A stretch of DNA of 30,364 nt from a virus: IMG/VR virus record IMGVR_UViG_3300025879_001526, positions 1 to 30,364 of that record; one strand, written 5' to 3'. The notes under the pieces were generated by a model that did not search any database, had not been told where the DNA came from, and worked only from the letters and a program-made list of their open reading frames with translations. The position numbers and the translations under genes were made by a program. Each line of letters starts with the position of its first letter. The first letter of the stretch is position 1. Below are positions 1 through 30,364 of this stretch, piece by piece.

Positions 1-723
1 TGCTTCGTTTTCAGTACCTAAGTTAAGTGAACCACTTACTACTTTAAATACTCTACCAGCTTTACCTAATGTATCTCCGAATTTCTTACCACTATCATCG
101 ATGAAAGTGAAAGTTCCGTTTGCACCAGTTAAAGTTATTGACCAGTTACCCGGATCCATTTTCTCTCTATATCTAGCTCTATTTAATGTGATAGCGTAAA
201 TTGAGTTTGAATCCTCAGCTACACCACTTCCATTTTCAAATGAGAATTTATTATCAGTTGGGTCTAATAGAATTGAACGATATTGTGCGTAAGTTGCTTT
301 AGAAGCAAGTAGTGCATCATCAGAAGTTTCCAATGTTACAGAACCACTACCATCAACGTGTCCATATGCTACACCAAATTGTACAACAGCCGAAGAATCG
401 GTTTGTGGGTTTGTACTAAATACATTGTAGTAGTATTCACCACTTGTAGTTTCTACTTCTGCTGAAGATGTATATAACGTTGCTAATGAACCCACATCAC
501 CAGTCCATAATCCAGTTGTTACTACTTCTATTTTAGCGTTTACTTTATCAAACTCACCGAATCTTTTATAGATTCCGGTAGTTACTCCAGCACTTGCTTG
601 TAATTGTTGTCCAGCAGGCAATGCTGCGTTCAATAGGGATACTATATCATTGGTATCAATTACTCCATTTGCTGCTAATCCAGCAATTTGTGCTGCTATG
701 TTTGGGTCGTTTATTAGTGCCAT
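1..723 (-). CDS. Virion structural protein, 3' end outside window
   Basis: The ATG is at 723 and the frame stays open for 241 codons to the left edge, so the C-terminus is missing. The product begins MALINDPNIAAQIAGLAANG and contains a segment reading SGEYYYNVFSTNPQ followed by VAYGHVDGSGS. I associate that pattern with virion structural proteins of marine T4-like phages, from memory only. It has no signal peptide or membrane segment and is rich in Ser, Thr, Gly and Val, as expected of a beta-rich tail or neck protein. It lies 13 nt downstream of another virion gene, at the end of the tail operon visible here. The precise role (neck, collar, fibre or baseplate) cannot be read. Confidence 0.6.
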   Translation of the reverse strand, partial: MALINDPNIAAQIAGLAANGVIDTNDIVSLLNAALPAGQQLQASAGVTTGIYKRFGEFDKVNAKIEVVTTGLWTGDVGSLATLYTSSAEVETTSGEYYYNVFSTNPQTDSSAVVQFGVAYGHVDGSGSVTLETSDDALLASKATYAQYRSILLDPTDNKFSFENGSGVAEDSNSIYAITLNRARYREKMDPGNWSITLTGANGTFTFIDDSGKKFGDTLGKAGRVFKVVSGSLNLGTENEA

Positions 724-736
724 ATCTTATTTCCTT

Positions 737-1360
737 TTATGCTTTGTATGTTACAGTTACAGGAATAGTTTGCGAACCACCCGTTTCGTTACCATATATT
801 GTAATGGTTGTTGAGATTGTAGTAGTTAGTGATGGATTCGGCGTAAATGCGAATGATAAACCACTAAGTACTTGTGCGGTAGTTGTAATTTCCTCCCCTA
901 AGAATACAGGAACAGTTCCACTAGCCGTTGCACCTTGCGTTACCGCTAATGTACCAGCTCTTTGGTCTGCTAATACCACCGTATATCCTGCAGCACCATT
1001 CCCAGCGGGAGATGTTGTTGGAGACATTGCAACCTGACCTTCGTTTTGATAAACTCCGATTGATGCAATACCCAATGATACGATTGGAATTTGTGTTGTA
1101 CCTTTTGGTAATGTAACTAATTTATATTTCAATACCTGTGTTTCATCAGGACTAGCCTCAAGAATTGGAATTGAAATTATTGCCGAATCGTAATAAGCAC
1201 TTCCCTTTGGATGTGCTGGTTCGTACAATGTGTAATCAATCTCATCATCACCCAATGCGAATTTGGAAATGTTCAAAGACTGACCTGATGCTAATTTCTG
1301 TCTACCTTTTTTGGTGAGAATCGCATCGACTGTAATTGATGTGTTATTTAAATATCCCAT
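737..1360 (-). CDS. Virion structural protein (207 aa)
   Basis: The product begins MGYLNNTSITVDAILTKKGR, followed by a segment with FALGDDEIDY. I recognise this N-terminus as a recurrent virion protein of marine T4-like phages, without an assigned T4 equivalent. The N-terminal ~100 residues look globular. The C-terminal half is Thr/Ser/Val-rich and beta-like, ending with a segment resembling an Ig-type strand pattern (TISTTITIYGNETGG). The ATG is preceded by an AT-rich leader without a Shine-Dalgarno sequence and by an ATATTTATT element at 1389-1397, so it may have its own late promoter. It sits between the 1513-residue baseplate protein and the partial structural gene, which supports a tail role. 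Confidence 0.6.
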   Translation of the reverse strand: MGYLNNTSITVDAILTKKGRQKLASGQSLNISKFALGDDEIDYTLYEPAHPKGSAYYDSAIISIPILEASPDETQVLKYKLVTLPKGTTQIPIVSLGIASIGVYQNEGQVAMSPTTSPAGNGAAGYTVVLADQRAGTLAVTQGATASGTVPVFLGEEITTTAQVLSGLSFAFTPNPSLTTTISTTITIYGNETGGSQTIPVTVTYKA

Positions 1361-1388
1361 AATTTTTTGTTATCCCTTTTGATATACT

Positions 1389-1397
1389 AATAAATAT
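1389..1397 (-). promoter_or_regulatory. Candidate late promoter element ATATTTATT
   Basis: The minus strand reads ATATTTATT about 30 nt upstream of the ATG at 1360. It belongs to a family of ATATTTAT(A) elements found upstream of virion and other genes in this window. Function is inferred from recurrence and position only. Confidence 0.4.
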
Positions 1398-1415
1398 AAC
1401 ATTTTTTAAATTTAA

Positions 1416-4400
1416 TTAATTAACTTCAAGTATCGGTTCGCCTGAACCTCTACCAGTATCTGCAACTCTAAGAACATTAGGATTAGTTGTAAATGTTTCT
1501 ACTGGAGATAATCCATCTGGTGTTGTTGCCGCTGTTTGTTTGGAACCTTCAAAGAATGAATACTCCAATCCTTTATTTAAGTTGTTAGATGTTCTATAAT
1601 GAGATGGGAAATATCCATTTAATGGAGTTACCTCTACAATATTGTTTCCAACAACAGGATCATTTGAACCAAATGGTAATTTGGTTATTTTATACCTATA
1701 ATTAGTTATTTCTTGAATTTCGTATTTAACTTGTTCATTATTTGATGTTGCTGGCCATCCTTCGGTTTGAACTTTAACCTTTTCAACATATGATTCTTTT
1801 ATTTTATATATTTGTTGTCTTGATGATGTTATATTACCAAATATATCTAATTTAGTAACAATACCTACTCCATCTTCAGCATATAATCCAAATCCACCCA
1901 CATCTAAACTATCGTTATCCATTCCAATTTGTTTTGTAGCGAATATATCTTCAGTTGTTGCTTCAATTAATGCTTCACCAGTTGTTGCTTCAATTTCAGC
2001 ATTATACATCAATGGAGTTCCGATTAAATTAATATCATCCTCAACTTCAATTGATGAATTATATGTAGGATAGCTTGTTGTGAAATCAATAGAATCCTCA
2101 ACATCTATACTAACATCATAGTTATTGTATTCAAATCCAAACTGAACATCTTGATTGGTATCTAATGTTGCAAGATATTGGTCAGCTGATGATTCAATTG
2201 TTATATCGGTACCAGCATCAATTATAGTATCATAATCACCTCTCTCGGATGTTGGTTTGTTCCATTTAACTTTACTTCGTTCCAATAAATGAGGTTCTAT
2301 CAATAAACCTTTAGAAACTTTAGCTCTAGCAGGTGCTAAATCAGTAAGTACATCAAACAATGATTTATCAATCTGTCTTACCAAATTAATATACTCATAA
2401 ATATTTCTATCCAATCGTTCGAAATAGTAATTTCTTACATCTTTCAAAGAAGTATATTCATCATTATATTCATCATCAGGTGCCCCAATATAATCATCTA
2501 TATTGAATGAACCAAACGATTTTAAGATATCCATATTCAACTCCTTAACAGGTGAAAAGAATAATCCCAAACGAGATGAATCAATTGGTGCTCTATCAAA
2601 TGCCTTCTTAGTAGCTCTAACTTTGTGAGATAAATCACCAACTAAAGTTTGCTCTTCAATTCTAATCTTATCTGAAGAATTGAATCCTAACGATGGTACT
2701 TTAGCCGTTACAGTTCTATCATATGTAGTGTATTGGTATGGGTAAACACTAGCTGATGGGAATCCAACCGCTGTACCTACGCTTACACCATATTTATCAG
2801 ATACTGCTACATTGATAATTTCATTATCATTAGTCCTATCTTTCGGATATTCAAAATCTAATCTAAATACCAAATCTTCCGTAGATGATGTATATGAATT
2901 TCCGTTTGTTGCATCAGGTAATAATGTATGTGTTTCAATTACACTTTCATCTAATGGTTTAGTCCATAATCTAAATTCATCAATAGAACCAGTCATCTCA
3001 TAACCAATTTGAATACCAACTAAACTACCAGTATCCCAACTCGTTTCACCAGAAATTGTTAAAGTATCGGATTGAATATCAGTTCTAATTCGATTACCCA
3101 CAGCTTCTTTAGCAAATAATTGGAAAGTATTGTTTGTTTCAGATTGAGTTCTATTTATTACAATATGAGTGTACTCTTCATTAAAAATGTTAAACTCATT
3201 AGTTGATAATTCATAAACTTGTTGTGTGATACTACCACTAAGATGTAGTGAAAGATATCCATATGAACCAGTTGTTTGAGTTACAGATAATCTCCAATAT
3301 TCAGCATCCGTACCAGTAAATTCACCAAATACTCTAGCTATATTATAATCACCAGGCTCTAATAAGTTTACTCTTAATTCAACTGAATTTGGTGTAGTTG
3401 TTTCACCATTTGGTACTTTCCAAGTAGTTTCAACATACTCACCATTATTTGTAAAATTAATGGCCGCTGTTCTATCATCAAATGTAAAGAATTGTGTACC
3501 ACTTTCCGTTGGGTCGGTTGGTCCACCAAACTCCATAATAGTTAATAGAGATTGAGGTACACCATAACAAGCCATTGCAGCTTTTAACGAACGTGATGTT
3601 CCTTTATGTTTTAACAAATATGGTAGGTTATTGAGAATTCTTCTCCAAACTTCTTCGTTTGCAGATTTTAAACTTCTATCATATTTTTGAGTTCCATCTT
3701 TGTATTGTCCGAATGCATATTCCCATAGGTATTGAGAATCAAATGCCTTCTTACCTTCCCAACCCATTGATTCCAATAAATGATAAACTAAATCATTTGA
3801 GAATCCAGTTGTTGAATGTTGATTGAGGTTTTTAATTTGTGAAAGAGAATTAGTATATGACCAAAGAGTATCAAAGTGCTGTCCAATCATATCTAAGAAC
3901 AACATAAACTCTTCGTTCTGATAATCCTCTTTTATGTATTCTGGTAAATTGTTTACTAAATAATCTACGTTATCTCTATCAAATGTATTACCATATGTAA
4001 TGGATGTATTATACCAACTTAATACCGTAGATGAACTTGATGTATCTAAGATTCCATTTGTTTTTGGATATGCCGAATCATCATTTGATTCATATAGATA
4101 TTTTTCAAATCCATCAAAAGTTTGAATTACACCATTAATTTTATCTAATACCTTTTCAGCTTGAATTCTAGTCTCAGTTGTAAAGTTAGGAACTTCACCT
4201 ATTATTGAGAATCCTTCATATGTACTACCTTCCGCAATTAATTCAAATCCTTCTTCAGTAGTTATCGTACCTAATATAACATCAAAACCAGTTAAATCTT
4301 CGTAAGTTGTTTCATATGTTTCTAATAATTGTACTTTGTAATAGAAATTTTTAATTCTTTCTTCAGCAGAACCAAAGTGTACAAAATTTTCAAATAGGAA

Positions 4401-5957
4401 AACTTCCCCAGTAGAACCAGATGAATACTGAATATTTAGATTTTCAGTATCAATACCAATTCCATTTGTATATTTGTTTATTAATGCATTTGATGTTTCA
4501 GAACCACTTCCTAATAAATCATCATATATTTGGTATCCGATTCCGTTATCGGGCTCTAATTGAAAATTAGCTCCCTTTAATGGTGGACAGTAATCTACAC
4601 TATCACCAACTAAAGTAATAGTTTCAATTATCGGTTCGGCTTGTATTTTAGATATCCAAGTTTGTTGGTTTGGTTGAATCGATGTTGGTAATGGTTCGTA
4701 TAATTTAAGAATTAACGATGTATCCGCAAATTCACCATCATCTTTTAACCCAAGCCATGTGGTTACAATCTTATTATCACCATTACCTAAATGTAATAAG
4801 TGAGTAAGTAACTTACCAGTATCAAATACATCAAAATTAAACTGAGCTGTGAATCCTTCAACAATTCTATTAACCGCTACTGAACGTGGGATTGTGTTAT
4901 CCCCCTTATCAAATAAAACAGTAAATCGTTCAGTCTTACCAATTACGGGTTCTCTACCAGACATATTGTAAGGAACCATAGATATACTGATTCTAATTTT
5001 ATCAGTTTCATCTGTTATGGTACTTTTACCGATATACTTATCAATAATATCCTCAACGTTTAATACAACACTACCTCTTGGTCCTTCCTGAATGTACTCT
5101 TTGGAATTTCCAATATAAATTCTAACAAATGTTGTATTTATAGAATTCCAACTAAAATCAAAATCAACATCTAAACCTTTAAAATCCGCACCTCTTACTT
5201 CAACAGGATATTCAATTTCTCTAATATCAGGAACAGGTACAAAAATATCATCAACAACATTAATAACAAATGAAATTGAGTTTTTAAATACATCAACTAC
5301 TTCTTCACTAATATTGTTACTTACTATTTCAGTTTTTATAGTACTCCCACCATCAGTTCTAATTACTTTTGGTGGACGTGGTGGTGGTGGCGATGGTGGT
5401 AATATTTTTATTGGTTGTAAATCTTTTGGTTTGACAAATGTATCCTTAGTAATTGGAGTATCAATTATATCAGGTGGTGTAATTATAGGACGTGTGGGTA
5501 GGTTAGGTGCTATTGCATCCAACACCGCAGCTCTAGTTTGGTCTGTAAAGTTTATTGTTGGTATTGTACCAACATTAGGACCCATACCAAATGATGGGCC
5601 GGAGATTGTTCTTGGGTCTAACCAATCTTTTGGTAAATCAGCTATTTTACCCAAATCAATACTATAATTAGGTAATCCAATTCCGCCTCCTAAATTACCA
5701 ATAGACATTGAACTACCGGGAACATCCATTATTAAATTAGATGATTTGGTTGGTACTGGTGGACGTGTTGTAATTAATGACGGTAAATTAGGTATTTTTA
5801 TATTACTAAAATCCGGTTGTTTATTGTTAAATAATTCATCTAATGTGTACCAACCAGCTGGCTTACCATCAGATGTACCTGTACTCCAAAAGTATTTAGT
5901 TCCATCCGTATCGGTGAAAATAGCTCCCTGTTTACCTGTGTTAGTTGGTCTTGCCAT
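1416..5957 (-). CDS. Giant baseplate/tail protein, gp7/tail-protein-I-like with LamG-like domain
   Basis: This 1513-residue protein is the largest in the window. Residues about 8-45 carry a small Gly/Trp module shared with two other virion proteins here. Residues about 180-200 are proline-rich. Residues about 660-810 contain DYLVNNLPEYIKEDYQ and later RRILNNLPYLLKHKGTSRSL, a pattern like the phage tail protein I/gp7 baseplate family, where a short globular unit is followed by a K-G-T-x-x-x-L helix. Residues about 840-1012 look like a concanavalin/LamG carbohydrate-binding domain ending in SIDEFRLWTKPLDESVI. Residues about 1265-1340 hold short degenerate repeats. Its ATG overlaps the stop of the upstream gene by one base (TAATG), implying coupled translation. 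The gp7 assignment rests on fold pattern and position after gp25 and gp6. It could instead be a fibre-attachment baseplate protein. Confidence 0.6.
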   Translation of the reverse strand: MARPTNTGKQGAIFTDTDGTKYFWSTGTSDGKPAGWYTLDELFNNKQPDFSNIKIPNLPSLITTRPPVPTKSSNLIMDVPGSSMSIGNLGGGIGLPNYSIDLGKIADLPKDWLDPRTISGPSFGMGPNVGTIPTINFTDQTRAAVLDAIAPNLPTRPIITPPDIIDTPITKDTFVKPKDLQPIKILPPSPPPPRPPKVIRTDGGSTIKTEIVSNNISEEVVDVFKNSISFVINVVDDIFVPVPDIREIEYPVEVRGADFKGLDVDFDFSWNSINTTFVRIYIGNSKEYIQEGPRGSVVLNVEDIIDKYIGKSTITDETDKIRISISMVPYNMSGREPVIGKTERFTVLFDKGDNTIPRSVAVNRIVEGFTAQFNFDVFDTGKLLTHLLHLGNGDNKIVTTWLGLKDDGEFADTSLILKLYEPLPTSIQPNQQTWISKIQAEPIIETITLVGDSVDYCPPLKGANFQLEPDNGIGYQIYDDLLGSGSETSNALINKYTNGIGIDTENLNIQYSSGSTGEVFLFENFVHFGSAEERIKNFYYKVQLLETYETTYEDLTGFDVILGTITTEEGFELIAEGSTYEGFSIIGEVPNFTTETRIQAEKVLDKINGVIQTFDGFEKYLYESNDDSAYPKTNGILDTSSSSTVLSWYNTSITYGNTFDRDNVDYLVNNLPEYIKEDYQNEEFMLFLDMIGQHFDTLWSYTNSLSQIKNLNQHSTTGFSNDLVYHLLESMGWEGKKAFDSQYLWEYAFGQYKDGTQKYDRSLKSANEEVWRRILNNLPYLLKHKGTSRSLKAAMACYGVPQSLLTIMEFGGPTDPTESGTQFFTFDDRTAAINFTNNGEYVETTWKVPNGETTTPNSVELRVNLLEPGDYNIARVFGEFTGTDAEYWRLSVTQTTGSYGYLSLHLSGSITQQVYELSTNEFNIFNEEYTHIVINRTQSETNNTFQLFAKEAVGNRIRTDIQSDTLTISGETSWDTGSLVGIQIGYEMTGSIDEFRLWTKPLDESVIETHTLLPDATNGNSYTSSTEDLVFRLDFEYPKDRTNDNEIINVAVSDKYGVSVGTAVGFPSASVYPYQYTTYDRTVTAKVPSLGFNSSDKIRIEEQTLVGDLSHKVRATKKAFDRAPIDSSRLGLFFSPVKELNMDILKSFGSFNIDDYIGAPDDEYNDEYTSLKDVRNYYFERLDRNIYEYINLVRQIDKSLFDVLTDLAPARAKVSKGLLIEPHLLERSKVKWNKPTSERGDYDTIIDAGTDITIESSADQYLATLDTNQDVQFGFEYNNYDVSIDVEDSIDFTTSYPTYNSSIEVEDDINLIGTPLMYNAEIEATTGEALIEATTEDIFATKQIGMDNDSLDVGGFGLYAEDGVGIVTKLDIFGNITSSRQQIYKIKESYVEKVKVQTEGWPATSNNEQVKYEIQEITNYRYKITKLPFGSNDPVVGNNIVEVTPLNGYFPSHYRTSNNLNKGLEYSFFEGSKQTAATTPDGLSPVETFTTNPNVLRVADTGRGSGEPILEVN

Positions 5958-7876
5958 TATAATTGTCTTCTATTAGTATTAGTATTACTTTCTGGTTTGA
6001 TATCTCTTGTAGAACCCCCACCAGCTTGTTGATTTAATAACCTAGCTCTTGCCGCAAGTTGTTCATTTGCGGTGTAATTACCTCTACCTGTTTCAATTGG
6101 TGTATTAATACTAGGGTCCTCTATTGGTACAACTCTAGAACCAGGGAGTCTTCCAGCTGGTATTGATAAATCACCAGTACCATTTACTAAGAAAGCTCCA
6201 GGATTTAATATTCGGGCATTTGTTTGGGTGTTTGCAATCTGAGCTACACCATTTATGTTTTCCATTCTCACTTCATCATCAAACCCAATACCTCTAACAT
6301 TTATATCTCGTTGGTCAGTAAAGATATTAGGAGTTCTTGTTGTGTTTAACCCACGTTCTATTGACTGGAGGAAATTTTCTTCAGGTAAAAGACGTTTTAT
6401 TGGTATTATATCTGGTACCAAATCTGGTCTTGGTATTGGTGGTGGAACAACCGGTGGTTTAGGGTCTGAAATTATATTGGTTATAATTGGAACTGGTCTT
6501 GGAACTGGTACCGTAGTTACTCTTTCAACTGTTCTTGTTGTTTTTCCAGTTCTAATTTCGGTTATCGTATCATCCAACTCATCTAATGAATATGGGATAA
6601 TTTTAATATCATATCTACCAATATTTGCAAATGCCTTATGAGGTATTACAATACCAACCACTTCACCATTTCCCAAATTGTTAAACTCAAATGATTCAGT
6701 TCCAACAAATACAGTAACCGATTTAACAGCATCATTCTTTTTAAATGCAATTGGAATACCAGTATTTGAATTTATATTATGCGTTCTTGTCGATGAATCT
6801 AATAATTGAATCTTAGGTTCAGGTCCAAGTGGGGTTGGTGTTATCTTAGGTGGTGGTGGTGTTGGTGGTGTAAATATATCAGGTGGAGGTGGTGGGGGGG
6901 ATGGTGGTCTTACCAATACTCTTTCAACTTCAATATCAACGACTAAATTTGCTTTATCAAATACCGTATTAAATGTTAACGATTGTTGAGGTCTAGCTGT
7001 TATTGTTGTTGGTTTTTTACCTGGTTCAGTTTGTGTTATACTTTTTATAAGATAGCTTGAAGAAGGTCTAATATCAAATTTAGTAGTACTAACATCTGTA
7101 TAAACATTCTTACCTTTTACTATCTTAACATTAACAATTCCATTTTTTGTTGCAACAACACTACCATTAGTACCACTAATATTTACAATAAGAGTATTTA
7201 ATATTGGTGTAGGTGGCGTTGGAGTTGTTTCTATTTTATTCTTTATTAATTCAAAATCTAAAACAGATAAATTACCATTTGTACCAGTATAATTAACAAT
7301 TTGACCATTTACATATTTTTTTACAACTAACCTACGCAAGTTTGCACCTAATCTTTGCTGATATGAATCACCATTATTAATTCGTACTTCATTGAATGTA
7401 TCTATACCAGATACATTTTGGTTTGATATAATATATTCAACATTATTAGAGTAACCATCTTTTTGAACACGTATTCTTATATCACCAGTTTTTTGAATAT
7501 CAGATGGTGTATAATTTAAAGTAGATGATGTAGTTACTACATCGTTAACATATGTAGTTACTCCCTTTACATTTGTTTTTATAATATATGAATAATTTGT
7601 AAATGGAATATCATCACCTTGTATGGTTTTAGGAATAGTTACTCCAACTGGTGCATTGTATGCCCCTCCAACGAATTCTCCACTGGGTAATTTTTCCCTT
7701 ACATTTGGATTTGCCGTACCAAAATTCCCAGAAAGTGCCTCATATGCAGCTCCACCACTTATCTCCCATCTATTTTGATTAGGCTTCCAAGTAAAGCGTG
7801 TACCTCCGATATCCACTGTCTCAAATGAATAGTTACCTTTTCTACCTACGGGTGAATATGTGTTTTCAAGTTCCAT
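5957..7876 (-). CDS. Proline-rich baseplate/tail structural protein (639 aa)
   Basis: No family is recognised with certainty. Residues about 10-45 read GRKGNYSFETVDIGGTRFTW and then W, the small module also found at the N-terminus of the 1513-residue protein and the C-terminus of the protein at 28693-29835. Residues about 60-300 look beta-rich. Residues about 324-352 contain a six-proline run and further PPTPPPP tracts, and a second Pro-rich stretch lies near 450-495. The C-terminus is Asn/Arg/Gln-rich and probably disordered. Its stop overlaps the downstream ATG, and only 9 nt separate it from the upstream gene, so it is an integral member of the tail operon. The proline tracts suggest extended linkers in the baseplate or fibre network. 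Confidence 0.55.
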   Translation of the reverse strand: MELENTYSPVGRKGNYSFETVDIGGTRFTWKPNQNRWEISGGAAYEALSGNFGTANPNVREKLPSGEFVGGAYNAPVGVTIPKTIQGDDIPFTNYSYIIKTNVKGVTTYVNDVVTTSSTLNYTPSDIQKTGDIRIRVQKDGYSNNVEYIISNQNVSGIDTFNEVRINNGDSYQQRLGANLRRLVVKKYVNGQIVNYTGTNGNLSVLDFELIKNKIETTPTPPTPILNTLIVNISGTNGSVVATKNGIVNVKIVKGKNVYTDVSTTKFDIRPSSSYLIKSITQTEPGKKPTTITARPQQSLTFNTVFDKANLVVDIEVERVLVRPPSPPPPPPDIFTPPTPPPPKITPTPLGPEPKIQLLDSSTRTHNINSNTGIPIAFKKNDAVKSVTVFVGTESFEFNNLGNGEVVGIVIPHKAFANIGRYDIKIIPYSLDELDDTITEIRTGKTTRTVERVTTVPVPRPVPIITNIISDPKPPVVPPPIPRPDLVPDIIPIKRLLPEENFLQSIERGLNTTRTPNIFTDQRDINVRGIGFDDEVRMENINGVAQIANTQTNARILNPGAFLVNGTGDLSIPAGRLPGSRVVPIEDPSINTPIETGRGNYTANEQLAARARLLNQQAGGGSTRDIKPESNTNTNRRQL

Positions 7877-7885
7877 ATTGTATAA

Positions 7886-9403
7886 TTATAATAATCTTTC
7901 TTTCCTTGGTGGTTTTGGTCCCACTACTCTACCATTTTGTCTACTATCAGGTACAAGTGGGTCATATAAAACACTACCTCCACCCTTTGGTATTGGTTTT
8001 GGTTGGGGTTTAGGAGGTTGTACAATTATCGGCGTTGGCTTTGGCTTTGGACGTGGTAACGGTGGTAACGGTTCAGCTATCAATTGTGGTGGAGCTGGAC
8101 GTGGGAGTGGTTTAGGCTCTAATACTGGTTTACGTGGAATTGGTACTTCTCTAATTTCAGTACGTTCCGGTTCAATCGGTTTAGGTCTAGGCACAGGTGG
8201 TTTAGGCAATACTATTGGCTTTGGTGGCTTTGGTGGTGGTGGTGGTGGAATGAATGGAATTGGTGGTGGTGGTGGAGTTACCTTTGGTATAGGTGGTCTA
8301 GGTATTGTTTTGGGTGGTTTTGGTGGATTAGCTTTCACAAATACAGGAATAGGAACATCAATTGGAATTTCTTTTGTTATCTTAACTTCCAATTCAGTTA
8401 CCTCTAATAATTCTTGCTTAACTATTTTTCTTCGTACAATAGGTTCATCTGCCGCAATTTCTACATCACTTTGTTTTCTCTGCATTATCTCACCAACCTT
8501 ATCAAAACTATTATCCAAAACTTCATCATATTCAGTTTTACTTTGAATAGCTCTCATAGGTAAATAGAAATTAACGCAATCTACCAAAATTCTTTCAAAT
8601 AATAAACCTAATTGGTTTTGATTAATTTGTAAAATTGGTTTTGTTGATTTAGGTTTACCATAGTTTGGATTGGTAATACGAGATTCTCTATTCAAAAATT
8701 CATACTTAACAGCTTCTATAAATTTATTATACATTTTAGTTGTTAAAATATCAAATCCTTTAATTGAAAATTCTTTTACTAATCTATTATAAAATTTAGT
8801 TGAGTATGTAGTTTTAATATATGAATCAATTATGGATGATTTTATGTTTTCAACAAATTCAGGTATATTTTGAATTAAGTCCTCTCTAAAATCTGCACCA
8901 GAAAACATTATATTAAATCTCTTTAACAAATCAGTTTTATCCGATGTTTCGTTTCTGAGTGGTAATAATTTTACTTCAGTTCTGGATGGTGATATTTCTT
9001 TAATCCAAAGTTTTTCATATTTGTTTTCAAATCCAACTCGTTTATTCAATAAAGATATTTGTGTTTTAAAAATACCATTATCATATCCAGCTTCTCTTAA
9101 TAATCGTTCAACATCAATAAAATATTCAGATGGGAAATTAAATGATTGAAATAATGTTCCTTCAGGTATCATTATATAATCATTTATATTTTCAGTAGAT
9201 AATTGTATATATCTAACTAATTCACCACTATCACCTTGAGGTAATTGATTATCATTTACATCATAGATAATAAATTCAATAAAATCATTATCAGAAAATC
9301 CGAAAAATGATTGTAGGTTTCCTTGTTCGAAAATAGCTCTATCCTTTGAACTAATTCGATACCCCTTATTATCTACTATTTCTTTAAATGTCTTAATTGC
9401 CAT
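7886..9403 (-). CDS. Baseplate-associated structural protein with long proline-rich tail (505 aa)
   Basis: Residues 1-300 form an apparently globular, mixed alpha/beta region (MAIKTFKEIVDNKGYRISSK at the start) that I do not recognise. Residues about 355-475 are extremely proline-rich, with runs of five and six prolines and many PKP/PRP units, which should form a stiff polyproline-II rod. The last residues return to a basic tail (GPKPPRKERLL). Translation of such runs normally depends on elongation factor P. The corresponding DNA (about 7975-8340) is a skewed GGT/TGG-rich tract on the plus strand, strikingly unlike the rest of this AT-rich window. It lies 1 nt downstream of the coiled-coil protein gene and 9 nt upstream of another Pro-rich gene, within the baseplate block. 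Confidence 0.55.
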   Translation of the reverse strand: MAIKTFKEIVDNKGYRISSKDRAIFEQGNLQSFFGFSDNDFIEFIIYDVNDNQLPQGDSGELVRYIQLSTENINDYIMIPEGTLFQSFNFPSEYFIDVERLLREAGYDNGIFKTQISLLNKRVGFENKYEKLWIKEISPSRTEVKLLPLRNETSDKTDLLKRFNIMFSGADFREDLIQNIPEFVENIKSSIIDSYIKTTYSTKFYNRLVKEFSIKGFDILTTKMYNKFIEAVKYEFLNRESRITNPNYGKPKSTKPILQINQNQLGLLFERILVDCVNFYLPMRAIQSKTEYDEVLDNSFDKVGEIMQRKQSDVEIAADEPIVRRKIVKQELLEVTELEVKITKEIPIDVPIPVFVKANPPKPPKTIPRPPIPKVTPPPPPIPFIPPPPPPKPPKPIVLPKPPVPRPKPIEPERTEIREVPIPRKPVLEPKPLPRPAPPQLIAEPLPPLPRPKPKPTPIIVQPPKPQPKPIPKGGGSVLYDPLVPDSRQNGRVVGPKPPRKERLL

Positions 9404-9404
9404 T

Positions 9405-10454
9405 TTATTTAGGTGATTTTTTTAAGTGAGTATTAAATGTTTTGGTATCACCATTGGATGTTTTAAATGTAACCGTACCATTGTAATCCCATGTTTTAGC
9501 AAATGAGAATGTACCATGCGATTTTGGTTTATTTGTATTAAAGAAAGATGTACTAACATTAAATGTTATTTTACTTTTACCACCAGGAGAAACAGTTGTA
9601 CTTGAAGGTGATACAGTTATCCACTTATCACCACCAATAGTAACACTAATACTAATTGGAGTTGTTCCTAAGTTTTCAATTTCCCAAGTTTTACCAGCAT
9701 TAAATTGTTTAAATCCATCTTTATCAGTACCAAACCCATCAATATCTTTTGTTGTACCGGATGGTTCTTGTAAGTTTTTAATTACCACATTTTCAGTAAG
9801 TACATCGGCGCCACCAGCTACTGCGGTATTTATATCTTGTCTAGCTTGGTTTTCAGCTGATAGTTGTTCATCCAATTTACCAATTTGTGCTCTTAAACTA
9901 TCTATCTCTTGCTTTAACGATTGATTTCTTGCCGTAAGGGATACTCTTTGAATTGCTTCTTGAGTTGCATTTTGAATTGCGTTTTGTAAATCAATAGTAG
10001 TATCTGCAACATTTTCCGAAGCTACAATAGCTTGATTTTCAGCTACACTAGCCTTTAATACTTCACCATCTAATTGAATAAGTAAACTATCAATATTTGT
10101 TTCTAATTGACCAATCCTACCATTTAATGTAGTAACCTCATTTTGTAATAATCGGTTTTGTACCGTTAAATCATCTATCGTTAATAATGATTCTTCATAT
10201 ATAGACCTTAATACCGTAGCAGGTCCTTGCGGTGCACTTTGAGGAATTAATTCAAATATTTCAGTATCAACTGATTTTACTAATTCATTTTTATCGTATT
10301 TTGGCCTTACTAATTTACCAGCAATAACACCATCGGCTAAATCAATATCTTCAAATAAGTTTATACCAACATCGTTCTTTTGCTTAATAGCTAAAGAACC
10401 GCTGATACGCAGTTTACTCAAATATTCATTATTTTTTAGTCCCGAATTATTCAT
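9405..10454 (-). CDS. Coiled-coil structural protein with C-terminal Ig-like domain (349 aa)
   Basis: Residues about 85-207 show heptad-like spacing of Leu/Ile/Val with polar residues (for example LQNEVTTLNGRIGQLETNID), predicting a long, probably trimeric coiled coil. Residues about 245-345 form a beta-sandwich-like domain reading WEIENLGTTPISISVTIGGD and then WITVSPSSTTVSPGGKSKI, the pattern of ASH/BACON-type Ig-like domains. The hinge between them contains DIDGFGTDKDGF. The architecture resembles a short fibre or a whisker/pin-like attachment protein. It is packed between the DNRLRE-type protein and the Pro-rich protein with 1-nt gaps. A tail-fibre-like role is inferred. Confidence 0.5.
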   Translation of the reverse strand: MNNSGLKNNEYLSKLRISGSLAIKQKNDVGINLFEDIDLADGVIAGKLVRPKYDKNELVKSVDTEIFELIPQSAPQGPATVLRSIYEESLLTIDDLTVQNRLLQNEVTTLNGRIGQLETNIDSLLIQLDGEVLKASVAENQAIVASENVADTTIDLQNAIQNATQEAIQRVSLTARNQSLKQEIDSLRAQIGKLDEQLSAENQARQDINTAVAGGADVLTENVVIKNLQEPSGTTKDIDGFGTDKDGFKQFNAGKTWEIENLGTTPISISVTIGGDKWITVSPSSTTVSPGGKSKITFNVSTSFFNTNKPKSHGTFSFAKTWDYNGTVTFKTSNGDTKTFNTHLKKSPK

Positions 10455-10455
10455 A

Positions 10456-11520
10456 TTATCCTATAACACTAAATGTGTAATCCTCATCAAAGAATTGAGG
10501 TGTTCCATCAATTACAATTTTGAATTCAATTTTATATACTCTATCAACTTCCCAATTACTCAAATTAAGTTTAAAATAATTCCCATCAGTATCACAACTT
10601 AATTTTGTGTATTCACTGTAAGGAACTATAACATCATCAGAATGATAATCTTTAATCTGATAATAAGATGTTGTTGGTAAGAATTTACTTATACCATATT
10701 GTGCAGTAGATGTGAAAGATTTTAATGGATATAAATCTCTACCTATCACTCTTAACTTTGGAGTTGTATTTACTTTGTATTCTTTCTTAAAGTTTCTTAT
10801 ACCAACTTTTATTTCTTCTGATGTTAGCTCGGTTAAAGAACCAGTTGTGAATATTGTATCATCCCAACCAATTCTAATTTTCGGTTGATGTATTGTATTC
10901 GTTTCTTTACTAAAGAATTTTAAGATACCATAATCAGATGTATCTGATTCATTTGCAAATGGTAGTTTTAAAATAATACCATCATTTACAATTGAACCAC
11001 TTATCCAATCTTCCATAATATCTTTGATATCCATATTGACATCAGTTGTAAGATATTCAAAATCTTGCGTAGAAAATACATTGTAATAAAAAGTACCACC
11101 CAATCCAGCATAAGAACCAGTAGATACATCGGAAAATTCTGCCGTTTGTAACCAACGTTCAATTGTATCACCTTCTCTATTATTCCAAGTTACACCACCA
11201 GTTGATATATTATCAAATCGAGTACCCTTACCCATTTCCCAACTTTGTGAGATTGGATATGCCTCTAAAGTGAAACTTAATGGAACTTCCTCAGAATCAG
11301 TTTCTTTTAAAATCAATGTAGCTTCTGATAAAGTTACATCACCACTAGCTATACTAGCTGAGAGTGGCTGTATATCAAATTTAAGGAGTGCTCTGGATAC
11401 ATCTTTAATGTTACCATAATATACCTTACTTACCTCTAATACTTCATCTAATCCAGTATTTTGGTCAGGTTGTTGTAAGTACACCGATGCATCTTTTGAT
11501 GCTGTTAAAAAGTAATACAT
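10456..11520 (-). CDS. DNRLRE/CBM-like structural protein (354 aa)
   Basis: The N-terminal ~210 residues begin with TASKDASVYLQQPDQNTGLD and continue through SRALLKFDI, SEATLILKETDS, AYPISQSWEMGKG and WISGSIVNDGIILKL. This is the recognisable sequence rhythm of the DNRLRE domain (CBM96-like), a beta-sandwich common in surface and carbohydrate-binding proteins. The remaining ~140 residues look like a second beta domain. The ATG overlaps the stop of the gp6-like gene by one base (TAATG). Position directly after gp6 suggests a baseplate-peripheral or receptor-contacting protein, but glycan binding is family inference, not shown. Confidence 0.6.
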   Translation of the reverse strand: MYYFLTASKDASVYLQQPDQNTGLDEVLEVSKVYYGNIKDVSRALLKFDIQPLSASIASGDVTLSEATLILKETDSEEVPLSFTLEAYPISQSWEMGKGTRFDNISTGGVTWNNREGDTIERWLQTAEFSDVSTGSYAGLGGTFYYNVFSTQDFEYLTTDVNMDIKDIMEDWISGSIVNDGIILKLPFANESDTSDYGILKFFSKETNTIHQPKIRIGWDDTIFTTGSLTELTSEEIKVGIRNFKKEYKVNTTPKLRVIGRDLYPLKSFTSTAQYGISKFLPTTSYYQIKDYHSDDVIVPYSEYTKLSCDTDGNYFKLNLSNWEVDRVYKIEFKIVIDGTPQFFDEDYTFSVIG

Positions 11521-13556
11521 TATCTAGCTCTCCCTTTTATGTCCGAATCCGGATATTTAATCTCAAATACCGATGGGTCTAAAGATGGATATAAAATCTT
11601 ATCTTTAATCGCCGCTGGTACGTTATATGCGTTTGGTGAATATTTACCACCACATTTATTTACTATTTCCAATTTAGGAACTGAACTAACTCCTTCAACG
11701 TTTGCTATAAGTAGTTCTAATTCACTTATATTAATTGTATTATTAAATGTCCAATTGTTAATATCAAAATAATCTTTTAATTCTTGAATACAATCAGCAA
11801 TAACTTCACTTTTATTATAATTCTTATAAGTTATAATATCAAAGTTGATTCCAATATTAATAATATATCCATCGGATATGTTAACACCATCAGTAAGAAC
11901 TTTATATTCATTTAAATAAGTTTTTAAGTTTTCCTTCACTGCTCTATTAAGTACAGCTAACTTTCCATTGGCATCATATCCCAATAAATAAAGATTGATT
12001 GCAAATGGGTTATTCTTTTCATTATCATTTGAAGTTTTACCAATTAGATAATCTCTAATTTCAGTTTGAACCGATTTTCTATCAGGTTCTTCATTATCAG
12101 GCTTTTCAACAAATCCCATTACTAAATCAGTAAACTCTTGCAGAGCTTTTGGTGAACTTAAAATAGATGATGGTGAGTTATTATCCAAAGTACCATCTGC
12201 CGTAGCGTAAGCCTTTGCTACACCACCAAATTTGGATGGCATTGATAATACTCTTACTTGATAATCTTTAGCAGTTACTGCTCTATTCTGAGAACCAAAG
12301 TTTGCTAATGCATTTTGTCTTATCTCTTCGATAGTATCACCGCCTCTACCACCAGCAGCAGTAACTTCGTTATCAACAGCTACTGAATTTTTGATTGAAT
12401 TGTAAACACCTAATTGTGTGGATGTGAATAATTGAGTATCCTCCTCATATTGAATGTTTGTAATTTTAGTAAGTTCTCCTTTACCAACATTTGATTCAAC
12501 ACCGCCACCAACTAAATACTTTACAGTCATAGTTGTATTGGCTGGAGATGTTCCATATGTTTTTGTTTTCAAAAAGTTTGTTGGGTCAAATGATTCTTCC
12601 AATCTACTAATTGAGTTAGGCAACCCTAATCCAACATTTTTAAGATTTGGAATTAGTTGTTCATCATTTGCAGTTGGGTCACCAGCACCAAATTGGATAG
12701 TAGTTGTACTATCACCATTTACCTTTTTAGTAAATCGTTTTGGTGTTTTTATTGTTTTTAAAATGTAAGGTACACTTTGTTTAAATTGATAAAGGTCTGG
12801 GTCATTAGTTTCGGTATTTGGATAATCAACAAATACCATCTCCTGTCCTAAGTAAGGAACCTCATACCATTTATTACCATTTGAATCCCTTACATCATAT
12901 ATATCAATTACATCAGTCTCAGCTAAGTTAATAGTTTGGAATGCTTGATATGAACCAAAATCAAACTCAGCGGTTTTTACTTCTGCTGAAATAGCTTGTA
13001 CATATTTTTTTACTAAATAGAATGTAATCTCACCATTCACACTATCTCTTTCATATACCGTTATTTCTCTATCAGTTTCATCTGAAAAATCAACAACATC
13101 TCTTGTAATAAATGATATGTTATTAAGTGTAGATTCTACTTTAAATCCTTCTTTAATTCTTAAAAAGTATGTAGTATCATATGTGTTATTTACACCAGTA
13201 CCAATAGCCGGAACTAATTGATAAACCGAAAGGGTTGTTACTGCTGGTGATGTTACCTTTGGTTGGTAACCCAAATATTGTGAAAGTGCAATTACATTCT
13301 CAATATCTTCAGCATGAACCATTAATGATTCTTTTAAAGTATCATCAATATAATATGAAAGGGAATCACCAATATAAGATGCCATTTCAATAAACATCAT
13401 ACCTGGCGATGATTCGTTAAAATCAGAATATGTTTTTGGGAAATAAGTTTTAGCAAACTCAATTAAGTTTCCTCTAAATTGAGCAAAATCTTTATTGAGG
13501 TATTTTATATCCTTACCCCTATTCTTAAAGTTTTTATTTGTTTTTGTTATAGCCAT
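11520..13556 (-). CDS. 6: Baseplate wedge protein gp6-like (baseplate J family)
   Basis: This 678-residue protein begins with a basic segment, then KYLNKDFAQFRGNLIEFAKT and FNESSPGMMFIEMASYIGDS. This is the typical opening of T4 gp6/baseplate J proteins, in which an SPG-M-x-x-E motif precedes a helix that packs in the wedge. A middle segment GGRGGDTIEEIRQNALANFG, followed by RAVTAKDYQ, matches the other conserved block of the family. In T4, gp6 dimers join the wedges into the ring around the hub and transmit the sheath-contraction signal. Length matches T4 gp6 (about 660 residues). It lies 6 nt after the gp25-like gene, the same neighbourhood seen in other myoviruses. Confidence 0.9.
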   Translation of the reverse strand: MAITKTNKNFKNRGKDIKYLNKDFAQFRGNLIEFAKTYFPKTYSDFNESSPGMMFIEMASYIGDSLSYYIDDTLKESLMVHAEDIENVIALSQYLGYQPKVTSPAVTTLSVYQLVPAIGTGVNNTYDTTYFLRIKEGFKVESTLNNISFITRDVVDFSDETDREITVYERDSVNGEITFYLVKKYVQAISAEVKTAEFDFGSYQAFQTINLAETDVIDIYDVRDSNGNKWYEVPYLGQEMVFVDYPNTETNDPDLYQFKQSVPYILKTIKTPKRFTKKVNGDSTTTIQFGAGDPTANDEQLIPNLKNVGLGLPNSISRLEESFDPTNFLKTKTYGTSPANTTMTVKYLVGGGVESNVGKGELTKITNIQYEEDTQLFTSTQLGVYNSIKNSVAVDNEVTAAGGRGGDTIEEIRQNALANFGSQNRAVTAKDYQVRVLSMPSKFGGVAKAYATADGTLDNNSPSSILSSPKALQEFTDLVMGFVEKPDNEEPDRKSVQTEIRDYLIGKTSNDNEKNNPFAINLYLLGYDANGKLAVLNRAVKENLKTYLNEYKVLTDGVNISDGYIINIGINFDIITYKNYNKSEVIADCIQELKDYFDINNWTFNNTINISELELLIANVEGVSSVPKLEIVNKCGGKYSPNAYNVPAAIKDKILYPSLDPSVFEIKYPDSDIKGRAR

Positions 13557-13562
13557 ATCGTA

Positions 13563-13991
13563 TTACCCCTGTACAGTAAATGTTAATTCGTTTAGTCCAA
13601 TATTATCACCTATTCTGAATTTTAGTGAAACATTTACTCTATTGTTATCTTTTAATTCATTAGATGAATCTATATTAATTTCATCAACCGAAACATATGG
13701 TAACCATTTTTCTAATGTTTCATTGATTGTATCTTCAATTTTTATTTCAAAATCATCAACACTTTGTTCAAATAGTATTTCTTGCAAACCACTACCAAAT
13801 TCAGGTTGTAAAACTCTCTCACCTCTTTTAGTTAAGAGTAAATTTTTTATATTGGATTTAACTTGCTCAGATGTTTGAAATGTTTGATTAAATGTTGAAT
13901 TACCAAATTGTAATGGCAAAGATAATCCAATCGCATAATCATTGTACGATTCGGTATCCTTTACTATCTTTGAGCCCAATTCAACTGCCAT
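13563..13991 (-). CDS. 25: Baseplate wedge protein gp25-like
   Basis: The 142-residue product contains LLTKRGERVLQPEFGSGLQE, followed by LFEQ. This is the signature of the gp25/GpW family, with the conserved R-G-E-R and P-x-F-G-S-x-L. These proteins are structural, despite the lysozyme-like label sometimes attached, and form the wedge core that nucleates sheath assembly. The length agrees with the family (about 130-150 residues). It is followed directly by the gp6-like gene and preceded by a small coiled-coil protein gene (6-nt gap). Confidence 0.93.
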   Translation of the reverse strand: MAVELGSKIVKDTESYNDYAIGLSLPLQFGNSTFNQTFQTSEQVKSNIKNLLLTKRGERVLQPEFGSGLQEILFEQSVDDFEIKIEDTINETLEKWLPYVSVDEINIDSSNELKDNNRVNVSLKFRIGDNIGLNELTFTVQG

Positions 13992-13997
13992 AATCTA

Positions 13998-14540
13998 TTA
14001 ATCCATTCCAGGCCTCCAAGGACCTTTCTTTTTATCCATTGCTTTTAACAAACCACTGTAATCTCTATTTAAAGCTTTATCCACGGCTGGAACACCCGTA
14101 CTAACTCCTAAACCTTGAGGTCTACCACCATTCACCATATCACCATATCCCATTTTATCTGCTATACTTTGTGCACCCAATGTATGAGTTGAGTTTGAAT
14201 TAAAACTCATTGTACCAGATGATACTTCAGTTGGGGCACCTGCATAAGTTTGAGTTTGAGGTGCGTTAAATGGTTGTGTTTGATTTAAAATCTCATTTAA
14301 GATTGGATTCTTACTCAATACCCTTTGTGGTTGAGCAGGTGTATGTACTTCCATAACCGGCTCATCCATAAATGTTGGTTGTGCTGGTTTTGGTTTTAGA
14401 GTTTCTCTAAGTTGTTTATTTTCTTTCAATAACTTAGACATCTCTTTTTTAACACCCTCCTTTACCAAAGTTGGTAGAATAGCTTTAATCTCTTCTTTTA
14501 CAATAATTTGAATTGCTTTTACTAATTTATCAGTATTCAT
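13998..14540 (-). CDS. Small coiled-coil tail-operon protein (180 aa)
   Basis: Not assigned to a T4 gene. Residues about 5-47 form an amphipathic Lys/Glu-rich helix (KAIQIIVKEEIKAILPTLVK and onward). Residues 50-125 are Pro/Gln/Thr/Ser-rich and likely disordered. The C-terminus is a short charged helix (ALNRDYSGLLKAMDKKKGPW) that may be a docking peptide. This helix-linker-helix layout suggests an assembly factor or an adaptor rather than a rigid structural unit. An ATATTTATA element lies at 14567-14575, 27 nt or more upstream of its ATG, so a promoter may start here and drive gp25 and gp6. Confidence 0.55.
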   Translation of the reverse strand: MNTDKLVKAIQIIVKEEIKAILPTLVKEGVKKEMSKLLKENKQLRETLKPKPAQPTFMDEPVMEVHTPAQPQRVLSKNPILNEILNQTQPFNAPQTQTYAGAPTEVSSGTMSFNSNSTHTLGAQSIADKMGYGDMVNGGRPQGLGVSTGVPAVDKALNRDYSGLLKAMDKKKGPWRPGMD

Positions 14541-14566
14541 TTTATTATGTTTTGTATTACTCTCCC

Positions 14567-14575
14567 TATAAATAT
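14567..14575 (-). promoter_or_regulatory. Candidate late promoter element ATATTTATA
   Basis: The minus strand reads AAATATTTATAGGGAG about 30 nt upstream of the ATG at 14540, in the 61-nt gap between two tail genes. It belongs to the recurrent ATATTTAT family. Activity is inferred. Confidence 0.45.
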
Positions 14576-14601
14576 TTAATTTATGTATTTTCGTTTTTTA
14601 A

Positions 14602-15168
14602 TTATCCAATAACCGAATATCCAGTCCATACTATAACACCAGGACCCGGAATAGGGGTTGGAGCACCTGGATATAATGATGTTGTTGATATTAAACCAGA
14701 TACACTTAATAAGTGTAAGGTTGCTGCGTTTACAAACATATCAACAAATAATGATGCGTTATTATTGGGTGGTGGTGATGGTATAGAAGGCCAACTACCA
14801 GGGTTAATAACAGTATTATTTGTAACTGCTATATTTTGGATTGAACCTGGTGCTGGTATTAATGGTATTGGGAATGGTTTCATTGGCGCACCTGCCCAAT
14901 AAGCCACTACACCCTTCCCAAACTCACCTATTAAATTAAATGATGATGAACTACTTAATCTACCTTGTGTTAATGCCAACTTAAATAAGTTTTCCATTAT
15001 ACTCTTATTACCAGATTGAATACCTATTAAGTTAATTGAATCAGTCCCTCGCTTTACCGCAGAATCATATTCATTGGCATATAAACTTGCTACAAAATCA
15101 ATATCATCTATTAATTCAGGTCTATTTGCATATCGTAGTATGTTTGCTTTAAATATTGACCAAGACAT
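14602..15168 (-). CDS. Tail-operon protein of unknown function (188 aa)
   Basis: The product begins MSWSIFKANILRYANRPELI, continues with an alpha-helical first half carrying KRGTDSINLIG, and ends with a Pro/Gly/Asn-rich, hydrophobic second half. I associate this helix arrangement with small, uncharacterised baseplate proteins of marine T4-like phages. No catalytic motif or signal peptide is visible. It begins exactly one base after the stop of the gp5-like hub gene, so hub-associated function is plausible. Confidence is high that it is a gene and low for the role. Confidence 0.55.
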   Translation of the reverse strand: MSWSIFKANILRYANRPELIDDIDFVASLYANEYDSAVKRGTDSINLIGIQSGNKSIMENLFKLALTQGRLSSSSSFNLIGEFGKGVVAYWAGAPMKPFPIPLIPAPGSIQNIAVTNNTVINPGSWPSIPSPPPNNNASLFVDMFVNAATLHLLSVSGLISTTSLYPGAPTPIPGPGVIVWTGYSVIG

Positions 15169-16401
15169 TTATGATGTTTTGTTTAGTGCACTTAAAAAAT
15201 TCTTTAATTTAGATTTTATACTATTAAAGGTTGCAACATTTGTTGGGCCTGTTGCAGATGGACCGGATGGTGTTAAATAAATTTGTTGAGTTATAGCATC
15301 GATTAGTTCTTCCATCAAACCTAATAAAGTTTCACCTCTTACCAATGATTCCAATTCAACATTTCCTAAATTTATATTACCATTATCTGTATTTAAATTA
15401 ATATTTCTATCGTTTGTCAAAACATTAATATCATCACCAACACTTACTTCTATACCAAATTTATTATCAATTGATAATGTACCATCTGAAATAAATCCAT
15501 AATTCTTTTTTGAATAAAAAATCATTTCAGCATTTTTAGATGACAGAATAACCCTTCCAGAATTTAAGATAAGTTGGTCACCTTTTAATTCAGATGGAAA
15601 ATTTTCAAATGAGTTTGGTTTAGTTTCAAAATCAGTACCACCTCCATCATCAACAGTACCAGGTTGAAATGCGGCTTGGTACTCACCAGACCCCAATAGA
15701 ATAATTGTACCATCTCTGTTAATATCTTCTTCAACGATTGAATTAGCAACATTTTGCCTATTTATTGCTGCTTCCGAGTTTCTGATTGTTATTGTTGGTG
15801 AAAATACATTATTTGCGTTATTATATGCGGAAAATCTTAAAGATTGACCAAATCGAGATTGTATTAAACTATCCCCTTCATATAATTTTAATTTATGAAT
15901 TCCTTCTTCAAGTGAAAAATAATCACCAAATCCATCTACATCCTGAGAACCTTCGGATGAAGATTTAACAATTCCGGTCTTTTGAGAATTACTATAATTT
16001 TTTGATTTACTACCTTCAACGGCCTTTTCTTTTGCTGGGAATAAATTTGATATTAGATTTTCAGCGGTCGAAGTATTTGGTGATAGTCCTTTACTTAGGG
16101 GTTCATAGAAATAATCACTACCAACTTTACTTATTCGTACACTTTGGTTTCTTACAGGTAAATTTGTTAAAGTAGATATAAGAGGCTTAGCAACAATAAG
16201 TTCATTATTCTGAATAGATGATAGTAACCTACATTCAATTGAACCAACATCAGAAATAGTTATAACACCGTCGGTTATAAGAGGATGGGCATCATCTAAT
16301 ATAACACTATAAACAATAGCAATTTCAGTTGCTTGAGATGCTCTAACATTACTCGATTGATTCGATTGAACGGAACTTATTCTACCATTAGCTAATCCCA
16401 T
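15169..16401 (-). CDS. gp5-like baseplate hub/spike protein (410 aa), no lysozyme domain
   Basis: Residues about 25-105 form a beta-rich segment (AIVYSVILDDAHPLITDGVI and onward) consistent with an OB-fold. Residues about 270-350 carry short alternating strands with Asp/Asn turns, such as GRVILSSKNAEMIFYSKKNY and NINLNTDNGNINLGN. This resembles the triple-beta-helix needle of T4 gp5 and VgrG proteins. T4 gp5 has a lysozyme domain between these parts. Here the intervening ~150 residues contain none that I can recognise, as in many marine T4-like phages. The C-terminus is helical and ends in a Pro/Ser/Thr linker. Its place between two small tail proteins and upstream of gp25 and gp6 supports a hub or spike role. 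The exact T4 counterpart is inferred. Confidence 0.6.
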   Translation of the reverse strand: MGLANGRISSVQSNQSSNVRASQATEIAIVYSVILDDAHPLITDGVITISDVGSIECRLLSSIQNNELIVAKPLISTLTNLPVRNQSVRISKVGSDYFYEPLSKGLSPNTSTAENLISNLFPAKEKAVEGSKSKNYSNSQKTGIVKSSSEGSQDVDGFGDYFSLEEGIHKLKLYEGDSLIQSRFGQSLRFSAYNNANNVFSPTITIRNSEAAINRQNVANSIVEEDINRDGTIILLGSGEYQAAFQPGTVDDGGGTDFETKPNSFENFPSELKGDQLILNSGRVILSSKNAEMIFYSKKNYGFISDGTLSIDNKFGIEVSVGDDINVLTNDRNINLNTDNGNINLGNVELESLVRGETLLGLMEELIDAITQQIYLTPSGPSATGPTNVATFNSIKSKLKNFLSALNKTS

Positions 16402-16402
16402 C

Positions 16403-16798
16403 TTACTTTTCCAATTTTTGTTTTACTTCTTCCAAATCGTTTTCAATAGAATCCATTCGTTGAACTTCGTCTTGAACTGATTCAATTTCGGAAAGTAGTT
16501 GTTCTCTTTCAGCGGCTGATAAGAATCCCTCTTCCCCATCATTCTTTTGGTTGGCCAACATTATACGTTGAGCAATGGTTGCTAACTTAACTAATTGGTC
16601 ATCATTACGAACAGATGTATCTATTAAATCTTTTAGAATTGGACCTACAACAGCCATATCACCAGCATGCCTTACCATCTTTCTCATTTCAGCGATAAGG
16701 TCTGATATATTTTTCTTTTTAGTAATTTGGTTGTTGTAAATATCTTGAAACAACCCACTTAGGTTTTTACCTGGGAATAATTCGAATTCTGCTGACAT
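16403..16798 (-). CDS. Helical tail-operon protein (131 aa)
   Basis: The product opens MSAEFELFPGKNLSGLFQDI and is almost entirely helical, with a C-terminal coiled coil from about residue 95 (EREQLLSEIESVQDEVQRMD). No membrane segment or enzyme motif is visible. It is one base upstream of the hub/spike gene. An ATATTTATATAT element lies 25 nt or more upstream. I infer a structural or assembly role with the hub. A length near 130 residues and an acidic coiled coil would also fit a chaperone for the neighbouring spike. Confidence 0.55.
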   Translation of the reverse strand: MSAEFELFPGKNLSGLFQDIYNNQITKKKNISDLIAEMRKMVRHAGDMAVVGPILKDLIDTSVRNDDQLVKLATIAQRIMLANQKNDGEEGFLSAAEREQLLSEIESVQDEVQRMDSIENDLEEVKQKLEK

Positions 16799-16822
16799 AC
16801 TTTATTAATATATTGTTCAATA

Positions 16823-16831
16823 TATAAATAT
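16823..16831 (-). promoter_or_regulatory. Candidate late promoter element ATATTTATA
   Basis: The minus strand reads TTGATATTTATATATTG upstream of the ATG at 16798. The same TTGATATTTATATAT string recurs upstream of the next gene (17008-17016), which strengthens the case for a shared regulatory element. Confidence 0.5.
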
Positions 16832-16851
16832 CAATAAAGTAAAAAGTGAAT

Positions 16852-16989
16852 TTACTTACCCTGCCCAGCGTAAGCTTTCTTATAATACTTAGCGTTTTTT
16901 GAACGTGAAGTTTTAGTTTTTGAATGGATTCCTGGTCTTTTTTTTGAAGTCCCCCCACCATAGTTTCCTGATACTATACCCTTTGCCAT
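16852..16989 (-). CDS. Small basic phage protein, 45 aa
   Basis: The ATG at 16989 opens a 45-codon frame ending in TAA at 16852. The product starts MAKGIVSGNYGGGTSKKRPG, continues with the basic segment IHSKTKTSRSKNAKYY, and ends KKAYAGQGK. The K-R-P-G-x-H-x-K core followed by a Y-K-K-x-Y-x-G-Q-G tail is a pattern I recognise from tiny conserved proteins in other phages, which argues that this short frame is real. It contains about 15 Lys/Arg and no acidic residue, so nucleic-acid or capsid-interior binding is possible. A TTGATATTTATATAT element and an overlapping TATAAATA lie 11-27 nt upstream. The longer overlapping frame at 16767-16961 looks like a shadow. Confidence 0.75.
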   Translation of the reverse strand: MAKGIVSGNYGGGTSKKRPGIHSKTKTSRSKNAKYYKKAYAGQGK

Positions 16990-17007
16990 AATAAAAAATT
17001 ATTTATA

Positions 17008-17016
17008 TATAAATAT
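17008..17016 (-). promoter_or_regulatory. Candidate late promoter element ATATTTATA with adjoining TATAAATA
   Basis: The minus strand reads TTGATATTTATATATAAATA. It contains both the recurrent ATATTTATA element and, at 17007-17000, an exact match to the T4 late-promoter core TATAAATA, 10 nt before the ATG at 16989. It appears to be the head of the main tail operon. Confidence 0.5.
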
Positions 17017-17036
17017 CAATAAACAAAAAAGTGATT

Positions 17037-17567
17037 TTATTTGTTCTTGTAGAAGAATTCTAATATATCTCGTTCCAAAGTAACATCCATTACGAAGTTG
17101 TTACCATACATAATGCTGGTAAAGGTTTCTTCCTCTTCTTCTGCTATTTCAATAACGTAATCTATTTCATCAAATGTTACTTTATAACTTTCACTTTTTT
17201 TGATTCTTTGTATGTTTTTATGTTCCGTAGTTCTCTCAACAACTTCCTTACCACTTATATCAGGTACGTTTAAAAGTTGAGTTACACATTTAGCATAGTT
17301 TGTTTTAAGGGTATCTATAAAGAAGATATCATCCATCTTACTCATTAGATATAATCGTTGTTTTTTATTCAACCCACCTGCTTTAAAATCACCAGTGTAT
17401 TGTACGATTGGTAAAGATAATATTGCCTGTTTAGAATCATCTTTTAAATTTCTGAAATCTACTTTGGATTTTATTTGATGTGGATGATTAATATCTTTAT
17501 CACATGGTAGTGCTAAAATATCATAGAATGTATTTGTACCAAAGTGTTCTTGTATTAGAGGACTCAT
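17037..17567 (-). CDS. Unknown protein at end of two-component operon (176 aa)
   Basis: Not recognised. The product begins MSPLIQEHFGTNTFYDILAL. It has a mixed alpha/beta middle with a basic stretch (GGLNKKQRLYLMSKMDD) and an acidic C-terminal part (VIEIAEEEEETFTSIMYGNN). No membrane segment or catalytic signature is visible. It starts 2 nt after the stop of the coiled-coil membrane protein gene, so it is co-transcribed with the kinase/regulator pair, or is the last gene before the tail operon. A hub-assembly role is possible from position but is speculation. Confidence 0.5.
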   Translation of the reverse strand: MSPLIQEHFGTNTFYDILALPCDKDINHPHQIKSKVDFRNLKDDSKQAILSLPIVQYTGDFKAGGLNKKQRLYLMSKMDDIFFIDTLKTNYAKCVTQLLNVPDISGKEVVERTTEHKNIQRIKKSESYKVTFDEIDYVIEIAEEEEETFTSIMYGNNFVMDVTLERDILEFFYKNK

Positions 17568-17569
17568 CG

Positions 17570-18142
17570 TTATTCTTTTTCAGTAGCATATTTTACACCC
17601 ATAATTGTACCAACGATTGAGAATGCGTTAGTAAGGAGAATACCAAACATATTACTCCAAGTAGAACCAATGATTTGAGTATCAGTACCAGACATAAGTG
17701 CCAATCCATACATAACAGTTGTAAGAACACCAACACCAACAATTACATAAAGTGCAACTTTTACAATTGTACTGATTAATTCGAATTGAGTTTTCTTTTG
17801 CATTACTTCCAAATCTTCCAATGCCTTATCCTTACCTTTTTCAGCTTCCTCTCTTAACTGATTGGATTCTTCCAATGCTATTTGGAGTTCTTCCATCAGT
17901 CCATCATTTTCTTTTTGTTTATTAACAAGTTCTTTATTTTGTTGTTGAACTTGTTTAGTTACCTTTAATCTTTTTCTTCTTGATTCGGAATCCTTTTCCT
18001 TACAAAGTTTTAGATACTCTTCGAACTCAGTATCACCTTTAGGTGCTTGAAGAATCTTTAAGAAGTTTCCTTCTATGTAAATTCTTTTCTTTTTAGCAAC
18101 ACCTAAAAGAACATCTCTTGTATGTTTTGTAACCTCAATCAT
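17570..18142 (-). CDS. Coiled-coil membrane protein, two C-terminal TM segments (190 aa)
   Basis: Residues 1-35 form a small N-terminal region (VTKHTRDVLLGVAKKKRIYI). Residues about 45-118 are a charged coiled coil rich in Lys, Glu and Gln. Hydrophobic segments at about 124-148 (ISTIVKVALYVIVGVGVLTT) and about 162-183 (NMFGILLTNAFSIVGTIMGV) are separated by a short polar loop, giving a hairpin with both ends in the cytoplasm. The basic/charged N-terminal part and hairpin could make a holin, but the long coiled coil is unusual for one. The gene follows the response regulator by 6 nt, so a membrane effector or scaffold for the signalling proteins is the main alternative. Function unassigned. 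Confidence 0.55.
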   Translation of the reverse strand: MIEVTKHTRDVLLGVAKKKRIYIEGNFLKILQAPKGDTEFEEYLKLCKEKDSESRRKRLKVTKQVQQQNKELVNKQKENDGLMEELQIALEESNQLREEAEKGKDKALEDLEVMQKKTQFELISTIVKVALYVIVGVGVLTTVMYGLALMSGTDTQIIGSTWSNMFGILLTNAFSIVGTIMGVKYATEKE

Positions 18143-18148
18143 TATAGG

Positions 18149-18595
18149 TTACTTATAAACTTTGAATGGAGCAGTTTGGTTTAGATATCCATCATAATCT
18201 TTTCTGAACTCCTCTAATCGAGGTTCAATATCATCTGATTTAATAATCCAAAATTGAGCACCTGCAGCTTTTGCTTTTTCAATTTCTTGATTATCATCTG
18301 ATGAAGATATAATTCCAATTACACAACCATTACCATATTCGAAATTGATTTTACGAATCAACTCAATCCCATCAAAGGATGAACCGATTATATTTAAATC
18401 AACGAATACACACTCAGGTCTATCATCATCATTGTTATCAGGAAACCATTCTTTAAATTTTTTATCAGCTTCATCGGAAGAGTTAAGTGCTTCCAAAGAT
18501 AAAGTGATATCTAAGATACTACAAGCATCTTCGAATACTAGGTGGAATAAATCCTCATCATCCACCAGTAAAATTGAGTTAATCATTTCATTCAT
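18149..18595 (-). CDS. Response regulator, single receiver domain (148 aa)
   Basis: This is a complete CheY-like receiver. The acidic pair is D12-D13 (ILLVDDEDLF), the phosphoacceptor is D66 (CVFVDLNIIG), the conserved Ser/Thr is in the ISSSD segment (S97-S98), and the conserved lysine is K119 (FWIIKSDD). The motif order and spacing are right for an active receiver. There is no DNA-binding or enzymatic output domain, since the sequence ends about 20 residues after the last helix. Output must therefore come from protein-protein contact or phosphotransfer. The ATG overlaps the kinase stop codon by 4 nt (ATGA), so the pair is translationally coupled and almost certainly cognate. Confidence 0.9.
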   Translation of the reverse strand: MNEMINSILLVDDEDLFHLVFEDACSILDITLSLEALNSSDEADKKFKEWFPDNNDDDRPECVFVDLNIIGSSFDGIELIRKINFEYGNGCVIGIISSSDDNQEIEKAKAAGAQFWIIKSDDIEPRLEEFRKDYDGYLNQTAPFKVYK

Positions 18596-19824
18596 TTTAA
18601 ATTAATTCTTAATTTAGTGCCGCTATTTAATTTTTCGGCTGTTATTCCAAAACCATGTTCATTCAGAATTGCGATACAAATATTTAATCCCAATCCAGAA
18701 CCTCCTTCTTTTTGTCCTTCTTTTCTTGTATATGGTTTGGATAACTCAATGAACTCTTCATTAGTAATCCCCCTTCCATTATCTTCCACACACATTGTTG
18801 AATTATTTTCCATATAAACTCTAATTATCTTTGTACTACTATCGTTATACTTTAATCCATTTCTGATTAAGTTATCTATTGCCGTACAAAATAATGGTTC
18901 GTTTACCATTGTGGTTGGTAATCTCTCTATCTTAACTTGTGAGATGTAAGATGTAGAAGATAAGTAGTTTCTAAGTATCTCAGCAAGATTACACTCCTTC
19001 ATATCTAATTGTGCATCTTCCTTAACTAAGTTTGTAAATTCCTTTACACCCGAATATACTTTCTGAGTGTGTCTTAATCCCTCCTCTAACATTCGTAGTG
19101 GAGAACCTATTTTTAATTCTTTGATTTTTTCTTCTGATAATCTTCGTTGTAACGATGATAATCCTCTTGGCATATATGTGTTGATACCACTATGCATATC
19201 ATGTCGGAGAATCTTTGCAGCGTGTTCTAAGTAAGAGTTTTTCTGATTAACTTCTACTTCTGCTAGGTGTTGTAGTGTTGTATCGGTTGCTATCTTTAGA
19301 ACTTTATCGTAACCACCCTTTATACCCTTAATAGGAGTATAGTTACCAAATAACCAACGAGATGTTCCATCCTTTGCTATTCGTTCAAATTCACCACTTA
19401 TATTTTCTCCTCTTTTTAATCTCTGCCAAAACTCTCTATATTCCAAACTTTTCCCATATTGCTTTGGAACCATATTCTTATGTGCTTTATGTTTTAATTC
19501 CTTTTCGGTAAACTTAAACGTATTACAAAACTTTGAATTGGCTTCTAATATGTATCCATCCATATCCAACATTACAACTAAGTTTGATTTATCAATTGCT
19601 GCTAATTGTAAATCAATATTCTTTTCTTTGAGTTTTGTACTTTTGATGAAATTATATATGACATAAGAAAATGGTGGTATAAATAGAATTATACAACCAT
19701 ATCCAAATTCGGCTAAAAGATAAGAAGGTTCAAGCCATCTAAATATAATACAAGTTTGTACTATAAAAAAGATGAATATAATAGAACCTGCTATGCCTAA
19801 ACATATTTTTGCGGACTTATTCAA
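18592..19824 (-). CDS. Membrane sensor histidine kinase with PAS domain (410 aa)
   Basis: Hydrophobic segments lie at about 8-28 and 40-60, joined by a loop of only about 11 residues, so there is little periplasmic sensor. A PAS domain follows at about 72-183 (NLVVMLDMDGYILEANSKFC, then GTSRWLFGNYTPI). The dimerisation helix carries H208 in ILRHDMHSGIN. The ATPase domain shows an N-box with N318 and N322 (IDNLIRNGLKYN), a G1 box with D348, G350 and G352 (VEDNGRGI), and a G2 box GGSGLGLNI at 374-382. All residues needed for autophosphorylation are present. The start is TTG at 19824: no in-frame ATG lies upstream before a stop, and a later start would delete the membrane anchor. Expected partner: the overlapping response regulator. 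Sensing is probably cytoplasmic or membrane-state related. Confidence 0.9.
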   Translation of the reverse strand: MNKSAKICLGIAGSIIFIFFIVQTCIIFRWLEPSYLLAEFGYGCIILFIPPFSYVIYNFIKSTKLKEKNIDLQLAAIDKSNLVVMLDMDGYILEANSKFCNTFKFTEKELKHKAHKNMVPKQYGKSLEYREFWQRLKRGENISGEFERIAKDGTSRWLFGNYTPIKGIKGGYDKVLKIATDTTLQHLAEVEVNQKNSYLEHAAKILRHDMHSGINTYMPRGLSSLQRRLSEEKIKELKIGSPLRMLEEGLRHTQKVYSGVKEFTNLVKEDAQLDMKECNLAEILRNYLSSTSYISQVKIERLPTTMVNEPLFCTAIDNLIRNGLKYNDSSTKIIRVYMENNSTMCVEDNGRGITNEEFIELSKPYTRKEGQKEGGSGLGLNICIAILNEHGFGITAEKLNSGTKLRINLK

Positions 19825-19837
19825 TCTATAAAATATC

Positions 19838-19897
19838 GTTCAAATTACATTATCGAAGAGATAACTGTTTGAACTTTGTTGGTGTGAAGTAATGTAA
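19838..19897 (-). promoter_or_regulatory. Candidate pseudoknot leader of the kinase gene
   Basis: In the transcript (minus strand) the order is TTACATTA (19897-19890), 15 nt, GTTCAAA (19874-19868), 15 nt, TAATGTAA (19852-19845), TTTGAAC (19844-19838). The first pairs perfectly with the third and the second with the fourth, with the last two abutting exactly. This is the topology of an H-type pseudoknot, ending 13 nt before the TTG start codon. The arms are AT-rich, so chance occurrence or a DNA-level operator is possible. Confidence 0.4.
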
Positions 19898-19907
19898 CCT
19901 ATTTAGA

Positions 19908-19915
19908 ATAAATAT
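19908..19915 (-). promoter_or_regulatory. Candidate late promoter element ATATTTAT (kinase operon)
   Basis: The minus strand reads GTATATTTATTC just after the gp55-like gene ends, 84 nt or more upstream of the kinase start. If it acts as a -10-like element, the transcript would begin close to the first arm of the leader structure at 19897. Confidence 0.35.
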
Positions 19916-19918
19916 ACA

Positions 19919-20644
19919 CTAATAAGAAAAGAATTCATCTTCATCATTGTTATCAGATATTTCACCATGGTCTAGGTATTCATTTAACATTCGCTTCTGA
20001 TGAGTTTTCATAACATTAACTACTTTTGTAATATAATGTGTTTTACAATCTGTCATTTCTCTGATAAGAAGGTATAAGTGTTTTTTATTGAAATTTTCTA
20101 TATACTGACTTCTTCTAAATAATTCTAATATAGCATCTGCAATTTGAATATCTCGTTTCTTTACAAATACTTTTGTAAGATTCTTATCCCAATATGCTAA
20201 CATAAGTTCTTTGAATTCATTAAATTCATTTCCTTTTTGCTCGTGATAGAAATCATTTTCAGGATTCCAAGTTTCTGGCATCTTAGATAATAGTTCAGTC
20301 TTTTTGTATCTTTTATAATTTCCATTATTACTAAGAATTAAATGATTTTTAGCAACAATAGAAAAATAAGAAAATGCTCTACCTTTAAGTGGTTGATACA
20401 TATGAATCTTTTGTATCAATACAGATACTACTTCCTTTTTAACATCCTCTTTAGATACATCGAAGTATGAGAACTTAAATGTATTTAAAATATTTTCTGC
20501 TAACTTTTCAAATGGAAATTGTATTCTTTCTTTATATATTTGATTTCTGACTTTTGGGTCAGTACTAGCATTGTATTCAATGATAGCATCTTGAGCAGGA
20601 GTACCGAAATATATTTTTGACTTCTTTTTTCTAGGTCTGGGCAT
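19919..20644 (-). CDS. 55: gp55-like late-transcription sigma factor
   Basis: This 241-residue protein contains a helix with PLKGRAFSYFSIVAKNHLIL and then NNGNYKRYKKTELLS. This corresponds to the sigma region 2-like core conserved in T4 gp55 and its marine relatives (an aromatic-rich helix ending in a basic stretch). T4 gp55 (185 residues) binds host core polymerase and recognises the TATAAATA late promoter. Extra residues here lie at the basic N-terminus (MPRPRKKKSKIY) and the acidic C-terminus (DNNDEDEFFSY). The C-terminal acidic/aromatic tip could serve the sliding-clamp contact that T4 gp55 makes through its C-terminus, which is an inference. It follows a small membrane protein gene by 3 nt under an early-type promoter. 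Confidence 0.78.
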   Translation of the reverse strand: MPRPRKKKSKIYFGTPAQDAIIEYNASTDPKVRNQIYKERIQFPFEKLAENILNTFKFSYFDVSKEDVKKEVVSVLIQKIHMYQPLKGRAFSYFSIVAKNHLILSNNGNYKRYKKTELLSKMPETWNPENDFYHEQKGNEFNEFKELMLAYWDKNLTKVFVKKRDIQIADAILELFRRSQYIENFNKKHLYLLIREMTDCKTHYITKVVNVMKTHQKRMLNEYLDHGEISDNNDEDEFFSY

Positions 20645-20647
20645 ATT

Positions 20648-20917
20648 TTATAAATTATTTTTATATTTTTCAATAATATCTTTTAACTCTTTGAAAACCA
20701 CACCAACTTCATCATCGGATTCAAACGAACCTCTGATGTCGATTTCTTTCATCTCCTTCATCATATTTTCCAAAGTACCAATGGATAATTCATTTAGATT
20801 ATCCATATCGTTAGCAATTGTTTCTATTTGTCTAACCAATTGAGTTCCTCTGATAATAAAAAATATATTGGATATTACTAGAACTCCAATTATTATGTAT
20901 AAATAAATTTCTTCCAT
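20648..20917 (-). CDS. Small membrane-anchored protein (89 aa)
   Basis: One hydrophobic segment at about 4-24 (IYLYIIIGVLVISNIFFIIR) is followed by a charged helical domain containing GSFESDDEVGVVFKELKDII. The latter block looks like one I associate with small conserved proteins of T4-like marine phages. With no cleavable signal, the topology is probably N-terminal anchor and cytoplasmic coiled domain. It is the first gene after the early-type promoter at 20937-20966 and is co-transcribed with the gp55-like gene. Function unknown. Confidence 0.6.
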   Translation of the reverse strand: MEEIYLYIIIGVLVISNIFFIIRGTQLVRQIETIANDMDNLNELSIGTLENMMKEMKEIDIRGSFESDDEVGVVFKELKDIIEKYKNNL

Positions 20918-20936
20918 TTTGATATTATATTTTACT

Positions 20937-20966
20937 AATATACGAAAAAAAGTTCAACTTTCCAAA
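20937..20966 (-). promoter_or_regulatory. Early-type promoter TTTGG-N18-GTATATT
   Basis: TTTGG (20966-20962), exactly 18 nt, then GTATATT (20943-20937) followed by AG. This matches the Bacteroidota housekeeping promoter pattern (-33 TTTG, -7 TAnnTTTG, spacing 19-21) in reading TTTG-N20-TATATTAG. It drives the membrane protein and sigma-factor genes, starting about 20 nt upstream of the ATG at 20917. Confidence 0.75.
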
Positions 20967-21194
20967 TTATGCTTCGCCTTTTTTTCCAAAGAAGGGAAAT
21001 GATGTAATTTCGTTTTCATCTTCTTCCTCTTTTTCTTTTTGTATTTCGATGTTTAGTTCTTTGATTTTTTTGATAATAGCATTATCAAATCTTACCTCAT
21101 CTATTAACTCCTCTTCAATTAATTCATCAACTATTGTTTCTAATATAATTTCCAAGGTTCTAATTTTTTGTTCTAATATATAGAGTCTTGTCAT
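20967..21194 (-). CDS. Small acidic helical protein (75 aa)
   Basis: It is helical throughout, with a leucine/isoleucine heptad N-terminus (RLYILEQKIRTLEIILETIV), a highly charged Lys/Glu stretch and a distinct C-terminal tail FPFFGKKGEA. The aromatic tail after an acidic linker resembles a short docking peptide. No family is recognised. It is the last gene of the uvdE operon, 3 nt after the previous gene, and its stop abuts the next promoter. Confidence 0.55.
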   Translation of the reverse strand: MTRLYILEQKIRTLEIILETIVDELIEEELIDEVRFDNAIIKKIKELNIEIQKEKEEEDENEITSFPFFGKKGEA

Positions 21195-21197
21195 ATG

Positions 21198-21449
21198 TTA
21201 TATAGTTAACGAACCAGTTGTTACGTTAAGTGAATGTAAAAATTCTTTGAATTCTTTATCTGATGGTGTTTCATAATCTAGCTCACCAAATGCTTTGTTA
21301 ATTGAGTTGTGATGATATCCCATTGATGATGCCATTCTAACACACATAATTTTAAATTCATGTATATTCATATCATCTGGTACATCAAACGTTACGTTTA
21401 TTGCCTCTCTATTTGTAGGCTCTTCCGATTTATATGATAATATTCCCAT
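21198..21449 (-). CDS. Small conserved-looking protein (83 aa)
   Basis: The core reads MNIHEFKIMCVRMASSMGYH and then SINKAFGEL, a small two-helix pattern I loosely associate with uncharacterised T4-like phage proteins. The N-terminus is beta-like (AINVTFDVPDD). Its start codon shares one base with the stop of the deformylase-like gene, so translation is coupled. Function unknown. Confidence 0.5.
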   Translation of the reverse strand: MGILSYKSEEPTNREAINVTFDVPDDMNIHEFKIMCVRMASSMGYHHNSINKAFGELDYETPSDKEFKEFLHSLNVTTGSLTI

Positions 21450-22027
21450 TATACTAATTGATATCCTTTATCTAAAAGAGGTTGTGCTTTTTTGTATTTA
21501 ACAAATTCCATTTCTCCTTCAGGTGATTGTAACATTACTCTTTCATTTCTACCAGGTGTTTTCTCTGCTTTAATTTGACCACTATATCTTCTGATTGGGG
21601 AGTTTATACTTACCCCATCAATAGAATCAATTAATCTCTGAGCAGTAATACATTCAAATAATCCCAAGTCATTCATATATTCTTCTTGGTCTTTCCATTC
21701 TTTTTTATCTGATGAGAATTCTACTACACCTAAGTTATCAGTATCTATTTTAAACCATTGATGTCTAGCAGTTTTTCTAACCTTTTTCTTTTTATCTAAT
21801 TCCTTTTCAAAATAAACAACCATCTCTTTAGAGGTTTCGATAACTTTTGGGTTTACTAATGTTAATTCATCATATTCTCCACCAAACTTAATAGTAACAA
21901 TACGTTTATCCATTCCAACATCAGATGCATTTACAGCATATTCGTTTTCTAATTTAGATATCTTTTCTTTATATTCGTTTAACTCTTCAGTTGTAACGGT
22001 AGTTTTTTCAATTCTCTTTACTATCAT
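21449..22027 (-). CDS. Peptide-deformylase-like protein lacking the catalytic motifs (192 aa)
   Basis: The framework of a peptide deformylase is visible. VGMDKRIVTIKFGGEYDELT then LVNPKVIETSKE corresponds to the strand-turn-strand after motif 1. NLGVVEFSSD corresponds to the strand after motif 2. ECITAQRLIDSIDGVSI aligns with the motif 3 helix. Each active-site motif is altered. GxGLAAPQ is replaced by YAVNASDVG (30-38), EGCLS by FEKELD (73-78) with the metal Cys gone, and QHExDH by QRLIDS (130-135) with both metal histidines and the catalytic Glu gone. The C-terminal extension (PGRNERVMLQSPEGEMEF and onward) looks intact. I infer a non-catalytic derivative of a phage deformylase. Alternatively it is an unrelated fold with chance similarity. 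It is the fourth gene of the uvdE operon. Confidence 0.6.
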   Translation of the reverse strand: MIVKRIEKTTVTTEELNEYKEKISKLENEYAVNASDVGMDKRIVTIKFGGEYDELTLVNPKVIETSKEMVVYFEKELDKKKKVRKTARHQWFKIDTDNLGVVEFSSDKKEWKDQEEYMNDLGLFECITAQRLIDSIDGVSINSPIRRYSGQIKAEKTPGRNERVMLQSPEGEMEFVKYKKAQPLLDKGYQLV

Positions 22028-22184
22028 AGTATTTTTTTATTTCGTTTGTTAAATAATCAATCGATTCGGCACTACCTATATATGCTCCATGTTTTGCGTA
22101 AAATGGAATCCACATATTTTTGTTAGTTTCGATTCTTTCTTTTAATTGGTATCTCTCAGGTAAGTGAACTTTTATATAACTCAT
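22008..22184 (-). CDS. Small protein between cupin and deformylase-like genes (58 aa)
   Basis: The ATG at 22184 opens 58 codons ending in TGA at 22008. The product begins MSYIKVHLPERYQLKERIET and ends YDSKEN, with an aromatic middle (MWIPFYAKHGAYIG). Its start overlaps the cupin stop (ATGA, 22181-22184) and its end overlaps the next gene by 20 nt. That arrangement fits the packing of this operon and fills an otherwise empty 150-base gap. It has no recognised family and no membrane segment. Confidence 0.7.
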   Translation of the reverse strand: MSYIKVHLPERYQLKERIETNKNMWIPFYAKHGAYIGSAESIDYLTNEIKKYYDSKEN

Positions 22185-22567
22185 AATAAATCTTCTGGTG
22201 TTTCTCTATAAACTCTGTAACTATCTTCATCAAAGTGTTCAGTTGAAACCTCAAATACAATTGAGTTATCTTCCAATGAAATTAATTGATGAGGTAATCC
22301 TCTATCGATTAAAACACTATCTCCTTTTTCTAATGTTTTACCTTCCAACTTTCCATCTTCCACATTCAACCAATTAAATTGAAATCTTCCCTCTTGTACA
22401 TACCAACTTTCTTTTTTCTTTAAGTGGTAATGCATTGAAAATCTATTTCTATCTTTTGTGAATACTAATAGCTTACCGCAATATTCATTATCATTGTGAA
22501 TCCATAATTCATATCCCCAATTCTTTTCTACTCTCTTAGGAGTCTTTATATCTACATCTATAATCAT
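22181..22567 (-). CDS. Cupin-fold protein (128 aa)
   Basis: A single cupin domain is visible with the metal-binding set H46-x-H48-x4-E53 (MHYHLKKKESWYVQEG) and H93 (IDRGLPHQLIS), inside the usual G-D-S-x-x-I-x-x-G-x-x-H motif 2. The opening KNWGYELWIHN and the overall length resemble the mannose-6-phosphate isomerase type II/WbuC-like cupins that act on or bind sugars. Its substrate here is unknown, and isomerase or epimerase activity is not implied by the motifs alone. Its ATG overlaps the uvdE stop by 4 nt. Confidence 0.75.
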   Translation of the reverse strand: MIIDVDIKTPKRVEKNWGYELWIHNDNEYCGKLLVFTKDRNRFSMHYHLKKKESWYVQEGRFQFNWLNVEDGKLEGKTLEKGDSVLIDRGLPHQLISLEDNSIVFEVSTEHFDEDSYRVYRETPEDLL

Positions 22568-23517
22568 TCTGAATAACTTTGTGTGTTTAACAATCCACTA
22601 TACTCACATACATTAAACTTTCCCATATGTGGTAAGATGGCAAGTTCTTTTGCTTTTGCTTCTACCATTACATCAACATCCATTCCATATAGTTTAGGAA
22701 GTTTGTTAATATAATCTGAGTGAGCCTGTTCTTTAATTTTTACATTTTCTTCGTGTAATCTCTTAGACTCAGAATAATGTACAATTGGTTTAATATTTTT
22801 AGGCCAAGTTGTAATTGCTAACTTCAATGCATCTTCTTCGGTTAATCCACCTGTACAAAATTGATGATGATGATAATCAAATACAATTGGAATACCTATT
22901 TGTTCATTTAGATACATCAAATCCTTTACTGAATACATTGATGCTTTATCATCGTTTTCAACTGTCAATCTACTTCGTACCGAGTGTGATAATTTTTTAA
23001 AGTTTTCACAAAATCTTTTCATTGCAGATTCCTTGTCTCCATACACCCCATTACAATGTATATTAATTTTATTATAATGAGACTTTTCCAATCCCATTAA
23101 ATCAAATATTTTTGCATGTAATTCTAAATCCTTAAATGTGTTTTCAACAACATGAGGTCTTGGTGAAACTAATACATTAAATGGGCCAGGATGTGAAGTG
23201 ATTCTAATACCATTTTTCTTTGCATAATTACCACATGCTAACAATATGGTTTTGATTCTAGCATAGTGTGGAGATTTCTCTATCTCATATTCAGAACCCC
23301 AAGGAAACATTTCGGAAGATAATCTGAATAGTTTTATTCCATTCTCATTATTCCATTCTAAGATTCTATACAAATCTCTAGCATTTTGTAATGCCAATTC
23401 AGTTGCATATTCAACACCCCTTTCTTGGAATGTTCTTTTAATCATTGAACGATTTGTTGTTACTTTTGGTTTTTGACTCGATAGAGTCATGTTAATACAA
23501 GCGTATCCTAAATTCAT
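22564..23517 (-). CDS. uvdE: UV damage endonuclease UvdE
   Basis: This 317-residue TIM-barrel nuclease nicks DNA 5' of UV photoproducts. It starts MNLGYACINMTL, typical of the family, and carries the expected metal and active-site positions: H109 (ITSHPGPFNVL), H154 (INIHCNGVYG), E187 (LTVENDD), D214 and H216-H218 (VFDYHHHQF), H247 (PIVHYSESK), H266 (QAHSDYI) and E286 (DVMVEAKAKE). Length matches bacterial UvdE (about 300). T4 uses DenV for this task, so UvdE is a functional replacement suited to sunlit water. It is the first gene of a six-gene operon under the early-type promoter at 23548-23577. Confidence 0.93.
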   Translation of the reverse strand: MNLGYACINMTLSSQKPKVTTNRSMIKRTFQERGVEYATELALQNARDLYRILEWNNENGIKLFRLSSEMFPWGSEYEIEKSPHYARIKTILLACGNYAKKNGIRITSHPGPFNVLVSPRPHVVENTFKDLELHAKIFDLMGLEKSHYNKINIHCNGVYGDKESAMKRFCENFKKLSHSVRSRLTVENDDKASMYSVKDLMYLNEQIGIPIVFDYHHHQFCTGGLTEEDALKLAITTWPKNIKPIVHYSESKRLHEENVKIKEQAHSDYINKLPKLYGMDVDVMVEAKAKELAILPHMGKFNVCEYSGLLNTQSYSE

Positions 23518-23547
23518 TTCGTTGGATTTATCATTTGTTATACAACA

Positions 23548-23577
23548 AATATACGAAAAATATATTTAAAAACCAAA
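23548..23577 (-). promoter_or_regulatory. Early-type promoter TTTGG-N18-GTATATT (uvdE operon)
   Basis: TTTGG (23577-23573), 18 nt, GTATATT (23554-23548) then TG, giving the fullest -7 match (TATATTTG) to the Bacteroidota TAnnTTTG consensus. The next ATG is at 23517. Confidence 0.8.
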
Positions 23578-23583
23578 TTTATT

Positions 23584-24918
23584 TTAATAAGTTTTTGAAT
23601 CGAAGTTATCAGGATAGTTTGTATCCTTTTCGTTTTTGATATAAGTCAACCAATAGTTAACTGCATTTTGATTATTAATCCACTTACTTCTATCACCCCA
23701 ATTGAAATTAGGTCTAGCATAAAATGGCTTTTCATTCATCACATATTGTGCTCTCTTAGAAGATGCGGGTCTTGGTTCATCAATCAAACCATCTCCGGTA
23801 TTATCATATCCATCAATAGTACCATCACCATCGATATCAACACCTCTTCTAGAAGTATCTTTTTTTAGAGTATCTATGGGATTTATGAATTCTTTATATG
23901 AACTTGTAGCTTCTTTTAAAGCTTCGTTAGGTTCTGATTCCTTTTCAGATTCTTCTACAATTTTTGAAATATCTTCTGGTGTTAAATCTTTAACCATATC
24001 ATTCATTACTAAATCAAGTGCATGGTCTTCATCCCATTCCTCGGCGTCACTATCATCAATCTCTTCTTCTTCGGGCTCTTCATCATATAACTCTCTCTTA
24101 CGAATTATCTTTTCTTTATCAACAATTCCCCTATCAACTTTTATTGCGTTGTTAAAAGCGATTACTAATGCAACTGCAAGTGGGTCGAATACAAAGATAA
24201 TAATTAGAATGAACCAATTGATAATAACATCCATAGGCTTATCTAATAATCCACTAAGGTATTCTAATGGGCCCAATTCAGATGATACACCTTCTGATGA
24301 TTCAACATCTAATATTTTTAATTGAATTGATTGTAATGAATCTGCTGCTACTTCTCTTTTCGCTTGAACACCTTTACGATTTTGTTCTTCAACTTCGATA
24401 CGTTTTTGAGAAATCCTAAGTTCGGAAGTAGAGATGGTTGTTCTAACGCCCCCAACCACCGAGGTGTCTCGTACTTGGATTGATTGAGATTTTGCATTAG
24501 AAAGAGTACTAATGTTACCACTAATTCTTTTAAGTTCTTCATCATATCTTATTACATCATCACCCCAAAACTTTTCTTTTTGTTGTAGGAATGCTAATTG
24601 TTTTTCTTTTATACTGAATTGATTGAATGTATCTTGAAATGCAGAGGTTAAGAATCCGTAGATACCTAATGATGTTATAAGGATTAAAATAAGAACTGCT
24701 CCACTTAGATAGATTCTAAATGACTTGTTTATCTTATCCCAATAGTTGTAAAGGTATCCTGCAGTAATAAGTTTAGCAAGTTCCAATGAACTAGCCATTA
24801 CTATTACAGATAAAGATGCTCCTGCAAATAGTTTAGATAAACCACTTACGGAGAAGAATGCTGCATTGAATGCTACAAACAATGCTGATAATCCTAGCAA
24901 TAAAGTTCTAAATTTCAT
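23584..24918 (-). CDS. Multi-pass membrane protein with acidic tail and Ca-binding-type loop (444 aa)
   Basis: Hydrophobic segments lie at about 5-25, 33-57, 70-92 and 230-256. The 92-228 stretch is a long charged helical region that would form a coiled coil. The C-terminal ~185 residues are soluble, with a strongly acidic part (residues 279-299) and a DIDGDGTIDGYD loop at 361-372 followed by TGDGLID, like the EF-hand/dockerin or thrombospondin-3 calcium loops. The N-terminal SVIVMASSLELAKLITAGYL block is one I recognise in membrane proteins of marine phages, function unknown. It follows the 57-residue gene with a 9-nt gap. A role in membrane remodelling or superinfection control is possible but unsupported. 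Confidence 0.6.
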   Translation of the reverse strand: MKFRTLLLGLSALFVAFNAAFFSVSGLSKLFAGASLSVIVMASSLELAKLITAGYLYNYWDKINKSFRIYLSGAVLILILITSLGIYGFLTSAFQDTFNQFSIKEKQLAFLQQKEKFWGDDVIRYDEELKRISGNISTLSNAKSQSIQVRDTSVVGGVRTTISTSELRISQKRIEVEEQNRKGVQAKREVAADSLQSIQLKILDVESSEGVSSELGPLEYLSGLLDKPMDVIINWFILIIIFVFDPLAVALVIAFNNAIKVDRGIVDKEKIIRKRELYDEEPEEEEIDDSDAEEWDEDHALDLVMNDMVKDLTPEDISKIVEESEKESEPNEALKEATSSYKEFINPIDTLKKDTSRRGVDIDGDGTIDGYDNTGDGLIDEPRPASSKRAQYVMNEKPFYARPNFNWGDRSKWINNQNAVNYWLTYIKNEKDTNYPDNFDSKTY

Positions 24919-24927
24919 GTGGGGGGT

Positions 24928-25101
24928 TTAGCCAATTAAAGTTCGAGTAAGTTCCAATAACCTTTGAATCTTCTTCGTTAACTTTAAAGCGTCTTCTTGA
25001 TTTGAAGGTCTTTTTCCTTCTAACATTTCACCAATTACTTTATTAGAATTTTCAATTCCATCTAAGTATGATTCTGCCTTTTCTTTGTATTCTGCTTTCA
25101 T
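24928..25101 (-). CDS. Small helical protein (57 aa)
   Basis: The ATG at 25101 opens 57 codons ending in TAA at 24928. The product begins MKAEYKEKAESYLDGIENSN and continues with VIGEMLEGKRPSNQEDALKL, a charged helical pair separated by a G-K-R-P-S turn. I associate this pattern with small conserved proteins of T4-like marine phages. An ATATTTATATAT element lies 23 nt or more upstream, and the next gene starts 9 nt downstream. It fills a 276-base gap that would otherwise appear non-coding. Confidence 0.7.
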   Translation of the reverse strand: MKAEYKEKAESYLDGIENSNKVIGEMLEGKRPSNQEDALKLTKKIQRLLELTRTLIG

Positions 25102-25123
25102 AATAACATTCTTTATTCGTATA

Positions 25124-25132
25124 TATAAATAT
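25124..25132 (-). promoter_or_regulatory. Candidate late promoter element ATATTTATA
   Basis: The minus strand reads TTAATATTTATATATACG, starting just after the Hsp20 terminator and 23 nt or more upstream of the ATG at 25101. It is one of the best matches to the recurrent element. Confidence 0.5.
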
Positions 25133-25141
25133 TAAATAATC

Positions 25142-25169
25142 AAAAAAGGGAGATTTTTTCCAATCTCCC
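25142..25169 (-). terminator. Intrinsic terminator after hsp20
   Basis: The transcript carries GGGAGATT, a 6-nt loop, AATCTCCC and then six T residues: a perfect 8-bp stem plus U-tract, 25 nt after the Hsp20 stop codon. It is the strongest terminator signal in the window, and no GC-rich alternative is nearby. Confidence 0.9.
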
Positions 25170-25193
25170 CTCTTTTAACTAACATCACTAAAA

Positions 25194-25571
25194 CTAAAAT
25201 CTAATCTTTACTTTTTTAGATTTTCGTTCTTCTTTTTTGTCCATAACAATTCTTAACACACCATTTTCAATAGATGCATCTGAGGTTGTTCCATCAAAAT
25301 CTTTTCCAACTTTGAATTGTAGGTTTACATCACCAACTACTGCATTTACCTTTTCTGCAATTGCTTTAATTGTAATAATACCTTCAGTAACATCAACATC
25401 TACATTCTTTGGATTATGTCCTACAACACTTACAATAAGTTCTTGTTTACCATCTTCTAATGTAGTGATGGAATAGTTTCCTTGATTGTTTGGGAGTGTT
25501 GAATCCCAACTAAACTTCTCATTTCTTAAAGGAGCAAGTTCGTTAAATAAATTATCAATTGTAAAAATCAT
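25194..25571 (-). CDS. Small heat-shock protein, Hsp20/alpha-crystallin family
   Basis: This 125-residue protein contains the alpha-crystallin core. A first strand pair (LIVSVVGHNPKNVDVDVTEG, then IITIKAIAEK) is followed by FKVGKDFDGTTSDASIENGV and LRIVMDKKE. The A-x-x-x-N-G-V-L motif is the family hallmark. The N-terminal arm is short, as in other phage Hsp20s. It probably holds unfolded phage or host proteins during infection, and T4-like cyanophages also carry one. It stands alone: an inverted-repeat cluster lies upstream and the terminator at 25142-25169 downstream. Confidence 0.92.
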   Translation of the reverse strand: MIFTIDNLFNELAPLRNEKFSWDSTLPNNQGNYSITTLEDGKQELIVSVVGHNPKNVDVDVTEGIITIKAIAEKVNAVVGDVNLQFKVGKDFDGTTSDASIENGVLRIVMDKKEERKSKKVKIRF

Positions 25572-25637
25572 ACTTTTCTTTTTTTAAGTTAAACATACAA
25601 TCTACATATTACCAAATCTATACCAATTCATAATAAA

Positions 25638-25664
25638 TGACATAATGTCAGTTTAACTGACATT
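25638..25664. repeat. Cluster of three TGACAT/ATGTCA half-sites, including a 21-bp palindrome
   Basis: TGACAT (25638-25643), ATGTCA (25645-25650) and TGACAT (25658-25663) are arranged so that the middle site can pair with either flank. The palindrome with arms AATGTCAGTT/AACTGACATT (25644-25653 and 25655-25664) is perfect around one central base. It lies between an unknown gene and hsp20. It is either an operator or alternative RNA hairpins. In the minus direction it has no following U-tract, so a simple terminator is unlikely. In the plus direction TTTTGTTTT follows. Confidence 0.6.
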
Positions 25665-25669
25665 TTGTT

Positions 25670-26044
25670 TTAGTTTTCTATATACTTCGATGTTAATGAG
25701 GTATATAATACTTCCAACTCTTCTTCGGTTGTACAAAACCCTAATCCATCAAATTCTAGTATTTCAACAAAATATTGGTCTGGCTTCAGTCCCATATTCT
25801 TTAACTCCGATTCATCATCAGATGAATTAGTGACAAGTCTTGGTGCATATTTATCAGTTCTTTCTTTTGGGATTGGTAATGTCCAAAAGTATGCTTTGTC
25901 TAATTCATCACCATCCTCAACATCTTCTCTATTCTCTATAAAATCACCACTTCCTTGATAGTCATTTGAAATGTGCTTTGACCAACCTTGTCTTTTAAAA
26001 GTTTCATCGGTTAGTGGTGTAACTTGTAGTTTTACTTTTCTCAT
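25670..26044 (-). CDS. Unknown acidic protein (124 aa)
   Basis: Not recognised. The product starts MRKVKLQVTPLTDETFKRQG with an acidic middle (ENREDVEDGDELDKAYFWTL) and a C-terminal helix with CTTEEELEVLYTSL. The ATG overlaps the lipoprotein stop by 4 nt, so it is the third gene of the operon starting at 27104. It has no signal peptide or membrane segment. Confidence 0.5.
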   Translation of the reverse strand: MRKVKLQVTPLTDETFKRQGWSKHISNDYQGSGDFIENREDVEDGDELDKAYFWTLPIPKERTDKYAPRLVTNSSDDESELKNMGLKPDQYFVEILEFDGLGFCTTEEELEVLYTSLTSKYIEN

Positions 26045-26586
26045 TCTAATACTATTCTAATAGTTTCTTCTATATCTTCAAATCTTGCTTTAACAATAAG
26101 TGTATCACCTACCATTTCATCTATTGGTGCAATTACTGTATTTATTTCTCCACCATCTCCACTATAAGAAAACTCATTAATAGTTGGAACACTACTCCCA
26201 TTGAATCCAGTCACATATGAAGTATCAATTGTAACCCAATTACCCAATGCATTTATTGTTCTTCTAACAATTACATATGCTGTATCATTTAAAGTCCAAT
26301 TGTGAGATGATTCCCATTCAACTAATTGTGGATATGGTTCTTCACCATTATTTAAAAGTGTTCCACCTATTGTGTGAATAGTCTGAATAGAGTTATCTGA
26401 TGAATTTAGTTCTAATTTATATAAACCCTCATTGGTTGTATCCAATCTACCATCTAATTCCATTGTGTAAAAATCAGGTATAGTAATATCATCTTCTTTT
26501 GTACAACTTGTTAATCCTACAAACATAAGGATATAAAATACAAGAGCAAATCTCAATAAGTAATCTATACTATCTAATTTTTTCAT
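26041..26586 (-). CDS. Predicted surface lipoprotein (181 aa)
   Basis: The N-terminus has MKK, a hydrophobic stretch (LLRFALVFYILMFVG) and the lipobox LTSC with the acylated cysteine at residue 28. The residues after the cysteine, T-K-E-D-D, match the K-(D/E)2 pattern of the Bacteroidota lipoprotein export signal that sends lipoproteins to the outer face of the outer membrane. The mature part (about 154 residues) looks like a beta-sandwich with Thr/Ser-rich strands and a final pair of Val/Ile/Arg strands. Phage lipoproteins often block receptors or superinfection, as in T5 Llp. That function here is an inference. Its ATG overlaps the stop of the nucleotidase gene by one base. Confidence 0.75.
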   Translation of the reverse strand: MKKLDSIDYLLRFALVFYILMFVGLTSCTKEDDITIPDFYTMELDGRLDTTNEGLYKLELNSSDNSIQTIHTIGGTLLNNGEEPYPQLVEWESSHNWTLNDTAYVIVRRTINALGNWVTIDTSYVTGFNGSSVPTINEFSYSGDGGEINTVIAPIDEMVGDTLIVKARFEDIEETIRIVLE

Positions 26587-27104
26587 TATAATAATTTTTC
26601 TAATATACTATCCCAAGTTGGATATTCGTTTGGTTTGTTATCGTTTTCCCAATCTACTCCGAATCTCAATAACTCCCCACTAAACTCACCAGCACCATTC
26701 TTGATTCTATCATCAATAAGATAATCACCCATCAACAAATCTTTTCTGTGAGTGATGAACATTCTTTTGTGAAATATATCACCGAAGTAATCTTCTATCC
26801 AAAATCTTTTATCGGTATTACTTTGTGGGTTACCCCAAGGAGCAGAAGTAGCAATGAATAATTCATACTTACCACTTTCGTGTAATTTCTTGACAGCTTC
26901 GATAGCACCTTTCATTGGTGGTGCAATTCTGAACAATCCTTGGATGTGGTCAGGAAACGTTTCGTATCTTCCTTTTAAATGTGGGTGGTTAGTAAACCAA
27001 TCTTCAATTGCTTTTCCGAAATCAACTAATACTCCATCCATATCGATGTAAACTACTTTTTTCTTCAATACTTTTTTGTTTTTTATGTTATTATTATCAC
27101 TCAT
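26586..27104 (-). CDS. HAD-family 5'(3')-deoxyribonucleotidase
   Basis: The HAD motifs are in order: D21-M-D23-G-V (motif I, VVYIDMDGVLVDF), T86/S87 in FIATSAPWGNP (motif II), K121 in HRKDLLMGDY (motif III) and D131-D132 in YLIDDR (motif IV). The cap insert between I and II and the APWGNP block fit the NT5C family, which removes phosphate from deoxynucleoside monophosphates and balances nucleotide pools. About 15 N-terminal residues are a basic, probably disordered extension. The ATG is only 8-10 nt after the predicted -7 element, so the message may be leaderless. It heads an operon with a lipoprotein. Confidence 0.85.
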   Translation of the reverse strand: MSDNNNIKNKKVLKKKVVYIDMDGVLVDFGKAIEDWFTNHPHLKGRYETFPDHIQGLFRIAPPMKGAIEAVKKLHESGKYELFIATSAPWGNPQSNTDKRFWIEDYFGDIFHKRMFITHRKDLLMGDYLIDDRIKNGAGEFSGELLRFGVDWENDNKPNEYPTWDSILEKLL

Positions 27105-27114
27105 TTACTATGTA

Positions 27115-27144
27115 AATATACAAAATTTATTTGACATTACCAAA
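27115..27144 (-). promoter_or_regulatory. Early-type promoter TTTGG-N18-GTATATT (nucleotidase operon)
   Basis: TTTGG (27144-27140), 18 nt, GTATATT (27121-27115) then TA. Only 10 nt separate GTATATT from the ATG at 27104, implying a very short or absent 5' leader. Confidence 0.75.
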
Positions 27145-27155
27145 CTTTTTATCAC

Positions 27156-27467
27156 TTATTTTAGGTATTCTGGTCCATAATAAGACCAATTATCAGTACC
27201 ATCAAAAATGTTACCTCTACTATGTTTAGCAGGTGTTCTCCAACTAGCAGGTTTTAATAAGTCTCCTTTTTTAATAGGTGATTCTTTTAACATACCATCT
27301 ATCATAGATACAAATGCCCACACGGTAGTACCATCCATAATTTTAAGGTATTTACTACCTTTACTGATTTCTAATGATTCGTATGGTTTGTATGAGAAAT
27401 TATTATTCCAATATGTTTCTCTTTCGTTGTTTACTTTTTCAAGCCAAAATTCAAATTTAGTTTTCAT
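27156..27467 (-). CDS. Small phage protein (103 aa)
   Basis: The product begins MKTKFEFWLEKVNNERETYW and contains VWAFVSMIDG and, near residues 71-90, KGDLLKPASWRTPAKHSRGN followed by IFDG. The last block resembles a widespread phage and bacterial protein of unknown function that I know only by this K-A-(A/P)-S-W-x-x-P-A-K-x-x-R-G-N motif. It is soluble and has no enzyme signature. It has its own early-type promoter and a leader that can fold into a small hairpin at 27496-27510. Confidence 0.65.
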   Translation of the reverse strand: MKTKFEFWLEKVNNERETYWNNNFSYKPYESLEISKGSKYLKIMDGTTVWAFVSMIDGMLKESPIKKGDLLKPASWRTPAKHSRGNIFDGTDNWSYYGPEYLK

Positions 27468-27495
27468 GTTTTAGTGTTTTAAGGTTTAACGTTTT

Positions 27496-27510
27496 GGGAG
27501 AATCACTCCC
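27496..27510 (-). promoter_or_regulatory. 5' leader hairpin
   Basis: In the transcript GGGAG-TGATT-CTCCC forms a perfect 5-bp GC-rich stem inside the 5' leader of the 103-residue gene, about 10 nt after the likely transcription start. It is not followed by a U-tract, so it is more likely to protect the messenger or modulate translation than to terminate. Confidence 0.45.
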
Positions 27511-27526
27511 ACTCAATTACAACACT

Positions 27527-27556
27527 AATATACAAAAAAAAGTTGAGACTACCAAA
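27527..27556 (-). promoter_or_regulatory. Early-type promoter TTTGG-N18-GTATATT
   Basis: TTTGG (27556-27552), 18 nt ending in a run of eight T residues, GTATATT (27533-27527) then AG. It overlaps an imperfect inverted repeat (AAAAAAAGTTG at 27535-27545 with CAACTTTTTTT at 27565-27575) that may also act as a weak terminator for phoH. Confidence 0.75.
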
Positions 27557-27593
27557 TGTTTTCCCAACTTTTTTTAATAAATTTTAACAAATT

Positions 27594-28256
27594 TTATTGA
27601 TATGCACTTAGTAATCTAAGTAGTTCATCTAATGCCTCATGTCTATGGTTATCCATCAAATGAGTATAGTAAACATATTTTGAATCTTTCAATTTAGGAA
27701 CATCGTGTATAGCTGAATCATTTGAAAACTTTAAATCAATTTGTTGAGGGTCTCCACAAAGTATCATAGTAGAACCTTTACCCAATCTACCCAATACCAT
27801 TCCTAATTGTGATTTAGTTAGGTTTTGATATTCATCGACTATTACTATTGAGTTTTCAAATGTTCTTCCTCTAAAGTGTGTTAGGGAAACTAATTCAATT
27901 TTCTCATCTTGTTCCATCTTTTCTAAAATGGCTGGTTTGTTATAAACCTTTCTCATATTGGAACGAATTGGTACTAACCAAGGTTCCATCTTTTCATCCA
28001 ATGAGCCAGGAAGAAATCCATTATCTTCGTTTGAAACAGTTGGTCTTGTTATAACTATTTTATTTATTTGCCGAGTAAAAAACATATCTAATGCTATTTG
28101 TACTGCTAATAACGTTTTACCAGAACCTGCTTTACCTTGAATAAAATTGTAAGGGTGATAAAGGATTGCTGTTTTTGCTAACTTTTGTTCATCTGATAAG
28201 GATAAGTTAAATTTAATCTTACCTTTAGGTGGAACCTTATTAATGTTCTCTGCCAT
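27594..28256 (-). CDS. phoH: PhoH-like ATPase
   Basis: This 220-residue P-loop protein has Walker A GKAGSGKT at 41-48, a T-R-P motif at 70-72 (IVITRPTVSNEDNGFLPG), Walker B IVIVDE at 137-142 with the D-E-x-Q-N extension, and the sensor motif CGDPQQID at 167-174. These are the hallmarks of PhoH, an ATPase with RNA-related or helicase-like roles, very common in marine phages and not limited to phosphate stress. The protein is the core domain only. It follows the 119-residue gene by 3 nt. Confidence 0.92.
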   Translation of the reverse strand: MAENINKVPPKGKIKFNLSLSDEQKLAKTAILYHPYNFIQGKAGSGKTLLAVQIALDMFFTRQINKIVITRPTVSNEDNGFLPGSLDEKMEPWLVPIRSNMRKVYNKPAILEKMEQDEKIELVSLTHFRGRTFENSIVIVDEYQNLTKSQLGMVLGRLGKGSTMILCGDPQQIDLKFSNDSAIHDVPKLKDSKYVYYTHLMDNHRHEALDELLRLLSAYQ

Positions 28257-28259
28257 TTT

Positions 28260-28619
28260 TTAATTAATAATTGTTATCTTATGCGATTTTTTAGATGGAT
28301 TTTTAATTTTAGGTTTGATTGTTTTTTCATATTTAACAATCTCTGCACAAATTTCATATTTTTCCATTCGTTCACATAAATTTAGTAATCTATGTAACGC
28401 CAACATATAATCCTTTTTTTCTACTATTGATACAATATCGATTCTAGAAAATTCAATTAATATAATAGAAGGTACATTTCTTCTATGGGCGTCAATTAAA
28501 AGAAATAGGGATTGGGTAAGAAAGTCATCTCCGTAGTTATACAAATACTCATTAAGTGTGGTATTATTGAGAGAGAAGTACTTTCTCCACTCAACATTTG
28601 CTAGTGGTTTTTTCTTCAT
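28260..28619 (-). CDS. Unknown helical protein before phoH (119 aa)
   Basis: Not recognised. The first ~90 residues are helical (WRKYFSLNNTTLNEYLYNYG and then FLTQSLFLLIDAHRRNVPSI) and the C-terminus is strongly basic (KTIKPKIKNPSKKSHKITII), suggesting nucleic-acid contact. It is co-transcribed with phoH under an ATATTTATA element at 28647-28655. Confidence 0.55.
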   Translation of the reverse strand: MKKKPLANVEWRKYFSLNNTTLNEYLYNYGDDFLTQSLFLLIDAHRRNVPSIILIEFSRIDIVSIVEKKDYMLALHRLLNLCERMEKYEICAEIVKYEKTIKPKIKNPSKKSHKITIIN

Positions 28620-28646
28620 AACCTATAAATGTTAAGTTGTTACAAT

Positions 28647-28655
28647 TATAAATAT
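28647..28655 (-). promoter_or_regulatory. Candidate late promoter element ATATTTATA
   Basis: The minus strand reads TTCATATTTATAATTG 28 nt or more upstream of the ATG at 28619. A second, weaker CATTTATAGG lies directly before that ATG. Confidence 0.4.
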
Positions 28656-28692
28656 GAAAGTAAATGATTTTTTCGGTAAAATTGAGAATGTT

Positions 28693-29835
28693 TTAATCTA
28701 TATAATCTCTTCTTCCACCTGCACCTCTATCAAGAATCCAAGTACCAAACTCAGCATCCCATTCCCAATAATCACCGTCTTTAAATACAGTTTCTCCTGC
28801 AGATGTTCCCATTCTCCCTATTGGTGTATATTGACCAGGTGGAGGTGGTGGAGTATCACCTGTATCAGTTGTTTGTGTATCGGTTTGTTCTGATGGTGAA
28901 TCAGCTGGAACACTTTCTTCTTCTGGTGAGTATCCATCGAAATCACCTAAAGTATTAGCAGGTATTAATCTATCATCGTAATTTGCTGCTGGTTTTGTTA
29001 CAACCCAACTTATATATTTAATTAATTCAATTATATCATAAGTAGGTGTTGCTTCTAATACTCCACCAGAACCCACTTGATAATTAGAATATACAAATAC
29101 GTTTTTTCTAACTTCAACTTGTCCAGCTATCTCATTTCTATTTAAGTTAATACTAAGTTCTTTTGCTCGTAATGCTTCAACCTTTTCTTTTAATGGTTTT
29201 ATATCAACTACTACAATATTTTCTTTTTGGATTACCGAATTTACAGCAAAAGGTTTTTGATTATAATAATCATCTGCAAGTATATCCATTAATTTTTTAG
29301 TTGCGTATAAATCAGGTATACCTTCAGTTCCATCTTTTAAACATAGTATAAAATCAAAATTGATATCTGGATTATCTATTACTGTTATAGAAGATTCTAT
29401 ATCGTATCTATCAAAATCTATTGATATTTGTGGATATTTAGCCCTTCTACTATCCCAAGTAGTTCCAACTGATTTTTCTTCTGGTATTAAAGAATCTCTA
29501 TATAATCTGATTAATCCATTTATATCAAAATCACCTACCGATTCTTTTATAACTACTTCATCATCCTCACTAAACCTATCTCTAATACTTCTGAATTGTT
29601 CTCTACCCGATTTAATATCAGGTCTAACTGATTCTACATAACCATCGCCATCTAAATCTTCAATGGTATCTATTATATCATTTGGAATTGGTTCGGTAGT
29701 TGGTGTTGGTATTGGTGTATTTTGAGTAGGTGGGGTATCATTACCACTACTAGTATTACCGCTATTTGTGTTGCCACTATTAGGAGTGTAACCAGGTTCG
29801 GTTGGATTAAAGTTTGGTGATTGTGGTTCTGCCAT
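28693..29835 (-). CDS. Virion-type protein with Pro/Ser-rich arms and shared C-terminal Trp module (380 aa)
   Basis: Residues 1-50 are Pro/Asn/Ser/Thr-rich and disordered. An EF-hand-like loop DLDGDGYVESV follows at about 58-68. Residues about 80-290 look globular. Residues 300-335 are acidic and Pro/Thr-rich with a five-proline run. The last ~40 residues (GRMGTSAGETVFKDGDYWEW, then W) match the module at the N-termini of the proteins at 5957-7876 and 1416-5957. That sharing, rather than position, suggests a structural protein that docks to the same partner as those baseplate proteins. No enzymatic motif is visible. An ATATTTATATAG element lies 19 nt or more upstream of its ATG. Confidence 0.55.
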   Translation of the reverse strand: MAEPQSPNFNPTEPGYTPNSGNTNSGNTSSGNDTPPTQNTPIPTPTTEPIPNDIIDTIEDLDGDGYVESVRPDIKSGREQFRSIRDRFSEDDEVVIKESVGDFDINGLIRLYRDSLIPEEKSVGTTWDSRRAKYPQISIDFDRYDIESSITVIDNPDINFDFILCLKDGTEGIPDLYATKKLMDILADDYYNQKPFAVNSVIQKENIVVVDIKPLKEKVEALRAKELSINLNRNEIAGQVEVRKNVFVYSNYQVGSGGVLEATPTYDIIELIKYISWVVTKPAANYDDRLIPANTLGDFDGYSPEEESVPADSPSEQTDTQTTDTGDTPPPPPGQYTPIGRMGTSAGETVFKDGDYWEWDAEFGTWILDRGAGGRRDYID

Positions 29836-29853
29836 TATACTAATACCTTTCTA

Positions 29854-29862
29854 TATAAATAT
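29854..29862 (-). promoter_or_regulatory. Candidate late promoter element ATATTTATA
   Basis: The minus strand reads CTAATATTTATATAGAAAGG between the dCMP deaminase stop and the ATG at 29835. The GAAAGG just downstream is one of the few purine-rich stretches in the window that could pass for a Shine-Dalgarno sequence. Confidence 0.5.
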
Positions 29863-29878
29863 TAGTTTTTAAGAAAGA

Positions 29879-30337
29879 TTAGATTCCACCATATTCATCA
29901 TCATAAAACTGAATATTAATTCCGGCCTCTTCTAACATTTCCCAACTTCTATTATAGTTCTCTTCCCAATGGTCTCCTTTGGTAGTAACACCTCTTTCAC
30001 AAAAGATTCGTGTGATACCAGCATTAATAATTCCTCTTGCACAATCTACACATGGAATTCCACAAGATAGATACATAGTACAACCTTTAGTTGATACTCC
30101 TATTCTTGCTGCATTATATATTGCATTTCGTTCACCATGTTCAAACCAATAATACTTTTCTGGTCTTTCTTGTCTTAATTTAATAGAATCATCTAAACCT
30201 CTTGGGAACGAGTTATAACCAGTTGATACTATCTCTTTATCTTCACCAACAATTATTGCACCAATCTGAGTTTTCTCATCTTTGGATTTAAGTTTAACGT
30301 TGTGTGCTAAGTTTCTAAAATATTCTACCCATCTCAT
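29879..30337 (-). CDS. dCMP deaminase
   Basis: This 152-residue zinc-dependent deaminase has the H67-G-E69 motif (WFEHGERNAIYNAA) and PC96-x-x-C99 (GIPCVDCARGI), which hold the zinc and the catalytic glutamate. The TGYNSFPRGLDD block is typical of deoxycytidylate deaminases, which convert dCMP to dUMP for thymidylate synthesis. Length agrees with the T4 Cd and bacterial enzymes (about 150-190). With the deoxyribonucleotidase at 26586-27104 it indicates phage control of nucleotide pools. The ATG at 30337 follows a TATAAATAC element. Confidence 0.92.
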   Translation of the reverse strand: MRWVEYFRNLAHNVKLKSKDEKTQIGAIIVGEDKEIVSTGYNSFPRGLDDSIKLRQERPEKYYWFEHGERNAIYNAARIGVSTKGCTMYLSCGIPCVDCARGIINAGITRIFCERGVTTKGDHWEENYNRSWEMLEEAGINIQFYDDEYGGI

Positions 30338-30346
30338 GATAATAAG

Positions 30347-30354
30347 TATTTATA
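30347..30354 (-). promoter_or_regulatory. Candidate promoter TATAAATA
   Basis: The minus strand reads TATAAATACTTATT, starting 17 nt before the ATG at 30337. This is an exact match to the T4 late core and in the opposite polarity to the ATATTTATA family seen elsewhere in the window. The upstream part is cut by the window edge. Confidence 0.35.
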
Positions 30355-30364
30355 ACTCAAATAT

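Follow-up and report, generated by a model that had tools for sequence, protein, structure and literature searches.

New proteins are trimmed at their start by the enzyme peptide deformylase (PDF). The PDF of E. coli has a C-terminal helix with which it binds ribosomal proteins at the exit of the tunnel (PMC12690207, PMC5591237). Published viral PDFs are described as having kept the catalytic motifs and as missing the long C-terminal region, and 2/4 viral PDFs tested for complementation did not complement (PMC5591237). A preliminary description of the locus studied here had taken phage deformylases to be normally active and short, which is broadly consistent with that work except for the two failures. 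PDFs of type 3 are weakly active or inactive and occur in Archaea, in trypanosomatid mitochondria and in some bacteria, and some of the bacterial ones sit beside an active copy; their substitutions affect one or several motif residues, mainly in motifs I and II (PMC5591237, PMC12690207). Here, we describe a large group of uncultured phages in which a PDF has lost its whole set of catalytic residues.

A deformylase relative in a T4-related phage

The window, by which we mean the whole stretch of DNA analysed, is a virus record of 30,364 bases from a T4-related tailed phage, and its genes include those for baseplate wedge proteins, PhoH, UvdE and an Hsp20 relative. One open reading frame on the minus strand (21449-22027) starts with ATG, stays open to its stop and encodes 192 aa; it shares 20 nt with its upstream and 1 nt with its downstream neighbour. 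We refer to its product as a pseudo-deformylase and to its relatives with substituted motifs as the erased family. The gene and the segments discussed below are as follows.

21449..22027, minus strand: pseudo-deformylase gene, 192 aa, with a PF01327 match, a deformylase fold by AlphaFold2 and Foldseek, and intact relatives 42-45% identical
21908..21946, minus strand: equivalent of motif I, residues 28-40 (NEYAVNASDVGMD), with the catalytic Gln replaced by an invariant Asp36
21794..21811, minus strand: equivalent of motif II, residues 73-78 (FEKELD, versus EGCLS), with the metal Cys replaced by Glu76
21623..21640, minus strand: equivalent of motif III, residues 130-135 (QRLIDS, versus QHEIDH), with His replaced by Arg131, Glu by Leu132 and His by Ser135
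21452..21556, minus strand: C-terminal mini-domain, residues 158-192, 35 aa, GRNExV..GE..VKxKK

The 192-aa protein matched Pfam family PF01327 with an E value of 1.8e-7 and 31.3 bits (gathering cut-off, 22.8). All members of the family alignment A2 (47/47) matched PF01327 at E <= 1, and most of the erased members tested scored above the Pfam deformylase cut-off. When searched against the PDB, the erased-family profile returned deformylases only (17/17 matches, weak, best E 0.011), and the best profile match to a solved structure was 3UWA, the PDF of cyanophage S-SSM7. A sequence search of the PDB with the 192-aa protein alone gave weak matches only; those to flavivirus NS5 (E 0.08) were not significant and were set aside. 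The AlphaFold2 model of the pseudo-deformylase, based on a 47-sequence alignment, had a mean pLDDT of 86.7, and deformylases made up the whole of its best 50 PDB matches in Foldseek (E about 1e-5 to 1e-4, TMt 0.52-0.69). Its best viral match was a phage Def protein (E 3.7e-15).

The decisive link came from intact phage PDFs that we picked up by scanning DNA for the pattern of one core segment, TDNLGxVEF. Three of them (L275, L285 and L287) were 42-45% identical to the window protein, with E values of 9e-49 to 3e-52, which excludes a chance likeness. The 192-aa protein is a member of the PDF superfamily by descent, connected to members with canonical motifs through an unbroken chain of homologues. 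The deformylase fold claimed in the preliminary description was thus borne out by the PF01327 match, by the predicted structure and by the intact relatives, and the profile search and structure prediction that it had proposed as checks both gave deformylases.

Active site, clade and operon position

We aligned 45 erased with 33 intact sequences and counted the residues in the catalytic columns. All five catalytic positions were replaced in 45/45 erased members and canonical in 33/33 related phage PDFs, which answers the survey of relatives suggested in the preliminary description. At the position of the motif I Gln, Asp was found in 45/45 erased and Gln in 33/33 intact proteins. The metal Cys of motif II had become Asp (40 members) or Glu (5 members), and the first His of motif III Arg (44 members) or Lys (1 member); in place of the catalytic Glu of motif III there was Leu, Ala or Gly, and Ala or Ser stood at the position of the second His. 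Glu74, Arg88, Gln130 and Asp134 were retained in both groups. In the erased family the glycines of motif I were lost and variable, and the N-terminal part was shortened.

None of the catalytic residues that mark active PDFs in motif I (Gln of GxGLxAxQ), motif II (Cys of E-x-C-L-S) and motif III (both His and the Glu of QHExDH) was found in the erased protein, for which, judging from these substitutions, catalysis by the known mechanism would be impossible. By the equivalence of aligned positions, the metal appears to have been replaced by a charged cluster formed by Asp36, Asp/Glu76 and Arg131. The preliminary description had correctly reported the motifs as erased as far as the residues that it named and the segments FEKELD and QRLIDS are concerned; it left the catalytic Gln of motif I (Asp36 here) unnamed and missed both the C-terminal extension (residues 158-192) and the fixed, charged replacements at the catalytic positions.

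In a tree of phage PDFs only, which does not fix the exact sister group of the erased clade, the erased proteins formed one clade (100/100) nested among C-extended intact phage PDFs; a long-branch caveat applies to this clade, since its stem is long (0.85). The intact C-extended PDFs, all from uncultured phages, include L273, L275, L283-L288, L326, L094, L208 and others. The genes around the pseudo-deformylase are listed here.

22564..23517, minus strand: UV endonuclease UvdE (Pfam 3.3e-69), also upstream of an intact PDF, e.g. in L095
22181..22567, minus strand: cupin, cysteine dioxygenase-like, 128 aa (Pfam Cupin_2 8.7e-7, phrog_7851 2.4e-35)
22008..22184, minus strand: 58-aa ORF that overlaps the pseudo-deformylase gene at its start, upstream in 45/48 erased and 0/24 intact loci
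21198..21449, minus strand: 83-aa neighbour (cluster 9), lying downstream of the PDF in 45/45 erased loci and in 8/9 of the nearest intact ones
20967..21194, minus strand: 75-aa neighbour (cluster 14), lying downstream of the PDF in 45/45 erased loci and in 7/9 of the nearest intact ones
20648..20917, minus strand: 89-aa neighbour with a membrane anchor (cluster 2), present in 45/45 erased loci and, among intact loci, in 13/15 and 9/9
19919..20644, minus strand: 241-aa protein that may be a late sigma factor resembling T4 gp55, present in 45/45 erased loci and, among intact loci, in 13/15 and 9/9

The gene order PDF-9-14-2-sigma-like of the intact locus L273 is that of the erased loci, and the order UvdE-PDF-2-sigma-like was found in the intact locus L095. 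Since the erased proteins form one clade among intact PDFs and their genes occupy the same operon position, we infer that catalysis was lost in place. For the same reason of common descent, neighbour counts over the erased loci are not independent events. The cupin gene is almost exclusive to erased loci, where it lies upstream of the PDF in 44/48 compared with 1/24 intact loci; the basal erased members L080/L081 and L337 carry neither the cupin nor the 58-aa ORF. The assignment of the 241-aa protein as a gp55-like late sigma factor is tentative, the match to T4 gp55 being weak and collinear (hhalign P 0.001, probability 21%) and that of a relative to phrog_234 having an E value of 0.13. When we looked for the host, sigma-like relatives were seen in just a few metagenome-assembled genomes, which belong to mixed taxa.

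Some further genes near this slot were noted. A membrane PAS histidine kinase (18592-19824, minus strand; HATPase_c 1.4e-13, PAS_3 3e-10) adjoins a response-regulator receiver (18149-18595, minus strand; 3e-7); this two-component pair, flanked by the sigma-like gene on one side and the baseplate operon on the other, was also found in L028 and L029 and in none of the other relatives compared. A 444-aa membrane protein without a Pfam family (23584-24918, minus strand) lies upstream of the PDF slot in 18/23 loci, intact and erased. In Microcystis phage Mel-JY01 (L268), the position equivalent to the PDF slot, upstream of the sigma-like gene, is taken by a gene (7745-8428) whose translation reads like that of a ClpP-type protease subunit.

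We found no second PF01327 match in erased-gene contigs of 100-274 kb; these contigs may be fragments, so the absence of a second PDF is not proven. The erased gene was not present in the bacterial genomes of the collection searched, and the C-extended PDF family as a whole was absent from the cultured phage records searched. Its sole match in the phage collection was an intact copy in an uncultured 484-kb genome. The nearest cultured phages were Flavobacterium immuto phages, which are without a PDF gene, and Microcystis phage Mel-JY01, which has an intact PDF elsewhere in its genome.

The C-terminal mini-domain and selection on the gene

The AlphaFold2 model places a flexible linker (pLDDT 62) before the C-terminal mini-domain, which is predicted to form a beta hairpin and a helix. 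The mini-domain is common to the erased proteins and their intact C-extended relatives and is among their most conserved parts; R160, N161, K177 and K179 are invariant across both groups. An earlier measure of this conservation had used loci found by patterns inside the domain itself; because a sample selected in this way is biased, it was replaced by a measure on an independent scan. In this second sample, which was not selected on the region, the C-terminal core (residues 158-181) had a mean entropy of 0.55 bits versus a background of 1.04 (p 0.0004, by a permutation that takes columns and related sequences as independent). The net charge of the mini-domain is small and positive, +1 to +3.

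In the 15 records searched, the mini-domain occurred once per genome, in the PDF gene only. No sequence relative of it was found in the PDB or in cultured phages, and a Foldseek search with its fold gave no match (best E 1.2). It resembles SEC-C, the C-terminal metal-binding domain of SecA, which binds ribosomes (PMC6620043), in its GRN(D/E) start and in a later KYK-type motif, but the zinc ligands of SEC-C (CxC and C[CH], both after GRN) are missing. An origin of the extension from a SEC-C zinc domain was rejected as unsupported: residues 158-192 contain no cysteines, and the hhalign probability was 21%, over the GRN stretch only. Separately, we observed a phage PDF at L225:6001-6501 that has kept motifs II and III intact and ends in a genuine SEC-C zinc tail (GRNDPCICGSGKKYKKCC); phage PDFs thus have a second solution to the C-terminal part.

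We then estimated selection on the gene. Because NG86 estimates of dN/dS on distant pairs suffered from saturation, they were dropped in favour of close pairs. Compared with its near relatives, the pseudo-deformylase had dN/dS values of 0.08-0.17, and the median over 70 close pairs was 0.17. Among the regions compared by pooled pN/pS, that of motif I was the least constrained (0.41), followed by the motif II region (residues 71-88; 0.31), residues 1-157 (0.29), the C-terminal domain (0.15) and the motif III helix (residues 125-138; 0.106). Motif I contributes part of the peptide groove, so constraint on the substrate groove looks relaxed.

Possible roles and comparison with known deformylases

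Since no catalytic residue is left but strong selection acts on the rest of the protein, and especially on its tail, the pseudo-deformylase was probably kept as a binding protein and not as an enzyme. A non-catalytic binding role is in our opinion very likely, and we lean towards the fuller reading, in which the in-place descendant of an active phage PDF is kept for binding. The preliminary description had likewise proposed a repurposed, non-catalytic PDF and an intact frame that is not a decaying pseudogene; both proposals stand, given one clade, the operon slot of active PDFs, dN/dS of 0.08-0.17 and fixed replacement residues. Loss of the catalytic residues is also what a decaying, functionless remnant would display, but the low dN/dS contradicts decay, the frame is intact in dozens of contigs, the replacements are fixed and the C-terminal domain is conserved, so that we give a remnant hardly any credence.

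One history accounts for this most economically. The ancestral phage PDF would already have had a second, non-catalytic job in its C-terminal mini-domain; catalysis would have been lost, and only the job of the mini-domain would survive in the erased clade. Docking near the ribosome tunnel exit would be the likeliest form of this job, because the ribosome anchor of E. coli PDF lies at the same place in the chain, after the PDF core; it is among the options that the preliminary description had named, and it is favoured here mainly because the mini-domain is conserved. Once docked, the pseudo-deformylase could compete with or reorganise host N-terminal processing factors. By this analogy, the ribosome is a plausible target, though we rate it as somewhat short of probable. 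Counting against it, the mini-domain matches nothing by sequence or fold, and its positive net charge is small. The most detailed version is that C-extended phage PDFs are bifunctional and that the erased clade represents the second function alone, docking on the host ribosome exit or on another host N-terminal processing component and redirecting nascent-chain processing in infection, on a dead enzyme with a fixed salt-bridge cluster; this is speculative and unlikely to hold in all its parts.

The main rival to ribosome docking is an adaptor role within the operon, in which the protein would be a non-catalytic partner of the phage transcription or assembly machinery, e.g. of the sigma-like, 83-aa or 58-aa protein, and the ribosome link would be gone. 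The sigma-like and small genes do follow the pseudo-deformylase in 45/45 erased loci, and the 58-aa ORF, which overlaps the gene start in the window, is confined to the erased side of the comparison given above. However, the sigma-like neighbour is equally fixed beside active PDFs and its assignment is weak, and the basal erased loci are without the 58-aa gene, so erasure is independent of that gene. We consider the adaptor doubtful. For docking, too, the operon context is no pointer to a new role, since active PDFs share it.

Two other readings concern the old active site. The preliminary description had suggested, among other options, a binder of N-termini, perhaps a decoy or inhibitor. In the form considered here, such a protein would act dominantly against host deformylase or N-terminal processing and would still bind N-terminal peptides in the old groove. 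The PDF fold is retained and the framework of the groove can still be recognised in the sequence, but the motif I region shows the weakest constraint (0.41 versus 0.29 for residues 1-157), has lost its glycines at now variable positions and follows a shortened N-terminal part; the apparent relaxation of the groove argues against the suggestion, which is weakened and now seems quite improbable. A site for new chemistry or a new ligand on the invariant Asp36, Asp/Glu76 and Arg131 would explain the fixed, charged replacements seen in all 45 divergent members and the high constraint on the motif III segment. An Asp-Arg-Asp cluster is also expected of a structural salt bridge replacing the metal, however, and the analysis indicated no known enzyme with such an arrangement, and we assign this reading very little probability.

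Retention as a docking protein is the reading that we prefer. The family is of wider interest in two respects. Erased PDFs may be miscounted as deformylases in surveys, since most of those tested pass the Pfam cut-off though catalysis by the known mechanism would be impossible. Moreover, what has been conserved in them suggests that phage deformylases have a second role that is not enzymatic, a question that is directly testable because matched intact and erased orthologues occupy the same operon slot.

Our searches of the open-access literature turned up no phage PDF family described as having lost every catalytic residue. The erased family has fold and descent in common with the viral PDFs (type 4, Vp16-type; S-SSM7 PDF, 3UWA), and it is the reverse of those described, with its motifs lost and a C-terminal domain present (PMC5591237). 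With the intact C-extended phage PDFs it shares the operon slot and the C-terminal mini-domain, whereas these have kept Gln, Cys, His, Glu and His in 33/33 cases. It is a pseudoenzyme of a known enzyme family, in which inactive type 3 PDFs were already known. Like type 3 PDFs, it has substituted catalytic motifs; by their descriptions it differs from them in that all five catalytic residues are replaced, and in being phage-borne, having a C-terminal mini-domain of its own and being the sole PDF-like gene in the contigs searched.
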